A stretch of 64,000 nucleotides of DNA from Arthrobacter sp. Leaf234 (GTDB taxonomy: Bacteria; Actinomycetota; Actinomycetes; Actinomycetales; Micrococcaceae): the NCBI RefSeq assembly GCF_001422665.1, contig NZ_LMLU01000001.1, positions 1,576,732-1,640,731 of the forward strand, given 5' to 3'. The position numbers and the translations under genes are program-made. Positions 1 to 64,000 of this stretch are shown here, piece by piece. A model generated the notes under the pieces. It was not told where the DNA came from. It worked only from the letters and a program-made list of their open reading frames with translations, and did no database searches. Positions within the stretch are counted from its first letter, which is position 1. Each line of letters begins with the position of its first letter.

Positions 1-1
1 G

Positions 2-1222
2 AACGGGCGGGGCACCGTCAAGGAGCGCAAGCGCGTCGGCCTCGCCACGTTCGCCGCGGGCGTCCTCGTCGCGGGGCTCATCGGCGGTGGGGTGGCCACC
101 GCGGGCGTGAATGCGCTGGACGGAGGCACGACGGCGGCAACGAACCAGTCGGCGCCCGAGTCGGTCGTCGTCAACAACACGGATGACGTGAACACCATCA
201 CGGGCGCGGCCGTCACCGCGTCTCCGAGTGTCGTCACGATCGCGGTGAGCGGAGGGAGCGCCAGCGGATCCGGATCGGGCATCATCCTCGACACCGACGG
301 GCACATCCTCACCAACACGCACGTCGTGACTCTCGGCGGGCAGGTGTCCGATCCCTCGGTGGAGGTCAAGCTGAACGACGGACGTGTCTTCCCCGCCACG
401 GTGGTCGGCACCGATCCGCTCAGCGACCTCGCCGTCATCAAGGTCGACGCCCCCGACCTGAAGGCAGCGACCCTCGGCAACTCCGACGAACTGAACGTCG
501 GTGACACAGCGATCGCCATCGGTGCTCCGCTCGGACTCAGTGGGACCGTCACCGACGGGATCGTCTCGACGCTCAACCGGACCATCAGCGTGGCGTCCTC
601 CGCGGTTCCTGAGGAGCAGCCCGACAGCAGCGGCTCCGAGGACGGTGAGGGCTTCAACTTCCTGCCGCCGGGCGGGTCCGGTGGTCAGCAGGCCCAGTCC
701 CAGGGTTCCATCTACCTGAACGTCATCCAGACGGACGCCGCCATCAACCAGGGCAACTCGGGCGGCGCGCTGGTCGACGCCGACGGCCGGATCATCGGGG
801 TGAATGTGGCGATCGCCTCGGCGGGATCCGGCGAGTCGACCGGCAACATCGGCGTCGGCTTCTCCATCCCGATCAACTACGCGGACCGGATCGCCCAGGA
901 GATCATCGCCGACGGCGAAGCCACCCACGGGTTCCTCGGTGTCAGTGTCACGGCTGCGGCCGGCGACGGCTCGCAGTCGGACTCGTCCTTCTCGTCGGGC
1001 GCGCTCGTCGAGTCGGTCGAGCCGGGATCCCCGGCGGAGGGTGCCTCCCTCGAGGTCGGCGACGTCATCACGAAGGTCGGCACCTTCACGATCTCCGATC
1101 CCCAGTCGCTCACCGCGGCCGTCCGGATCCAGACCGTCGGCCAGCAGGTACCGGTCGAGATCATCCGCGGGGGTGAGAGCCGCACCATCGAGGTCACGCT
1201 CGCGCAGGCTCCCACGCCCTGA
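2..1222 (+). CDS. HtrA/DegP-like S1C serine protease with PDZ domain (5' end outside window)
   Basis: Membrane-anchored trypsin-like protease of the HtrA family, probably acting on misfolded or surface proteins outside the membrane. The frame is open to the window edge. Before the GTG at 92 it already encodes a basic stretch and a hydrophobic segment (VGLATFAAGVLVAGLIGG), so the gene starts upstream and 92 is an internal codon. Counting from 92, the triad is His77 (TNTHVV), Asp112 (SDLAVIKVD) and Ser223 (QGNSGGAL). A Gly/Ser-rich insert lies near residues 175-205. Residues about 275-370 form a PDZ domain (GFLGVSV, GSPAEGASLEVGDVI). Actinobacterial HtrA/PepD proteins share this cytosolic tail-TM-protease-PDZ order. 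A strong terminator follows. Confidence 0.93.
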   Translation, partial: NGRGTVKERKRVGLATFAAGVLVAGLIGGGVATAGVNALDGGTTAATNQSAPESVVVNNTDDVNTITGAAVTASPSVVTIAVSGGSASGSGSGIILDTDGHILTNTHVVTLGGQVSDPSVEVKLNDGRVFPATVVGTDPLSDLAVIKVDAPDLKAATLGNSDELNVGDTAIAIGAPLGLSGTVTDGIVSTLNRTISVASSAVPEEQPDSSGSEDGEGFNFLPPGGSGGQQAQSQGSIYLNVIQTDAAINQGNSGGALVDADGRIIGVNVAIASAGSGESTGNIGVGFSIPINYADRIAQEIIADGEATHGFLGVSVTAAAGDGSQSDSSFSSGALVESVEPGSPAEGASLEVGDVITKVGTFTISDPQSLTAAVRIQTVGQQVPVEIIRGGESRTIEVTLAQAPTP

Positions 1223-1326
1223 CCCGACTCCGGGGCGGTTCGGCCGACGCCCGACCGTCGTCCGAACCGGTCGGTGGTCCCGCTGCACGCCGCTGACGGC
1301 TTCCTGCAGCACCCCAGGAGCACCGA

Positions 1327-1366
1327 GAACAGAAGGCGGACCCGGATCAGGGTCCGCCTTCTGTTC
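1327..1366. terminator. Rho-independent-type hairpin after the HtrA-like gene
   Basis: A perfect 17-bp inverted repeat (1327-1343 and 1350-1366) surrounds a 6-nt loop, GGATCA. It lies 105 nt after the protease stop and before etfB. There is no long T-run, as is common in high-GC actinobacterial terminators. Confidence 0.75.
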
Positions 1367-1482
1367 GTCGGACCGGTGCGGGCGCAGTGCCGACGGCGGA
1401 TCCGGCCCGCGCCCGGGCGCAGGCGTCACCGCGCTGTGGTTAGCTAGGCGGTGGGAAGATCCCCGAACGAGGAAGGTCATCA

Positions 1483-2310
1483 ATGGACGAGGCCCCAGCA
1501 AACGGACTGCACATCGCGGTCCTCGTGAAGCATGTTCCCGACGCCCAGTTCGACCGGCACATCAGCGGTGACGACCTGACGACGGTCCGTTCGGAGAGCA
1601 TCCTGTCGGAGCTCGACGAGTACGCCCTCGAGGCGGCGCTCGAGCTGGTCGAGACGCACGGGGGACCAGCATCCGGCCATCGCGTCACCGCGATCACGAT
1701 GGGGCCGGCAGGCGCCGTCGCCGCTGTCAAGAAGTCCCTCCAGATCGGCGCCGACGACGGCGTGCACCTGACCGACGAAGCCCTCGGCGGCTCCGATGCC
1801 TCCGCCACCTCGAAGGCCCTCGCAGCCCTCCTGCGACACGTCGGCCCCTTCGACCTGATCCTCACCGGCATGGCCTCCACGGACGGGGAGACCTCCCTCG
1901 TGCCGGCGCAGCTCGCGGAGCGCCTCGCCCTGCCCCAGGTCACCTTCGCCGCCTCACTCGACCTCACTCCCGGCGAAGACGGCTGGAAGCTGGCGGCACG
2001 TCGCGACAACGACACCTTCGCAGAGACGATCGAGGCCCCGCTTCCCGCCCTGGTCTCGGTGACGGATCAGATCAACGATCCCCGCTACCCCAACTTCAAG
2101 GGCATCATGGCGGCCAAGAAGAAGCAGATCCAGGTCCTGTCCCTGACCGATATCGGCCTCGAGCCGGACGAGGTCGGGCTCGAGGGATCGTGGACCAGGG
2201 TCGAGGCCGCCGCGCCGCGGCCGCCGCGCACCCAGGGTGTCCTGATCACGGACGAGGGCGACGCCGGCATCCGGCTCGTCGATTTCCTCGCCGGCCAGAA
2301 GCTCCTCTAG
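1483..2310 (+). CDS. etfB: Electron transfer flavoprotein, beta subunit
   Basis: Beta subunit of the soluble heterodimeric ETF. It binds AMP structurally and carries electrons from acyl-CoA dehydrogenases and related flavoenzymes towards the quinone pool. The 275-residue length suits the family. Family features include an N-terminal VLVKHVPD-type strand, the SELDEYALEAALELVE helix, and a GMASTDGETSLVPAQLAERL segment typical of EtfB. The ATG at 1483 is chosen because AGGAAGG sits about 6 nt upstream. etfA follows 33 nt downstream, so the two are co-transcribed. No dehydrogenase partner or ETF:quinone oxidoreductase is visible in the window. Confidence 0.95.
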   Translation: MDEAPANGLHIAVLVKHVPDAQFDRHISGDDLTTVRSESILSELDEYALEAALELVETHGGPASGHRVTAITMGPAGAVAAVKKSLQIGADDGVHLTDEALGGSDASATSKALAALLRHVGPFDLILTGMASTDGETSLVPAQLAERLALPQVTFAASLDLTPGEDGWKLAARRDNDTFAETIEAPLPALVSVTDQINDPRYPNFKGIMAAKKKQIQVLSLTDIGLEPDEVGLEGSWTRVEAAAPRPPRTQGVLITDEGDAGIRLVDFLAGQKLL

Positions 2311-2343
2311 TCCGATGCTCGCCTTCCTTCCCGGAGTCCGCCC

Positions 2344-3291
2344 ATGACCACAGTCCTCGTCTTCCTCGACCACGCCGGAGCGAGCCTCGCCAAGAGCGAG
2401 CGCGAGCTCCTCTCCCTCGGTGCCACGCTGGGCGACGCCGTCGTCGCCCTCGCGGGGGAGGCCGAGCAGGCCTATCTCGACGGCATCGGCTCCTACGGGG
2501 TCGGGGAGGTCTACCGCCCGGACTCCGCCGAGGCGTCCGACGTCCTCGTCGCGGGCAAGGCCGTCTTCCTCACGGAGGCGGTCCGCGCCTCGGGCGCGGA
2601 GATCCTGCTGCTCGGGAACTCCTACGAGATGAAGGAGATCGCCGCGCGGGTGGGCGTCCGGCTCGAGTCCGGCGTCATCACGGACGTCGTCGCCCTCGCA
2701 GGGGACCTGACGGCGACCAAGGTCGATTTCGCCGGGTCCTATTCCGTCGACTGCCGGGTGACCACCGGGATCGCCGTGCTCACCATCAAGCCCAACAGCG
2801 TCGAGGCGACCGAGGCCGGGCTCCCGTCCCCGCCCCGCGAGGTGCGGATCCCCGTCGAGGTCCCCGAGGCGGTCGCCAGGATCACCGGGCGGACGGACAA
2901 GCCGGTGAGCGGGCGTCCCGAACTCGCGGAAGCCCGTGTGATCGTCGCCGGCGGGCGGGGGGTGGACGGGAACTTCGGTCCGCTGGAGGACCTCGCCGAC
3001 GCCCTCGGCGGTGCGGTCGGTGCGTCGCGCGCAGCGACCGATGCCGGGTGGATCGAGCACTCTGCACAGATCGGGCAGACGGGCAAGACCGTGTCCCCGC
3101 AGCTCTACATCTCCGCCGGCATCTCCGGGGCGATCCAGCAGAAGGCCGGGATGCAGACCTCGAAGGTCATCGTCGCGATCAACAAGGATGCGGATTCTCC
3201 CGTGTTCGAGATCGCGGACTTCGGGATCGTGGGCGACCTCTTCACCGTCCTGCCCCAGGCCACCGAGGAAATCCGGAAGCGCGGGCTGTAG
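2344..3291 (+). CDS. etfA: Electron transfer flavoprotein, alpha subunit
   Basis: Alpha subunit of ETF, which holds the redox FAD. The C-terminal FAD-binding region is clear: QIGQTGKTVSPQLYIS and then AINKDADSPVFEIADFGIVGDL near residues 275-300, the family signature. The N-terminal part is the usual ETF alpha/beta fold. At 315 residues it has normal length. The ATG at 2344 follows a CCCGGAG-like SD. The downstream PIG-L gene begins only 3 nt after the stop, so etfB-etfA-PIG-L probably form one operon ending at the hairpin near 4166. Confidence 0.95.
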   Translation: MTTVLVFLDHAGASLAKSERELLSLGATLGDAVVALAGEAEQAYLDGIGSYGVGEVYRPDSAEASDVLVAGKAVFLTEAVRASGAEILLLGNSYEMKEIAARVGVRLESGVITDVVALAGDLTATKVDFAGSYSVDCRVTTGIAVLTIKPNSVEATEAGLPSPPREVRIPVEVPEAVARITGRTDKPVSGRPELAEARVIVAGGRGVDGNFGPLEDLADALGGAVGASRAATDAGWIEHSAQIGQTGKTVSPQLYISAGISGAIQQKAGMQTSKVIVAINKDADSPVFEIADFGIVGDLFTVLPQATEEIRKRGL

Positions 3292-3294
3292 GGC

Positions 3295-4047
3295 ATGACC
3301 GAGGACGTGCAGCCCGCCGCGCCTCGCCGGGTCCTGGTGTTCGCCGCCCATCCCGACGACATCGACTTCGGCGCCTCGGCGACGATCGCGTCGTGGACGG
3401 CCGGTGGCGCATCGGTCGAGTACTGCGTCCTGACGGACGGTGACGCCGGCGGGTTCAGCGACGAGGACCGCCCGGGCATCGCCGCACTCCGGCGGGAGGA
3501 GCAGCGTGCCGCGGCGGCACTCGTGGGCGTGCAGGAGGTGACCTTCCTCGGCGAGCCGGACGGCTACCTCGAACCCACGGATGCCGTCATCCGGGAGATC
3601 GTCCGGCGCATGCGCGAGGTCCGCCCGGACGTGGTGCTCTCCATGCACCCGGAGCGGAGCTGGGACAGGATCCAGAAGAGCCACCCCGACCATCTGGCAT
3701 GCGGCGAGGCGGTGACGCGGGCCGTCTACCCGGCCGTCGAGAATCCCTTCGCCTACCCGGAACTGGAGGCCGCCGGGCTGCACAGCTACCGCGTGCCCTG
3801 GCTGTGGTTCTACGGGTCGCCGACCCACCACGAGAACCGCTTCGTCGACGTCACGGGCAGGGAGGACCAGAAGGTCGCGGCGATCACCGCGCACCGGAGC
3901 CAGCACCCGGACGTGGACCGGATGCAGACCCGGGTCCGTGCCTTCCTCCAGGACAATGCGCGGCGGGGCGGCCTGCCCGAGGGCAGCAGTGCCGAGGCCT
4001 TCCACGTGGTCGGCGTCAACACCGATGAGACCATCGCCGGCTTCTAG
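3295..4047 (+). CDS. PIG-L (LmbE-like) family zinc-dependent deacetylase
   Basis: Probable Zn-dependent N-deacetylase or amidase of the PIG-L family, which includes mycothiol enzymes MshB and Mca. It has the AHPDD metal-binding motif at residues 18-22 (His19, Asp21, Asp22) and a later SHPDH motif supplying another ligand. Length is 250 residues, shorter than canonical MshB (about 300), so assignment to mycothiol synthesis is not justified from sequence alone. The start lies 3 nt after etfA, indicating co-transcription. Why a PIG-L enzyme sits with ETF is unclear. Confidence 0.85.
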   Translation: MTEDVQPAAPRRVLVFAAHPDDIDFGASATIASWTAGGASVEYCVLTDGDAGGFSDEDRPGIAALRREEQRAAAALVGVQEVTFLGEPDGYLEPTDAVIREIVRRMREVRPDVVLSMHPERSWDRIQKSHPDHLACGEAVTRAVYPAVENPFAYPELEAAGLHSYRVPWLWFYGSPTHHENRFVDVTGREDQKVAAITAHRSQHPDVDRMQTRVRAFLQDNARRGGLPEGSSAEAFHVVGVNTDETIAGF

Positions 4048-4165
4048 TCCGTTCGGTCAGGAACTCACCACCGGTCGTTCCTCCCGAGCGATCCGGTTCT
4101 CCTTCGTCACGAGCGGGCTGGCTGCCCCCTGCAGGCAGGGTGGAGAGACTCTGCGCAGGATGAAA

Positions 4166-4195
4166 AGAGCCCCGCCGGTGATCCGGCGGGGCTCT
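4166..4195. terminator. Bidirectional terminator between the etf operon and the sigK-rskA operon
   Basis: A perfect 13-bp inverted repeat (AGAGCCCCGCCGG / CCGGCGGGGCTCT) surrounds a 4-nt loop, TGAT. It lies between convergent genes. The AAAA just before it gives a U-run on the minus-strand transcript. Confidence 0.85.
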
Positions 4196-4228
4196 GTCAA
4201 TTGTTCGGCGTGCTGTCAGCGGCCGTGG

Positions 4229-5095
4229 TCACGCTCCGAGCGGGATCTGGGCGACGATGGGGAGCGTCGGTACCTCCGAGCCGCCCTCCGGCTCGACCGT
4301 GATGGCCAGGGCACTGAAGCCGCTGATGTCGGACACCTCGGTCACCTTGCCTCCCGCGACATCCTCCCCGGTCATGGTGCTGACCGAGACCGGGGCCGTG
4401 CCATCGGCGGGGACACGCCACATCTGGTAGACGAAGCCGTCGGCAGGAGCGGGGACCCCGGTCAGCGTGACGACGGCGGCGTCCTGCTCGCCGGAGACTG
4501 CGAGTTCGGCAGTGCCTCCGGACTGGAGCGTGAGCTCCTCCGTGCGGACGTCGGAGGCCTGCAGTACCTGCTGCTCGAGGCTCGTCTGCTGCAGGTTCTG
4601 GGCGATGGTCACGCCACCCACGGCCAGGACCACCGCTGCTGCGGCGGCGACGGCCCAGCGGGCTGCCCGGGAGGACATCAACGCCTTGGCAGCCCTGCGG
4701 CCGGCCAGTTCGTCGGGGACGCCGGTAATGTCGGAGCCCTGGGGTGCGGTGGACCGGGAGGGCCCGCCGCTGGCCGTGGCGGTGGTCGGGGCGTCGGAGC
4801 CGTCGGTGCGGGCGCCGGGGAGCTGCGCCACGATCCGCTCGAAGAGGTCTGCGGGAGGGTCGATCTGATCCGTGGCGTAGGCGGAGGCGACCGTCTCGCG
4901 GCACGTGCGGACACGGTCTGCGAAGGTAGCGGCTACGGCCGGATCGACGTCCGCCAGGAACGCTTCGATGACCCGGCGTTCCTCGGCGCTGATGGCATCG
5001 AGCGCGTAGAGTTCCGCCCACTCGAGCACGTGGCCACGGGCCAGGTCGGTGTCGAGGTCATCTGCAAATTGTCTGTTCATATCCTTGTCCTGCAT
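4229..5095 (-). CDS. rskA: RskA-type anti-sigma factor
   Basis: Single-span membrane anti-sigma factor expected to hold the adjacent SigK-like factor inactive until proteolysed. Residues about 1-95 are the cytosolic anti-sigma domain (HVLEWAELYALDAISAEER), without a zinc-binding HxxxCxxC motif, as in RskA. One TM segment lies at about 145-167 (AARWAVAAAAAVVLAVGGVTI). The extracytoplasmic C-terminal domain has the RskA signature around GFVYQMWRVPADG. The first ATG (5095) lies 1 nt after the sigma-factor stop. A second ATG at 5080, preceded by AGGACAAGG, is an equally good start. Confidence 0.9.
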   Translation of the reverse strand: MQDKDMNRQFADDLDTDLARGHVLEWAELYALDAISAEERRVIEAFLADVDPAVAATFADRVRTCRETVASAYATDQIDPPADLFERIVAQLPGARTDGSDAPTTATASGGPSRSTAPQGSDITGVPDELAGRRAAKALMSSRAARWAVAAAAAVVLAVGGVTIAQNLQQTSLEQQVLQASDVRTEELTLQSGGTAELAVSGEQDAAVVTLTGVPAPADGFVYQMWRVPADGTAPVSVSTMTGEDVAGGKVTEVSDISGFSALAITVEPEGGSEVPTLPIVAQIPLGA

Positions 5096-5096
5096 C

Positions 5097-5714
5097 TCAG
5101 TTCACCCCCAAGCATGTCTTGAGTCGGAGTAATCCATCCCGGATTCTTGATTTGATGGTCGGCACCGCGACGCCGAGTTTCTCGGCCACCTCGCGATAGG
5201 TGAGCCCACCGTAGTAGGCCATCTTCACTGATTCCTGCTGCGTCGCGGTGAGCGTGTCCAGACACCTCACCACGCTCTCGGCCTCGAGGCGCTGCGTGAC
5301 GGTGTCAACGACGTCGTCATGATCGATGGTCTGCGTCGCCGCCCCGTAGCGGGCCTCGCGGTCCGTGGCACTCTGCTCCGAGCGCACCTTGTCCACGGCC
5401 CGCCGATGGGCCAGCGTCATCAGCCAGGCCATCGGACTGCCGAGCGCCGGGTTGAAGCGATTCGCGGTGTTCCAGACCTGGAGGTAGACCTCCTGGGTCG
5501 CGTCCTCGCTCAGCTCCGGATCGATGAGGACCCGCCGGGCGAGTCCGTAGACCCGCTTCGACGTCTGCTCGTAGAACAGGGCGAAGGCCGTGCGGTCCTG
5601 CTGCGCGGTCCGCAACAGCAGATCGGTGAGGGTGGGACCGGCGCTGGGATCAACGGCCACCTCGTCCGCTGCGGGTGAGATGGGACTGACCCGGCTTACT
5701 CGTGGCGTTTCCAT
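5097..5714 (-). CDS. sigK: ECF RNA polymerase sigma factor, SigK-like
   Basis: Extracytoplasmic-function sigma factor. Region 2 is seen in LSEDATQEVYLQVWNTANRF and PMAWLMTLAHRRAVDKVR. Region 4 is seen in LTATQQESVKMAYYGGLTYREVAEKLGV with a recognition helix near VPTIKSRIRDGLLRLK. The start is placed at ATG 5714, preceded by CTGGAGCC, rather than at the longer frame from 5810, whose first 32 residues look non-coding. The gene is followed at once by its RskA-type anti-sigma factor. The fasciclin-type surface antigens often linked to sigK elsewhere are not visible here. Confidence 0.92.
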   Translation of the reverse strand: METPRVSRVSPISPAADEVAVDPSAGPTLTDLLLRTAQQDRTAFALFYEQTSKRVYGLARRVLIDPELSEDATQEVYLQVWNTANRFNPALGSPMAWLMTLAHRRAVDKVRSEQSATDREARYGAATQTIDHDDVVDTVTQRLEAESVVRCLDTLTATQQESVKMAYYGGLTYREVAEKLGVAVPTIKSRIRDGLLRLKTCLGVN

Positions 5715-5892
5715 AGGGCTCCAGCATAAAGCGCCGGATCCCTCAAACCGAACAGCATCGGGAGGGTCGTGCTGCGGGGGACGAACGCGTCCCTGCTGCA
5801 ATAGCACCATCCATTCCTCCGATCGGTTCGGGGCTCTGCCCCGTCACCCATCATTCGCAGCAGGTGCAGCGCCGGATGGCTCGGTGGTGCAG

Positions 5893-6735
5893 CTACTGCT
5901 CGGGCCGGGAGGCGACGGCGATGAGTGAGTCGGCGTTCAGGACGAAGTCGTCACCGAGCCGGTCCATGAAGGTGTCGCGGACCCGGGCGAGGGCCTCGGC
6001 ATCATCCGGGAGAAGTCCGCGGTAGCCGCTGCCGAGGGCCAGCGACCAGGCGTAGTCGGCTTCGAGGGGGACGGCCAGGCCCAGCTTCTCGACCGTGATG
6101 TCGGTGAGGCCGCGCGCGGCCAGCCACGCCCGCAGGAGATCCGCGGAGGCGAGGCGCCGGCAGTTCTCGACGAAGACGGGGGCAGCGCGAGGGTCGGAGT
6201 CCTCCCCATCCGTCCCCTCGGGTCCTCGGCGTTCCGTGTCGACACCACGCAGGACCTCCAGCAGCAGCTCGCCGAAGGGCTCGAGGGCGCCTTCGTCCCA
6301 GGCGCTCATGGCCACCCGGCCGCCGGGACGCAGCAGCTGCACGATCCGGTCCATGCCGGCGTCCATGTCGTCGAGGAGGAAGATCCCGTAGCAGCTGATG
6401 ACGGCGTCGTACTGCTCTTCCGGGACCCAGTCGGCAGGCTCGACGCGGTGGAACGAGACGTTGCCGAGTCCGAGCGCCTCGGTCTTCGCCGTCGCGAGGT
6501 CGAGCATGGCCGCGGAGCGGTCGATCGCGTCCACCCGGCCGGCGGGACCCGCCAGCTGTGCGGCGGGCACCGTTCCGCTGCCCGTACCGGCGAACAGATC
6601 GAGGACCCGCTCGCCCACGAGGATGTCGGCCGCGGCGACGACGGCATTGCTCACCGGGTTCCACACGGCGGGCGCGAGGCGGTCGAAGTCCTCCGCGCCG
6701 CCGTCGGGCAGGGTTGCGGCATGGCGAACGGGCAT
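5893..6735 (-). CDS. Class I SAM-dependent methyltransferase
   Basis: Predicted small-molecule methyltransferase of the ubiE/UbiG-like class, substrate unknown. SAM motif I is VLDLFAGTGSGTVPAAQLA near residue 45. It is followed by the acidic ribose-binding DAIDRS, then YDAVISCYGIFLLDDM and a LRPGGRVAMSAWDEG post-motif. At 280 residues it is a single Rossmann domain plus a C-terminal cap. The ATG at 6735 is preceded by TAGGAG; upstream sequence in frame is the antisense of trmL and is excluded. It starts 19 nt after trmL, so they share a transcript. Confidence 0.82.
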   Translation of the reverse strand: MPVRHAATLPDGGAEDFDRLAPAVWNPVSNAVVAAADILVGERVLDLFAGTGSGTVPAAQLAGPAGRVDAIDRSAAMLDLATAKTEALGLGNVSFHRVEPADWVPEEQYDAVISCYGIFLLDDMDAGMDRIVQLLRPGGRVAMSAWDEGALEPFGELLLEVLRGVDTERRGPEGTDGEDSDPRAAPVFVENCRRLASADLLRAWLAARGLTDITVEKLGLAVPLEADYAWSLALGSGYRGLLPDDAEALARVRDTFMDRLGDDFVLNADSLIAVASRPEQ

Positions 6736-6754
6736 GGGGGCTCCTAGGCGGGGT

Positions 6755-7222
6755 TCATCGCTGGGCACCTGCGAAGTCCTGCTGGCGCCAGGCTTCGTAG
6801 AGCACGATGGATGCGGTGTTGGCGAGGTTGAGCGATCGGCGCGAGGGGAGCATGGGGACCCGGACGCGGGCGGTGACGCGAGCGTCCTCCTTGACCTCGG
6901 ACGGGAGTCCGTCGGACTCCCGTCCGAACATGAGGACGTCCGAGGGCTCGTAGGCGATGTCCGTGTAGGAGACGTCGCCGTCGGAGGTGTACGCGAAGAC
7001 CCGTCGGGGCTGCAGCGCGGTCCATGCCGCCTCGAGGTCACGGTGCACGTGCAGCACCGTGAGGTCGTGGTAGTCCAGGCCGGCGCGCTTCAGTTTGGAG
7101 TCCTCGAGGCTGAAGCCCAGGGGTTCGACGAGGTGCAGCTCCGCGCCGGCAACGGCGGCGAGTCGAATGGCGGCTCCCGTGTTGCCGGGGATTTCAGGAG
7201 TGTGGAAGAGGATGCGGAACAC
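6755..7222 (-). CDS. trmL: tRNA (cytidine/uridine-34-2'-O)-methyltransferase, SPOUT family
   Basis: TrmL-type 2'-O-methyltransferase of the tRNA wobble base. The 155 residues form a single SPOUT domain. It begins with MFRILFHTPEIPGNTGAAIRL, then has the knot motifs LMFGRESDGLP and RSLNLANTASIVLYEAWRQ, which bind SAM in the trefoil knot. It has no extra RNA-binding domain, as expected for TrmL. It is first in a two-gene unit with the methyltransferase downstream, and starts just after the DnaJ-like gene ends at 7232. Confidence 0.92.
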   Translation of the reverse strand: MFRILFHTPEIPGNTGAAIRLAAVAGAELHLVEPLGFSLEDSKLKRAGLDYHDLTVLHVHRDLEAAWTALQPRRVFAYTSDGDVSYTDIAYEPSDVLMFGRESDGLPSEVKEDARVTARVRVPMLPSRRSLNLANTASIVLYEAWRQQDFAGAQR

Positions 7223-7231
7223 GATCCCATC

Positions 7232-8191
7232 CTAACTTTCCGCGCCGGCGAGCAGACGCGCGAGGACCGGCAGCTGCACCACGCTCGGTGACGGCCCGGA
7301 GGCGAGGAAGGAACGGATGGTCCGGACCGCGGTGCCGGCGTTGACCACCTGGACGAGGCCTGGCGCCGACCGGTCGAATCCCGGGGGGACGTCGATCACC
7401 GGGGCGAAGGGGTTGTCGGGAGCGCCGTGGATGAGTACCCACCCGGTCACATTGCACTCGGGGAACAACTCCTGCACGGTCCGCACACTCGCACCCATGC
7501 GGTAGTCGACCGGGCGGCCCTGCTGCCGGAGGACACGTCCGTCCCAGGAGAACGTGCCCGGGGGAGCGGTGAAGGAGTCGATGACCGCCATGCGGTAGCC
7601 GGCCAGCAGCACATGCCCGGCCTCGGTGTCGTCCCGGTCGTCGAACTCGAGCCCGTTGACGAGCCGCGCCGCCGGGTAGGTGGGCAGCAGTGCGCGCTCG
7701 AGCAGGGCGGCCGTCCGCAGTTCCCCGTCGATGCGCGCCCGGACCCCCGCGTTGAGCCTGCCGAACATGCCCGGTTGCCGGGGCGCACCGTGCAGCTGCT
7801 TCCCTGCAAGGATGAGCGGTACGGCAGGTGGGGACGACGGCGAGAAGGGCGGCAGGTACGTGGCCGGAGCTCTGGCTGCTTCTTCGTCCTCGAGCCGCGT
7901 GCGGCCGGGCTGCGGCGACCGGGCTGCGTCCGGGCGGCCGGCTGCGGCTCCGGGGGCGGGCGGGGCTGCGGGCCGGCGTCGACCCGTCTCGGCGTCGTAC
8001 CGTTCGCGTCGGAGCGGATCTCCGAGTGTCTCGTAGGCCACGGTGACGTCGTGGAACCGTGCCGCGCTCCCGCCGAGATCCGGATGGGCTGCCCGGGCCG
8101 CGCGGCGGTAGGCCTCCTTGATGGCCTTCGCGTCGGCTTCGGGAGGCACGCCGAGGACATCGTAGTAGGACGTCCGTGCTGCCTCTGCCAT
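7232..8191 (-). CDS. J-domain (DnaJ-like) protein with uncharacterised C-terminal region
   Basis: N-terminal J-domain (residues about 8-65: SYYDVLGVPPEADAKAIKEAYRRAARAAHPDLGG) with an intact HPD motif at 36-38, so it can in principle stimulate a DnaK ATPase. There is no G/F region, zinc finger or substrate-binding domain of a full DnaJ. A proline/alanine-rich linker leads to a 200-residue C-terminal domain I do not recognise (NGLEFDDRDDTEAGHVLLAGYRM). The ATG at 8191 is preceded by GGAAGG; 53 more in-frame residues upstream look non-coding. No HspR-type operator was seen in the 229-nt upstream gap, which otherwise shows nothing. Confidence 0.85.
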   Translation of the reverse strand: MAEAARTSYYDVLGVPPEADAKAIKEAYRRAARAAHPDLGGSAARFHDVTVAYETLGDPLRRERYDAETGRRRPAAPPAPGAAAGRPDAARSPQPGRTRLEDEEAARAPATYLPPFSPSSPPAVPLILAGKQLHGAPRQPGMFGRLNAGVRARIDGELRTAALLERALLPTYPAARLVNGLEFDDRDDTEAGHVLLAGYRMAVIDSFTAPPGTFSWDGRVLRQQGRPVDYRMGASVRTVQELFPECNVTGWVLIHGAPDNPFAPVIDVPPGFDRSAPGLVQVVNAGTAVRTIRSFLASGPSPSVVQLPVLARLLAGAES

Positions 8192-8420
8192 CGATGGCCC
8201 TTCCAGGGGATGTTCGCGTCGACCGTTCAGGTGTCCGCGGTGGTCCGGTGGCGCCCCGCTGAGCCGTCCGGTACCACCCGAGACTAGAGGCCCGCCGGTG
8301 GCCGCACAAAAATCCGGGCGGAACGGCTGCCCGTACCGACCCTGGTACAACGGCGCAGCCCGTCGGTAAGTTCTCGGGAGTGACGGGACCCACCCGGCCG
8401 CGGACGCAGCGCACCGACGG

Positions 8421-9206
8421 TCAGGCGCCCCGCCGGTACAGCGTGTAGAGGGCGGACTCCTCCGTGAGGAGGGAGGCGAGATGCATCGGGACGGCGTCCT
8501 CCGGACTGTCGCCGGTCGAGATGCGCGGCCCCTCGCCGCCGACGAGGAGCGGACTGATGGACAGGGCCAGCTCGTCCACGGTGTGCGAGCGGATGAAATC
8601 TCCCAGCACGGCGGGTCCGCCCTCGCACAGGACCCTCAGCAGTCCACGCCGGCCGAGCTCGGCGAGGACCGCGGACGTCTCGACGGTCCCGGTACCGCAG
8701 TCGACGACGTCAGCCACGGCCGACAGGGCGGCCCGCTTGCCGGCGTCGGCGGTGCCTGCCGTGAGGATGACCGGGCGCACGGGCGCCTTCGTGAAGAAGC
8801 CGCTCTCCGGGTCGAGGTCCAGGCTGCCGGAGATCACCGCGATGGCCGGGTGCGCGGCGAGCCCGCGCTGTGCTCGCCAGGCGCGCGCGTCGTCGTCGAC
8901 GAGTTTCCCCTCGTAGCCCTCGGCGCGGATGGTGCCCGCGCCGACGAGGACGACGTCGGCGAGCCGGCGCAGTACCGTGAAGATCCGCTGGTCGCCGTCA
9001 TTGCCGAGGCCGGCGGAGAAGCCGCCGCTCGTCGCCGCGCCGTCGGCCGCCGCCACGAAGTTGAAGCGGACGTAGGGCCGGTCCACGGCGGGGTAGGCGT
9101 AGATGCGGTGGAGTGCCTCGTCGTCGATGCCGGCGGAGGTGCCGGTCGAGGTGCCGGTCGAGGTGCCGGTCGAGGTGCCGGTCGGGGGGAGGAGGGACGT
9201 GATCAT
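8421..9206 (-). CDS. RibD C-terminal/DHFR-fold pyrimidine reductase family protein
   Basis: NADPH-dependent reductase of the RibD C-terminal family, a DHFR-fold superfamily. The 262 residues carry the domain alone, without the RibD deaminase. Motifs: PYVRFNFVAAADGAATSGG, VVLVGAGTIRAEGYEG, and a C-terminal LRVLCEGGPAVLGDFI, which is the nucleotide-binding signature. The N-terminus has a (G-T-S-T)n tract from a 12-bp repeat. The start codon overlaps the stop of the upstream DHPS-like gene by 4 nt (ATGA), so the two are translationally coupled. True substrate unknown. Confidence 0.85.
   Translation of the reverse strand: MITSLLPPTGTSTGTSTGTSTGTSAGIDDEALHRIYAYPAVDRPYVRFNFVAAADGAATSGGFSAGLGNDGDQRIFTVLRRLADVVLVGAGTIRAEGYEGKLVDDDARAWRAQRGLAAHPAIAVISGSLDLDPESGFFTKAPVRPVILTAGTADAGKRAALSAVADVVDCGTGTVETSAVLAELGRRGLLRVLCEGGPAVLGDFIRSHTVDELALSISPLLVGGEGPRISTGDSPEDAVPMHLASLLTEESALYTLYRRGA
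9139..9186. repeat. 12-bp tandem repeat (4 units) inside the RibD-C gene
   Basis: Four head-to-tail copies of GTGCCGGTCGAG, the last with one change, in frame. It encodes the repeated Thr-Gly-Thr-Ser near the protein N-terminus. Unit number could vary between strains by replication slippage without breaking the frame. Confidence 0.9.
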
Positions 9207-10147
9207 GAGGCCGCCGGTTCGTTGTAGTCGCCCATGTTGTGGCGGAGGTACAGGGGTTCGCGCCAGCCGAGGACTGCCTCGGTCAGATCGATCGCCGCGC
9301 GGGATGCCGCGACGTTGTGCATGCGGAGCACCCTGGCACCGCCGAGGATGCAGATCACGGCCGCCGCGAGCGACCCCTCCACCCGCTCGCGCTTCGGGCG
9401 GTCGAGCGTCTCGCCGATGAAGTCCTTGTTGGAGACGGCGGCGAGCGTCGGGAAGCCAAGGCCGGCGATCTCCGCGAACCGTCGTGTGATCTCCAGCGAG
9501 TGCACCGTGTTCTTGTTGAGGTCGTGTCCGGGGTCGATGAGGATGCGGTCCTCGCGGATGCCGAGCCGGACGGCGTCGTCGACCCTGCGGAGAAGGAAGT
9601 CCGCGACCTCGCGGACGACGTCGTCGTAGGTGGGGCGCGGGTAGACCGTGCGGGGAGCCGCGAGGCTGTGCGTGATGACGAGGTGCGCGCCGGCGTCGGC
9701 GACGACGGCGGCCATGTCCGGGTCCCGCAGGCCGGTGGTGTCGTTGACGACGTTCGCGCCGGCCGCGAGCGCCTGGCGCGCCACCTCGGGGAGGAACGTG
9801 TCCGCGGAGATGATCACGTCCGAGACCGCGCGCACGGCACTGATGACCGGGACGATCCGATCGGCTTCCTCGGCGGCGGGGACGGGATCGCCGGGGGAGA
9901 ACGGCGCGCCGCCGATGTCCACCCAGTCCGCGCCGTCGTCCACGGCCTTCAGGGAGGCATCCACCGCGGCCTGGAGCGCGAAGGTCGCCCCGCCGTCGTA
10001 GAAGGAGTCCGGGGTCCGGTTGACGACGGCCATCAGGGCGACCTTGCGGTCGAAGTCGACGGTGCGCGTGCCGAAGGTGTGCACCGCGTGCCGCAAGCCG
10101 GGCAGGTAGGTGCCGGGCGAGGAAGGAGCCGCTGCGTGACTGTCCAC
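9203..10147 (-). CDS. Dihydropteroate synthase-like protein, divergent FolP2 type
   Basis: TIM-barrel pterin-binding protein. Conserved parts: NRTPDSFYDGG, ADTF, VNDTTGL, a DPGHD-N-K pterin-site region, and RMHNVA. The canonical DIGGESTRPG pABA-loop motif is replaced by DIGGAPFSPGDP, and the SRKS loop by SNKDF. This matches the FolP2-like branch of actinobacteria, for which DHPS activity is doubtful. The start is taken as GTG 10147, since upstream frame sequence crosses into the promoter region of the cysteine desulfurase gene; the SD is weak. It is first in a two-gene unit with the RibD-C reductase. Confidence 0.82.
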   Translation of the reverse strand: MDSHAAAPSSPGTYLPGLRHAVHTFGTRTVDFDRKVALMAVVNRTPDSFYDGGATFALQAAVDASLKAVDDGADWVDIGGAPFSPGDPVPAAEEADRIVPVISAVRAVSDVIISADTFLPEVARQALAAGANVVNDTTGLRDPDMAAVVADAGAHLVITHSLAAPRTVYPRPTYDDVVREVADFLLRRVDDAVRLGIREDRILIDPGHDLNKNTVHSLEITRRFAEIAGLGFPTLAAVSNKDFIGETLDRPKRERVEGSLAAAVICILGGARVLRMHNVAASRAAIDLTEAVLGWREPLYLRHNMGDYNEPAAS

Positions 10148-10263
10148 CCTGCATTCATACCACTGCACCCTGCGCGTCCCGCTGCACGTCCGGGGTGGTA
10201 CCGCCCGCGGTGACCGACGCCACCGGAATGGGCTGCGCGGCGTGGCGCCCGTAGAATCGGAGC

Positions 10264-11490
10264 ATGCCCGTGTATGTCGATCACGCGGCGACCACGCCCA
10301 TCTCGGCGCCGGCGCTCGCCGCACTCACCTTCGAACTCAGCCGCAGCGGCAACCCCTCCTCGCTGCACGGCTCGGGTCGTCGCGCCCGCCGGTCGGTCGA
10401 GGAATCCCGCGAGACGCTCGCTGCTGCTGCCGGGGCGCACGCCTCGGAGGTCGTCTTCACCTCGGGCGGCACCGAGGCGGACAACCTCGCCATCAAGGGC
10501 CTCTACTGGGCGCGGAGGTCCGCCGATGCCGCGCGCACCCGCATCCTCTGCAGTGCCGTGGAACACCACGCCGTGCAGGACACGGTCGAGTGGCTCGAGC
10601 GGCACGAGGGGGCCGAGGTCGTGTGGCTGCCCGTCGACGCCGCTGGTGTCGTCTCGCTCGACGCCCTCAGAGCCTCGCTCGCGGACGCGCCGGAGCGTAC
10701 TGCCCTCGTCACGGTCATGTGGGCCAACAACGAGGTCGGGACGGTGCAGCCCGTCGAGGCCGTCGTCGCCGAAGCCGCCCGGCACGGCATCCCGGTCCAC
10801 AGCGACGCGGTCCAGGCCTTCGGCTCCCTGCCCGTCTCCTTCGCCGCCTCCGGACTCGCCACCATGGCCGTCAGCGCACACAAGATCGGCGGACCGGTGG
10901 GGGTCGGCGCGCTCCTCGTCCGCCGTGACGTCACCCTGACGCCCGTGCAGCACGGCGGCGGACAGGAGCGGGACATCCGGTCGGGCACGCTCGACGGTGC
11001 GGGTATCGCGGCCTTCGCGGCCGCCGCGGACGACGCCGTCGCGCATCTGCCCGTCGAGGCGCTGCGGCTCGCGCGGCTCAGGGACCGCCTGATCGAGGGC
11101 ATCGCGCGCCAGGTGCCCGACGCCGTCCTGCGCGGGATACCGCACCCCGCGCCCGAGGGCGCACGCCTGCCCGGCAACGTCCACTTCACCTTCCCCGGCT
11201 GCGAAGGGGATTCGCTCCTGTTCCTCCTCGACCTGGTGGGCATCGAGTCATCGACCGGCTCGGCCTGCACCGCCGGCGTCCCGCGTCCCTCGCACGTCCT
11301 CCTCGCCATGGGCCTGAGCGAGGACGAAGCCCGCGGCGCGCAGCGTTTCAGCCTCGGGCATACATCCACGGACGACGACGTTGACGCCGTGGTGGAGGCC
11401 ATCGGCGAAGCCTACGGGCGTGCCCGTACGGCGGGCATGGCAGGACACGCATCGACCATCCAGACGGCAGGGACGGGTTTTTCGGCATGA
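10264..11490 (+). CDS. Cysteine desulfurase, NifS/IscS family
   Basis: PLP enzyme that removes sulfur from cysteine and passes the persulfide to acceptors. PLP lysine is Lys207 in [10 protein letters not shown]. The mobile catalytic cysteine is Cys335 in [11 protein letters not shown], IscS-type. Length is 408 residues. The stop overlaps the mnmA start by 4 nt (ATGA), strongly suggesting that this enzyme supplies sulfur for tRNA 2-thiouridine. GGAG sits 3 nt before the ATG and a TAGAAT -10-like hexamer lies at 10252-10257, so the leader may be very short. No iscU or Suf genes lie alongside. Confidence 0.93.
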
Positions 11491-12626
11491 GGGTACTGGC
11501 AGCGATGAGCGGCGGCGTCGATTCCGCGGTGGCGGCGGCACGGGCGGTCGAGGCGGGACACGACGTCGTCGGCGTCCACCTCGCGCTCTCCCGGATGCCC
11601 GGGACGCTCCGGACCGGCAGCCGGGGCTGCTGCACCATCGAGGACTCGAGGGATGCCTGGCGCGCCTGCGACATCCTCGGGATCCCCTACTACGTCTGGG
11701 ACTTCTCCGAGCGGTTCAAGGCGGACGTCGTGGACGACTTCGTGGCAGAGTACGCCGCCGGGCGCACCCCGAACCCCTGCATGCGCTGCAACGAGCGCAT
11801 CAAGTTCGCCGCACTCCTCGAGAAGGCCCTGGCCCTGGGGTTCGACGCCGTCTGCACCGGCCACTACGCCCGGGTCGTCGAGGACGCCGACGGCAACCCG
11901 GAGCTGCACCGAGCCGCCGACTGGGCGAAGGACCAGTCCTACGTGCTCGGGGTCCTGACGCACGAGCAGCTCCGGCACTCGATGTTCCCGCTCGCCGAGA
12001 CGCCGTCCAAGGCCGAGGTCCGCGCCGAGGCCGAGCGCAGGGGACTTTCGGTGGCGAACAAGCCCGACAGCCACGACATCTGCTTCATCCCGGACGGCGA
12101 CACGCGCGGCTGGCTCGAGGAGCGGATCGAGATGACCGAAGGGGACATCCTCGACGTCGACGGTCAGCGGCTCGGAAGCCACCCCGGCGCCAATGCGTTC
12201 ACGGTCGGTCAGCGTCGCGGCCTCAAGCTCGGCACGCCCGCCGCGGACGGCAAGCCCCGCTTCGTCCTCGAGATCCGGCCCAAGCAGAACGAGGTCGTCG
12301 TCGGTCCCGAGCACCTGCTCGCGATCGACGAGATGACCGGCATCAAGGTGTCCTGGGCCGGCCTCCCGATCGGCGAGGTCGCCACGGGCGAGGAGTTCGA
12401 CTGCATGGCGCAGGTGCGCGCCCACGGCGATCCCGTCGCCGCCCGGGCACGCGTCCACGCAGGCGAGGGTGCCCCGACGCTCGTGGTCCGGCTGGTCGAG
12501 CCCATGCGCGGCGTCGCCCCGGGCCAGACCGTGGTGCTCTACCAGGGCACGCGTGTCCTCGGGCAGGCGACCATCGATGCCGCGCGCTCCGCGCTCCGAC
12601 CGGACCTCGCGGCGGCCGAGGGCTAG
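11487..12626 (+). CDS. mnmA: tRNA-specific 2-thiouridylase MnmA (TrmU)
   Basis: ATP-dependent enzyme that 2-thiolates U34 of Lys/Glu/Gln tRNAs. The PP-loop is [10 protein letters not shown] at residues 8-17. Catalytic cysteines are Cys101 in [12 protein letters not shown] and Cys198 in [11 protein letters not shown], matching the two catalytic positions of the family. CTGHYA and the C-terminal beta-barrel ([15 protein letters not shown]) are present. At 379 residues it is full length. It is translationally coupled to the cysteine desulfurase upstream. Confidence 0.96.
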
Positions 12627-12636
12627 TCGCAGTTCA

Positions 12637-12656
12637 CAGACCCCCTCCAGGGTCTG
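12637..12656. terminator. Small hairpin between mnmA and chorismate mutase
   Basis: Inverted repeat CAGACCC / GGGTCTG with a 6-nt loop lies 10 nt after the mnmA stop and 14 nt before the chorismate mutase start. No T-run follows. It could be a weak terminator or mRNA end barrier. Confidence 0.4.
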
Positions 12657-12669
12657 CTTGACTGGAGTC

Positions 12670-13047
12670 ATGACGCATCCCCGCAGTGGTTTCGACCCGT
12701 CTGCCAGCTCGCTCGCAGGGGGCGTCGCCCCCGAGGTGATGGCCGAACTGCTCTCCGTGAGGAGCTCGATCGACAACATCGACGCGACGCTCGTCTATCT
12801 GCTGGCCGAACGCTTCAAGGCGACGCAGCGCGTGGGCCACCTCAAGGCCGAGCACGATCTGCCCGCCGGGGACCCGCAGCGCGAGGCCGCGCAGATCGCC
12901 CGGCTCCGGATGCTCGCCGAGGAGGCGCAGCTGGACCCCGCGTTCGCCGAGAAGTTCCTGAACTTCATCATCTCCGAGGTCATCCGGCACCATCAGGCCA
13001 TCTCGGAGAACCGCCGTCCGGACGCGACCGGTGGGCCCCGTGCCTGA
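12670..13047 (+). CDS. Chorismate mutase, AroQ fold
   Basis: Small all-helical chorismate mutase converting chorismate to prephenate for Phe/Tyr synthesis. At 125 residues it carries SVRSSIDNIDATLVYLLAERF, then RVGHLKAEHDLPAGDPQREA, then FLNFIISEVIRHHQ, the three-helix AroQ arrangement. Actinobacterial forms of this size often need DAHP synthase as an activating partner, which is not in the window. The ATG at 12670 has GGAG 4 nt upstream. The downstream MetE-like gene overlaps its end. Confidence 0.87.
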   Translation: MTHPRSGFDPSASSLAGGVAPEVMAELLSVRSSIDNIDATLVYLLAERFKATQRVGHLKAEHDLPAGDPQREAAQIARLRMLAEEAQLDPAFAEKFLNFIISEVIRHHQAISENRRPDATGGPRA

Positions 13048-14068
13048 GACCGGGTCCGCGACCGTCGGGGCGACGGCGGCGGGGGACTGGCCCGGGACCG
13101 ACCCCCTCGAGGCCGACCGCGCGGTGCGCGGCGAGCTCGGCGGTGCGAACCTCCCTTTCCTCCCGGCCCTGCCCGCGCGCGGACCCGGGAGTGACGACGT
13201 CGGCCGCACCCTGGGGATGCTCGTCGAGCTGCCGTTCGACCTGCAGCCGCACGGGTGGCGCCTCGTCCAGCGCCCTGGCGCCGACCAGCGCCGCGCCGAA
13301 TCCGCCCTGTCCTCCGACCTGAACGCGCTCGGCGACGTCGCGGGCGCCGAGGACCGTCCTGCTGCCGCACTGAAGCTGCACCTGCACGGTCCGCTGTCGC
13401 TGGCCGCCGGCCTGCACCTGCACAGCGGCGAACGCGTCCTGATCGACCACGGAGCCCGGCGGGAGCTCTATGCATCGTTGGCCGCGGGCGCGGCAGACGT
13501 CGTCCGGCGCGTGTCCTCCGTGGCGCGCGGCGCGGACCTCGTCATCCAGTTCGACGAACCCGACGCGGACAGGATCCTCAGCGGCCGGGTGCCGACCGCC
13601 AGCGGCTACCGTACCCTCCGCGCGATCGACCGGCGCGAGGCGACGGAAGCCTGGGGCCTCGTGGCGTCGTCGGTCCTGGCCGCAGGAGCGGCCGGTACCG
13701 TGCTCGCCCCCGGCACCACGGACACCGCGCTGGAAGCGGCCCGGGAGGTCGACGGCACGGCGCTGGCCCTGCAGCTGCCCGCCATCTCCGACCGCCAGTG
13801 GGAGGCGCTCGCCGAGGGCGTCGAGGCAGGCCGGGCGCTCTGGTTGGCGATCCTCGATCCGCGGGCCGGTACTCCACAGGTCAGCGCGCTCGTGGAGCCG
13901 GTCCTCGCCGCCTGGCGTCGCGTCGGACTCCCGCCGCGGGCTCTCTCGGCCGTGACGGTCACGACGCCGTCGGGCCTCGCGATGCGATCGCCCGCGGATG
14001 CGGTGCGGGCCCTGACGCGACTGGCCCAGGCCGCGGACGCCCTCGACCAGGTACGCGCGGAGGGCTGA
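13031..14068 (+). CDS. Cobalamin-independent methionine synthase-like protein lacking zinc-site cysteines
   Basis: Resembles the C-terminal barrel of MetE (the vitamin-B12-independent methionine synthase family) as found in actinobacteria (LKLHLHGPLSLAAGLHLHSGERVL, DLVIQFDEPDADRIL). The whole 345-residue protein contains no cysteine, so it cannot form the H-C-E-C zinc site that activates homocysteine in MetE. It also lacks the MetE N-terminal domain, so methionine synthase activity is unlikely. Two GTG codons are possible starts, at 13031 and 13040; both overlap the chorismate mutase stop. The real substrate is unknown. Confidence 0.7.
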   Translation: MGPVPETGSATVGATAAGDWPGTDPLEADRAVRGELGGANLPFLPALPARGPGSDDVGRTLGMLVELPFDLQPHGWRLVQRPGADQRRAESALSSDLNALGDVAGAEDRPAAALKLHLHGPLSLAAGLHLHSGERVLIDHGARRELYASLAAGAADVVRRVSSVARGADLVIQFDEPDADRILSGRVPTASGYRTLRAIDRREATEAWGLVASSVLAAGAAGTVLAPGTTDTALEAAREVDGTALALQLPAISDRQWEALAEGVEAGRALWLAILDPRAGTPQVSALVEPVLAAWRRVGLPPRALSAVTVTTPSGLAMRSPADAVRALTRLAQAADALDQVRAEG

Positions 14069-14084
14069 CGGCGGCGACCGTCAG
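14065..14084. terminator. Short bidirectional hairpin overlapping two convergent stops
   Basis: Inverted repeat CTGACGG / CCGTCAG with loop CGGCGA spans both the stop at 14068 (plus) and the stop at 14081 (minus). Confidence 0.5.
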
Positions 14085-14749
14085 ACGCGCTGTTCCCAGC
14101 GGCTCGGCTGCGCGGCGGCGGGCAGGGCGCCGTCGAACGGATGGGTGGCGTACTCGAACACCCCCGCATACACGAGCAGGGTGCCCAGTTGCCGGTGGAT
14201 GACATTCGTCGTGATGCGGAAGGCGCCGAGGTCGTCGTCCCACCACTGCTCCACGTAGGCGAGTGCGCCGAGGACGTCGGGCAGGGGGAGCCGGAGCCCC
14301 GCGAACACGCGCGTCTGCGAGGAGACCATGCGCATCCGGCCCTGCTCCGAGGCGGTGCAGGTCAGGAGCGTGGCCATCCGGCGGTGCCGTCCCACGTAGT
14401 CCGTGAGGATGCCGTCCTGCAGCGAGGTGGTGTCCTCGAAGACCCGCACCGCGGTGCCGAAGTCCAGTTCGCGGCGCGCCGTGAGTGCCGGGCGTCCGAA
14501 CGGATCGGTGTGCGGGTAGTTGTCGATCGTGAACGGGACGTCGGTGTTGTACTCCGGGAAGAACGCGTTCTCGAGCGCCGTCAGCCGGAAGGCAGGCCGC
14601 GCGAACCACGCCGGGGAACCGGCGACGTCGAACACGCCCCGCCCGTGGCCGGCGAGGCCGCTGCCGGCATGCAGGCCGAAATACTCGCGCAGCTCGGGCT
14701 GGAGGCGTCCGAACCCGGTGCCCATCGCCTGCTGGTAGATCGAGGTCAT
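14081..14749 (-). CDS. DUF4166 domain-containing protein
   Basis: Conserved protein of unknown function. The family signature is near the start (ELREYFGLHAGSGLAGHGRGVFDVAG), followed by a mostly beta-sheet-like region (REFDFG-type strand here RRELDFGTAVRVFED) and a C-terminal EYATHPFDG. No signal peptide or TM is seen, so probably cytosolic. The ATG at 14749 is preferred (GGAAGTGGG upstream) over a GTG 9 nt earlier. In other genomes such domains can accompany oxidoreductases or lipid genes, but nothing in this context gives a function. Confidence 0.75.
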   Translation of the reverse strand: MTSIYQQAMGTGFGRLQPELREYFGLHAGSGLAGHGRGVFDVAGSPAWFARPAFRLTALENAFFPEYNTDVPFTIDNYPHTDPFGRPALTARRELDFGTAVRVFEDTTSLQDGILTDYVGRHRRMATLLTCTASEQGRMRMVSSQTRVFAGLRLPLPDVLGALAYVEQWWDDDLGAFRITTNVIHRQLGTLLVYAGVFEYATHPFDGALPAAAQPSRWEQRV

Positions 14750-14932
14750 GCTGCCCACTTCCGTCGCTCGGACAACCAGTCAACCATGCTGCTCGCCGTG
14801 AACCCGCCGTGCGTGCGCAGCCGGGGCTGCGCGGGACCTCGGTCCCACGTCCGAACGCGTCCTCCAGGAGGTCGCGTACCGCACGCGGAGAGCGAGGCAT
14901 ACCCCGGGCGATCCGACGGCCAGGGAAGCCCG

Positions 14933-16225
14933 TCACAGCCGGCCGGCGGCCTTGAGCCGGATGTACGCGTCGGCCAGCTGCGGCGGCAGCTCGGACGGCA
15001 CGGCGTCCACGACCTCCGCGCCCAGCAACCGGATCTGCTGCGCCACGGCGGCGCGGTCGAGCAGGGCGCGCTCGGCGGCGGCCGCACGGAACGTCGCCGC
15101 CGCCGTCGTCCGGTCGCCCCGCATCTCCTCGAGCCGCGGGTCGCGGACCGACGCCACCAGGACCACATGGCGTTCGGTGAGGCCGGGCAGGGCCGGCAGC
15201 AGGCCCTCCTCCACCGCGCCCGCGTCGAGGGACGTCAGCAGGACCACGAGCGAACGGTGCGCCGACGCCGCGCGCACCTGCGCCGGGACCCGGGACCAGT
15301 CCGCCTCGATCAGCTCCGCCTCCAGGGGCGCCATCGCCGTCACGAGGGAGCTGAGGAGGTTGCCCTTCGCGGTCGAGTCGACGCGCGCGCGCAGCCGGCG
15401 GTCGAACGCCAGGAAGTGCACCTTGTCACCGCCCCGCTCGGCGAGCACGGACAGCAGCAGTGCCGCCTCGATCCCGGTGTCCAGCCGGGGTTCGTCCAGC
15501 ACCCGCGCAGCGGACGTGCGCGAGGTGTCCAGCACGACGACGACGCGACGGTCCCGCTCCGGGCGCCACGTCCGCACGACCGTGTCGCGTCGGCGTGCGG
15601 TGGCGCGCCAGTCGATCGAACGGACGTCGTCGCCCCGCACGTAGTCCCGCAGGGAGTCGAACTCCGTCCCGGCACCCCGGATCTGCACGGCGGACTGCCC
15701 GTCGAGCTCCCGCAGCCGGCGCAGCTTCGAGGGCAGGTGGCGCTTGGAGTTGAACGGGGGCAGGACCCGCAGGACGCCGGGAGCGGGGACGGCCAGCTGG
15801 CGTGCCGCCATCCCCAGCGGGCCGGAACTGCGGATGGTGACGGTGCCGACCCGCAGGATCCCGCGCCTGGACGGCTGCAGGAGCACGGACATCCGCCGTG
15901 ATTCGCCCGGCGGTATCACGACGCGCTGCTCCGGATCGCGTGCGCCGGCAGACGGTTGCCAGGCCTCCCGCACGGTGGCACGAAGCCTCCGCGCCGTGTC
16001 GTTGCGCAGCACGAGCGCGCTGGTGCACTCCTCGCCGAGCCGCACGCTGTCCGGCAGGGTCCGGACGATGCCCACGCGCCTCGGCGACGCGGCGAGCGCT
16101 GCATCCACCGCCGCGAGGACGGCGAGCAGGGTGGCCCACAGCAGGATCGGCGTCGCGCCCGGGAACAGGATGACGGGCACGACGCCGAGCAGCGCCAGCA
16201 GGACGAAGCGGCCGGTGATGACCAC
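14933..16225 (-). CDS. DUF58 domain-containing membrane protein
   Basis: MoxR-associated protein. Two N-terminal hydrophobic segments (residues about 5-25 and 28-45) are followed by a beta-rich region. The DUF58 core comes next: FDSLRDYVRGDDVRSIDWRATARR near residue 185-210, then a VWA-like domain (VVVVLDTSRTSAARV). In known MoxR operons DUF58/VWA proteins are clients or partners of the AAA+ ATPase in maturation of envelope complexes. The gene starts 57 nt after the moxR-like stop and is last in the cluster. The 174 nt before the DUF4166 gene start holds nothing recognisable. Confidence 0.88.
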   Translation of the reverse strand: MVITGRFVLLALLGVVPVILFPGATPILLWATLLAVLAAVDAALAASPRRVGIVRTLPDSVRLGEECTSALVLRNDTARRLRATVREAWQPSAGARDPEQRVVIPPGESRRMSVLLQPSRRGILRVGTVTIRSSGPLGMAARQLAVPAPGVLRVLPPFNSKRHLPSKLRRLRELDGQSAVQIRGAGTEFDSLRDYVRGDDVRSIDWRATARRRDTVVRTWRPERDRRVVVVLDTSRTSAARVLDEPRLDTGIEAALLLSVLAERGGDKVHFLAFDRRLRARVDSTAKGNLLSSLVTAMAPLEAELIEADWSRVPAQVRAASAHRSLVVLLTSLDAGAVEEGLLPALPGLTERHVVLVASVRDPRLEEMRGDRTTAAATFRAAAAERALLDRAAVAQQIRLLGAEVVDAVPSELPPQLADAYIRLKAAGRL

Positions 16226-16282
16226 GGTGAACTCCTCTCGGGCCCCGCACGGTCCGTGCGGCGGCCCTTCGGGTGGGTCGGT

Positions 16283-17359
16283 CTACCGGGGGACGGGGAC
16301 GGTACCGAGGATGCTGCCGAGGACGTGGTCGACCTCCACCCCGTCCATCTGCGCCTCCGGCCGGAGGGCCACGCGGTGCCGCAGCGCGGGCAGGGTGAGG
16401 GCCTTGACGTCGTCGGGCGTCACGAAGGTCCGGCCCGAGAGCCAGGCCCAGGCGCGCGAGGTGTTGAGCAGGGCGGTGGCACCGCGCGGTGACACGCCCC
16501 ACTGGAACGACGGCGAGCTGCGCGTGGCACGGACGAGGTCCACGATGTAGGCGAGGACCTCGGGAGCGATCGACACGGCGTCCACCGCGGCCCGGGCGCG
16601 GTCGACGTCACCGGCATCCGCGACGGCACGGATCCCGGCGGCACCGAGGTTGCGGGGGTCGAAGCCGACGCTGTGCCGGCGGATCACCTCGATCTCGTCC
16701 TCCCGGCCGGGCAGCGGCAGCGTGAGCTTGAGCAGGAACCGGTCCAGCTGCGCCTCCGGCAGCGGATAGGTGCCCTCGTACTCGACCGGGTTCTGGGTGG
16801 CAGCGACGATGAACGGCGTCGGCAGTGCCCGGGAGACGCCGTCGACCGATACCTGGCGCTCCTCCATGGCCTCCAGGAGTGAGGCCTGGGTCTTGGGCGG
16901 CGTCCGGTTGATCTCGTCGGCGAGCAGGATGTTCGTGAAGACGGGGCCCTCGCGGAACGTGAACTCCGAGGTCGCGGACTCGTAGATGAGCGATCCGGTG
17001 ATGTCACCCGGCATGAGGTCCGGGGTGAACTGGACCCGCTTCGTGTCCAGGTCGAGGGCAGTTGCGAGCGTCCGCACGAGCAGGGTCTTGGCGACGCCGG
17101 GAACACCCTCGAGCAGGACGTGGCCGTCGGCGAGGAGGCCGATCAGCAGACCGGTCACGGCGGCGTCCTGTCCGACGATGGACTTGCCCACCTCGCTGCG
17201 GACCCGGAGCAGCGCCGCGCGCGCGGACCGGCTGTCCTCGGTCTCGCCGCCCTGGGCGACGTCCGGGCGGTCGGCCACGCGGGTCGCCGGGTGGGACCCT
17301 CCGGAGCCGGCTGTCGGATAGTTCCGAGACGCGTCCTGCCCGCCGGGTGTGTCGGTCAT
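16283..17359 (-). CDS. MoxR-family AAA+ ATPase
   Basis: AAA+ chaperone-like ATPase. Walker A is LLEGVPGVAKTLLVRTL and Walker B is ILLADEINRTPPKTQASLLEAMEE. Sensor 1 is AATQNPVEYEGTYPLPEAQLDRF, and a sensor-2 helix lies near SPRGATALL. Length is 358 residues from ATG 17359. That ATG overlaps the DUF4350 stop (ATGA) and has AAGGAG about 11 nt upstream. The N-terminal 45 residues are a low-complexity tail. Gene order DUF4129-DUF4350-MoxR-DUF58 is a conserved actinobacterial arrangement of unknown final role. Confidence 0.93.
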   Translation of the reverse strand: MTDTPGGQDASRNYPTAGSGGSHPATRVADRPDVAQGGETEDSRSARAALLRVRSEVGKSIVGQDAAVTGLLIGLLADGHVLLEGVPGVAKTLLVRTLATALDLDTKRVQFTPDLMPGDITGSLIYESATSEFTFREGPVFTNILLADEINRTPPKTQASLLEAMEERQVSVDGVSRALPTPFIVAATQNPVEYEGTYPLPEAQLDRFLLKLTLPLPGREDEIEVIRRHSVGFDPRNLGAAGIRAVADAGDVDRARAAVDAVSIAPEVLAYIVDLVRATRSSPSFQWGVSPRGATALLNTSRAWAWLSGRTFVTPDDVKALTLPALRHRVALRPEAQMDGVEVDHVLGSILGTVPVPR

Positions 17360-18759
17360 GATGACGTGATCTCCTTCTCGAGGTCGAGGATCTCCTGTGC
17401 CCAGTGCACGAGGTCGCGGTGCGAGGTCGGGGTGTGGTGGAGCAGTCGCTGTTCCAGCTCGACCCGGGGCCGGCCCGTGTGGCGGGCCGCTGCGTCCACC
17501 ACCTCCAGCGGTGACGCCGAGCGGTCGACGCGCAGTCGACGGGCCATGCGGGCCAGCGTCGCGGCGCGGAGGTTCCGGGCCGCATGGTCCACCGAGCGTG
17601 CGTCCTGATAGAGGCGCGCACGTCCCTCCGCTGTCTCCGCCGCGCGGACGACGACGGGGAGCGGTTCGGCGGCGAGCGGACCGAGGCGCCTGCCGCGCCA
17701 GAGCATCGCCAGTACCGCACAGGCGAGAAGCCAGAGCAGCAGGGGATTCACCCACGGCGGGAGGAGGGTCAGCGGATCGATGCCCTCACCGACCGAGACG
17801 ATGTCCGCCCCGGTGGGTTCGTACCAGACCAGTGTCGGGGAGGATCCGAGGGCGCGCAGCGCCAGCGCGGCGTGGCCCTCCTCGGTGATCGAGGCGTTGG
17901 ACAGGAGCTCCGGCGCGCCGAGTACGGAGACCCGCCCGCTGCTGCCGGTGACGTACAGGCCACCGGTCCTGGCATCGTCCTGGTCGGTGTCCTGGTCGGT
18001 GTCGCCTCCCGCCGGTCCGTCCGCAGCGGCCGGGAGTTCGACGGCGAAGCATTCCGTGCTGCCCGCGTAGGCCGTCCCCGCTACGGTGATGCGGCCCGCC
18101 GCCGTCGCGTCCGGGTCGGCGCACTGCGCCGCCACGGTCGGGGCGTCCCCGGCGAGACCGACGGGTGCCGGTCCGACGACGGCGAACCCGTCCGCCAGTT
18201 CCGACAGCTGGCGGTCGCCTGGCGCGGCCAGGACGGCGCGATCGGAGGCGGATGCCAGCTCGGCCACCTGATCCGCACTGAGGTACTGCCGTGGATCGTT
18301 CAGGAACAGGGTTGCGGGACCGGCCGACAGCGCGTCGAGAGCGTCCTCGGACGACGTCGCCCGAACGACGTCGATGCCCTCGGCGGACAGGACCTCGGTG
18401 ACGGCCATGGCACCTGCGGGGCCGGGATTCCCGGGGGACAGGGGGCGGTCGTCCTCCTCCGGGCCGGGGATGAGATTGACGAGGAGGACGAGCGCCAGGA
18501 CGAGGGCGCCGACGAGCAGGGGGAGAACCCGGCGGGCGCGGGTGCGCGCCGTGCGCAGGGCGCTGCCTCCGTCGCCCATGATCTCGCCGTCCGGGCCGGG
18601 AGCCGTCCGCCGTCCGGGTGGCACGGTCCCTGCGGAGGGCACGGTCCCTGCGGAGGGCACGGTCCCTGCGGAGGGCACGGTCCCTGCGGAGGGCGCAGCC
18701 GGACGGGAGCGGGGTCCAGCGGCGACCTCACCGGATCCGGCTCCTGCCGGGGGCGTCAC
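17356..18759 (-). CDS. DUF4350 domain-containing membrane protein
   Basis: Membrane protein with a proline-rich cytosolic N-terminus containing four PSAGTV repeats and a TM at about 77-97 (VLPLLVGALVLALVLLVNLI). An extracytoplasmic DUF4350 domain of about 200 residues follows (AVTEVLSAEGIDVVRATSSEDALDAL). A second TM lies near 340-358 (VNPLLLWLLACAVLAMLW), with a cytosolic C-terminal tail. The GTG start overlaps the DUF4129 stop (GTGA) and the stop overlaps moxR, so this is a coupled operon. It probably forms a complex with the MoxR and DUF58 proteins, by analogy to MoxR systems. Confidence 0.85.
   Translation of the reverse strand: MTPPAGAGSGEVAAGPRSRPAAPSAGTVPSAGTVPSAGTVPSAGTVPPGRRTAPGPDGEIMGDGGSALRTARTRARRVLPLLVGALVLALVLLVNLIPGPEEDDRPLSPGNPGPAGAMAVTEVLSAEGIDVVRATSSEDALDALSAGPATLFLNDPRQYLSADQVAELASASDRAVLAAPGDRQLSELADGFAVVGPAPVGLAGDAPTVAAQCADPDATAAGRITVAGTAYAGSTECFAVELPAAADGPAGGDTDQDTDQDDARTGGLYVTGSSGRVSVLGAPELLSNASITEEGHAALALRALGSSPTLVWYEPTGADIVSVGEGIDPLTLLPPWVNPLLLWLLACAVLAMLWRGRRLGPLAAEPLPVVVRAAETAEGRARLYQDARSVDHAARNLRAATLARMARRLRVDRSASPLEVVDAAARHTGRPRVELEQRLLHHTPTSHRDLVHWAQEILDLEKEITSS
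18621..18692. repeat. 18-bp tandem repeat (4 perfect units) in the DUF4350 gene
   Basis: Four identical head-to-tail 18-bp units encode PSAGTV on the minus strand in the cytosolic tail. Perfect identity suggests recent expansion and possible length variation among strains. Confidence 0.92.
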
Positions 18760-19427
18760 CGCGGGGCCGCCAGGACGTCGGCGCCGTGATCCGGCGACCC
18801 TGCCGGGCGTGCTGAGGAGAAGCTCGCGTCGAGCAAGGACGCACGCCGGTACTGCTCACCCGTCGCCGTGCCCTTGCCGTAGTGCGTCTCGTTGAAGAGG
18901 TCGGCGAGCCAGGCGATGTCCGGGGAGAGCGCGGGGTGGACCCGGCCGAGCTGGACGGCGGCTTCGGTCGCCGTCCTGCCCGGCTGTTCAGCGATCACCA
19001 CCCGCTCCTCGGACGCACGGATGACGGCCCGCAGCACGTCCGCGACCGCCCTGTTCCAGTCCCCGCCGGCCGCGTGGGCCGATGCCCGGTCCCGGTACTG
19101 TGCCGCGGTGAGGTGTGTGTCGTCGTCGAAGACCGCGGCCTCCGGCGTACGCCCCCGGGCATTGAGCCGGGGCTTGATGAGCACGACCGCGACCACGATC
19201 ACGAGCGCGGCCCCGATCGCGAGGACGAGCGTGCCGGGTCCCGCGCCGAGGCTGCCGATGCCGTCGAACAGGCGGGCGATCCCGCGGAGGAGGTCGGTGA
19301 GGATCCGCTCGAAGATCGAGGGCTGGGCCTCCACGTACACGGTCTTCGCGAGTTCGTCCTCGAGCAGGCCTCGCGCCTCGTCGGCGTCCGGGGCAAGGCC
19401 AAGGGACGGCAGGACGGGTGGGATCAC
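18756..19427 (-). CDS. DUF4129 domain-containing protein
   Basis: Single-TM protein of 223 residues. The N-terminal region precedes a TM at about 66-86 (GTLVLAIGAALVIVVAVVLI), and the C-terminal DUF4129 domain follows (AAQYRDRASAHAAGGDWNRAVADVLRAVIRASEERVV, and HYGKGTATGEQY). DUF4129 often sits beside transglutaminase or MoxR systems. The GTG at 19427 has GCGGAGC upstream. The stop overlaps the next gene start by 4 nt. It begins 42 nt after the stop of the multi-spanning protein upstream. Confidence 0.85.
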   Translation of the reverse strand: MIPPVLPSLGLAPDADEARGLLEDELAKTVYVEAQPSIFERILTDLLRGIARLFDGIGSLGAGPGTLVLAIGAALVIVVAVVLIKPRLNARGRTPEAAVFDDDTHLTAAQYRDRASAHAAGGDWNRAVADVLRAVIRASEERVVIAEQPGRTATEAAVQLGRVHPALSPDIAWLADLFNETHYGKGTATGEQYRRASLLDASFSSARPAGSPDHGADVLAAPR

Positions 19428-19469
19428 GTGCTGCTCCGCGGCGTCGTCACGCGTCCCTCGCCGACCGCA

Positions 19470-21023
19470 TCAGGGACGTCCGCCCGGCTGGTGGCCGAAG
19501 GCGGTCGTCCCACCGGGGAGCGCGTCCGAGGGCGCGATGCCGGCCTGCTCGTGCTCGCGCATGAGGACGACATCGAACCCCTCGCGCCGGATCCGCAGGT
19601 CGACGTAGAGGAGCGACGTGACGCCGGCCTGGAAGGCGTAACCGATGGCGGTGAACAGTGCGGTGATGGCCTGCGTTGCGGCAAGGACCGGCAGGGAGTC
19701 GAGGGCGTCGGGCGTCGCGGAGGAACTGGCGCTGAAGCCGAGGAAGAGCGACACCGCGAAGGTGAGCGGCGTCGAGATGACCGACGCGATGATCGACACG
19801 ATGATGCTCGTCAGGATCACGATCCCGAAGGTCCGCCACCAGTTGCCGCGCGTCAGCTGCCACGAGCGCCTGATCGAGGTCCAGGGACCGGTGCCCTCGA
19901 GCATGAGGGCCGCCGGGGCGACGACGAGCTTGATGCTGACCCAGATCAGCACGGCGACGGCCACGAGCACCAGCGGGATGATCACCAGCGCCGAGTACTC
20001 CTCGAGCCCTGCGATCGCGAGGACCGAGATCCCGACGAGCAGCAGCAGGCCGACCAGGCCCGCCGCGAAGGACAGCAGGCCGAAGCCCAGGAGAGGGAGG
20101 AGCCGGCCCCGGGCGAGCCGCCAGGCCTGGCCGAAGGTGGTCTTCTGGTTGATGACCGCGCGGGCGATCGGGATGACGAGGATCCCCTGCAGCACGAGCA
20201 GCGCCACGCCCGACACCACGCCGGCGATCGAGGCGAAGACCCCCAGGCCGGCGACGGCGCCGATGATCGTGTCCGTGGACGGGTTCGGCTGGTCGAGCAC
20301 CTCGATCGAGGAGAAGAGGTTGCCGAGCAGCAGTACCGTCACCAGGGCCACGACGGCCTGGAGGAGGATCGCGATCCCGAAGGTGGCCACGGGATTCTTG
20401 CGGCAGGCCTGGAAAGCGCCGTCGAGGATCTCGCCGAGCCCGAGCGGACGCAGAGGGATGACGCCCGGTTTGGGCGGCGCCTGGTACTGGCCCGGATGGT
20501 AGACGGGTCCGCCGTACGGTCCACCACCCTGGCCGGGCCCCGGTCCCTGGTACGGGTTGCCCCATCCACGCGGCGCAGCGGAGACCGGACCGGGTCCGGC
20601 TGACGCCGGGCCCGCCGTCGGTGCGCCATGAGGACGTCCGTCCACGGGCGGCGTCGAGGGTCCGGACCACGCGGGATGCTGTCCGTACGGTCCCTGGCCC
20701 GCCGGTGCCTGACCGTAGGATCCCTGGCTGGTCGGTGCCTGTCCGTAGGGTCCCTGGCTGGTCGGTGCCTGTCCGTAGGGTCCCTGGCTGGTCGGTGCAT
20801 GCCCGTACGGTCCCTGGTGCTCAGGATCCGGACGGTAGGACGGACCTGCGGTCTGTGCCGGGGAACGGCCCTGGCCGCCGGGTGACTGCCACGGCGACGG
20901 CGGGGTGTCGATGGATCCTTCGGCCGCCCGGGCCGCAGAATCCCGGGCGCCTGCGTCGTGGCTGCGCTCCTCGCGCCCGGGGTCGCCCCCGTCGTCCTGC
21001 CGACCGTCTACCTGATCACTCAT
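19470..21023 (-). CDS. Multi-spanning membrane protein (glycerophosphoryl diester phosphodiesterase membrane-domain type)
   Basis: 517 residues. The first 190 are cytosolic, rich in Gly/Pro/Gln/Tyr, with five copies of a GPYGQAPTSQ-like decapeptide. Then comes a membrane domain of about six to eight TM segments (PLGLGEILDGAFQACRKNPVATFGIAIL at its start) of the kind found in GDPD membrane domains and DUF7847-like proteins. No phosphodiesterase catalytic domain is present. The ATG at 21023 is preceded by GAGGGGATG. It is probably the first gene of the minus-strand MoxR cluster and is divergent from mtrA. Confidence 0.8.
   Translation of the reverse strand: MSDQVDGRQDDGGDPGREERSHDAGARDSAARAAEGSIDTPPSPWQSPGGQGRSPAQTAGPSYRPDPEHQGPYGHAPTSQGPYGQAPTSQGPYGQAPTSQGSYGQAPAGQGPYGQHPAWSGPSTPPVDGRPHGAPTAGPASAGPGPVSAAPRGWGNPYQGPGPGQGGGPYGGPVYHPGQYQAPPKPGVIPLRPLGLGEILDGAFQACRKNPVATFGIAILLQAVVALVTVLLLGNLFSSIEVLDQPNPSTDTIIGAVAGLGVFASIAGVVSGVALLVLQGILVIPIARAVINQKTTFGQAWRLARGRLLPLLGFGLLSFAAGLVGLLLLVGISVLAIAGLEEYSALVIIPLVLVAVAVLIWVSIKLVVAPAALMLEGTGPWTSIRRSWQLTRGNWWRTFGIVILTSIIVSIIASVISTPLTFAVSLFLGFSASSSATPDALDSLPVLAATQAITALFTAIGYAFQAGVTSLLYVDLRIRREGFDVVLMREHEQAGIAPSDALPGGTTAFGHQPGGRP
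20671..20820. repeat. 30-bp tandem repeat (5 units) encoding a Gly-Pro-Tyr-Gln tail
   Basis: Units start at 20671, 20701, 20731, 20761 and 20791. The two central ones are identical and the outer ones are diverged. In frame on the minus strand they give GPYGQAPTSQ repeats, similar in composition to low-complexity scaffolding tails. Confidence 0.9.
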
Positions 21024-21225
21024 CGCATCCCCTCGAACGGCGCTGCCGGGAGGCATGGACTCAGCATCCCCACCTGCATCATAGTGAGCGGTGACACGGA
21101 TGCGCAGGAGCGCGCCGCGCGGGAGCGGCCGGCGAGCGGCCCGCTCCGCTGGACGGGGACACGACCCGCCTCCCTTCCGGTGGGGCTGGTGGGACTTTGT
21201 GGCCATGATGGGACAGTATTGGGGG

Positions 21226-21903
21226 ATGAAGGCTCGCATACTGGTCATCGATGACGACGAGGCCCTGTCCGAGATGATCGGCATCGTCCTCCGGAACGAC
21301 GGGTTCGACCCGGTGTTCTGTGCCGACGGGGCCGCGGCGCTCGGTGTCTTCCGATCGTCCCGCCCCGATCTGGTCCTGCTCGACCTCATGCTCCCCGGCA
21401 TCGACGGGATCGAGGTGTGCCGGCAGATCCGCGCCGAGTCGGACCTCCCGATCGTGATGCTGACCGCGAAGTCGGACACCTCCGACGTCGTGCGTGGACT
21501 CGAATCCGGAGCGGACGACTACGTCCCCAAGCCCTTCAAGCCCGCCGAGCTCGTGGCCCGCGTGCGCGCCAGGCTCCGGCCCGCCGAGTCGAAGGCGCCC
21601 GAGACACTGAAGATCGGCGACGTCAGCATCGACGTCGCCGGGCATGAGGTGACGCGGGCCGGGACGCGCGTCTCGCTGACTCCCCTCGAATTCGACCTGC
21701 TGGTCGCCCTGGCGCGCAAGCCGTGGCAGGTCTTCACCCGCGAACTGCTGCTCGAGCAGGTCTGGGGCTACCGCCATGCCGCGGACACCCGGCTGGTGAA
21801 CGTCCACGTGCAGCGGCTGCGTTCTAAGATCGAGCGCGATCCCGAGGCGCCCGAGATCGTCCTCACGGTGCGTGGTGTCGGTTACAAGGCCGGGCAGGGC
21901 TAA
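21226..21903 (+). CDS. mtrA: Two-component response regulator MtrA
   Basis: OmpR/PhoB-type response regulator, essential in many actinobacteria and linked to cell-wall, division and replication genes. Receiver domain: acidic pocket DDDE at 10-13, phospho-acceptor Asp53 (LVLLDLMLPG), and Lys102 (VPKPF). The winged-helix C-terminal domain ends at VRGVGYKAGQG. Length is 225 residues. ATG 21226 is chosen because the receiver strand begins at residue 3 and GGGGG precedes it; ATGs at 21205 and 21208 are possible alternatives. mtrB and lpqB follow. Confidence 0.96.
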   Translation: MKARILVIDDDEALSEMIGIVLRNDGFDPVFCADGAAALGVFRSSRPDLVLLDLMLPGIDGIEVCRQIRAESDLPIVMLTAKSDTSDVVRGLESGADDYVPKPFKPAELVARVRARLRPAESKAPETLKIGDVSIDVAGHEVTRAGTRVSLTPLEFDLLVALARKPWQVFTRELLLEQVWGYRHAADTRLVNVHVQRLRSKIERDPEAPEIVLTVRGVGYKAGQG

Positions 21904-23827
21904 CGCGGGAGGGCATGGCATTCGAGCCGACGTCCCCTCCGAGTCCTCCGTCGACGAGACACCGACACCCGCCCCCCGGGTGACCGGTGCCACCGTCGAC
22001 CGCTCCGTCGGTGACTCCGGCAGGACTGCTCCTGGACCCGTGGGCACGTCCACCGCCGTCGAGGAGCTCGTCGACGAGGTCGGGGCCACCGCTCCGGCAG
22101 CGACCTCTCCGTCGAGCGACAGGCGCGCGTCCGGCCCCGCGCAGGGGGTGCTGGGGGGCGTCCGCACCGTGTACCGCTCAGTGTCCCGCCACTGGCGGCG
22201 CTCCCTCCAGTTCCGTACCGTCGTCGCGACGATGCTGCTGACCTCCGTGTCCTTCGTGGCCGTGGGCGGGTTCCTGTCCAACCAGATCACCAACGCCCTC
22301 TACGATCAGCGGTTCGACCAGTTCAGCGCCGAGGCCTCGGACGCGCTCGACGACGAGAAGGCGGTGTTCCGCAACTCGTCCGCGACCGACACGGACACCA
22401 TCAACCGCCTGGTCCTCGACTCCGTGACCCAGCTGGTGGGCACCGATTCCGATGCGCCGCGCCAGTCCATCCTGGTGCCGCTGCCGACCGACAACGGCTC
22501 CGTCGTCTCGACGACGACCAGCCAGGCGGGGGCCACGGCGCGCATGCTCCCACCCGATCTGCAGGCTGCCGTCGCGGACGGCGAGGAGATCTACTGGGCG
22601 CCGATGGTGATCCCGGTGACGGGAAGCGGGGCGACCAACGCGCCGGGCCTCGCCTTCGGCACCCAGGTGACGCTGCCTCCCGAGCAGAACCCCGTTGCGC
22701 TCTACGTCTACTACGACCTCTCGACCATGCAGTCGACGCTCGACGACATCCACCGTGTGCTGTGGCTCGCCGGCGTCGTGCTCCTGATCGTGATCAGTGC
22801 GATCGCCTGGTACGTGACCCGAAGCGTCGTGCGGCCGGTCAGCTACGCGGCCTCCGTCTCGGAGAAGCTCGCCGCGGGCGAACTCCAGGAGCGCATGGAG
22901 GTGTCCGGTGAGGACGAGGTCGCGCGGCTCGGCGCCTCCTTCAACCACATGGCGGGCAGCCTGCAGGACCAGATCACGCAGCTCGCGCAGTTGTCGCAGA
23001 TGCAGCAGCGCTTCGTCTCGGACGTCTCGCACGAGCTGAGGACGCCGCTGACGACGGTCAGGATGGCAGCCGAGGTCCTCCACGATGCGCGTGAGGAATT
23101 CAACCCGATCAACAAGCGCTCCGCCGAGATCCTCTTCGACCAGGTGGAGCGGTTCCAGGCGCTCCTCGCGGACCTCCTGGAGATCTCCCGCTTCGACGCC
23201 GGCGCGGCGGTGCTCGAGGCCGAATCGGTCGATATCGTCCAGTTGGCGCAGCACGCCATGGACGGTGCGCGACCCCTCGCAGAGCGGCTCGGCTCCGACC
23301 TCGTCATCGTGTCCGGGGAGTCGATGTGCATCGTCGACGCCGATGCGAGGAGGATCGACCGCATCCTCCGCAACCTGATCGTCAACGCGCTCGAGCACGG
23401 CGAGGGCAGGCCCGTCGAGGTCCACATCGCCTGCAACCCGGAAGCCGTCGCCGTCGCGGTGCGGGACCACGGCATCGGCATGACTCCGCTGCAGGCCTCC
23501 CGCGCCTTCGACCGGTTCTGGCGCGCCGATCCCGCCCGCGCCCGCACCACGGGCGGCAGCGGACTCGGGCTCTCGATCGCCATGGAGGACGCGCGGCTGC
23601 ACAGCGCCTGGCTCGAGGCCTGGGGGGAGCCCGCCGCGGGAGCCTGCTTCCGCCTGACCCTGCCACGCCACCAGGGCACCGACCTCGCGTGCTCGCCCCT
23701 CGCGCTGCCGCCCTCCTCCGCTCCCGTGCCCGCCTCGCAGCACGCGGCGCAGGGAGCCGGCACCCGCGCGGACGCTCCGGCGCCGCGACCACGGAACGAC
23801 GACGAAGGGCGAGGCAGTGGACACTGA
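21872..23827 (+). CDS. mtrB: Two-component sensor histidine kinase MtrB (N-terminus uncertain)
   Basis: Membrane histidine kinase partner of MtrA. TM1 lies near 22235-22290 and TM2 near 22755-22820, with an extracytoplasmic sensor loop between. HAMP follows (VRPVSYAASVSEKLAAGEL), then HisKA with the phospho-His in FVSDVSHELRTPLTTV (codon near 23030). The ATPase boxes are NLIVNALEHGEG, DHGIGM and GGSGLGLSIA. The frame is open from GTG 21872, inside mtrA, but no SD is there. The only good SD-ATG (GGGAGGGC then ATG 21915) is out of frame by one base. GTG 21980 is the next in-frame candidate. The start is therefore unresolved. lpqB overlaps the 3' end by 11 nt. Confidence 0.92.
   Translation: MVSVTRPGRANAGGHGIRADVPSESSVDETPTPAPRVTGATVDRSVGDSGRTAPGPVGTSTAVEELVDEVGATAPAATSPSSDRRASGPAQGVLGGVRTVYRSVSRHWRRSLQFRTVVATMLLTSVSFVAVGGFLSNQITNALYDQRFDQFSAEASDALDDEKAVFRNSSATDTDTINRLVLDSVTQLVGTDSDAPRQSILVPLPTDNGSVVSTTTSQAGATARMLPPDLQAAVADGEEIYWAPMVIPVTGSGATNAPGLAFGTQVTLPPEQNPVALYVYYDLSTMQSTLDDIHRVLWLAGVVLLIVISAIAWYVTRSVVRPVSYAASVSEKLAAGELQERMEVSGEDEVARLGASFNHMAGSLQDQITQLAQLSQMQQRFVSDVSHELRTPLTTVRMAAEVLHDAREEFNPINKRSAEILFDQVERFQALLADLLEISRFDAGAAVLEAESVDIVQLAQHAMDGARPLAERLGSDLVIVSGESMCIVDADARRIDRILRNLIVNALEHGEGRPVEVHIACNPEAVAVAVRDHGIGMTPLQASRAFDRFWRADPARARTTGGSGLGLSIAMEDARLHSAWLEAWGEPAAGACFRLTLPRHQGTDLACSPLALPPSSAPVPASQHAAQGAGTRADAPAPRPRNDDEGRGSGH
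21915..21983 (+). other. Short open frame with strong SD at the mtrB start
   Basis: GGGAGGGC then ATG opens 22 proline-rich codons, closing at TGA 21981-21983. That TGA overlaps an in-frame mtrB GTG at 21980 (GTGA). It may be a coupling leader peptide, or the displaced true mtrB start after a one-base loss. Confidence 0.4.
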
Positions 23828-25562
23828 TCGTCGGCGGGACCGCGGCGCCGCACACGCGCGGAGGCCGCACCGGGCCGGGCCAGCCCTCTCGGCCCTCCTG
23901 GCTCTCGTCCTGCTGGTCACCGGGTGTTCGGCGATCCCGACGTCGGGCCCCGTCGGCGTGATCTCCGCGTCGGACGGCGAGCCCGACGTCGTGGCGCCCG
24001 TCTTCGACCCGCAGGGGCCGTCCAGTGGAGCCACACCCGAGCGCATCCTGCAGGATTTCATCAGGGCCGGCACCGGAGCGGGTGAGGGCTACAGCGTGGC
24101 TCGCCAGTTCCTGACCGCGGAACTGGCGGAGGCCTGGCAGCCCGAGGAACGGATCGTCCTGTTCCGCGGTGATCCCCGGGTCGAGAAGCGCGAGACCGAG
24201 GGCGTCTACCAGATCCAGCTCGAGACCACGGGGACCGTCGACGCGCGGGGCGTCCGGACCAACAGCGCCGGACCGTCCACGGAGACCCTCGGGGTCCGCA
24301 TGGTCGAGGTCGACGGCGAGTGGCGCATCGACGAGATCCCGGACGGCATCATGATCGCGCAGAGCAGCGCGACGGATCTGCTGACATCACACAGCCTCGC
24401 CTTCTACAGCAGCAACTACCGCTACTGGGTGCCCGACGCCCGCTGGTTCGTGCGGCGGACGGGCGTGACGGCGCGGATCGTCCAGGCCATGCTCGCCGGA
24501 CCTGCGCCCTATCTGCAGGGAGCAGTCACCAGTGCCTTCCCGGAGGGCGTCACCCTCGCCCGTGATTCGATCCCCATCACCTCGGGGCGGGCCTCGGTCG
24601 AACTGTCCCCGGAGATCCTCGAGGACGCGACCGATCTGAAGCTGCAGCAGATGAACCAGCAACTGGAGGCCAACCTCGTCGGACTGAACGACGTGACGTC
24701 CGTCGAGATGACCAGTGGACAGCCGATCCAGCTCGGGGATCGCGCTCCCGACCTGGTGACCCCTGAACGTACGCCCGATGTCGGGGGCGAGCAGGTGGCC
24801 ATCGCCGACAACGACCTCGTGCGGGTGCGGAACGGAGGTATCGTCGCCATCGACGGCCTACCCTCGGTCGCCGAGTACGACCCGGTCGACCCGGCGACGT
24901 CCGTGTCCGGCAGCGCCTATTCCTTCGTGAACGCTGACAGGTCCGCCCTCTTCGTGACCGCTCCGGGCAGCCAGGTCCGCGAGGTCCTGTCGGGCACCGG
25001 ACTGACCCAGCCCTCGTTCGACCCCGAGAACTGGCTGTGGACCGCGCGTTCCGTCGGGGCGGGCAGCGAGGTCCTCGCCCTTCCCCCGGGCGGCACGGAG
25101 GAGAACGCGGTCGTCCTCGCCGCGGGATGGCTCGGGGGCCGGATCGTCAAGGACCTGCGCATCTCGCGTGACGGTTCCCGTGCCCTGGTCGTCGCGGAGC
25201 GTGAGGGTGCGGGCGAGATCCTGCTCGCGGGTATCACCCGGTCGGCGCAGGGAGCCCCGCTGGGGCTCACCACACCGGTGAGCATGCCTGTCCCCGGCCA
25301 GGTCGACACGGCCAGGTGGGCGGGACAGAGCACGATCGTCGCCTCGTCGATCGGTATCGACGAGGAGGCCGTCCCGGTGGTGCTGCACCTCGACGGCGCC
25401 GTGGAGACGATGGCCCCACTCGAGGGCGTGGAGGGCATCAGTGCCGGGTCGGACGCCGAGGACACCTTCTATGCGCAGGCCGACGGATCCCTCTACCGGC
25501 GCATCGTGACGAGCTGGGTGAACGAGGACCTGGCGGTCAGCGACCCCGCGTTCCCGGGGTGA
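23817..25562 (+). CDS. lpqB: MtrAB-associated lipoprotein LpqB
   Basis: Secreted lipoprotein that modulates MtrB in actinobacteria. The basic N-terminus and hydrophobic core (LSALLALVLLVTGC) end in the lipobox LVTGC with Cys37. The middle carries the GerMN-type domain (about residues 200-290). The C-terminal half is the LpqB beta-propeller (LRISRDGSRALVVAE). Length is 581 residues, normal for the family. The GTG start lies 11 nt inside mtrB, preceded by GGGCGAGG, so expression is coupled to mtrAB. Confidence 0.95.
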   Translation: MDTDRRRDRGAAHARRPHRAGPALSALLALVLLVTGCSAIPTSGPVGVISASDGEPDVVAPVFDPQGPSSGATPERILQDFIRAGTGAGEGYSVARQFLTAELAEAWQPEERIVLFRGDPRVEKRETEGVYQIQLETTGTVDARGVRTNSAGPSTETLGVRMVEVDGEWRIDEIPDGIMIAQSSATDLLTSHSLAFYSSNYRYWVPDARWFVRRTGVTARIVQAMLAGPAPYLQGAVTSAFPEGVTLARDSIPITSGRASVELSPEILEDATDLKLQQMNQQLEANLVGLNDVTSVEMTSGQPIQLGDRAPDLVTPERTPDVGGEQVAIADNDLVRVRNGGIVAIDGLPSVAEYDPVDPATSVSGSAYSFVNADRSALFVTAPGSQVREVLSGTGLTQPSFDPENWLWTARSVGAGSEVLALPPGGTEENAVVLAAGWLGGRIVKDLRISRDGSRALVVAEREGAGEILLAGITRSAQGAPLGLTTPVSMPVPGQVDTARWAGQSTIVASSIGIDEEAVPVVLHLDGAVETMAPLEGVEGISAGSDAEDTFYAQADGSLYRRIVTSWVNEDLAVSDPAFPG

Positions 25563-25623
25563 GGATGTCCACTTAGGGCCATCCGCCGGTGACCCGGGGA
25601 CAGCCCCGTGATGGGCTCTGGGC

Positions 25624-26754
25624 ATGCACCCCGGTGACTTCCTGGACCGACTCGTCTTCGCCCGCTTCTCCGTCCGCGTCGCGGCTGCCGTCACGGCGTT
25701 CGTCGCCCTCGTCCTGCCGTCGTCCTGCGTTCTCTGCGGCCGGTGGGACACCTCACTCTGTCCCGACTGCCTCACCGTCTTCCGGCGCGCGACGTCCCGG
25801 CCGTACCGCGCCGAGGCCGACGCGGAATCCCTGCCCGACGTCCCCGTCGGGATCGCCGCCCGCGACGCCGGCCGGGGCCCGTGGCAGGGAGGCGGACGGG
25901 TGGCGGAGGCGGTTCCAGCGCTCGTCGAGGTCGGGCCGCTGCCGGTGGTCGCCGCCGGTCGCTACGGTCGCGCGGTGTCGGGGGTGCTGCTCGCCTTCAA
26001 GAATCATGGGCACGTCGATCTGGCCCCTCCGGTCGCCGCGGCGCTCGCCGGTGCACTGCACGAGGCGGTCCGAGGGCTCAGCGCGCCAGGGATGGGCGCC
26101 GCGTCACCCGTCCTGCTGGTACCGGTGCCGAGCCGATCCTCGTCGTCGCGCCGTCGCGGGTACGAACCGCTGATGATCCTGCTCACGAGGCTCGAGCGGA
26201 CGGGGACCCTCCCGGCGGGGACCGCTGTCGTCCCGGCGGTCCGGCAACGGTCCCTTCTCTCGCGCTGGTGGATGGGCCGGCGCGGGCGTCGGGCCGGCGC
26301 GCTCGTGCGGTCCACCGTGGCAGCGCTGCGTGCCGGACCGCAGGGCGGGCAAAAGGGTCTGGGGCGGCGGCGACGAAGGTCGAACGTCCTGGGGACGATG
26401 CTCCTCGCCGGACGGGCACGTCACCGTGTACCGGGCAGCTCCTGCATCATCGTCGACGACGTCCTGACGACGGGCGCGACCATCAACGAGATGCACCGGG
26501 TGCTGCACGCCGGAGGAGCCCGTGTCCAGGGGGCGGTCGTGGTCGCCGCGACCTCCTCGCCCGCCGGTACCGCTCCCGCCAGTCCTGCTCCCGGCGGCAC
26601 GAGCCCCGCCGGTACCGCCCCTGTCCGCCCGTCCGGCGGGCCTGGTCGGACACCGGGCAGCAGCACCACGGTGGCGCCGGGGCCGGTCCCGGGGACACCC
26701 AGCAAGCTACCGGAAGTTTTGCAGCGTGGAGGGGTGAATAAAGGACAGCTGTGA
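25624..26754 (+). CDS. ComF-family phosphoribosyltransferase-like protein with long C-terminal tail
   Basis: ComF-like protein. The N-terminal zinc-finger motif is CVLCGRW...LCPDC (Cys about 38-55). The central PRTase fold has a PRPP-binding loop IIVDDVLTTGAT. ComF in competent bacteria helps DNA uptake; in actinobacteria its role is unclear. The 376 residues exceed the usual 220-250 because of an Arg-rich insert near 215-245 and a Pro/Ala/Gly/Thr tail of about 70 residues. The stop at 26754 falls in the hpf leader. The start codon SD is weak. Confidence 0.85.
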   Translation: MHPGDFLDRLVFARFSVRVAAAVTAFVALVLPSSCVLCGRWDTSLCPDCLTVFRRATSRPYRAEADAESLPDVPVGIAARDAGRGPWQGGGRVAEAVPALVEVGPLPVVAAGRYGRAVSGVLLAFKNHGHVDLAPPVAAALAGALHEAVRGLSAPGMGAASPVLLVPVPSRSSSSRRRGYEPLMILLTRLERTGTLPAGTAVVPAVRQRSLLSRWWMGRRGRRAGALVRSTVAALRAGPQGGQKGLGRRRRRSNVLGTMLLAGRARHRVPGSSCIIVDDVLTTGATINEMHRVLHAGGARVQGAVVVAATSSPAGTAPASPAPGGTSPAGTAPVRPSGGPGRTPGSSTTVAPGPVPGTPSKLPEVLQRGGVNKGQL

Positions 26755-26767
26755 ACTACCGTGAAGT

Positions 26768-26799
26768 ACGGGTACCACACAGTGACGACACGTACCCGT
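26768..26799. promoter_or_regulatory. Inverted repeat in the hpf leader
   Basis: Arms ACGGGTAC (26768-26775) and GTACCCGT (26792-26799) are separated by 16 nt and lie 63-94 nt before the hpf ATG. It could be a leader stem-loop or an operator. Confidence 0.35.
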
Positions 26800-26861
26800 C
26801 GGCGGCGGCTCTGCTCAACGCCACGGCCGCCGTCGTGTCACCTAGCGATGTGGAGGGCACC

Positions 26862-27596
26862 ATGGAATTTGTGATCAATGGTCGTAACCTGGCGGTATCG
26901 GACCGTTTCCGTGAGTACGCGACGGAGAAGATCGACAAGATAGAGCAGCTCGGCGACAAGGTACAGCGCGTCGACGCCAAGATCACCAAGGAACCCAGCG
27001 CACGCATGGCGGACACCTCGCTCACGGTCGAGCTGACGGTGCTCTGCAGGGGCCCTGTCGTCCGGGCCGAGGCCTCGGCGGGCGACAAGTTCGCCGCCTT
27101 CGATCTCGCCTACGCCAAGCTCCTCGAGCGCCTCCGCCGGGCGCGCGACCGGCGGAAGGTCCACCACGGTCGGCACACCCCGCTCGCGGTGCGCGTCGCG
27201 ACGGCCGACCTCGAGCCCGCCGACCCGGTGCAGCCCATCTACCTCGAGACGCCGGTCATCGAGCCGACCTCCCACGAACCGGTCGCGGAGACCGAGGACG
27301 TCGATACCTATTCGTCGCCGGACGACGTGCCCGCCGGGGACTCGCCGGTGCTGATCCGCCGCAAGGTGTTCTCCGGGACGCCCATGACCCTCGACGACGC
27401 CGTCGACAACATGGAACTCGTGGGTCACGACTTCTATCTCTTCGTGGATTCCGCCACCGGTGCTCCCTCCGTCGTCTACCGGCGGCAGGGCTGGACCTAC
27501 GGCGTGATCACCCTCGACTCCAAGTGCGCGGAAGGTACCGAGGAACCCCACGAGGAACTGCTGGCCTACCGGGCGCGTGAAGCCGCCACCGCCTAG
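26862..27596 (+). CDS. hpf: Long-form ribosome hibernation promoting factor HPF
   Basis: Ribosome-dimerising hibernation factor. The N-terminal S30AE/HPF domain (residues 1-100, starting MEFVINGRNLAVSDRFREYATEKIDK) binds the 30S decoding site. The C-terminal dimerisation domain (about 185-240: PMTLDDAVDNMELVGHDFYLFVDSATG) is characteristic of long HPF. Length is 244 residues. ATG 26862 is chosen because GGAGGGC lies 4-10 nt upstream and the protein begins there in homologues. An in-frame extension to GTG 26751 is possible but would be unusual. The 107-nt leader carries an inverted repeat. Confidence 0.95.
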   Translation: MEFVINGRNLAVSDRFREYATEKIDKIEQLGDKVQRVDAKITKEPSARMADTSLTVELTVLCRGPVVRAEASAGDKFAAFDLAYAKLLERLRRARDRRKVHHGRHTPLAVRVATADLEPADPVQPIYLETPVIEPTSHEPVAETEDVDTYSSPDDVPAGDSPVLIRRKVFSGTPMTLDDAVDNMELVGHDFYLFVDSATGAPSVVYRRQGWTYGVITLDSKCAEGTEEPHEELLAYRAREAATA

Positions 27597-27637
27597 CCCA
27601 TCCAGGGGTCGGCACGCCGCCCCACCACGACGACGAG

Positions 27638-27670
27638 GAACTGCCTCCGCGCCCGGCGCGGGGGCAGTTC
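27638..27670 (+). terminator. Hairpin terminator after hpf
   Basis: A 15-bp inverted repeat with one G-T wobble and a 3-nt loop (GAACTGCC...GGCAGTTC) lies 42 nt after the hpf stop. There is no T-run. Confidence 0.6.
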
Positions 27671-27693
27671 CGTGCGGGAGACCTCACCGGACG

Positions 27694-28908
27694 ATGCAGA
27701 CACTCACCATCGCGCAGGCACGACGCATCGCCCTGGCCGCACAGGGCCTGCACCGCCCCAGGCTCGAAGCACCGACGTCGCTCCGGGCTCTGCGTGCCGC
27801 AGCCCTCCGCCTGCAGGTCCTGCAGATCGACTCCGTCAACGTCCTCGTGCGATCCCACTACCTCCCCCTCTTCTCCCGGGTCGGGTCCTACGACCGCGCC
27901 CACCTGGACGCCATGTCCTCCGTCGCGCCGCGCTCCCTGGTCGAGTACTGGGCCCACGAGGCGAGCCTCGTGCCACCCGAGCTGTACCCGCATCTCGTGG
28001 CGCATCAGCGGCGCACCTGGATGGGTGCGTCCAGCGTCCCTGCGGAGCAGCGAGCCCTTCTCGAGTCGACCATCCTCGGGCTGCTCGCCCGGGGAGTCCC
28101 CCTGACGGCATCCGCCGTCCAGCGGGAGGTGGGCGGGGACCCGTCCCGTCCGGCCGAAGGCTGGGGCTGGCGGTGGACCGCCGCGAAACGCGTGCTGGAG
28201 GATCTGTTCGCCCGGGGGAGGATCGGCTCCGCCGGACGCAACGCACAGTTCGAACGTCTCTACGCGCCCCTGACGGCCGTGCTGCCGGATCCGCGGCTCG
28301 CCGGCCAGGAGGTGGACGCCACGGAAGCGCTCGCCGTCCTGGCGGACCGGGCCCTCGGTGCGCTCGGCGTGGCGTCGGCCCGCTCGGTCGCCGACTACTT
28401 CAGGACGCCGGTCCGGCAGACCCGCGCGGTCCTGGAGTCGCTCGTCGGGGCCGGGTCGGTCCGGAGCATCGCCGTGCGTGGGGAGGCTGACCCCTGGTAC
28501 CTGCACCCCACCGCCGAAACCATTCCGCGCAAGGCGCAGGGCCGGGCCCTCCTCAGTCCCTTCGACTCCCTCGTCTTCGAGCGCGACAGGCTGCTGCGGC
28601 TGTTCGGCTGCCACTACCGCATCGAGATCTACACCCCGGAGGAACGCAGGGTGCACGGCTACTACGTCCTCCCGTTCCTCCTCCGGGACGGCATCGCCGC
28701 GCGGGTGGACCTCAAGGCGGATCGGCCCGGCCGCACGCTGCTCGTGCGCGGCAGCTATGCGGAGAAAGAGGCGCCCGCGGACACCGCGCACGAACTCGCT
28801 GCGGAGCTTCACCTGCTCGCGGGCTGGCTCGGGCTGGACGACGTCGTCGTCGAGGACCGTGGCGACCTCGCCCTCGCGCTCGCCGGTCAGGTCGGCAGGA
28901 TACCCTGA
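27694..28908 (+). CDS. YcaQ/AlkX-like winged-helix DNA glycosylase (HTH_42)
   Basis: Member of the HTH_42 family of DNA glycosylases that excise alkylated bases or unhook interstrand cross-links. The catalytic Q-phi-D motif is visible as QID in LQVLQIDSVNVLVRSHYLPLFSR (about residues 42-65); the Q-phi-D variant is typical of the AlkX/YcaQ branch rather than the antibiotic-specific AlkZ branch. Winged-helix elements and the EKEAPADTAHELAAELHLLAGWL C-terminus are present. Length is 404 residues. ATG 27694 has a weak SD. It stands alone between hpf and secA. Confidence 0.85.
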   Translation: MQTLTIAQARRIALAAQGLHRPRLEAPTSLRALRAAALRLQVLQIDSVNVLVRSHYLPLFSRVGSYDRAHLDAMSSVAPRSLVEYWAHEASLVPPELYPHLVAHQRRTWMGASSVPAEQRALLESTILGLLARGVPLTASAVQREVGGDPSRPAEGWGWRWTAAKRVLEDLFARGRIGSAGRNAQFERLYAPLTAVLPDPRLAGQEVDATEALAVLADRALGALGVASARSVADYFRTPVRQTRAVLESLVGAGSVRSIAVRGEADPWYLHPTAETIPRKAQGRALLSPFDSLVFERDRLLRLFGCHYRIEIYTPEERRVHGYYVLPFLLRDGIAARVDLKADRPGRTLLVRGSYAEKEAPADTAHELAAELHLLAGWLGLDDVVVEDRGDLALALAGQVGRIP

Positions 28909-29031
28909 GCGGAAGACGCAGGCCCGGTCGCCGTAGCGCGCCGCACGGGCCCCGGAACGGAGGGGCGGAACGTCCCTCCCGTAGACTAGAGACGCCATCT
29001 TTGGGCAGCATCAGATTGGGAGCAGATACCA

Positions 29032-31758
29032 GTGCCATCACTTCTTGAACGAGTACTCCGCACCGGCGATAAGAAGACACTGAAGCGACTCCGGAACTAC
29101 GCTGACGCGATCAACGTGCTGGAAGACGAATTCCGTGAGATGTCCGACGCGGAGCTGCGCGGCGAGACCGACCGGCTGAAGCAGCGCCATGCGGACGGCG
29201 CCTCCCTCGACGACCTTCTGCCCGAAGCCTTCGCCGCAGTTCGCGAGGCATCGAGCCGGACGCTCGGACTGCGCCACTTCGACGTCCAGCTGATGGGCGG
29301 CGCCGCCCTGCACCTCGGCAACATCGCGGAGATGAAGACCGGCGAGGGCAAGACCCTCGTGGCCACGGCACCCGCCTACCTCAACGCCCTGAGCGGCAAG
29401 GGCGTCCACGTCGTCACCGTCAACGACTACCTCGCCGAGTACCAGTCGGACCTCATGGGTCGCGTCTACCGCTTCCTCGGCCTGACCAGCGGCTGCATCC
29501 TCTCCAAGCAGGATCCCGCGACGCGCCGTGAGCAGTACGCGGCCGACATCACCTACGGGACCAACAACGAGTTCGGGTTCGACTACCTGCGCGACAACAT
29601 GGCGTGGAGTGCGGCGGAGCTGGTGCAGCGTGGCCACAACTTCGCCGTCGTCGACGAGGTGGACTCGATCCTCATCGACGAGGCGCGGACGCCGCTGATC
29701 ATCAGCGGGCAGGCCTCCGGCGACGTCAACCGCTGGTACAACGAGTTCGCGAAGGTCGTGCAGAAGCTCACCGTCGAGGCCGACTACGAGGTGGACGAGA
29801 AGAAGCGCACGGTCGGCGTGCTCGAGGACGGGATCGAGAAGGTCGAGGACTACCTCGGCATCCACAACCTGTACGAGTCGGCCAACACCCCGCTGATCGG
29901 ATTCCTCAACAACGCGATCAAGGCCAAGGAACTGTTCAAGCGGGACAAGGACTACGTGGTCCTCAACGGCGAGGTCATGATCGTCGACGAGCACACGGGA
30001 CGCATCCTGGCGGGTCGCCGCTACAACGAGGGCATGCACCAGGCGATCGAGGCGAAGGAGGGTGTGGAGATCAAGGCCGAGAACCAGACGCTCGCCACCG
30101 TGACCCTGCAGAACTACTTCCGCCTCTACGAGAAGCTCTCCGGCATGACCGGCACGGCCGAGACCGAGGCCGCCGAATTCATGTCCACGTACAAGCTCGG
30201 CGTGGTACCCATCCCGACGAACAGGGAGATGGCCCGCAAGGATCTCTCGGACCTCATCTACAAGAACGAGGTCGCCAAGTTCGACGCCGTCGTCAAGGAC
30301 ATCGTCGAACGCCACGAGACCGGCCAGCCCGTGCTCGTCGGCACCACCAGCGTGGAGAAGAGCGAATACCTCTCGAAGCAGCTGGCGAAGGCCGGTGTAC
30401 GCCACGAGGTCCTGAACGCGAAGAACCACGCGCGGGAAGCCGCGATCATCGCGCAGGCCGGGCGCAGGAGTGCCGTCACCGTCGCCACGAACATGGCCGG
30501 ACGAGGGACCGACATCATGCTCGGTGGCAACGCGGAGTTCAACGCCGTCGCCGCCCTCGAGAAGCTCGGGCTCGACCCCGCGGACAACGCGGAGGAGTAC
30601 GAGGCCAAGTGGCCCGAGGCCCTGGAAGCAGCCAAGGAGGCCGTGAAGTCGGAGCAGGACGAGGTCCGCGAGCTCGGCGGCCTCTATGTGCTCGGCACCG
30701 AACGCCACGAGTCACGGCGCATCGACAACCAGCTCCGTGGCCGGTCCGGACGCCAGGGCGATCCCGGCCGCTCCCGTTTCTACCTCTCGCTCACCGACGA
30801 CCTCATGCGTCTCTTCAACTCGGGCGGTGCCGAGCGCATCATGAACAGCGCCACCATGCCCGACGACGTCGCCCTCGAGTCCAAGCTCGTCTCGAAGGCG
30901 ATCGAGAACGCGCAGGGACAGGTCGAGGGCCGCAACGCGGAGCAGCGCAAGAACGTCCTCAAGTACGACGACGTCCTGAACCGGCAGCGCGAAGCCATCT
31001 ACGGGGACCGCCGTCGAATCCTCGAGGGCGGCGATCTCAAGGAGAAGGTGCAGTTCTTCCTGGAGGACGTCATCACGGCGATGGTCGACGAGACCACGGC
31101 GCAGGGTCACGGGGACGACTGGGACTACGAGCTGCTGTGGACGAACCTCAAGACGCTGTACCCGATCACGCTGACGGCCGACGAGGTCATCGACGAGGCG
31201 GGCGGCGCGTCGAAGCTCACGCGCGATTTCCTGCACGACGAGATCCTCTCGGACGCCAAACTGGCCTACCAGGCACGGGAGGAAGCGCTCGGTGAGCAGA
31301 CCATGCGCGAGCTCGAGCGGCGCGTGGTCCTGTCGGTCATCGGCAGGAAGTGGCAGGAGCACCTCTATGAGATGGACTACCTCAAGGAGGGAATCGGCCT
31401 GCGTGCCATGGCCCAGAGGGACCCGCTGGTCGAGTACCAGCGTGAGGGGTTCATCCTCTTCCAGGCGATGATGGAGTCGATCCGCGAGGAGAGCATCGGC
31501 TACCTGTTCAACCTCGAGGTCGAGGTCGAGGTCGCCGCGCCGGCCCAGACCGGGCTGCCCGGGGTGACCGACGCCAGGGGCATCGTCCAGGCCCCGACCA
31601 TCAAGGCGGCGGGGCTCGAAGCTCCCGCGAAGCCCGCAACCCTGAACTTCACGGCGCCGAACGCGCAGGGCGAAGCGGAGATGCATGTCGAGCGGAACAA
31701 GCCCCAGGCCGCTCCCGCTACCGGCAAGGCCACAGGCAAGAAGGCCCGGAAGAAGTAG
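29032..31758 (+). CDS. secA: Preprotein translocase ATPase SecA
   Basis: Motor ATPase of the Sec pathway. DEAD-motor NBD1 has Walker [12 protein letters not shown] (residues 101-111) and a [13 protein letters not shown] helicase motif. Then come the preprotein cross-linking domain, NBD2 ([25 protein letters not shown]), the helical scaffold and wing domains. The C-terminus ends in a basic KKARKK tail without the zinc-binding CxCx8CH, as in many actinobacterial SecA1. Length is 908 residues. The GTG start follows GGGAG. A TAGACT -10-like element lies at 28982-28987, giving a leader of about 40 nt. Confidence 0.97.
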
Positions 31759-32355
31759 TCAGCCGATCTCCAGGGCGGTCACCCGCCACACCCCGCGCCG
31801 TTGCTCTATGCGAAGAGCGACGGCGCGGACGCGTGTCCGGTCGAAGGCGACGACCGAGGCTTCGTAGACCCCTGGGCTGATCGGGCAGACCCGTGCCGAC
31901 CGGACCAGGACCTGGCGGACACCGGTCCCGGTCGGGGAGCCGCTGCTCCCCGACGCGGCACCGATACAGCGGACGAGATTCGCTCTCAGGTGCAGGCGTT
32001 CGTAGTTCTCCGGGTCGAGCCAGCGTGACACCTGCTGCAGCGGCCGGACGCCGCTGAGGACCTCGAGAGCGCCCTGCGCCACGGACCGGGCAATCCCCGA
32101 GATGCGCTGCACGATCTCCCGGTCCGCGTCCGCGTCCGTGATCGCGGGGGCCGGAAGGGCCCGGCCGGCCGGCGCGGGACGCGCCGGGCCGGCAGCACGG
32201 TCGGCCCCGGCGCCGTCCGTCGGGGTGAACGGCAGGACGGTCGCGCCGCCGGAAGCCGGAGGCCCAGGGGGCCTCGCCACCAGGGGGCGCGGAGCACCGC
32301 TGACCTCGGCGAGGTGGTGGTCAGCGGTTCGATGGAGCTGCGTGACGGCGGGCAT
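31759..32355 (-). CDS. Rv3235-family conserved actinobacterial protein
   Basis: Protein of unknown function with a Pro/Ala-rich N-terminal half (residues 1-75). A compact C-terminal domain resembling the actinobacterial Rv3235 family follows (VAQGALEVLSGVRPLQQVSRWLDPENYERLHLRANL, and VRAVALRIEQRRGVWRVTALEIG). No TM or signal is seen. The ATG at 32355 has GAGAGGAAC upstream. Its stop directly abuts secA, with no terminator visible. It opens the minus-strand part of the uncharacterised cluster. Confidence 0.75.
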   Translation of the reverse strand: MPAVTQLHRTADHHLAEVSGAPRPLVARPPGPPASGGATVLPFTPTDGAGADRAAGPARPAPAGRALPAPAITDADADREIVQRISGIARSVAQGALEVLSGVRPLQQVSRWLDPENYERLHLRANLVRCIGAASGSSGSPTGTGVRQVLVRSARVCPISPGVYEASVVAFDRTRVRAVALRIEQRRGVWRVTALEIG

Positions 32356-32502
32356 GGTGTTCCTCTCGTGGGCCGGGCATGGTGATCGGGTGATGTCGTC
32401 CGATCGGCGTCGCTGCGACCCTGTGGAGGATCGCGTCCGCCCGGAGCGGGGCGCGCTGAAGGACGGCGGGGTGGTGCTGCTCTTCGGGGATGGTGCGCGT
32501 GC

Positions 32503-33303
32503 TCAGATCTGTGGCGCGCGGAGGACCTGACCGGGCAGGAGGAGGGACGGGTCGTCCCCGATGATGGTTCGATTCGTGTCGTACCACGCGGGCCACGCCT
32601 CGGCGACATCGGCAGCGGTGCAGAGGGGGCCGAGGTGATGCTCGACGATGGACCAGAGAGAGTCCCCGGGCGCCACCACCACGGCCACGCGGTCAGGATC
32701 GGAGCGCGTCGGTGTCCGGACGAGCGGGCCTCCCGCTGTCGGCATCGGGGCCGGTTTCCATCCGGGCGAGACGGGAGTCCGATCGTCCGGCCCTGTCGCC
32801 GATGCGGCGGCGACGGGTACGGATGACCAGGAGGGGGATATGGCGAGCTTCGGTGCCGGATCCGCCGGGAGGGAGGACCCGACGCCCGCCGAAGGTGGTG
32901 GTCCCGCCTGCGCGTCCTGGAGAGGGACGGCCGTGGACGTCCGCACCATCGAGGACGGGTTCATCTGGGCGGCATGGGCGACGGCAGGCACGGTCACCAG
33001 GTTGATGCCGACGAGGGCGGCGGCGAGACGCCGCATGAGTGCAGGCGTGCACCGCTGCGCCAGCCGGGCTGCCGTCGACGGACCGCGGCGCAGGACCAGG
33101 TCGGTGGCGATGGCGACGAGGAGCGTGAGAACCCACCAGACGACGGCGACGACGCCCACGACCGATATCGCCACGCCGATGAACCCGTCGACGGACGTCC
33201 GATCGGGAGTGGTGGACATCGCTGCGAGAGCCCGTCCCGCAAGGGCCGCTACGCCGCCGCACACGAGGATCAACCCTGCTGAAAGTGCGTCCGTTCCGCT
33301 CAT
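32503..33303 (-). CDS. LysM-domain membrane protein
   Basis: Membrane protein with two N-terminal TM segments (about residues 8-30 and 41-70), a third hydrophobic segment near 93-112 (AAALVGINLVTVPAVAHA), and a Pro/Ser-rich extracytoplasmic linker. A C-terminal LysM-like domain follows (VVAPGDSLWSIVEHHLG ... LLLPGQVLRAP). It may bind peptidoglycan or link the membrane to the wall. ATG 33303 is chosen because GTGGAGGTCATC precedes it exactly; a GTG 12 nt earlier lacks an SD. The upstream intergenic region carries a phased TTTG repeat array. Confidence 0.82.
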   Translation of the reverse strand: MSGTDALSAGLILVCGGVAALAGRALAAMSTTPDRTSVDGFIGVAISVVGVVAVVWWVLTLLVAIATDLVLRRGPSTAARLAQRCTPALMRRLAAALVGINLVTVPAVAHAAQMNPSSMVRTSTAVPLQDAQAGPPPSAGVGSSLPADPAPKLAISPSWSSVPVAAASATGPDDRTPVSPGWKPAPMPTAGGPLVRTPTRSDPDRVAVVVAPGDSLWSIVEHHLGPLCTAADVAEAWPAWYDTNRTIIGDDPSLLLPGQVLRAPQI

Positions 33304-33320
33304 GATGACCTCCACTCTCA

Positions 33321-33380
33321 GTTTGATCTCATTTGATGCAGTTTGTCTACGTTTGATTCCTTCGAACCGGTTTGTAGCTC
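33321..33380. promoter_or_regulatory. 10-bp phased (G/A)TTTG direct-repeat array in a divergent promoter region
   Basis: Units at 33321 GTTTGATCTC, 33331 ATTTGATGCA, 33341 GTTTGTCTAC and 33351 GTTTGATTCC are spaced exactly 10 bp, with a further GTTTG at 33370. It lies between the LysM gene (minus) and the 33417 gene (plus) in an unusually AT-rich island. A likely operator for a head-to-tail binding regulator such as the nearby BldC-like protein. Confidence 0.6.
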
Positions 33381-33416
33381 GTTGACGATGCCCGGGTTCA
33401 GGCCTAGCGTGAACGC

Positions 33417-33977
33417 ATGCGATGGGATGCCCTGTTCACCGATCTGGAAGCACAGCTGCACTCCGCGTCTGTCGCGCACCGGGAGGGCGAGATCAGGGAC
33501 AGGACGCGGTCGGAACAGTCCCGGGTGACGATGTCGCAGAGGCTCATCGCCCAGATCGATCGGCACCTGTCCGTCTCGACGCGGGGCGGCAGGACGGTCT
33601 CCGGACGCGTGACCAATGTCGGCTCCGCGTGGGTCTCCCTGGTCGTCGAGGGCAGGTCGGTGGTCGTCCCGTTCACCGCAGTGCAGGTCCTACGCGAGCT
33701 CGACCGGGTGGCCGGTCAGCCGCTCACCGGGGTCGAGGCGAGACTCGGCTTCGGGTCGGTGCTCCGCGAGCTGTCCCGCGACCGGTCCGTCGTCGCGCTC
33801 TGGCTGGGGAGTCCGGCCGCGCAGGTCATCGGCGTGATCGAGCGCGTGGGCGCGGACTTCCTCGAACTCGGACTCTCGGGTGCGGGCCAGGATCGCAGGT
33901 CGTCGCAGGGCAGGGAAGGCCTGACCATCCCGTTCACCTCGATCGACACGGTCGACGCCGCGCACTCGGGGGCATGA
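33417..33977 (+). CDS. Conserved actinobacterial protein of unknown function
   Basis: Soluble 186-residue protein I do not recognise with certainty; similar actinobacterial proteins are sometimes labelled Fis-family regulators without support. It starts MRWDALFTDLEAQLHSA and has a coiled stretch (RDRTRSEQSRVTMSQRLIAQI). Then come repeated beta-strands that look like a small barrel duplicated twice (SGRVTNVGSAWVSLVVEGRSVVVPFTAV and VIGVIERVGADFLELGL...LTIPFTSIDTV). The two halves end in the similar phrases VVPFTAV and TIPFTSI. It lies divergent from the LysM gene across the phased repeat array. Confidence 0.65.
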   Translation: MRWDALFTDLEAQLHSASVAHREGEIRDRTRSEQSRVTMSQRLIAQIDRHLSVSTRGGRTVSGRVTNVGSAWVSLVVEGRSVVVPFTAVQVLRELDRVAGQPLTGVEARLGFGSVLRELSRDRSVVALWLGSPAAQVIGVIERVGADFLELGLSGAGQDRRSSQGREGLTIPFTSIDTVDAAHSGA

Positions 33978-33998
33978 GCGCTGCAGGGGAACCTGGGT

Positions 33999-34019
33999 GG
34001 TCGCCCTCCCCGGGCGACC
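33999..34019. terminator. Hairpin between convergent genes
   Basis: An 8-bp inverted repeat GGTCGCCC / GGGCGACC with a 5-nt loop lies between the stops at 33977 (plus) and 34028 (minus). Confidence 0.5.
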
Positions 34020-34027
34020 CGTGAAGC

Positions 34028-34255
34028 TCAGCGGACCTGCGGCGCTTCGCTCTCGGCCCTGAGCGCCGAGGCGGTCCTCTCGTAGGCCTGTGCTATGTAC
34101 TCCTCGAGAACGCGCGTCTCCACCCGCCACTGGCCGCGGCCGCCGACCTGGATCGCGGGGAGCTCGCCCGAACGGACGAGGGCGTAGGTCTGGGAGGAAC
34201 TGATGTTCAGCACCTCGCCGACGTCCGCGAGCGTGAGGAAACGTCGTTCGGCCAC
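34028..34255 (-). CDS. BldC/excisionase-type helix-turn-helix DNA-binding protein
   Basis: A 75-residue protein made almost entirely of a MerR-like winged HTH of the HTH_17/excisionase type. Segments: RFLTLADVGEVLNISSSQTYALVRSGELPAIQ, then the wing GRGQWRV and a C-terminal helix LEEYIAQAYERT. BldC of Streptomyces is the best-known relative; it binds AT-rich direct repeats as head-to-tail multimers. The GTG at 34255 is preceded by AAAGGCGG; longer in-frame extensions run into its own promoter region. A two- to four-unit phased repeat lies 68-107 nt upstream. Confidence 0.85.
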   Translation of the reverse strand: MAERRFLTLADVGEVLNISSSQTYALVRSGELPAIQVGGRGQWRVETRVLEEYIAQAYERTASALRAESEAPQVR

Positions 34256-34322
34256 GGGTCCGCCTTTCCTGGTCGGGTGTCGTCCTTGAACAGTCTGCCA
34301 TCGCACCAGCGCGGTCAGGCCG

Positions 34323-34362
34323 ACTTTCCACAGTTTGACCCGATTTGGCGCTCTTCGGTTCC
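34323..34362. promoter_or_regulatory. Second phased repeat array between the HTH and SAF genes
   Basis: Units GTTTGACCCG at 34333 and ATTTGGCGCT at 34343 are 10 bp apart. They are flanked in phase by weaker ACTTTCCACA (34323) and CTTCGGTTCC (34353). Same motif and spacing as at 33321, in the divergent region upstream of the HTH gene and the SAF gene. Confidence 0.5.
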
Positions 34363-34439
34363 CTTCAGACCGTCCGTGCACGAGACTGGCTGTCCAAGCG
34401 TGGTCCGACGCGGAGTACGCCCTGTGGGGGGAGACCCGA

Positions 34440-35096
34440 GTGAGCATCGACGCGCGCACCACGCCATCGCCGGCCGAGGCACCGCGGCTGAGAAAGCCCT
34501 CCTGGAAGGATCCCCGGCTCCTCGTCGGGCTGCTGCTCGTGCTCGCGTCCACGACGGGGGTGATCGCCCTGCTCCAGAGCCAGGACATGACGACGCAGGT
34601 CTACTCCGCGCGCATGGATCTTCCCGTCGGAGCGACCCTGACGGCGGAGGATCTCGTCGCGATCCCCGTGCGCCTCGGCGACGCGGCGGGATCCTATCTA
34701 CCGGTCTCGGAGGGAATCCCGGAGGGCATGGTCGCGACACGGCTCGTCGCACGCGGCGAACTGGTGCCGTCCGCTGCCCTCGGGACCGCGGACGAGCTCG
34801 ACCGGAAGCCCGTCGGCCTCACGGTCGAGGATCCTCTGCCCACCGGAGCGGACGCCGGCGACCGGGTGGACGTCTGGATCTCCCTCCGGACCGACACGAA
34901 TACGTACGACGAACCGCGACTCCTGCTCGAAGCGGCCGAGATCGCCGAACTGACGGTCGGCGAGTCGGCCCTCGGCTCGAGCTCCTCGACCCTCGTGCAG
35001 GTCCTCGTCGAGGACGATGCCATGCCCGAGTTGCTCAACGCCCTGTCCAACGACGCCCGCATAGCCGTCGTGCTGGATCCTGGCGCCGGTTCGTGA
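34440..35096 (+). CDS. SAF-domain (CpaB-like) membrane protein
   Basis: Single-span protein of 218 residues. A short cytosolic N-terminus precedes a TM at about 27-46 (LLVGLLLVLASTTGVIALL). The SAF domain follows (VYSARMDLPVGATLTAEDLVAIPVRLGD, EGMVATRLVARGELVPSAAL), as in CpaB, the Tad pilus periplasmic protein. The GTG at 34440 is chosen for its GGGGGGAGA SD; in-frame codons upstream overlap the promoter array. The stop overlaps the CpaE-like gene start (GTGA). No other Tad genes (secretin, TadA, pilin) are nearby. Confidence 0.82.
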   Translation: MSIDARTTPSPAEAPRLRKPSWKDPRLLVGLLLVLASTTGVIALLQSQDMTTQVYSARMDLPVGATLTAEDLVAIPVRLGDAAGSYLPVSEGIPEGMVATRLVARGELVPSAALGTADELDRKPVGLTVEDPLPTGADAGDRVDVWISLRTDTNTYDEPRLLLEAAEIAELTVGESALGSSSSTLVQVLVEDDAMPELLNALSNDARIAVVLDPGAGS

Positions 35097-36424
35097 GCAT
35101 CCCGATCATCACGCTGGGCGCGACGGCAAGCGCCTACGTACCGGGCCTCGAACAGCTGCGCGGCCCGGTCACGGTCGTCCGACGGTGCGAGGACCTGCCG
35201 GAACTGATCGCGGCCTGCCAGACGGGCCTCGCGCGTGCGGTCGTCATCGCCCCCGGTGCCGCCGACCTGACAGTGAGCCTCGTCGACCGCCTGGCCTTCT
35301 CCGGAGTGGTGGTGGTCTCGCTGTACGACGGATTGCCGGACCCGGCCGCGGCAGTGTTGGACGGGGTCGACTACGTGCAGTCGTCGATCGCGCCCTCGGC
35401 ACTCGCCGACGCGGTGACCAGGGCTGTCGAGCGGTTCGACGCCACCTCGTCGGTCCGGCGAACGTCCCATGCGTATGCGGACCCGATAAATCTCTCCGCG
35501 GATCCCGTCACTCCGGAGGTCGAGCTCGCCGAGCCGCCGGGGGAGGGGCGCATCATCGCGGTCTGGGGTCCCACCGGCGCGCCCGGTCGCACGATCGTGG
35601 CGATCAACATGGCGGCCGAGCTTGCAGCGACCGGCGTCCCCGTCCTGCTGGTCGATGCCGATTCCTACGGCGCGAGCATCGGTGCGTCCCTCGGGCTCCT
35701 CGACGAGTCCGCCGGCCTCGCGCAGGCCTGCCGGATCGCAGATCAGGGTGGCTTCAACGGAACCGCTCTCGGGCGGATCTCGGTCAGTGTCGCCATCAAG
35801 GGCGGTCGGCTGCGGGTCCTGACCGGCATCACGAGACCTGATCGCTGGCCCGAGCTGCGTCCCGCCGCGCTCAGCCAGGTGTTCTCCGCCGCCCGCGCGC
35901 TGGCGGCGGTCACGGTGGTCGACTGTGGATTCTGCCTCGAGGCGGACGAGGAGCTGAGCTTTGATACCCTCGCACCCCGCCGCAACGGTGCAACGCTGCG
36001 CTGCCTCGAGGTCGCGGACACGGTGATAGCGGTGGGGTCGGCGGACGCCATCGGCGTGCCCCGCCTGGTCAAGGCGCTCGCCGAACTCGCCGACATGATC
36101 CCGGCGGCCGTACCGCACATCGTCTTCAACCGGGTCCGTGCCGCTGCCGTGGGCCGTGGGCCGGAGACGCAGCTGAGGGAGGCCTGGGAGCGCTTCGGTC
36201 CGGTTTCTGCCATCGAGGCCTTCCTGCCGGCGGATGCCTCCGCTGCGGACCAGGCGCTGCTCGCCGGCACGGCACTGCTCGAGACGTCACCGGCATCGCC
36301 GCTCCGCCTCGCCATCGCAGGACTCGCCGGTGTCCCGGCCGCCGAAGGGCGGCGCCGCGGTGGGCGTGTGTCCCGCGGACGCGACGTGAAGTTTGAGGTG
36401 AACCCCGATAGGGTTCAACGGTAA
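35093..36424 (+). CDS. CpaE/MinD-like P-loop ATPase with atypical Walker A
   Basis: 443-residue protein with an N-terminal receiver-like domain (residues 1-115, VVVVSLYDGLPDP) and a C-terminal SIMIBI ATPase domain, the CpaE arrangement. The deviant Walker A position reads GPTGAPGRTIVAINMAAEL: both lysines of KGGxGKT are absent (Thr and Arg). Walker A' is PVLLVDADSYGASIG, and a later VVDCGF strand follows. It may bind nucleotide weakly or act as a scaffold. It is coupled to the SAF gene by a GTGA overlap. Its 3' end carries the palindrome upstream of the GDH gene. Confidence 0.8.
   Translation: MSIPIITLGATASAYVPGLEQLRGPVTVVRRCEDLPELIAACQTGLARAVVIAPGAADLTVSLVDRLAFSGVVVVSLYDGLPDPAAAVLDGVDYVQSSIAPSALADAVTRAVERFDATSSVRRTSHAYADPINLSADPVTPEVELAEPPGEGRIIAVWGPTGAPGRTIVAINMAAELAATGVPVLLVDADSYGASIGASLGLLDESAGLAQACRIADQGGFNGTALGRISVSVAIKGGRLRVLTGITRPDRWPELRPAALSQVFSAARALAAVTVVDCGFCLEADEELSFDTLAPRRNGATLRCLEVADTVIAVGSADAIGVPRLVKALAELADMIPAAVPHIVFNRVRAAAVGRGPETQLREAWERFGPVSAIEAFLPADASAADQALLAGTALLETSPASPLRLAIAGLAGVPAAEGRRRGGRVSRGRDVKFEVNPDRVQR
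36399..36417. promoter_or_regulatory. Perfect palindrome upstream of NAD-GDH
   Basis: TGAACCC-N5-GGGTTCA, a 19-bp dyad overlapping the last codons of the CpaE-like gene, 55-73 nt before the GDH start. The length and symmetry suit a dimeric regulator operator rather than a terminator. Confidence 0.45.
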
Positions 36425-36471
36425 GAGGTCGCAATGGAGCGGCCTTTCATTTCGTGACGGAGGCCCTTTCC

Positions 36472-39400
36472 ATGTCGTCTGGATCCAGGACAACGGATCA
36501 GTCAAGCTCGGACACGTCAGGGGAGGAATTCGTAGAGCATTACTTCGAGCACCTCGCGGACGAGGACGCCGCCGGTTATGCGCCGAGCGACCTCCGCCAG
36601 CGGGCTCTCGCGCACCGTGACCTCGCCCAGACGCGCGAGCCCGGGGCCGCGGCGATCGGCATCATGGACCAGGGCACCTCCAGCGTCGTCCTGATCGTCA
36701 CCGACGACATGCCCTTCCTCGTCGATTCGGTCACCGCCGAACTCGTCCGGCAGAACGCGGCGATCCACCTCGTGGTGCACCCCACCTTCCTCGCCGTGCG
36801 AGAGGACCGATCGCAGGCGCTCACGGGGCTGCGACGTGTGCCCTCGACCGCCGGTGCGTCCAGCGGGGACACTGCCGCGCTGCCCAACATCGGCGAGCTC
36901 GTCGGCCTCGAGGGTCGGACGACGCACATCGAGTCCTGGATGTCGGTGGAGGTCACCCGGCTGGCCGACGCCGCAGCGAAGGAGTTAATCATCGACGGCC
37001 TGCACCGGGTCCTCGGGGACGTCCGGTCCGCCGTCGAGGACTGGCCCGCCATGCGGAGCGCCGTGCGCTCGATCGAGGCTTCTTTGGATTCCATCACGGG
37101 CGCAGCGGACATCCCGGACCTGCGGCAGGCGCAGGAACTCCTGCAGTGGCTCGACAGCGGGAATTTCACCTTCCTCGGGTACAAGGAGTACGACCTCGTC
37201 ACGGATGACGACGGTGACGACGCCCTGCGCGTGCGCGAGGGCAGCGGACTGGGTCTGCTGCGGCTCGGCAGTGCCGGCGGACATCTCCAACAGCTCACGG
37301 CAGCAGGGCGTGCGAAGGCCCGGGAGCGACGCGCCCTCGTCATCACGAAGGCGAACTCGCGCTCCACCGTGCACCGTGCGGCCTACCTGGACTACATCGG
37401 GATCAAGAGCTTCGATGCCCAGGGCAATGTCAGCGGCGAGCGTCGCTTCATCGGGCTGTTCGCGACCAGCGCCTACACGGGCTCTGTGCGCAATGTCCCG
37501 CTGGTCCGGGACAAGGTCTCGGAGGTGCTGCGCCGCTGCGGGTTCCCGTCGGACTCGCACTCCGGCAAGGACCTCCTGTCCATCCTCGAGACGTACCCGC
37601 GTGACGAGCTCTTCCAGATCGGCGTGACGGACCTCGTCACCACCGCGCTCGGGATCCTGCGCCTCCAGGAGCGACGCCGCACGCGCCTGTTCCTCCGGCC
37701 GGACGTCTACGGGCGCTTCATGTCCGCGCTCGTCTACCTCCCGCGCGATCGCTACACCACCAGTGTCCGGCTGCGGATCGAGGGTGAGCTGCGAGCCGCT
37801 CTGGACGCCGACTCGATCGACTTCGAAGCGCGGATGAGTGAATCCGCGCTGGCCCGGCTCTTCTTCCGCATCCGGTTGCAGCGGGGAGCGGAGATCCCCG
37901 AGATCGACGCCGCGCAGCTCGAGGAGAGGCTCGTCCGGGCAGCACGGTCCTGGTCGGAAGGGATCGTGGAGGTCGCGCAGGAGCGGTTCGACCAGGACTC
38001 CGCGCAGAGCCTGGCGACCTACTGGGCCGAGTCGTTCCCGCCCAGCTACCGGGTGGACTACGAGGTGGAGGACGCTCTCGAGGACATCGCCCGCTTCGAG
38101 AGGCTCGCGGAGTCGGGCGCGGGGGTGCCGCAGCTGCACGTGTATGTCCCGGAGCATGACGGGCCGGAGGATGCGCGGCTGAAGCTCTACCTCACCGAGG
38201 CGAAGAGCCTGACGCAGATCCTCCCCTACTTCCACAACCTCGGCCTGGAGGTGCTGGACGAGCGGCCGTTCGAGATCACGCGGGCCGATGGGCGGTCGTT
38301 CTTCCTGTACGACCTCGGGCTGAGGTACCCGGCCGGTATCTCCGCCCTCGGTACGGCGTCCCTGCTCCAGGACGCGTTCTCCGCCGCGGTGTCCGGCAGC
38401 AGTGAGTCGGACGCCTTCGACCGCCTCGTGCTGAGCGAGGAGCTCGGCTGGCGCCAGGTGGTGATCCTGCGGTCCTATGCCAAGTACATGCGCCAGATGG
38501 GCAACACGAACTCCTACGGCTTCGTCGCGGACACGCTGCTGCGGAATCCGGTGGTGACCCGCGCGCTCGTCGCACTGTTCACCGCCCGCTTCGATCCCGA
38601 CCTGGAGGGTGACCGGGACGCCGCCTCGACAGCGGCCCGAGCCGCACTGGATGAAGGTCTCGAAGGGGTTCCGACGCTCGATGCCGACCGCGTCCTGCGG
38701 ACCTTCGCCAATCTCATCGAGGCGACGCTGCGGACCAACTACTTCCAGGACAAGCGGTACGTCAGTCTCAAGTTCGACACGGCGCGGATCGACGGTGCAC
38801 CGTTCCCGCGGCCCAAATTCGAGATCTGGGTCTACTCCCCGCAGGTGGAGGGTGTGCACCTCCGGTTCGGCAAGGTAGCGCGCGGGGGGCTGCGCTGGTC
38901 GGACCGCCGCGAGGACTTCCGCACGGAGGTGCTCGGCCTGGTCAAGGCGCAGACCGTCAAGAATGCGGTGATCGTGCCGACCGGTGCCAAGGGCGGGTTC
39001 TTCGCCAAGCAGCTCCCCGATCCGTCCGTGGATCGGCAGGCCTGGCTGGCAGAGGGACAGGCGAGCTACCGCACCTTCATCCGGGGATTGCTCGACATCA
39101 CGGACAACGTGATCACGAACGGGACCACCGAGACGGTGGTGCCGCCGTCCCGCGTCGTACGGCACGACGACGACGACACCTATCTGGTGGTCGCGGCGGA
39201 CAAGGGGACGGCCTCCTTCTCGGACATCGCCAACGAGTTGTCGGCCGAGTACGACTTCTGGCTCGGTGACGCGTTCGCGTCCGGGGGGTCGGTGGGGTAC
39301 GACCACAAGGCCATGGGCATCACCGCCCGTGGTGCCTGGGAGTCGGTCAAGCGGCACTTCAGCGAGCTCGACGTCGATACCCAGACCGACGACTTCACCG

Positions 39401-41301
39401 TGGTCGGTGTCGGTGACATGAGCGGAGACGTCTTCGGCAACGGCATGCTGCTCTCGGAGCACATCCGCCTCCTCGCGGCCTTCGACCACCGCCACATCTT
39501 CCTCGATCCCGACCCCGACGCCGCTGCCTCCTTCGCGGAGCGGCGGAGGTTGTTCGAGCTTCCCCGGTCGAGCTGGGAGGACTACGACAGCAGCCTCATC
39601 AGTGAGGGCGGCGGTGTGTTCCCTCGGCAGGCGAAGTCCGTTCCCGTGTCGCCGCAGGTCCGCCACGCACTCGGACTGGATGACGGTGTCACGCGGATCA
39701 GCCCGCCCGAGCTGCTGAAGGCGATCCTCAGGGCTCCGGCCGACCTCCTGTACAACGGGGGTATCGGGACCTACGTCAAGGCCTCGGACGAGACCCACGC
39801 CGAGGTCGGGGACCGCGCCAATGATGCCATCCGGGTCAACGGCGACGAACTGCGTGCCCGGGTGGTCGGCGAGGGCGGCAACCTGGGCATGACCCAGCGC
39901 GGCCGGATCGAGGCAGCGCTGTCGGGAGTCATCCTGAACACCGACGCGATCGACAACAGTGCGGGCGTCGACTGCTCCGACCATGAGGTCAACATCAAGA
40001 TCTTCGTCGACCGGATGGTGCGCGCGGGTCGCCTGCAACCCGAGGAGCGGGCCGGGTTCCTGCACTCCATGACCGACGAGGTCGCGCGCCTGGTGCTGCA
40101 GGACAACATCGACCAGAATGTGCTGCTGCTCAACGACCGGCAGCGGGTCGTCGAATGGAGCCCGAGCTACGAGCGCATGATGGACTGGCTCGAGCAGAAG
40201 GCCGATCTCGACCGTGATCTGGAGGCGCTCCCGACGACCGCGGTGCTGCGGCGACGCATCGATGCCGGTCAGGGACTCACCTCTCCGGAACTCAGCGTGC
40301 TCGCGGCCTACGCGAAGATCGAGCTGACGAAGGTCCTGTCGGCCAGCACCCTCGCCGATGATCCCTATTTCAGTGAGACGCTGAGGCGCTACTTCCCCCG
40401 CCAGCTCGTCGAGCGCTTCGACGACCTGCTGGACACCCACCCGCTGCGTCGCCAGATCATCTCGACCGTCATCGCCAACGACATCATCAACCTGGGCGGC
40501 ATCACCTTCGCATTCCGGGTGATGGAGGAGACGTCGGTGCCGGAACCGGTGATCGCCCGGGCCTTCGTGGCGCTGCGTGAGATCTACTCCTTCGACGAGA
40601 CGGTCGACGCCCTCGCCGCGCTGCCGGCGGACTTCCCCACGGAGCACTGGACCACGGTGCACCTGGACCTGCGCCGGCTGCTCGACCGCGCCGTCCGCTG
40701 GTTCGTGAACCACGTGGAGCAGGGGACGCCCGTCCAGGCCGACATCGACGCCTTCAAGCCGCTCATCGCGCCGTTCATGGCACGCCTGTCCGGCTACCTG
40801 CGCGGAGGCGACCTCGAGCGGGCACGCGTCGGGGTCGAGACGGCGACGGCGTGGAACCTGCCGGAGGAGCTCGGGCGGCACTGGGCCGAGCAGTTCGAGT
40901 CGTTCGCGCTTCTCGATATCGCCTACAGCACGCGACGCGTGGACGAACCGGTGGAGAACATCGCGCAGGTGTACTACGCCGTGTACGACAGGTTCGAGGT
41001 CGACAACCTGCTCGAGCGGATCACGAAACTACCGCGGAGCGACCGGTGGCAGGCGCTCGCCCGGGCGGCCCTCCGTGACGATCTCTACTCGACCGTCGCG
41101 GACATCGCCGTCGCCGTCATGCGCGCCTCGCAGGACATGCGCCGGCGCGACGCGGCCGACCGGCTGCAGGCCTGGCAGGAGCAGAACGCCGACCAGCTGC
41201 AGCGGGCGAGCAACATGTTCGCGGAGGTCAACCGGCTGGAGCAGGACGACATCTCGTCCCTGTCCGTCGCGCTTCGACTGCTGCGGTCCATCGTCCGGTA
41301 G
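36472..41301 (+). CDS. gdh: Large NAD-specific glutamate dehydrogenase (GDH_180 class)
   Basis: NAD-dependent oxidative deamination of glutamate to 2-oxoglutarate, a catabolic or anaplerotic step. 1,609 residues, the size of the 180-kDa class. The N-terminal half has ACT-like regulatory regions (SVVLIVTDDMPFLVDSVTAELV). The catalytic domain lies in the last half (KVARGGLRWSDRREDFRTEVLGLVKAQTVKNAVIVPTGAKGGFF, VGVGDMSGDVFGNGML, VVGEGGNLGMTQ). ATG 36472 is preferred to GTG 36454 because GGAGG lies 9 nt upstream. In mycobacteria this enzyme class is controlled by GarA, which is not visible here. A strong terminator follows. Confidence 0.95.
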   Translation: MSSGSRTTDQSSSDTSGEEFVEHYFEHLADEDAAGYAPSDLRQRALAHRDLAQTREPGAAAIGIMDQGTSSVVLIVTDDMPFLVDSVTAELVRQNAAIHLVVHPTFLAVREDRSQALTGLRRVPSTAGASSGDTAALPNIGELVGLEGRTTHIESWMSVEVTRLADAAAKELIIDGLHRVLGDVRSAVEDWPAMRSAVRSIEASLDSITGAADIPDLRQAQELLQWLDSGNFTFLGYKEYDLVTDDDGDDALRVREGSGLGLLRLGSAGGHLQQLTAAGRAKARERRALVITKANSRSTVHRAAYLDYIGIKSFDAQGNVSGERRFIGLFATSAYTGSVRNVPLVRDKVSEVLRRCGFPSDSHSGKDLLSILETYPRDELFQIGVTDLVTTALGILRLQERRRTRLFLRPDVYGRFMSALVYLPRDRYTTSVRLRIEGELRAALDADSIDFEARMSESALARLFFRIRLQRGAEIPEIDAAQLEERLVRAARSWSEGIVEVAQERFDQDSAQSLATYWAESFPPSYRVDYEVEDALEDIARFERLAESGAGVPQLHVYVPEHDGPEDARLKLYLTEAKSLTQILPYFHNLGLEVLDERPFEITRADGRSFFLYDLGLRYPAGISALGTASLLQDAFSAAVSGSSESDAFDRLVLSEELGWRQVVILRSYAKYMRQMGNTNSYGFVADTLLRNPVVTRALVALFTARFDPDLEGDRDAASTAARAALDEGLEGVPTLDADRVLRTFANLIEATLRTNYFQDKRYVSLKFDTARIDGAPFPRPKFEIWVYSPQVEGVHLRFGKVARGGLRWSDRREDFRTEVLGLVKAQTVKNAVIVPTGAKGGFFAKQLPDPSVDRQAWLAEGQASYRTFIRGLLDITDNVITNGTTETVVPPSRVVRHDDDDTYLVVAADKGTASFSDIANELSAEYDFWLGDAFASGGSVGYDHKAMGITARGAWESVKRHFSELDVDTQTDDFTVVGVGDMSGDVFGNGMLLSEHIRLLAAFDHRHIFLDPDPDAAASFAERRRLFELPRSSWEDYDSSLISEGGGVFPRQAKSVPVSPQVRHALGLDDGVTRISPPELLKAILRAPADLLYNGGIGTYVKASDETHAEVGDRANDAIRVNGDELRARVVGEGGNLGMTQRGRIEAALSGVILNTDAIDNSAGVDCSDHEVNIKIFVDRMVRAGRLQPEERAGFLHSMTDEVARLVLQDNIDQNVLLLNDRQRVVEWSPSYERMMDWLEQKADLDRDLEALPTTAVLRRRIDAGQGLTSPELSVLAAYAKIELTKVLSASTLADDPYFSETLRRYFPRQLVERFDDLLDTHPLRRQIISTVIANDIINLGGITFAFRVMEETSVPEPVIARAFVALREIYSFDETVDALAALPADFPTEHWTTVHLDLRRLLDRAVRWFVNHVEQGTPVQADIDAFKPLIAPFMARLSGYLRGGDLERARVGVETATAWNLPEELGRHWAEQFESFALLDIAYSTRRVDEPVENIAQVYYAVYDRFEVDNLLERITKLPRSDRWQALARAALRDDLYSTVADIAVAVMRASQDMRRRDAADRLQAWQEQNADQLQRASNMFAEVNRLEQDDISSLSVALRLLRSIVR

Positions 41302-41312
41302 CGGGAGGGCCC

Positions 41313-41344
41313 CACCCCCGGTCGGCAGCAGCCGACCGGGGGTG
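41313..41344. terminator. Terminator after NAD-GDH
   Basis: A perfect 14-bp inverted repeat (CACCCCCGGTCGGC / GCCGACCGGGGGTG) with loop AGCA lies 11 nt after the stop. Confidence 0.8.
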
Positions 41345-41436
41345 ACAGACTGAAGACCCGACCGTGGGAGCAACGGTCGGAGCGGTCGGGCGGCGCAGCC
41401 GGACCCGGACCGCCACGCCGAACGACGAAGGACTTC

Positions 41437-42915
41437 ATGGCCATCTTCACTGACCCGATCCGCGAATACGCTGGATTCGAGCCCGGCGACGCCGAGTGGC
41501 TGCACCTGCTCGTCGGGGACTGGCAGATGGTCGCGGACCTCGCGTTCGCCGACCTCGCGCTCTGGTTCCCGCTGGACGGCGGCGGCTATGTCGCCCTCGC
41601 CCACGCCCGGCCCTCGACGTCGCACACGGTCTTCCACAGCGACTTCGTCGGCGAGCGGATCCGCGCGGATCTCCAGCCGCTCGTCGACGTCGCGTGGGAA
41701 TCGCAGAAGATCGAGCGGTCCGGGGAGACGAACTGGACCACCGAGATGGCGATGCGCGTGGAGGCCGTGCCGATGGTGCGCAACGGCCGGACCCTCGCCG
41801 TCGTGACGACGCACATGGATCTCTCGAGTTCGCGCATGCCGTCGCGGCTCGAGCTGACGTACCGCCAGTGCGCGTACGATCTGCTCCGCATGGGGACGCT
41901 CGGACTCTGGCCCGATTTCGCCACCCCCACAGGATCGCGACGGGGCGCCCCCCGAGTCGGCGACGGCCTCATCCGGCTCGACGTCGACGGCATCGTGCAG
42001 TACGCCAGCCCGAACGGTGTCTCCGCCTTCCGTCGGCTCGGCGACGTCGAGACGCTGGAGGGCCGTCCATTGGCAGAGATCACCACGGCGCTGCTCAAGG
42101 ACCGGCGGATGGTGGACGAGACACTGCCGCTGGTCGTCACCGGGCGCATGCCCTGGCGCACCGAGATCGGCTCCCGAGGAGTCAGTCTCTCGCTGCGCGC
42201 CATCCCCCTGCGGGACGAGAAGGAGCGGTTCGGTGCTCTTGTGCTCTGCAGGGACGTCTCCGAGCTGAGGCGCAGGGAGATGGAGCTCGTCTCCAAGGAC
42301 GCGACCATCCGTGAGATCCATCACCGGGTGAAGAACAACCTCCAGACCGTGGCGGCGCTGCTGCGGATGCAGTCGCGCAGGATGGTGAGCGAGGAGGGGA
42401 AGCTCGGTCTCGAGCAGGCGATGCGGCGGGTGTCGACCATCGCGCTCGTGCACGAGACCCTGTCCCAGGGGCTGGCGCAGAGCGTGGACTTCGACGAACT
42501 CATCTCGCGCCAGTTCCGCCTGTCCGCCGAGGTCGCCTCGCCGTCGCAGGCGGTCCGCACGGAGAGGAGCGGGGATTTCGGGGAACTGCCGAGCGACCTG
42601 GCGACCCCGCTGGCCCTCGTGATCAACGAACTCGTCACCAACGCGGTGGAGCACGGCTTGTCCGGACGAACCGGGACGGTGTGGCTGATGGCGGACCGGC
42701 AGACCGAGGCCGACGGCGAGGACACGCTCAGGGTGACGATCGCGGACGACGGGGTCGGGCTGCCTGCGGGTGGTCACGCCGAAGGGCTGGGCCTGCAGAT
42801 CGTCCGGACCCTCGTCACGAGTGAACTCGGCGGCACGATCGAGTGGAGCACGCGACCGGGTGGGGGGACATCGGTCACCCTCGAACTCGGGCTCCGGCTG
42901 AACCAGGGTATGTGA
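41437..42915 (+). CDS. pdtaS: PdtaS-type cytosolic sensor histidine kinase
   Basis: Soluble kinase with an N-terminal GAF-like domain (residues about 10-150), a PAS-like domain (175-285) and an HWE/HisKA_2 histidine kinase core. The phospho-His lies in IREIHHRVKNNLQTVAALL (about residues 291-310). The ATPase boxes are NELVTNAVEHGLSG, DDGVGLP and GLGLQIVRTL. PdtaS kinases phosphorylate the ANTAR-domain antiterminator PdtaR, which is not in the window. Length is 492 residues. ATG 41437 has GAAGGAC upstream. The gene is monocistronic, bounded by terminators on both sides. Confidence 0.93.
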   Translation: MAIFTDPIREYAGFEPGDAEWLHLLVGDWQMVADLAFADLALWFPLDGGGYVALAHARPSTSHTVFHSDFVGERIRADLQPLVDVAWESQKIERSGETNWTTEMAMRVEAVPMVRNGRTLAVVTTHMDLSSSRMPSRLELTYRQCAYDLLRMGTLGLWPDFATPTGSRRGAPRVGDGLIRLDVDGIVQYASPNGVSAFRRLGDVETLEGRPLAEITTALLKDRRMVDETLPLVVTGRMPWRTEIGSRGVSLSLRAIPLRDEKERFGALVLCRDVSELRRREMELVSKDATIREIHHRVKNNLQTVAALLRMQSRRMVSEEGKLGLEQAMRRVSTIALVHETLSQGLAQSVDFDELISRQFRLSAEVASPSQAVRTERSGDFGELPSDLATPLALVINELVTNAVEHGLSGRTGTVWLMADRQTEADGEDTLRVTIADDGVGLPAGGHAEGLGLQIVRTLVTSELGGTIEWSTRPGGGTSVTLELGLRLNQGM

Positions 42916-42934
42916 ACCGGGTCATCGCCGGAAC

Positions 42935-42967
42935 GAGGAAGGGCCGCCCATCGGGCGGCCCTTCCTC
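42935..42967. terminator. Bidirectional terminator between pdtaS and whiB1
   Basis: A perfect 15-bp inverted repeat (GAGGAAGGGCCGCCC / GGGCGGCCCTTCCTC) with loop ATC lies between the convergent genes. Confidence 0.85.
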
Positions 42968-43006
42968 ACTCATCCGAAACCCGAAGGCCCGGGTGCATCG
43001 CGTCCG

Positions 43007-43255
43007 TCAGGACGCGCGCCGTGCCCGGGCTGCCCGGCGCTTCAACGCCCGGCGCTCGTCCTCGCTCAATCCGCCCCACACTCCGGCATCCTGCCCGGAT
43101 TCGATGGCCCACTGCAGGCAGGTGTCCTGCACCTGGCAGCGGCGGCAGACGCTCTTCGCCTCTTCGATCTGAAGAAGCGCCGGTCCGGTGTTGCCGACCG
43201 GGAAGAACAGCTCCGGGTCCTTGTCCAGACAGGCTGCGCGACTACGCCAATCCAT
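43007..43255 (-). CDS. whiB1: WhiB1-like iron-sulfur transcription factor
   Basis: Wbl protein with a [4Fe-4S] cluster that senses nitric oxide and partners sigma region 4. The four ligands Cys9, Cys37, Cys40 and Cys46 are spaced exactly as in WhiB1. The protein starts MDWRSRAACLDKDPELFFPVGNTGPAL and has the G(V/I)WGG turn (DAGVWGGLSEDERRALKRR) followed by a basic C-terminus. Length is 82 residues from ATG 43255. AAGGAG lies 12 nt upstream, rather far; GTG 43264 is nearer but gives a non-canonical N-terminus. The leader contains a CRP/GlxR-like box and a hairpin. Confidence 0.93.
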   Translation of the reverse strand: MDWRSRAACLDKDPELFFPVGNTGPALLQIEEAKSVCRRCQVQDTCLQWAIESGQDAGVWGGLSEDERRALKRRAARARRAS

Positions 43256-43294
43256 GTTGATCACATTCTCCTTCAGCCACGCACACATGGGTCT

Positions 43295-43310
43295 TGTGAA
43301 AAGATTCACG
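43295..43310. promoter_or_regulatory. CRP/GlxR-like binding site in the whiB1 leader
   Basis: TGTGA-N6-TCACG matches 9 of 10 fixed positions of the CRP-family box TGTGA-N6-TCACA. It is centred 47 nt upstream of the whiB1 ATG. In mycobacteria whiB1 is a known cAMP-CRP target. Confidence 0.6.
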
Positions 43311-43327
43311 AGGGGGCTCATAGTAAA

Positions 43328-43345
43328 GGGGCCGACATCGGCCCC
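43328..43345 (-). promoter_or_regulatory. Hairpin with U-tract in the whiB1 upstream region
   Basis: GGGGCCGA-CA-TCGGCCCC forms a 7-8-bp stem. On the minus strand it is followed by TTTACTATG, like a small intrinsic terminator, 73-90 nt before the whiB1 start, although no other minus-strand gene lies upstream. Confidence 0.4.
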
Positions 43346-43375
43346 CTGATTTGCTCTGCTTTTAAGGCTGTCACG

Positions 43376-43389
43376 TTACCAATCGGTAA
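43376..43389. promoter_or_regulatory. Palindrome in the whiB1 / membrane-protein intergenic region
   Basis: TTACC-AATC-GGTAA, a perfect dyad in an AT-rich stretch of an otherwise GC-rich region, midway between two divergent genes. A candidate operator; regulator unknown. Confidence 0.3.
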
Positions 43390-43496
43390 ACAAGGGTTTT
43401 ACAGTTCTAATTGGTGGCGCGGGTGAGGGGTATGTCACAGCAGGGGCGACGTCGCCGACATGTGGCGCGCCCGCACCGGTCGGGTAGGGTGCGAGG

Positions 43497-43919
43497 ATGT
43501 CCACCGATCCCGCCGTCCAGCAGCCCGCGAGGCCGGGCAGCGTCCTCGTCATCGCAGGGATCCTCCTGCTCGAGGGTGTCGCACTCGGGGTCCTGGCCGT
43601 GGTCTCGATCCTGACCATCTTCACGGCAGCCCCTCTCTCCGTCGGTGGATCGGCCTTCATGGCCGTCCTGCTGCTGATGGTGGCGGGTGGCCTCTCCATC
43701 CTCGCCGTCAGGCTCACGGGAGGTTTCCGGTGGCCGCGGTCGCCGGCACTGGTCGTGCAGCTCTTCCTGGTGATTCTCTCCTTCCCCTACTTCTCCTCCG
43801 GGAGTCCGCTCGTGGGATTCCTGCTCATGGTGCCCGCCGCCGTCGTGATCGTGCTGCTGTTCTCCCGCCGTGTCCTGGATTTCACCGTCCGAACGACGAC
43901 CCCCGAACGAACGCTGTAG
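43497..43919 (+). CDS. Small four-TM membrane protein of unknown function
   Basis: 140 residues with four predicted hydrophobic segments: about 15-42 (VLVIAGILLLEGVALGVLAVV), 52-72 (AFMAVLLLMVAGGLSILAV), 82-97 and 101-122 (LVGFLLMVPAAVVIVLLF). The ends are charged. No enzymatic motif is visible and I do not recognise a family. The ATG at 43497 has GAGG only 1 nt upstream, and TAGGGT at 43482-43487 could be a -10, so the mRNA may be nearly leaderless. The last 38 nt overlap, antisense, the 3' end of the FtsK-like gene. Confidence 0.75.
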   Translation: MSTDPAVQQPARPGSVLVIAGILLLEGVALGVLAVVSILTIFTAAPLSVGGSAFMAVLLLMVAGGLSILAVRLTGGFRWPRSPALVVQLFLVILSFPYFSSGSPLVGFLLMVPAAVVIVLLFSRRVLDFTVRTTTPERTL

Positions 43920-46900
43920 GTGCCGGCCCCCGACCGGTGACGTCGCTTCGTGCGCCGGACTCCGATGGTCCAGGGGCGTGAGCGATCTGCAGCTCCTGCA
44001 CGCCGGAGAGGCCGCAGGCGAAACCTCGACCGAGGACCGACGGCCCACTCGAGTCGATCCGGACCCCGAGGAAGTCGCCGTCCGAAGGATTCCGCGGCGA
44101 CAGGACGATGCCCTGCCCCGAGGCGCGGGCCGGCAGTGACAGGGGGACCCGGGCCATCAGGGCCGGGCTCGGAGCGGCGGTCAGCACCGCGGCGGCTCCC
44201 CGGGTGACGAGCGACGAGAGTGCCTGCTGCACGTCGGCCTGTAGCTGGTCGGCGTCGTCGACGAGGAGGAGGGAGCCCTCGCAGCTCGAGCCGCTGGTGC
44301 CTGCCACGCCGCGCCAGTACGCGGCCGCGCCACCCGCTGTAGCTCCCGGTCGCGGCCTGAGCACCTGGAGCGGTGCCTGCAGGAGCCTCGATGATGCCTC
44401 GAGGACCCGGAGCGTGTTGGACCGTCCAGAGGCGGCATGTCCGAGGACGAGGACGGCCTCCCCGCCGCGCAGCTGGAGCCGGTACGGCCGGAGGTCGTCG
44501 CCCTGCAGGCCGAGAGCCAGCGCGGTCCCGGTCTGGTCGGAAGCCCCGGTGGCGAGCGTCGCTTCGTGGAGCTCCTCGAGGGTCACCGCCTTCGGGAGGG
44601 CGTGGACCGGGAACGGTGCCCGGGTGGGAGCCGGCGGCTGCTCCTGCGGCATCTCGGCTGCCAGCACCAGTTGGCACACGGCGTCTCCCGTTGCCCCGGC
44701 GATCCGGCCCTGCACGAGCCCACGTCCCCTGAGGGCGTCGATCGGCGGGATCCTCGGCCACGTCATCGTCGTTTCCTGGTGCGCGCCCAGCGGGAGATAG
44801 ACGCGGTTCGGCACCAGCGCGAAGAAGCGCGCCGTCGTGAGTTCGCGGTCACCGGTGATCAGGACGGAGACGCCGCAGGCCGCGCCGTCGCGCACGAGGG
44901 CGTGGAGATCATCCTCCGCGCGCGCCCGACGTCCCTGGCGGAACAGCGTGCTCCAGCGGCCCCAACCGGTGACGGCCAGCACGACCGGGGACCCGGGACG
45001 GGTCCCGTCCGTGGTGAGCGCGGCAAGCCGTTCCAGGACGCGGGCCGCTCTGGCGGGTTCCGCTGCCCCGACGTATGCCCCGGTGTGGCGGCTGTCCGCC
45101 GGGCTCGCGAGGGAACCGTCACCGTCCAGCAGGTACAGGTGGACCTCGTGGTCGGCCTGGGGGAGTCCGGCGACGACGGCGGCGACTGCGTCCTCCAGGC
45201 CGCTCGCGGGCAGTCCGATCAGCGCAAGGTGCGAGTGGTCCTCCGGTCTCCACAGGAGGGCGCGCTGTTCCTGGCGTTCCGGCAGGTCGATGAGGCCGAG
45301 CGCGACCTGCCCGCTGCGGGCGACTCCCGAGCGCATGGCCGCATCGGGGTGGGCGCCGTGGTCTCTGCCGTGATCTTCGCGCTGGTCCTGGCCACGCTCC
45401 GAGGCGTCCGCCATCCCGTGCCGATCGGCGGCCGGGGGATGTGCACGGCAGTGAGCCGGCGTCAGGAAGGCCGGGAGAGGCGGTAGCACGGGTCCGGGCG
45501 GTCGACGCCGGCCAGGACCACCCGCCGCGTCGACGACGGCTTCGACGGCATCCGCGAGGACCGACGCGGACGCAGGCGGTGGCTCCGCGGGCGCACCATG
45601 AATCCGGTGCCGGTCGGGCTGCCCCATGTCCCGTTCGTCGAGGAATCGAGTCAGGTACTGCCAGTCGGGTGACTCGGCCCTCCTCGGCGGGGTGGACGAT
45701 GATGCCACCTGGAAGGAGAGGGGCTCTTCCGCACCGCGTCGGAGGAATGCACGGCCGGGAAGATCGACGGGGATCTCCGCGGCAGCACCGGAGCCGAGAA
45801 GATCCTGTGATTCCGTCGCGGTCTGGACGCGCAGGAGGATCGATGACGTGATGTTCGCGCGCAGGTCGGGCGTGATGGCACCCTGAGCGCGCTGCGTGGC
45901 GAGGACCAGGTGTACCCCGAGCGATCGTCCCAGCGCGGCGATCTTCATGAGATCCGCGACCGCCGTCGGGACGTCGTCGCTGAGCATGCGGAACTCGTCG
46001 ATCACGACGACCAGTCGCGGCGGACACGTCGCGGGAGACGTTCGCCGGAGCGCGTCCGTATCGGGCACGCCCTGGTCGGCGCACAGTGCTTCCCGCCGGC
46101 GCAGTTCTGCGCGCAAGGACGCGAGTGCGCGGGCCGTGGATTCGGAGGACAGGTCCGTCATGCTCCCGACGCAGTGCGGGAGAGCGGCGAGCGCCCCGAG
46201 TCCCGAACCGCCCTTGTAGTCGATCAGGAGCAGATTCAGGTGCTCCGGTGGCTGGTGCAGGGCAAGTCCGATCACCAGCGTGCGCAGGAGCTCCGATTTC
46301 CCCGAGCCGGTGGTCCCGGCCACCAGCAGATGCGGTCCGTCCCTGACGAGGTCGAGCAGAAGCGGACCGGAGGACGATCGACCGATGAGCGCCGTCGGAT
46401 GGTCCGGATCGGACACCTGCCACTGTCCGGCCACGGTGTCGCGGACGGACAGCGGACCCGGTACCTCCGACCAGAGCGACGCCGACGTCGGTGGCGCACC
46501 GAGCAGGGTCCCGGGTTCCTCCTGGTCACCGCCTCCGGCCCGCCGGTCAGCGGCTTCCGAGCGCGCCAGGGCCCGTGCCGCCCGTTCGAAGCTGTGCTCC
46601 GACACCCCGTCCGGGACGATCTTCACCTGCTCACCGTCGAGATGGACGACGCCGTCGTCGGCGCTCAGCAGGACGCACCGATCGCCGGCGGCGACCTCCG
46701 TGGCAGCACCGGGGCGGGAACTGCGAGGGTCCGCGAGGAAGCGGAGGATCACGACTGTCGCTGCGCCGGGAGTGACCGGCACGTCCTCGGCGTCGTGGAG
46801 CACGACGAGCACACCCGGCGCGCGGGTGAGGTGGGCGAGGACGGCCGGGTCGCGGGTCAGGACGACGTGCGGGAGGAACCGGGCGTGCCGGGCCAGGTCC

Positions 46901-48069
46901 TGCGGAGCAGCCCAGATCACCACCACCGTGCGAGCCGCCCGTGGATGAGCCGTCTGGAGCAGCAGCGCTCGCCGCAGGCCGCGGACCGCCTCTGCGGCAC
47001 CGGTGACGGTGAACCTCGTTGTCCCTCCGTTCTCTCGCCCGCACGGCAGGAGGAAGGGGACGTCGTGGAGCATGGGCGGGACGAACGGTGTGTCGGACCC
47101 GTCCGAGGACACATGGGCAGGCTGATGCGCTGTCCCGAGGCGTAGGAGGACGACGGCGGATGTCCGCTGCCGTGGCGGCGATGTCGACATCTCGCTGCCC
47201 GCCGGCCGCAGGGCGTCCAGGGCCGATCGCCCGGGATCGGGGACTGCCACGACACGGCGCCGCCGGTCGCGATCAGCTGCGTCCTGGAGTGCGGAAGCGA
47301 AATGGGCGGCGCTCCGGCGGTAGGCAGCAAGCGGCACGAGCCCCGTGACGGCGGACAGTGCACTGAAGGCGAGGAAGAACCACATGCCGGTGGTCAGGGC
47401 CAGCACCACGCCCAGCACCAGCGGAAGCAGCGCGGTGAGCACGAGGACCTTCGACGGCCGCTTCGGTACCCGGTGACCGACAGGTAGGGGATCCAGGATG
47501 CACGGGTCCGTCGTTGGCGCCCAGCCCTGTCCATCCACGAGGTCGATGCTGCAGCGGCTCGACCCGAAGCGGAGTTCCGACGAGACATCGATCCCCGCCT
47601 TCGTCACGGCGATCCCGTCCACCCACGTGCCGTTGGCCGACCCCAGGTCCTCGATGACGATGGAGTGCTCTCCGATCGTGAGCAGGGCATGATTCCTGGA
47701 CAGTCCCGGATCCGCCACGGTGATCGCTGTCCGGGCACGCCCGATCGTGTAGCTGCCACGGACCAGGGGGAAGACCTGACCCGCGTCGGGGCCCGAGTGC
47801 ACCACGAATGCCAGAGGCGGGAGGGCCGCACTGCTCCTCTCGGGTGGCCGACCGGCGACGATCACGGAACCGGGTGGGACCTCCTCCGGCGGTGCCAGGT
47901 TCAGGGAGCCCAGAGGCCTCCCGTCGACACTGAAGGGCCCGGGGTAGCCCGCTTCGAGCAGCCGCTCGGCAAGGGCCGACCCGGTGGGAAGGCGAGCTGT
48001 GTCGACGACGATCTCCTCCGTCGCGAAGCCGTGCGGCGGTGCGGCAACCAGCGTGACGTGCAGATCCAC
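43882..48069 (-). CDS. Orphan FHA-domain FtsK/SpoIIIE ATPase, EssC/EccC-like
   Basis: 1,395-residue membrane ATPase. The N-terminal FHA domain (about 85-165: GSYTIGRARTAITVADPGLSRNHALL, SANGTWVDG) precedes two TM segments (about 195-240). First FtsK domain: intact Walker A (GTTGSGKSELLRTL near residue 587) and Walker B (RLVVVIDEF). The second (near 950, LIGLPASGLEDAV) and third (near 1210, VLGHAASGRSNTL) domains have degenerate P-loops. This is the EccC/EssC layout; FHA at the N-terminus recalls firmicute EssC. GTG 48069 follows GGGAGGCAC. No WXG100, EccB, EccD or EccE genes are in the window. It overlaps the small membrane gene 3' to 3'. Confidence 0.85.
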   Translation of the reverse strand: MDLHVTLVAAPPHGFATEEIVVDTARLPTGSALAERLLEAGYPGPFSVDGRPLGSLNLAPPEEVPPGSVIVAGRPPERSSAALPPLAFVVHSGPDAGQVFPLVRGSYTIGRARTAITVADPGLSRNHALLTIGEHSIVIEDLGSANGTWVDGIAVTKAGIDVSSELRFGSSRCSIDLVDGQGWAPTTDPCILDPLPVGHRVPKRPSKVLVLTALLPLVLGVVLALTTGMWFFLAFSALSAVTGLVPLAAYRRSAAHFASALQDAADRDRRRRVVAVPDPGRSALDALRPAGSEMSTSPPRQRTSAVVLLRLGTAHQPAHVSSDGSDTPFVPPMLHDVPFLLPCGRENGGTTRFTVTGAAEAVRGLRRALLLQTAHPRAARTVVVIWAAPQDLARHARFLPHVVLTRDPAVLAHLTRAPGVLVVLHDAEDVPVTPGAATVVILRFLADPRSSRPGAATEVAAGDRCVLLSADDGVVHLDGEQVKIVPDGVSEHSFERAARALARSEAADRRAGGGDQEEPGTLLGAPPTSASLWSEVPGPLSVRDTVAGQWQVSDPDHPTALIGRSSSGPLLLDLVRDGPHLLVAGTTGSGKSELLRTLVIGLALHQPPEHLNLLLIDYKGGSGLGALAALPHCVGSMTDLSSESTARALASLRAELRRREALCADQGVPDTDALRRTSPATCPPRLVVVIDEFRMLSDDVPTAVADLMKIAALGRSLGVHLVLATQRAQGAITPDLRANITSSILLRVQTATESQDLLGSGAAAEIPVDLPGRAFLRRGAEEPLSFQVASSSTPPRRAESPDWQYLTRFLDERDMGQPDRHRIHGAPAEPPPASASVLADAVEAVVDAAGGPGRRRPPGPVLPPLPAFLTPAHCRAHPPAADRHGMADASERGQDQREDHGRDHGAHPDAAMRSGVARSGQVALGLIDLPERQEQRALLWRPEDHSHLALIGLPASGLEDAVAAVVAGLPQADHEVHLYLLDGDGSLASPADSRHTGAYVGAAEPARAARVLERLAALTTDGTRPGSPVVLAVTGWGRWSTLFRQGRRARAEDDLHALVRDGAACGVSVLITGDRELTTARFFALVPNRVYLPLGAHQETTMTWPRIPPIDALRGRGLVQGRIAGATGDAVCQLVLAAEMPQEQPPAPTRAPFPVHALPKAVTLEELHEATLATGASDQTGTALALGLQGDDLRPYRLQLRGGEAVLVLGHAASGRSNTLRVLEASSRLLQAPLQVLRPRPGATAGGAAAYWRGVAGTSGSSCEGSLLLVDDADQLQADVQQALSSLVTRGAAAVLTAAPSPALMARVPLSLPARASGQGIVLSPRNPSDGDFLGVRIDSSGPSVLGRGFACGLSGVQELQIAHAPGPSESGARSDVTGRGPAPTAFVRGSSFGR

Positions 48070-48188
48070 CGTGCCTCCCGTCGTCGTCTGGTCCGAGGCT
48101 AGGCCGCACGGCCCGAGAGCGGGTGGCGAAGAGCAATGATGTGGACAACGTGCGTGCGACCCCGCCGGGCGACACCTCCGTCGGGGCA

Positions 48189-48223
48189 CGGGTGCCGGGC
48201 TCACAGGGTCGTCCCGGCACCCG
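48189..48223. promoter_or_regulatory. Inverted repeat in the divergent ATPase/acyltransferase intergenic region
   Basis: A perfect 11-bp arm pair CGGGTGCCGGG / CCCGGCACCCG with a 13-nt spacer lies 41-75 nt before the acyltransferase ATG. The long spacer argues against a terminator; an operator or leader stem-loop is more likely. Confidence 0.35.
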
Positions 48224-48263
48224 CCGGTACACTCGGTGAACGTGTCTACTCTGAAGGCCTCTG

Positions 48264-50315
48264 ATGACGGTCGTTGAATCAAGCCGAACTGTCGCCCCGC
48301 GGGGTGGCGGTAGGGCCGCCGACCGTGGCTTCAGGGCCGAGGTGCAGGGTCTGCGTGCGCTCGCCGTCCTGATGGTCGTCACCTACCACGTCTGGTTCGG
48401 CCGGGTATCCGGTGGGGTCGACGTATTCCTTCTCATCTCCGCGTTCCTGCTGGCGCTGTCGTTCCTGCGCAAGGTCGAATCCGGGAGGCCGCTCGATCTC
48501 GGCCGCCACTGGCTGCACCAGTTCAAGCGCCTCCTGCCCGCCGTCGTCGTGGTGATCCTCGGCACGCTCGGTGCCACCTATCTCCTCGTACCGAGGTCAC
48601 GCTGGCCCGACATCCTCGAGCAGGCCTGGGCCTCGCTGTTCTATGTCCAGAACTGGGTCCTCGCCTCCAATGCCGTGGACTACTACGCCGAGGACCACAG
48701 CCTCGCGAGTCCGCTGCAGCACTTCTGGTCGCTCTCGGTCCAGGGCCAGGTGTTCATCCTGTGGCCTCTGCTGTTCGTCCTCAGCGCACTGGTGGCTCGG
48801 CGCTTCCGCCTGCGGTTCCGCGGCGTCGTCCTCCTCGTGTTCGGTGCGCTGTTCCTGGCGTCGCTCGGTTTCTCGGTCTGGGAGACCGCCACGAACCAGG
48901 CCTACGCCTACTTCGACACGCGCGCCCGCCTGTGGGAGTTCGCTCTCGGTACGCTCCTTGCGCTTGCCCTGCCTTTCCTCCGGCTGCCCGGGGCCCTGCG
49001 GATCATGGCGGGCTGGGTCGGTGTCGGCGCGATGCTCAGTGGAGGATTCCTGCTCGATGTGCAGGGCCAGTTCCCCGGCTACGTGGCCCTCTGGCCGCTC
49101 CTGGCGGCCGCTCTGGTGATCGTCGCGGGCCAGACCGGTAGTGCTGTCGGAGCTGACCGTCTGCTGTCATCGAGGCCGCTGGTGCGCATGGGCGACCTCT
49201 CGTATGCCCTCTACCTCTGGCACTGGCCGGTCCTGGTGCTGTTCCTGATCTGGCGCGGTCAGCCGTCGCCGGGGGTCCTGGGCGGCGTGCTGGTGATCGC
49301 CGTGTCGCTCGTCCTCGCCTACCTCACCATGCGCTTCGTCGAGCGGCCGCTGCGAGCCCTGGTCTGGGCGGACAAGCGCCGTCGCCGCGCGCTGCTGGTG
49401 GTTGCCGTCAGCACGGCGCTCGTCGCAGCACCGCTGACCCTCTGGCAGCAGGCGATCACGCAGCAGGTCCGGGAGAGCGCCGCGCATGCCGACACGAACA
49501 ATCCCGGTGCGCTGGTGCTTGATCCGCTCCTCGACCTGTCCGCCCCCGAGAACGTGCCGCCGATCCCTGCGACCACCGAGCTGAGCAAGGAGTACTTCCC
49601 GCTCGATCGGGTCTGCGAAGGAGCGGACGAACCCGACGACGAACTGCTCCGGGGCGAGTGCTATGTCATAGTGCCGCCGTCGGAGCCTGTGCGGGAGATC
49701 ATCGTCGTCGGCGACTCCCACTCCCAGCAGTGGTCGACCCCCCTGGCCGAGATGGCGCAGGAGCGGGGCTGGAAGATGACCTTCGTCCTACTGGGAGGAT
49801 GCAAGTTCGGGTCCGGCCCCGAAGGACGCACGCCGCAGTGCGAGCAGTGGAACGCGGCGGTGACCGACTACGTGCTGGCCCAGGCGCCCGACCTCGTCTA
49901 CACGGTCGGTACGGTCGCCAGGAGCGACGATCCGCAGGATGTCCTGCCCGCCGGGTTCCCCGCGACCGCGCGGATGTTCGACGAGCGCGGTATCAAGGTG
50001 GCAGCCGTCCGGGACAATCCGCGCTTCACCTCGAACAGGGTGCTCTGCGTCGAGACGCAGGGTGTGGACAGTCCTGCATGCAACCCTCCCCGTTCGACGA
50101 CCCTCACCGACCAGCCCCCGGTCGACGAGCTGCTCGCACAGGCCCCGAACGTCGCCTTTCTGGACTTCACCGACTATCTCTGCCGGGAGGATGACTGTCC
50201 AGCCGTCGTGGGCAACGTCTTCGTATATATCGACGACAACCACGTCAGCGCCACGTACCTCAGATCCATGCTGCCGATCTTCACCCAGCGGTTCGACGAG
50301 GCGGTCCGCCTGTAG
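48264..50315 (+). CDS. Acyltransferase-3 / SGNH-domain membrane O-acyltransferase
   Basis: OatA-like two-domain protein. The N-terminal acyltransferase-3 membrane domain (residues 1-385, about 10-11 TM) has FRAEVQGLRALAVLMVVTYH, DVFLLISAFL and YLWHWPVLVLFLIW. The extracytoplasmic SGNH domain has IIVVGDSHSQQW (nucleophile Ser near 485) and a C-terminal DDNHVSATYL, where Asp-x-x-His completes the site. Such proteins move acetyl groups onto surface glycans or peptidoglycan. Length is 683 residues. It opens the surface-glycan locus, just upstream of glf. Confidence 0.92.
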   Translation: MTVVESSRTVAPRGGGRAADRGFRAEVQGLRALAVLMVVTYHVWFGRVSGGVDVFLLISAFLLALSFLRKVESGRPLDLGRHWLHQFKRLLPAVVVVILGTLGATYLLVPRSRWPDILEQAWASLFYVQNWVLASNAVDYYAEDHSLASPLQHFWSLSVQGQVFILWPLLFVLSALVARRFRLRFRGVVLLVFGALFLASLGFSVWETATNQAYAYFDTRARLWEFALGTLLALALPFLRLPGALRIMAGWVGVGAMLSGGFLLDVQGQFPGYVALWPLLAAALVIVAGQTGSAVGADRLLSSRPLVRMGDLSYALYLWHWPVLVLFLIWRGQPSPGVLGGVLVIAVSLVLAYLTMRFVERPLRALVWADKRRRRALLVVAVSTALVAAPLTLWQQAITQQVRESAAHADTNNPGALVLDPLLDLSAPENVPPIPATTELSKEYFPLDRVCEGADEPDDELLRGECYVIVPPSEPVREIIVVGDSHSQQWSTPLAEMAQERGWKMTFVLLGGCKFGSGPEGRTPQCEQWNAAVTDYVLAQAPDLVYTVGTVARSDDPQDVLPAGFPATARMFDERGIKVAAVRDNPRFTSNRVLCVETQGVDSPACNPPRSTTLTDQPPVDELLAQAPNVAFLDFTDYLCREDDCPAVVGNVFVYIDDNHVSATYLRSMLPIFTQRFDEAVRL

Positions 50316-50390
50316 GGCAGCCGCGCCGGGCTCCCCGGTCCTGCCGCCCCTCCGGTTGGGGGGCGCTCAGCTTCCGTCGGGTAGCCTTGA

Positions 50391-53640
<3,250 letters not shown>

Positions 53641-53644
<4 letters not shown>

Positions 53645-54531
53645 GCAACGGGGTGCGGGGTTCCGCGGCGGACCTCCCGGGCGCCATGCAGACACCTGGT
53701 GCTGGCGGCGGACTCGCAGCCGTCCTCAGGAACAGATTCCTCCTGCGGCTTCTGGTGCGGAAGGAGATACGGGTCCGCTACCGCGGGTCGGTGCTCGGAC
53801 TCCTCTGGTCCTACCTCAAGCCGCTCCTGCAGTTCTCCGTCTACTACGTCGCGCTGGGAATCTTCCTCAACCTGCAGGGCACGACCGAGAACTACGCGAT
53901 CTACCTGTTCTCAGGGATCGTCCTCATCAACTTCTTCACCGAGGCCTTCGGTAACGCGACCCGATCCATCGTGGAGAACCGGGACCTGATCAAGAAGATC
54001 TACCTTCCTCGTGAGCTGTTCCCCATCTCGGCCGTCTGGGTCTCGGCGGTGCACTTCGTCCCGCAGGTCCTCGTCCTCGCGGGCGCCTGTCTCGTGGTGG
54101 GATGGCGTCCCGACATCCTCCAACTGTTCCTGGTCCTCGTCGGCTTCCTGATCGTCGCCTGTCTCGCCAGTGGGCTCGGTCTCCTCTTCGGGGCGGTGAA
54201 CGTGTACTTCCGGGACGCGGAGAACCTGGTCGACATGATTCTCATGGTCGTGACATGGGCGTCTCCCGTCCTGTACAGCTGGGTCCTCGTCAGTGACGCT
54301 CTCGGCAGGTGGTTCTTCCTGTACCAGCTCAATCCGATGACCGTGGCGGTCGAACTCTTCCACGTCGGGTTCTGGGTACCCACCCTCGGAGACGGGGCGG
54401 CGGGTTCCGCCTCGATGCCAGGTCTCCTCGGTCTGTGGGTACCCGTGGCCGGGGCCGTCTCGCTGCTGGTCCTCGTCCTCGGCCAGTTCGTCTTCCGGCG
54501 ACTGTCGGCCAACTTCGCGCAGGAGCTGTAG
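53641..54531 (+). CDS. wzm: ABC-2 type polysaccharide exporter permease
   Basis: Wzm-like permease with six TM segments, exporting a lipid-linked glycan. It has the family motif VRKEIRVRYRGSVLGLLWSYLKPLLQF near residue 40 and LIKKIYLPRELFPIS in the middle. The likely start is TTG 53641, overlapping the GlfT2 stop (TTGA), with GAGGGAG about 11 nt upstream; ATG 53686 is an alternative without an SD. The adjacent ATPase gene starts 2 nt after its stop. The same glf-glfT2-wzm-wzt neighbourhood is known in mycobacterial galactan biosynthesis. Confidence 0.93.
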
Positions 54532-54533
54532 AG

Positions 54534-55277
54534 ATGTCCACCGACGCGATCGTCGCCACCGGCCTGCGGAAACGGTTCGTCCTCCGCCATACGCGATCGC
54601 TGAAGGAGGCCTTCGTCTGGTTCGTCCGCGGGAGGAGGGGCGAGCTCGTGCAGAAGTTCAATGCACTGGACGACGTCGGCTTCACGGTGCGCACGGGCGA
54701 GACGGTCGCCCTCCTGGGCCTCAACGGATCCGGCAAGTCGACGCTTCTCAAACTGATCTCCGGGGTGCTTCAGCCTGATGCAGGAGTCATCCGTACCCGA
54801 GGCCATCTCGCCGGGCTCATCGAGGTCGGGGCGGGCTTCCACCACGATCTCAGCGGGAGGGAGAACGTCTACCTGAACGGCGCCATCCTGGGCATGTCCC
54901 AGCAGGACATCGAGGAGCGGTTCGACTCCATCATCGACTTCGCCGAGATCGGCGAGTTCATCGACACCGAGGTGAAGTTCTACTCGTCCGGGATGTACCT
55001 CCGCCTCGCCTTCTCGATCGCGGTCCACACCGATCCGGACATCTTCCTCGTCGACGAGATCCTCGCCGTCGGAGACGAACCCTTCCAGCGCAAGTGCCTG
55101 GCGAAGATCAGGGAGCTCGCGGCGGCGGGGAAGACGCTCATCGTCGTGAGCCACGATCTCGACCTGGTGTCCAGTGTCTGCGAGCGCGGGATCCTCCTCG
55201 AGAACGGACGGCTCGTGAAGGACGGCGACGTCGCCTCCGTCGTCGCGGAGCTGAGGCAGCGCGCGCGCGAGCACTAG
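54534..55277 (+). CDS. wzt: Polysaccharide ABC exporter ATPase
   Basis: ATP-binding partner of Wzm. Walker A is LLGLNGSGKSTLLK (residues 60-73), the signature is FYSSGMYLRLAF, Walker B is DIFLVDEILAVGDE, and the switch His is in VVSHDLD. At 247 residues it has only the nucleotide-binding domain, without the C-terminal carbohydrate-binding domain of O-antigen Wzt proteins, so export probably does not need recognition of a modified chain end. ATG 54534 follows AGGAG that overlaps the wzm stop. It ends the coupled glf operon. Confidence 0.94.
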   Translation: MSTDAIVATGLRKRFVLRHTRSLKEAFVWFVRGRRGELVQKFNALDDVGFTVRTGETVALLGLNGSGKSTLLKLISGVLQPDAGVIRTRGHLAGLIEVGAGFHHDLSGRENVYLNGAILGMSQQDIEERFDSIIDFAEIGEFIDTEVKFYSSGMYLRLAFSIAVHTDPDIFLVDEILAVGDEPFQRKCLAKIRELAAAGKTLIVVSHDLDLVSSVCERGILLENGRLVKDGDVASVVAELRQRAREH

Positions 55278-55364
55278 GAAGCACGAGCGAGCACAAGCGA
55301 AGGCCGGGGGCCACCGGAGACGGGGCAGGCTCCGAATGCAAGCATTTCAGGAGAGGGAAGAATA

Positions 55365-56396
55365 GTGAGAGACGAGATCGCCGGCACGGCTCCGGTGACG
55401 AGCAGACGGGCCGTCGTCCTGGGGTTACTCGGGTTGCCGTTCATCGCCGCGGCGTGCACCAGCAGCCCCACGGAGGAGACCGACGCCCAGGACGCCGTCT
55501 TCCCGATCGAGGTGCGCCACCATTTCGGCGTGACGACCATCGCCGACCGGCCGGTCCGGATCGCGACGTTCGGTGTCGCTGCGGCGGACGTCTGCCTCTT
55601 GCTCGGGATCGCGCCCCTCGGCATGCCGGGATCGAACTCCACCCCCTGGTACAACCTGGGGCGCGTCGCCGAGGAGGCGATGACGCCGGTGCTCTACCCC
55701 GACGAGCTCGACCTGGCGCTCGCGGCGATCGAGGATCTCGAGCCGGATCTGATCTTCACCCTCGGCGCCGACATCACGCGTGACGAGTACAGCAGGCTGT
55801 CCGACATCGCGCCGGTCGTCCACGGGCCCGGCGAGGGAAAACCCTCCTGGCGTGAGACCGTCGACCAGGTCGCACGGACCATCGGTCGCTCCGGGAGGGG
55901 CACCGAGCTGATCCGGGACACCGAGCAGCGCATCCGGGAGTCGACCTCCGACTATCCGGATCTGCCCGGGACCACCTTCCTCGCGGTCGAGGCGTTCACG
56001 GCGGCAGGAGCGGACCTCGGGGTCTACGACGGCGCAAGCGGACCGGTCGGCATCCTCGAGGAGTTCGGTATCAGCGCTGCCCCGTTGCCGGCGGGCCTGG
56101 AGGAAGCCGAGGAGTTGGTGGACGACGTCTTCGGGCGGGTCGGTCAGGTTCGGTTGCCCCGCACCCGGGCGGAGGGACTCCGGGCGGACGTCCTCGTCCT
56201 GGTCGCGGAACGACGGCGGGCCCAGGAGTTGGCGGACGAACTGGCGGGGGATCTCGACCCGGCCGTGCAGGTCGTCCCCGCCCCGAAGGACGAGATGGGC
56301 GCTGCGATGATCATGGCGTCGCCGCTCAGTATCGACTGGCTGGCGCGGAACTTCGTTCCCGTGCTTGCAGAGGCAGCGTTCGACGCGCGCCAGTAG
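55365..56396 (+). CDS. Siderophore-type ABC transporter substrate-binding lipoprotein
   Basis: Periplasmic-binding-protein-like lipoprotein of the FepB/FhuD class, binding ferric siderophores or related chelates. The N-terminus TSRRAVVLGLLGLPFIAAAC carries a twin-arginine-like pair and a lipobox cysteine (about residue 31). The mature part has the two-lobed helical-backbone fold (ADRPVRIATFGVAAADVCLLLGI, LEPDLIFTLGADIT). Length is 343 residues. GTG 55365 has GAGGGAAG upstream. No permease or ATPase gene adjoins, so partners must be elsewhere. Confidence 0.87.
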   Translation: MRDEIAGTAPVTSRRAVVLGLLGLPFIAAACTSSPTEETDAQDAVFPIEVRHHFGVTTIADRPVRIATFGVAAADVCLLLGIAPLGMPGSNSTPWYNLGRVAEEAMTPVLYPDELDLALAAIEDLEPDLIFTLGADITRDEYSRLSDIAPVVHGPGEGKPSWRETVDQVARTIGRSGRGTELIRDTEQRIRESTSDYPDLPGTTFLAVEAFTAAGADLGVYDGASGPVGILEEFGISAAPLPAGLEEAEELVDDVFGRVGQVRLPRTRAEGLRADVLVLVAERRRAQELADELAGDLDPAVQVVPAPKDEMGAAMIMASPLSIDWLARNFVPVLAEAAFDARQ

Positions 56397-56520
56397 TCCG
56401 GCGTCCGGGAGGGCGTCGGCCGCCGGAACCCCCGTCGTCGGCGTGTCAGCGGTGGGAGGTGAACCGGTCAGCTGCGGAGGTCGGCAGCACCAGCTGTCGT
56501 CGTCGCGCCCTGTCCATCGT

Positions 56521-56883
56521 CTCCTCCGGTTCGAGGACGCCCCCAGCTTCTGGGTGGACTAAGCGGCGACGATCAGTGCCATCGATCTCAGCCTTCCCGA
56601 CCTTGTGCGCATACTGGGAAACGTCGGTGTCGTCCACGGCTTCTACGACCTCGTCCTGCGCGCGTGGGCGCCGCCGTTCGGCCTCTCCGAGTTCGCGCTC
56701 CGTGTGCCGAGGCTGATCGCCGTCGGCCTGGCCGCGGAGCTGATGGTCGCCATCGGACGGCGGATCGGGAACGAGGGGCGCCGCTCGTCCGAGGAGACAC
56801 TCGGCTACCGCGCGGGGGAGCGCTTCGACGGTACCGGCACCTCGGTGGTCCGATTAGTGCGCGACGGTGTCGCCGGTAGTTGA
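56521..56883 (+). pseudogene. Remnant of a GT39-type (ArnT/PMT-like) membrane glycosyltransferase
   Basis: The 648 nt from 56397 to 57044 hold no intact gene. From 56521 the translation reads LLRFEDAPSFWVD, then TAA at 56560-56562. The same frame continues AATISAIDLSLPDLVRILGN and VVHGFYDLVLRAWAPPFGLSEFALRVPRLIAVGL. This is the first periplasmic loop and TM2 of a GT-C glycosyltransferase, where the sequence normally reads WVDEAA. The stop replaces the catalytic-motif Glu codon (one base from GAA). After about 56785 homology-like sequence stops. The N-terminal TM and most of the C-terminal part are missing, so the gene is dead. Confidence 0.7.
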
Positions 56884-57044
56884 CGATCAGGCTGTTCCGG
56901 CAGCACCATCCGACCGGTTCCGGCCCGAGCCATTGGCCGGATCCGCTCGCCCGGGCGATCATCCACGCCCCGCCATCCGGCTGGGATCGGCGAGGGCGGG
57001 AGCGCGCACCGCCGGGGTGATTCCACCGGCAGGCGAGCGCCCCG

Positions 57045-59117
57045 TCACGATCCGGTGCAGGCGTCCACACGGTAGAGACGGGCGTCGCCCTCTTCAGCCA
57101 CGAGCGAGATGCCGGGGGCACTCTGGTCCTCCAGGGCCCGGAAGCCGATGTAGGGTTCGTCGCCCGGAACGATCTCCTGGTCGCCGAAGTCGAGGGCCCA
57201 GTACGCTCGCTCGCTCTCGATGGCATCACAGACCGCCACATTGAAGCCTGCTTCGTCCCAGTGATCGAGGAGCGCCTGCTCGGCGTCGGTGCGCTCACCG
57301 AAGATATGGGGCGCGATGGTGCGTCGATCGGCGAAGGCATACACGAGGGAGGCGCCGGTCCGGGGGTTGCCGACGATCACGTCCCCGGGCGGCACGAGGT
57401 CGGGGACGCGCTGCAGCAGCGCCAGCTCGTCGGTCGTGAGGAGTGGGGAGTCCTCCTCGAGTGCGAACACCTCCTCCATCCTGTCCTGGACGCCGGCCAG
57501 GGTCCCGCCCTGGGTCCCCAGTCCGAGGACGAGGAGGACCGCCACAGATGCGAGTGGACTGCCCGTCACCGTGGGCACCGCTCCCCGCACCTTTCGGGCG
57601 ATCGACGGGTTCGCACTGCGGATCGCGCCCTCACCCTCGACCGCCTGCGCCTTCCGTGTCCGCCGCAGGAGACCCGTCAACCACTCCGCACCGAGCACAC
57701 TCAGGGGGAGTGTCACGACGGGCAGCAGCGCCGCGAGGCGGAAGCTGTCGTTGTACCAGACGCCGGTCAGGAAGGTCCGGAACCAGCCCAGGCTCCAACT
57801 GGACACGACCATGTAGAGCACGCCCCCGACGACGAACATCATGAGGATCCACCACATGGTGCGGAACTGGCGGGCTGCGACATAGATCCCGGCAACTGTG
57901 AGGATCAGGAGTACCCATGCGGTGGTCGCGCCCATCGGTGCACTTCCGAGCACCTCGCCGATCGCCCGGGCGTTGGACTGGAAAGGTGTCCAGGGGGCGA
58001 AGGCCAACGACGGCCGGACCTTCAGCCATGCCACGAGCGTGATGCCCGCATACACGACGAACAGGACCCCCCAGAGCACCGGGCGTGATCCCTCGCTCTT
58101 CGCGTCCTGGATCTCCCTGACCGCCCGTCCTGCGACGACCGGTCCCGCGAACGCCAGAAGGGCGATCAGCGTGCTGGGATGGGCGAGGGCAAGGCCCGGG
58201 AGGACTGCGGCGGCGAGCAGGCCGGCCGAGATCGACAGCGAGCGGCGGCGGGCGGGGGTCATGCCGAGAGCCTCGACGGCCAGTCCCAGGGCGACCGGCA
58301 GCACGGCGATCGCGGCGTGGTTCGGGTAGAGGACACCGAACGCGACCATCATGTAGGGAAAACCGCTCATGCCGGCGCAGAGGACGCCTGCAGCGAGCAG
58401 GGGGATGGGCCGGTAGCCCACGATCCGGCTGATCAGGAATACGCAGGAGAGGGGCCAGACCAGGGCTCCCAGGGCGATGGTGCCCACATTGACGGCGACA
58501 GGGACAGCCGTACCGGTCATCATGACCACGAGTGCCATGAGATCGTGCATGGCGGCGGGGTAGAAGGCCTGCGATCCCTCGGTCAGGTTCCCGAGAGTCA
58601 GCGCTGAGCCGTTCTGGGTTTCTGCGATGTGCCGGATCGCATTCAGGTGGTACACGTTGTCGAACGTCTGCGAGAAGTTCCCGGGTGCGTCGAACGCTGC
58701 GATGTATCTGGTGCCGATGATGGCTGCGGGGAAGGCGATGGCGACCGGGACGAGCATCCGCACGACCCAGGCCGGGAGGCTCTCCCTCGGCAACGGCTGG
58801 TTGTCGACGAGGGCCACGTCCCCGTAGCGGCGGACCGATGCGAAGCCGGCGGCGCCCTTCGTGAGCAGGATTCGGCGCGCCAGCAGCACCGCTGCGGCCA
58901 GGCACACCGAGAAGACCAGGTAGGACACAGGGTTGTAGGCCACGCCGATGAACGGCAGCACGACGGCGAGGCATGAGCCGATGGACATCGATATCGGAGC
59001 GGACAGGGCGGCCAGACTGAGCCTCCTGACGCCGGCTGCCGCCAGGACGAGGAGTCCCGGCCCGAAGAAGACGAGCAGCGTGCTCGCGAAGGCAGGGGCA
59101 GTGGCCCACCAGCTCAT
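57045..59117 (-). CDS. DUF6541-family multi-spanning membrane protein (possible GT-C-like)
   Basis: 690 residues with about 12-14 TM segments and a C-terminal extracytoplasmic domain (about 570-690: LLTTDELALLQRVPDLVPPGDVIVGNPRTGASLVYAF). It matches the DUF6541 type, often found with cell-surface glycan genes. The segment IAAFDAPGNFSQTFDNVYHLNAIRHI after the third or fourth TM could be an acceptor loop of a GT-C-like enzyme, but a catalytic motif is not clear. ATG 59117 has GAGGAG upstream. It is encoded opposite to the neighbouring glycosyltransferases. Confidence 0.78.
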   Translation of the reverse strand: MSWWATAPAFASTLLVFFGPGLLVLAAAGVRRLSLAALSAPISMSIGSCLAVVLPFIGVAYNPVSYLVFSVCLAAAVLLARRILLTKGAAGFASVRRYGDVALVDNQPLPRESLPAWVVRMLVPVAIAFPAAIIGTRYIAAFDAPGNFSQTFDNVYHLNAIRHIAETQNGSALTLGNLTEGSQAFYPAAMHDLMALVVMMTGTAVPVAVNVGTIALGALVWPLSCVFLISRIVGYRPIPLLAAGVLCAGMSGFPYMMVAFGVLYPNHAAIAVLPVALGLAVEALGMTPARRRSLSISAGLLAAAVLPGLALAHPSTLIALLAFAGPVVAGRAVREIQDAKSEGSRPVLWGVLFVVYAGITLVAWLKVRPSLAFAPWTPFQSNARAIGEVLGSAPMGATTAWVLLILTVAGIYVAARQFRTMWWILMMFVVGGVLYMVVSSWSLGWFRTFLTGVWYNDSFRLAALLPVVTLPLSVLGAEWLTGLLRRTRKAQAVEGEGAIRSANPSIARKVRGAVPTVTGSPLASVAVLLVLGLGTQGGTLAGVQDRMEEVFALEEDSPLLTTDELALLQRVPDLVPPGDVIVGNPRTGASLVYAFADRRTIAPHIFGERTDAEQALLDHWDEAGFNVAVCDAIESERAYWALDFGDQEIVPGDEPYIGFRALEDQSAPGISLVAEEGDARLYRVDACTGS

Positions 59118-59297
59118 ATGGTCATTCTCCTCGTCGTGGTTCGGCGGGCCGCGGCCGGAGGATTCAGCGCCGGTCCTGCGACGGTGTCATCGCCCTCCGT
59201 GGCCCTTCCGAGCCGGGACATCCGGTGGCTTGCTCGAGGTGCACCAGACCATGATCGGCGGCTCCCGCGGGGTCAGCACCGGGGTCGCAACGCCTAT

Positions 59298-59306
59298 TGC
59301 TATGAT
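59298..59306 (+). promoter_or_regulatory. Extended -10 promoter giving a leaderless GT2 transcript
   Basis: TGC-TATGAT: the TGN extension plus hexamer TATGAT, 8 nt before ATG 59315. Transcription would begin about at the start codon. No SD is visible and no clear -35 hexamer is present. Confidence 0.6.
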
Positions 59307-59314
59307 TGCACATC

Positions 59315-60088
59315 ATGGGTAACAGACCGCCTTCCGGCATCCTGATCGTCATGCCTGCCTGGAATGAAGCAGAGGCGATCGGCGACACCATCAGGGACAT
59401 CAAGCGGGTGGAACCCGATATGGACATCCTCGTGGTCGATGACGGATCACGGGACGACACGGCGAGGATCGCAGAAGACGCCGGAGCCGTGGTGCTGAGG
59501 CTTCCCTTCAATCTCGGAGTCGGCGGCGCCATGCGCACCGGTTTCAAGTACGCGCTGCGCAACGGCTACTCGGGTGTGATCCAGGTCGATTCGGACGGCC
59601 AGCACATGCCGGAGGACATCGCGAAGGTGCTGCAGGGGCTGGAGTCGGCCGACATCTCGATCGGAGCGAGGTTCGCGGGCAAGGGGGAGTACCAGGCCAA
59701 GGGACCGCGGCGCTGGGCGATGTCCCTGCTGGCCCGGGTCATCTCCCGCGTGGCCGGTACCAGGCTGACCGATGTCACCTCGGGTTTCCGCGCTGTGAAT
59801 CGGCGGGGGCTGCACCAGTACATCGAGCACTTCCCGGCGGAGTACCTGGGAGACACGATCGATTCCCTCGTCGTCGCCCTGAAGTCGGGCTGTACCGTGA
59901 CCCAGGTGCCCGTCGAGATGAGGGTGCGCCAGGCCGGTACTCCCAGCCAGAGCCCGTGGAAGGCCTCGATCTACCTTGCGCGCTCGGGCCTGGTCCTCTG
60001 CTTCGCCCTCGCCCGCAGGAGAACCATGCGTGACTACCAAGCTCCCTCGACCGGGGACATAGCAGGAGAAGGACCCGTACCAGCATGA
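59315..60088 (+). CDS. GT2 family glycosyltransferase (polyprenyl-phosphate sugar synthase-like)
   Basis: GT-A glycosyltransferase of the dolichyl-phosphate mannose/glucose synthase type. The N-terminal ILIVMPAWNEAEAIGDTI, DILVVDDGSRDDT, NLGVGGAMRTG and metal-binding QVDSDGQHMPED are all intact. The C-terminal segment has one weakly hydrophobic stretch (IYLARSGLVLCFALARR). It likely loads a sugar on a polyprenyl phosphate for the surface polymer. ATG 59315 is chosen over TTG 59306 because the -10 element overlaps the latter; the mRNA is probably leaderless. The stop overlaps the DUF2304 start by 4 nt. Confidence 0.88.
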   Translation: MGNRPPSGILIVMPAWNEAEAIGDTIRDIKRVEPDMDILVVDDGSRDDTARIAEDAGAVVLRLPFNLGVGGAMRTGFKYALRNGYSGVIQVDSDGQHMPEDIAKVLQGLESADISIGARFAGKGEYQAKGPRRWAMSLLARVISRVAGTRLTDVTSGFRAVNRRGLHQYIEHFPAEYLGDTIDSLVVALKSGCTVTQVPVEMRVRQAGTPSQSPWKASIYLARSGLVLCFALARRRTMRDYQAPSTGDIAGEGPVPA

Positions 60089-60492
60089 GCGTGGCATTCT
60101 CACTCTTCTCATCGATCCTCATCGTCGCCGTCGTCCTCATGATGCTGCGCAACGGCAAACTCCGTGAGAAGTATGCGATCCTCTGGCTCGTCATCGGCTC
60201 CCTCACGATCGTCCTGGCGCTGTTCCCCAGCCTCCTGGAATTCGCTGCTGACGCGGTGGGCGTGATCGTGCCGTCCAACCTGCTCTTCGCACTGTCCATC
60301 CTCCTGCTCGTGGGAGTCTCCCTGCACGTGTCACGCGAGCTGACGATCCTCGAGGACGAAACACGGATCCTCGCCGAAGAAGTGTCGATCCTCCGGGCGG
60401 CAGTAGAGCGGCTGAACGACCCCAAAGCCACCCCTGTCCCCGGGCACGGGGCCGACAACCCGATGAACTTTGACCAGCAGAGGAAAGATTGA
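60085..60492 (+). CDS. DUF2304 membrane protein
   Basis: 135 residues with three hydrophobic segments (about 4-20, 30-50 and 62-82), then a coiled-coil-like tail (LTILEDETRILAEEVSILRAAVERL). DUF2304 proteins are often encoded beside polyprenyl-phosphate glycosyltransferases and may anchor or regulate them. ATG overlaps the preceding GT2 stop (ATGA), and its own stop overlaps the next ATG (TGATG), so three genes are translationally coupled. Confidence 0.85.
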   Translation: MSVAFSLFSSILIVAVVLMMLRNGKLREKYAILWLVIGSLTIVLALFPSLLEFAADAVGVIVPSNLLFALSILLLVGVSLHVSRELTILEDETRILAEEVSILRAAVERLNDPKATPVPGHGADNPMNFDQQRKD

Positions 60493-61388
60493 TGACTATA
60501 GACGTGATGTTCCCCTACTACGGGGACGTGGCGATGATGAAGGCGGCCGTCCGGTCCGTCCTGGACCAGGACCACCGGGACTTCGTGCTCACCATCGTGG
60601 ATGACGGATTTCCCGACGATTCGCTGCCGGCCTACTTCAAGGACCTGACGGACACGGACGAACGCGTCCGGTACTTCAGGAACGAGGTGAACCTCGGTGC
60701 GAATGCGAACTACCGGAAGTGCCTGTCGCTCATCGAGCACGACTACGTCGTGATCATGGGCGCGGACGACCTGATGCTCCCCAATTACCTCTCGGTGGTG
60801 CACGAGGGTTTCTCGCGCCAATCCGTGGACATCATCCAGCCGGGCGTGGACGTCATCGACGAGAACGGGACCATCTACCAGCCGGTCGGCGACCGCGTGA
60901 AGAGCTACCTCCGGCGCCGGCTCGTGGGGGAGAGCGCGAGCGCTGTCGTAGCAGGGGAACCGCTGGCCGCCAGCCTTCTCACGGGTGACTGGCTGTACTT
61001 CCCTTCCCTTGCGTGGCGCTCGACGGCCATCACGCGGCACAGTTTCAGGGAGCAGTACGACGTGGTGCAGGACCTTGCACTTGCCACCGACATCATCATG
61101 TCGGGCGGGAAGATGCTCGTCCTGGCGGAGACCTGCTTCCAGTACAGGCGCCACCGTGAGTCGGATTCCTCCGTGCGTGCGCTCGACGGTCGGCGCTTCG
61201 CCGAGGAGCGCGCTTTCTTCGACGAGTGCGTGAGGGACTTCCAGCGGCTCGGCTGGAACCGTGCAGCGACGGCTGCGAGCCGTCACGCGTCGTCGCGGCT
61301 CCACGCGCTGACCCTCCTGCCTCAGGTGGCCCGGCGCCGGATGTGGGGTGGCCTGCGTAAGCTGACCGCCCACGCCCTCACCAGATAG
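60492..61388 (+). CDS. GT2 family glycosyltransferase
   Basis: GT-A fold transferase of 298 residues. Sequence marks: IDVMFPYYGDVAMMKAAVRSVL, FVLTIVDDGFPDDS, NLGANANYRKCL, and a metal-binding GADDLMLPNYL (ADD in place of DXD). The C-terminal ETCFQYRRHRESDSS region is typical of WcaA-like enzymes. Donor and acceptor are unknown. ATG 60492 follows GAGGAAAG; a TTG 3 nt earlier is less likely. It is followed 2 nt later by the flippase gene. Confidence 0.87.
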   Translation: MTIDVMFPYYGDVAMMKAAVRSVLDQDHRDFVLTIVDDGFPDDSLPAYFKDLTDTDERVRYFRNEVNLGANANYRKCLSLIEHDYVVIMGADDLMLPNYLSVVHEGFSRQSVDIIQPGVDVIDENGTIYQPVGDRVKSYLRRRLVGESASAVVAGEPLAASLLTGDWLYFPSLAWRSTAITRHSFREQYDVVQDLALATDIIMSGGKMLVLAETCFQYRRHRESDSSVRALDGRRFAEERAFFDECVRDFQRLGWNRAATAASRHASSRLHALTLLPQVARRRMWGGLRKLTAHALTR

Positions 61389-61390
61389 CG

Positions 61391-62818
61391 GTGTCCAGCG
61401 GGTCCGCAGCACCGCAGCCCGAGCAGGCCCGCCCGACCGTTTCCGGTACCTGGTACCTCGTCGGGTCGCTCCTGCAGGGGCTGGGCCTGCTGCTCATCCA
61501 GCCCTTCGCGATCCGTATCCTCGACGACCGGCAGTGGGGAATCGTGTCCACCTCGGTCGTCACGATCCAGGTGCTGGTGGTACTCATCTCGGCCGGCCTG
61601 CCGCTGGCGATCACGAACATCTGGTTCGCGCGGGAGCGCGGACAGGATCGGTCGCGTGCCATGTACGGATTCATGGTCCTCGCCTCGGCCGCCCTGGCAG
61701 TCGCCGTCGTCCTGTGCCTCCTCCTCCTCGGTGCTTTCGGGTCGGGTGGACCGGCCCCGAGCACGGTGCTCGCGGTGATCAGCGTCGGGGTGCTCGGGTC
61801 CGTCCTGGGTGCGCAGGCCGTCCTGAGGGCGCAGAACAGGCCCGGGCGCTTCGTGCTCCTGAGCATCGGCTCGTCCGTTCTGGCGAACCTGCTGGGCCTG
61901 GTGGGCCTGATCCTCGTCGCGCCCACCGCTGAGGTCTACCTGGGCGCCTACACCCTCGCCGTCGTCCTCACGGGTGCCGCGGCACTCGTCCTCGCCCGGC
62001 CGCGCCTGCCCTGGAGGGTTGCCGGTTCCAGTAGAGAGTCGATCAGGATCGCCGGCCCGCTGCTCCCGCACACGGGCGCGCTCATGCTGCTCACCCAAGG
62101 GTCCGTCCTGATCCTCGCCTATGCCGCGACCGTCGAGGACGCCGGCAGGTTCGGAGCCGTCCTCATCTTCGCGCTGGGGCCGATCACGATCCTGAACGCG
62201 CTGAACAATGCCTGGTCGACGCGCATGATGTCCGCGGCGCGCGGCGAGCTGGTGGCAGCCACGCGACGCGTGTCCGTCGAAGCCATCGCCTGGTCGACGG
62301 GAGTCGGACTGCTCGCCTCCTCCGGGGCGGTGGTCGGGTCCACCATCCTGTCCACCGAACCCGAGATCGTCCGGCCGATCGCTGCTGCCCTCCCGTTGGT
62401 GTCCATCGGGTACGCATTGTTCCTCGTGACCTCGAACCTCCTGTACATCGACGACCGCACCAGGCGCCTCGCCCTCGTGACACCCGGCGTCCTGGTGGCG
62501 ATCGCCCTGCTGGCCCTCTGGCCCGCGTCACGATCGGAGGTCGTGGTCGTCGCGATGGTGCAGGTGCTCGGGTTCGTGGCCCTCGGACTGCTGACGTACG
62601 CGCTCGTCCGCAGGTCCGACGCGGGCCGGAGTCTTCCGCTCCCCTCCTTCGGCGGTGCCTTCGGGGTCCACGTGGTCGTCGTCCTCCTGCTCGGTCTGGT
62701 GCCGTTCGGCGTCGTGGCCGGCATGGTCCAGGCGGCAGTCGTCGCCGCACTCCTGGCGGGGGCGCTGTTCCTCGCACGGTCCCGACGCACCGCAGACAGA
62801 GCGACGTCGAGTTCCTGA
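61391..62818 (+). CDS. Wzx-like polysaccharide flippase (MOP superfamily)
   Basis: 475 residues with about 12-14 TM segments and few charged loops, matching oligosaccharide flippases that move lipid-linked repeat units across the membrane. Typical features are the first TM pair (GTWYLVGSLLQGLGLLLIQPFAIRIL) and the central break near residue 215 (SIRIAGPLLPHTGALMLLTQGSVLIL). GTG 61391 has no clear SD, but is 2 nt after the GT2 stop, so translation is probably coupled. Together with the Wzm/Wzt exporter this implies two separate export routes in the locus. Confidence 0.85.
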   Translation: MSSGSAAPQPEQARPTVSGTWYLVGSLLQGLGLLLIQPFAIRILDDRQWGIVSTSVVTIQVLVVLISAGLPLAITNIWFARERGQDRSRAMYGFMVLASAALAVAVVLCLLLLGAFGSGGPAPSTVLAVISVGVLGSVLGAQAVLRAQNRPGRFVLLSIGSSVLANLLGLVGLILVAPTAEVYLGAYTLAVVLTGAAALVLARPRLPWRVAGSSRESIRIAGPLLPHTGALMLLTQGSVLILAYAATVEDAGRFGAVLIFALGPITILNALNNAWSTRMMSAARGELVAATRRVSVEAIAWSTGVGLLASSGAVVGSTILSTEPEIVRPIAAALPLVSIGYALFLVTSNLLYIDDRTRRLALVTPGVLVAIALLALWPASRSEVVVVAMVQVLGFVALGLLTYALVRRSDAGRSLPLPSFGGAFGVHVVVVLLLGLVPFGVVAGMVQAAVVAALLAGALFLARSRRTADRATSSS

Positions 62819-62833
62819 GCTGCGGGCTCAGGA
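62813..62833. terminator. Bidirectional hairpin over convergent stops
   Basis: An 8-bp inverted repeat TCCTGAGC / GCTCAGGA with a 5-nt loop spans the flippase stop (62818) and the acyltransferase stop (62828). Confidence 0.55.
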
Positions 62834-64000
62834 GCCGGCGGCCGCGAACCTCTGCGCGAAGTCGGGGATGAGTGAGCGGACGTAGCTCCTCGCCACATGG
62901 TCCTTGTCGAAATAGACGTGGAGTCCACCGATCGCGGCGTAGCAGGTATCGTCCGGGCAGAAGCGGTCGGACAGATCGATGACCCGGATGTCCGGTCGCT
63001 CGAGCGACCGTGCCGCCTCGGCGGCAGGGTCTGCCGGGAGCGCCTGGCTCTTCGCATTCGCGCAGTCGAGCGGTGATTCCTCGTTGCGGGCCATGCACTC
63101 GGGCGTCGAACGTTCCAGGGTCAGCGGTGTGTCCCTGATGACGAAGACCTCCGTCCCCTGGTCGGCCCAGGGGCCTACCCGATCCGAGAACGCGGTCCTG
63201 TACTGCTCGGCCTGGGACCGTCCGGTCCCGTCGTCGATCTCCTCGCCGACCGAGAAGGAGGAGAGGAAGACCAGGTCCGGTGCGTCGGCGAGGACGCGAT
63301 CGGAGACGTCGGCGCTCCAGTCGAGGCATTTCTTCTGCACCGTCCCACCGGTGGCCGCCCCCATGAATGCCGATCGCTTCACGTCGACATACGGGCAGCC
63401 TCCCACGAGACTGACGTTGAGTGTCCAGTTGTTCTCGCGTGCGAGCGGCAGGATTGCCGCCTTCCACTGCTCCGCGTGGGAATCGCCGATCAGCCAGACC
63501 GTCTCGCTGTCGTCCTGTCCCTCGGAGAAGTCGCACAGCGTCAGGAGCTTCTGGTCGCCCAGCATGATGGGATCGGGATGGGTGGCACATCCCTCCGCGT
63601 CGAACCAGGGCGCCTCGCCTTCGCCGACGTTCGTCACCGCGGGCGGTCCGAACGGATCCGCGCAGGCGGAGGACGACAGGCTCTTGGCGCCGAAGCACTC
63701 GTCGCCCGAGAGCGCGTCGAGACGCTGCGCCTCCTCTGCCTGGGCGAGGGTCGCAGCCGCTACAGCACCCGCGCACGCCACGAGGACGAGGACAGTAGCC
63801 ACGGCGGTCATGCCCAGCACCCTTCTCGGTGTCGCTCCCGGGAGCAGCCGGGAGCGGCCCGGGTCTTCGACGTACTTCTTCGTCAGTCCCGCCAGCACGA
63901 CCGACAGCAGGAGGGCCCCGAGAAGATCGACCGCACCCAGAGTGCGACCCATGATCGACGGCAGCAGGATGATGACCGGCCAGTGCCAGAGATAGAGCGA
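62828..64000 (-). CDS. Acyltransferase-3 / SGNH-domain protein (5' part outside window)
   Basis: C-terminal part of an OatA-like O-acyltransferase; the frame is open to the window edge, where it reads SLYLWHWPVIILL, the late acyltransferase-3 motif. Two last TM segments follow (LLGALLLSVVLAGL and VATVLVLVACAGAVAAA). The SGNH domain has VWLIGDSHAEQW (Ser nucleophile) and a C-terminal DKDHVARSYV with Asp/His. It is closely similar in plan to the protein at 48264-50315, marking both flanks of the glycan locus. The ATG at 63952 is internal. Confidence 0.9.
   Translation of the reverse strand, partial: SLYLWHWPVIILLPSIMGRTLGAVDLLGALLLSVVLAGLTKKYVEDPGRSRLLPGATPRRVLGMTAVATVLVLVACAGAVAAATLAQAEEAQRLDALSGDECFGAKSLSSSACADPFGPPAVTNVGEGEAPWFDAEGCATHPDPIMLGDQKLLTLCDFSEGQDDSETVWLIGDSHAEQWKAAILPLARENNWTLNVSLVGGCPYVDVKRSAFMGAATGGTVQKKCLDWSADVSDRVLADAPDLVFLSSFSVGEEIDDGTGRSQAEQYRTAFSDRVGPWADQGTEVFVIRDTPLTLERSTPECMARNEESPLDCANAKSQALPADPAAEAARSLERPDIRVIDLSDRFCPDDTCYAAIGGLHVYFDKDHVARSYVRSLIPDFAQRFAAAGS

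Follow-up and report, generated by a model that had tools for sequence, protein, structure and literature searches.

The locus lies in a window of 64 kb (the whole stretch of DNA that was analysed) with a GC content of 69.5 %, and consists of a small gene cluster with two divergent gaps, each of which contains short repeats in helical phase. The genes and features are the following:

32503–33303, minus strand: gene of a membrane/LysM-like protein (ATG at 33303 taken as start; LysM match with E 0.027, below the cut-off)
33321–33360, plus strand: array 1, four RTTTG units in 10-bp steps, in the gap that separates the divergent genes of the LysM protein and the unknown protein P4
33370–33379, plus strand: fifth GTTTG unit, one base off phase, 19 bp after the fourth unit
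33382–33410, plus strand: proposed P4 promoter (TTGACG, 17-bp spacer, TAGCGT; ATG 6 nt further on)
33417–33977, plus strand: gene of the unknown protein P4
34028–34255, minus strand: gene of a winged helix-turn-helix (HTH) protein of 75 aa (HTH_17/excisionase-like), the proposed binder of the arrays
34333–34352, plus strand: array 2, two 10-bp units followed in phase by TTCGG, in the gap of the divergent HTH/SAF gene pair
34440–35096, plus strand: gene of a SAF-domain (RcpC/CpaB-like) protein
35093–36424, plus strand: gene of a CpaE/ParA-like ATPase

The RTTTG units of array 1 start at 33321, 33331, 33341 and 33351, four units in exact 10-bp steps, and those of array 2 at 34333 and 34343 (two units, one 10-bp step; phased stretch 34333–34347). 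A previous sequence-only reading of this DNA had reported units at exactly these positions, including the off-phase GTTTG at 33370, and had placed the arrays in the divergent gaps between the LysM and unknown-protein genes and between the HTH gene and the SAF-CpaE pair; the gene coordinates agree with it. On both strands of the window only four TTTG pairs with a distance of 10 bp exist, three in array 1 and one in array 2, and TTTG pairs 4–30 bp apart show solely spacings of 10, 19, 20, 29 and 30 bp. The pattern RTTTG-N5-RTTTG-N5-RTTTG has two overlapping matches in the window and none in 100 shuffles, and a search of the 3.5-Mb genome returned the same two window matches and none for the reversed-pattern control, so that RTTTG triples at 10-bp spacing occur at one place, namely array 1; a genome scan for three or more TTTG units had been proposed in the earlier reading. 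Furthermore, a sequence-only array model of 34 positions, built from 51 arrays of other genomes (the array of the window was not in the training set), gave a single match at E ≤ 1 in the own genome (E 9e-4), which is array 1 at window 33319–33345; this genome-level search used stricter filters, by which some weak matches were lost. A chance origin of the arrays was rejected on the basis of the window shuffles, the reversed-pattern control in the genome, the spacing counts in relatives and the model search. Array 2 by itself is weak with its two TTTG units; scored with the unit matrix described below (row L001), it exceeds all of its 60 shuffles, and arrays of its class recur at the same place in relatives.

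The position of array 1 is close to the LysM gene. Its distance to the ATG at 33303 is 17 bp, with a GGAGG in between, and over the loci examined the array lies a median of 21 bp (range 3–116) from the nearest plausible LysM-side start codon, found heuristically in 60 of 62 loci. On the other side, the −35 box of the proposed P4 promoter starts 21 bp past the fourth unit, and the P4 ATG 6 nt after TAGCGT suggests a leaderless mRNA. Similar hexamers are present by eye in relatives; a scan with a consensus promoter found no promoter. A second TTTG pair lies near the P4 start in five of six loci of one genus (g8), in two of them (L102, L103) around the −35 box as judged by eye, and the arrays at HTH promoters adjoin −10-like elements (by eye). 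This anatomy favours an action on DNA, and the position suggests that LysM would be repressed. Two further motifs were observed in the gaps: TGTCTA or TGTCCAGAG recurs between array and P4 in several genera and may be a reverse-strand LysM promoter element, and a TTTCCACA/TTATCCACA stretch, which is similar to a DnaA box, recurs beside array 2 (window 34325–34332), in relatives and upstream of HTH genes located outside the cluster. For the P4 protein of the window no Pfam family was found; single relatives give weak hints to an Sm/SH3-like barrel (DUF2642, SM-ATX, RimP C-terminal), and the N-terminus MRWDALFTD is invariant in eight aligned proteins.

The P4 gene was found in all 38 genomes of the genus (30 of them supplied the genus-level loci) and in 134 of 149 sampled genomes of the family. 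Conservation of the repeats was studied in 92 P4-upstream regions from 28 genera of the Micrococcaceae; one truncated locus (L051) was left out because of a misplaced upstream region. These regions contain 147 TTTG pairs at exactly 10 bp compared to a shuffle mean of 1.4 (maximum 5), counts which are not independent since many loci are related. Pairs at 20 bp (94) and 30 bp (35) are frequent as well, whereas 9 bp and 11 bp occur five and six times. There is also an excess of pairs at 19 bp (14) and 29 bp (20), as expected from an off-phase fifth unit. The 10-bp pair is located on the P4-sense strand in 75 of 92 regions and on the opposite strand in one, and 26 of 28 genera have a pair at 10 or 20 bp; the two without it (g9, g17) are represented by one genome each. 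The unit has a consensus of about GTTTGATGYN, in fuller form (C/T)(G/A)TTTGATG(T/C), and the bases after TTTG are A in 74 %, T in 79 % and G in 67 %. The comparison of relatives, for which the earlier reading had suggested an alignment, shows a conserved 10-bp phasing. Opposite-strand repeats with CATCAAA units exist in one locus of g4 (L125) and one of g17 (L132), where the sequence would be compatible with a possible inversion of the array. A looser search for triple TTTG in the genus (24 of 38 genomes) was set aside as the reversed pattern matched about 25 times as well, perhaps because GTTT also occurs within the unit.

Almost all arrays found in the family belong to this cluster. The pattern TTTGATGNNNTTTGATG gave 57 matches in 46 of 149 genomes versus one match for the reversed pattern, and all but six are inside the cluster as read from coordinates; four of these six are in predicted ORFs and two are intergenic. 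The array model matched in 132 of 149 genomes at E ≤ 1. Among the best 119 listed matches (E up to 0.05), 102 are upstream of P4, a share that is partly given by construction, since 51 P4-upstream arrays trained the model; 100 of them are on the P4 strand, with a median distance of 98 bp from the P4 start, and the two on the opposite strand fit reversed repeats of the L125/L132 type. At least six of the listed matches are upstream of the HTH gene, a lower bound because HTH positions came from 14 genomes, two of them approximate, and all six are opposite to the HTH strand, which is the orientation of array 2. The remaining 11 lie elsewhere, including three (G040, G010, G118) that belong to this cluster in genomes where P4 is absent or has diverged. 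Neither the rarity of matches elsewhere nor those upstream of the HTH gene are built in by the training. A genome-wide regulon in the family was rejected on the basis of these 11 of 119 listed matches, and equally phased arrays at random genomic places, which would have spoken against the earlier reading, are few among the listed model matches and the 57 pattern matches. The arrays are genuine: they form an element that looks like an operator, is strongly conserved and occurs almost exclusively at this locus.

Outside the family the array recurs. In the order TTTGATGNNNTTTGATG was found in 40 of 297 genomes, about 35 of these from other families, with no match of the reversed control. Thirty of the order-level loci were examined: 20 have cluster genes and ten have none of them, the latter being situated in predicted ORFs (three) or intergenic (seven, six of these from genus g37 of family f6). 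In these six genomes (L261–L266) TTTGATG pairs at 10 bp are found between genes, with no recognised cluster gene nearby. The best 30 P4 loci from nine other families possess a 10-bp pair in 22 cases, an incomplete locus with misplaced upstream region (L316) being scored as a miss; P4 loci of f2, f13 and f15 have none (0/4). Actinotalea (Cellulomonadaceae, L034) carries three full units between LysM and P4, and the gene order SecA-DUF6459-LysM-P4-HTH-SAF-CpaE(-GDH) is maintained in L033–L039 as well as in other families.

To analyse the association with the HTH gene, a unit matrix was derived from the arrays upstream of P4, and HTH-upstream regions were scored with it in comparison to shuffles (p < 0.05). 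An array is present in 52 of 108 of these regions, on one strand in 49 of the 52, and absent at this threshold in 56. The control regions upstream of D6459 (2/67), GDH (1/17) and CpaE (1/90), which may include near-identical loci, do not exceed chance. The former proposal that the HTH protein controls all genes of the cluster is thus too wide. Its other part, autoregulation, fares better, because arrays occur at HTH promoters and also at those of moved HTH genes in three genera, which by sequence argues for a self-control of the gene.

These moved genes are instructive. Inspected clusters of g11, g12, g18, g21, g23, g24, g28 and g31 are devoid of the HTH gene, and a homologue is encoded elsewhere in the genome (16 of 16 genomes). 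In several genera the unlinked HTH genes adjoin, by eye, a gene resembling AsnC-type regulators. Upstream of them an array was found in 14 of 33 regions at p < 0.05, 12 in the usual orientation, with a concentration in g18 (3/3), g24 (6/7) and g28 (2/2); g21 has two of five, both on the other strand, g23 one of seven, and g11, g12 and g31 together none of nine. Of the 17 SAF-upstream regions of HTH-less clusters, which come from 16 genomes, two contain an array. Array 2 thus accompanies the HTH gene and not SAF. A tree of the HTH proteins (66 columns, midpoint root, few forks resolved) groups 27 unlinked proteins with three cluster-linked ones of f3 and f13, at supports of 93/92 and 97/85, and is consistent with a relocation of the gene. 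The reverse case is less informative: five genomes without HTH match have no model match, compared to 12 without model match among the other 144, but since P4 and SAF matches are missing there too, the co-loss is weak evidence and does not single out the HTH gene. Natural deletions were observed in L221 (G038), L222, L223, L225 and L226, where no P4, HTH or SAF match is left. In L221 a CpaE remnant adjoins LysM. The LysM gene is without an array in L221, L225 and L226, and in L222 a single stray TTTG pair occurs.

The HTH protein itself is a small single-domain MerR-like winged HTH (HTH_17, E 2e-11) which also scores 34.5 bits with the excise domain TIGR01764, over the cut-off of 28.8. According to its predicted model (pLDDT 84.6) the fold is closest to BldC and Xis: BldC chains occupy ranks 1, 2, 5, 6 and 7 of the Foldseek results, none of them under E 0.001. 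PDB sequence searches with the protein or its alignment, up to E 10, gave no BldC match and nothing else of relevance.

We consider it fairly probable that the arrays are operators of this 75-residue protein, which would bind them head to tail and control LysM/P4 as well as its own gene in a circuit serving a competence module. The arrays might also be read by a different regulator of wide conservation, such as a response regulator of the type that binds direct repeats in tandem, or a true BldC orthologue, and the HTH gene would then be one target among others. The lack of an array at about half of the HTH promoters would agree with this, response regulators are named as other characterised binders of direct repeats (PMC5859096), and a 10- or 20-bp TTTG pair between LysM and P4/SAF is kept in 16 of 16 inspected genomes with HTH-less clusters. 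However, this last observation is still compatible with the HTH protein as binder because all 16 genomes have the unlinked homologue. Moreover, near-confinement of the family arrays to the cluster and the HTH promoter would be unusual for a global regulator, and the tandem geometry of one helical turn suits a BldC/Xis-like fold, as far as the predicted structure is concerned, so that we regard another regulator as rather unlikely. Intrinsic curvature or an UP-like element without a specific binder, as T3 tracts in 10-bp phase could suggest, is very improbable, since the tracts are short, the orientation is fixed (75/92 versus 1/92), and curvature does not require the G or the A-T-G after the T-tract, both of which are conserved. 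An action in RNA, with CAUCAAA repeats in the LysM leader as the target of an RNA-binding protein, for which the barrel protein P4 might be a candidate, would agree with the short distance to the LysM start codon and is nevertheless very improbable in view of the exact helical phasing, the second TTTG pairs at the apparently leaderless P4 and the arrays beside −10-like elements of HTH promoters.

If the HTH protein is the binder, its monomers would occupy the 10-bp GTTTGATGYN units along the same face of the helix and, like BldC and lambda Xis, assemble into head-to-tail polymers; tandem arrays in one orientation are compatible with such an asymmetric oligomerisation. The filament on array 1 would mainly block LysM transcription, because the array starts beside the LysM start region and its fourth unit ends 21 bp before the P4 −35 box, and could also act on the P4 promoter. 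Array 2 at the HTH promoter would make the circuit self-limiting, and through it the divergent SAF-CpaE operon is perhaps affected too. The circuit as a whole probably sets a competence/Tad-pilus-like envelope module, as in Micrococcus luteus com expression rises or transformation falls when the counterpart HTH gene, the region 5′ of it or the SAF gene is altered (PMC8467076).

This M. luteus counterpart is cluster 13 (Mlut_14640–14660), which matches by gene order and annotation: as here, a SAF/RcpC-CpaB gene with CpaE/TadZ behind it is transcribed divergently from an HTH_17 excisionase-family gene. Comparable gene orders are described for Geodermatophilus, Rothia, Jonesia and Cellulomonas (PMC8467076). 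Cluster 13 emerged in 2021 from a screen for com expression, in which every sequenced mutant showing elevated comEA/EC promoter activity, M33 excepted, carried a change in this cluster, either within the HTH or SAF gene or in the region 5′ of the former (PMC8467076). Re-made 13-M27 (SAF), 13-M93 (HTH R64W) and 13-M1090 reproduced the raised activity with unchanged transformation, whereas 13-M89 did not reproduce it and showed a transformation reduced about 100-fold. Deletion of the SAF gene increased com expression and lowered transformation 10^4-fold, and a deletion of the HTH gene Mlut_14660 was not obtained (PMC8467076). The authors proposed transcriptional interference and 5′UTR structure as explanations and called for tests of a binding of the HTH product to the comEA/EC promoter (PMC8467076). 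By analogy with these published genetics the cluster is linked to competence, and the view that its proteins have no assigned function, as expressed in the earlier reading, is out of date. The text of PMC8467076 does not contain the term 'direct repeat', which distinguishes it from the present description, and none of the six papers listed, of 202 matched by a literature search for the motif with repeats, contains the motif. The array as a direct comEA operator was rejected: three of 49 comEA-upstream regions contain it at p < 0.05, which is about chance; the furthest start codon served here as an approximate comEA start. If the HTH protein acts through the arrays, com is thus probably reached indirectly.

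A conserved and exactly phased candidate operator makes the question of HTH binding testable at defined sites, and the comparative data point first to the LysM/P4 and HTH/SAF gaps rather than to comEA. They also bear on what PMC12849477 describes as remaining to be identified in M. luteus. It is conceivable, though we hold it for somewhat doubtful, that a new lineage of filament-forming winged HTH proteins exists throughout the Micrococcales, which would polymerise on 10-bp GTTTGATGYN arrays nearly restricted to its own module, would repress LysM/P4 and itself, would gate a Tad-like device for natural transformation, and whose operator would be the missing cis-element of actinobacterial competence control.

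Two groups of known proteins are closest. The excisionases Pukovnik Xis (4J2N), lambda Xis (2IEF) and RdfS (8DGL) share the HTH_17/excise domain and, by prediction, a similar fold, and some excisionases form filaments on DNA (PMC11963761). Unlike them, the HTH gene described here is chromosomal and syntenic in several families, and no integrase family was detected among six neighbouring proteins scanned. A paralogue in the own genome on contig C7 (L193, G000:C7:182383-188565) adjoins an integrase-like ORF by eye and could therefore be a genuine excisionase belonging to a mobile element. BldC of Streptomyces (PDB 6AMA, 6AMK) contacts DNA with Lys26, Arg30 and His46 and reads AATTXXXX(C) repeats of 9 bp on whiI and, on smeA-sffA, less strict tracts spaced by one helical turn (PMC5859096). 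The designation 'BldC-like' used before is a likeness and holds for the predicted fold, which resembles BldC and Xis. The candidate operator has a 10-bp GTTTGATGYN unit instead of AATT and a period of 10 bp rather than 9 bp (147 versus five pairs), while a relaxed mode as on smeA-sffA would be compatible with it. Finally, BldC is pleiotropic, whereas the arrays of the family are nearly confined to one cluster. The sequences compared here may also help to study how phased repeats could be recognised by a protein of the BldC/Xis type.
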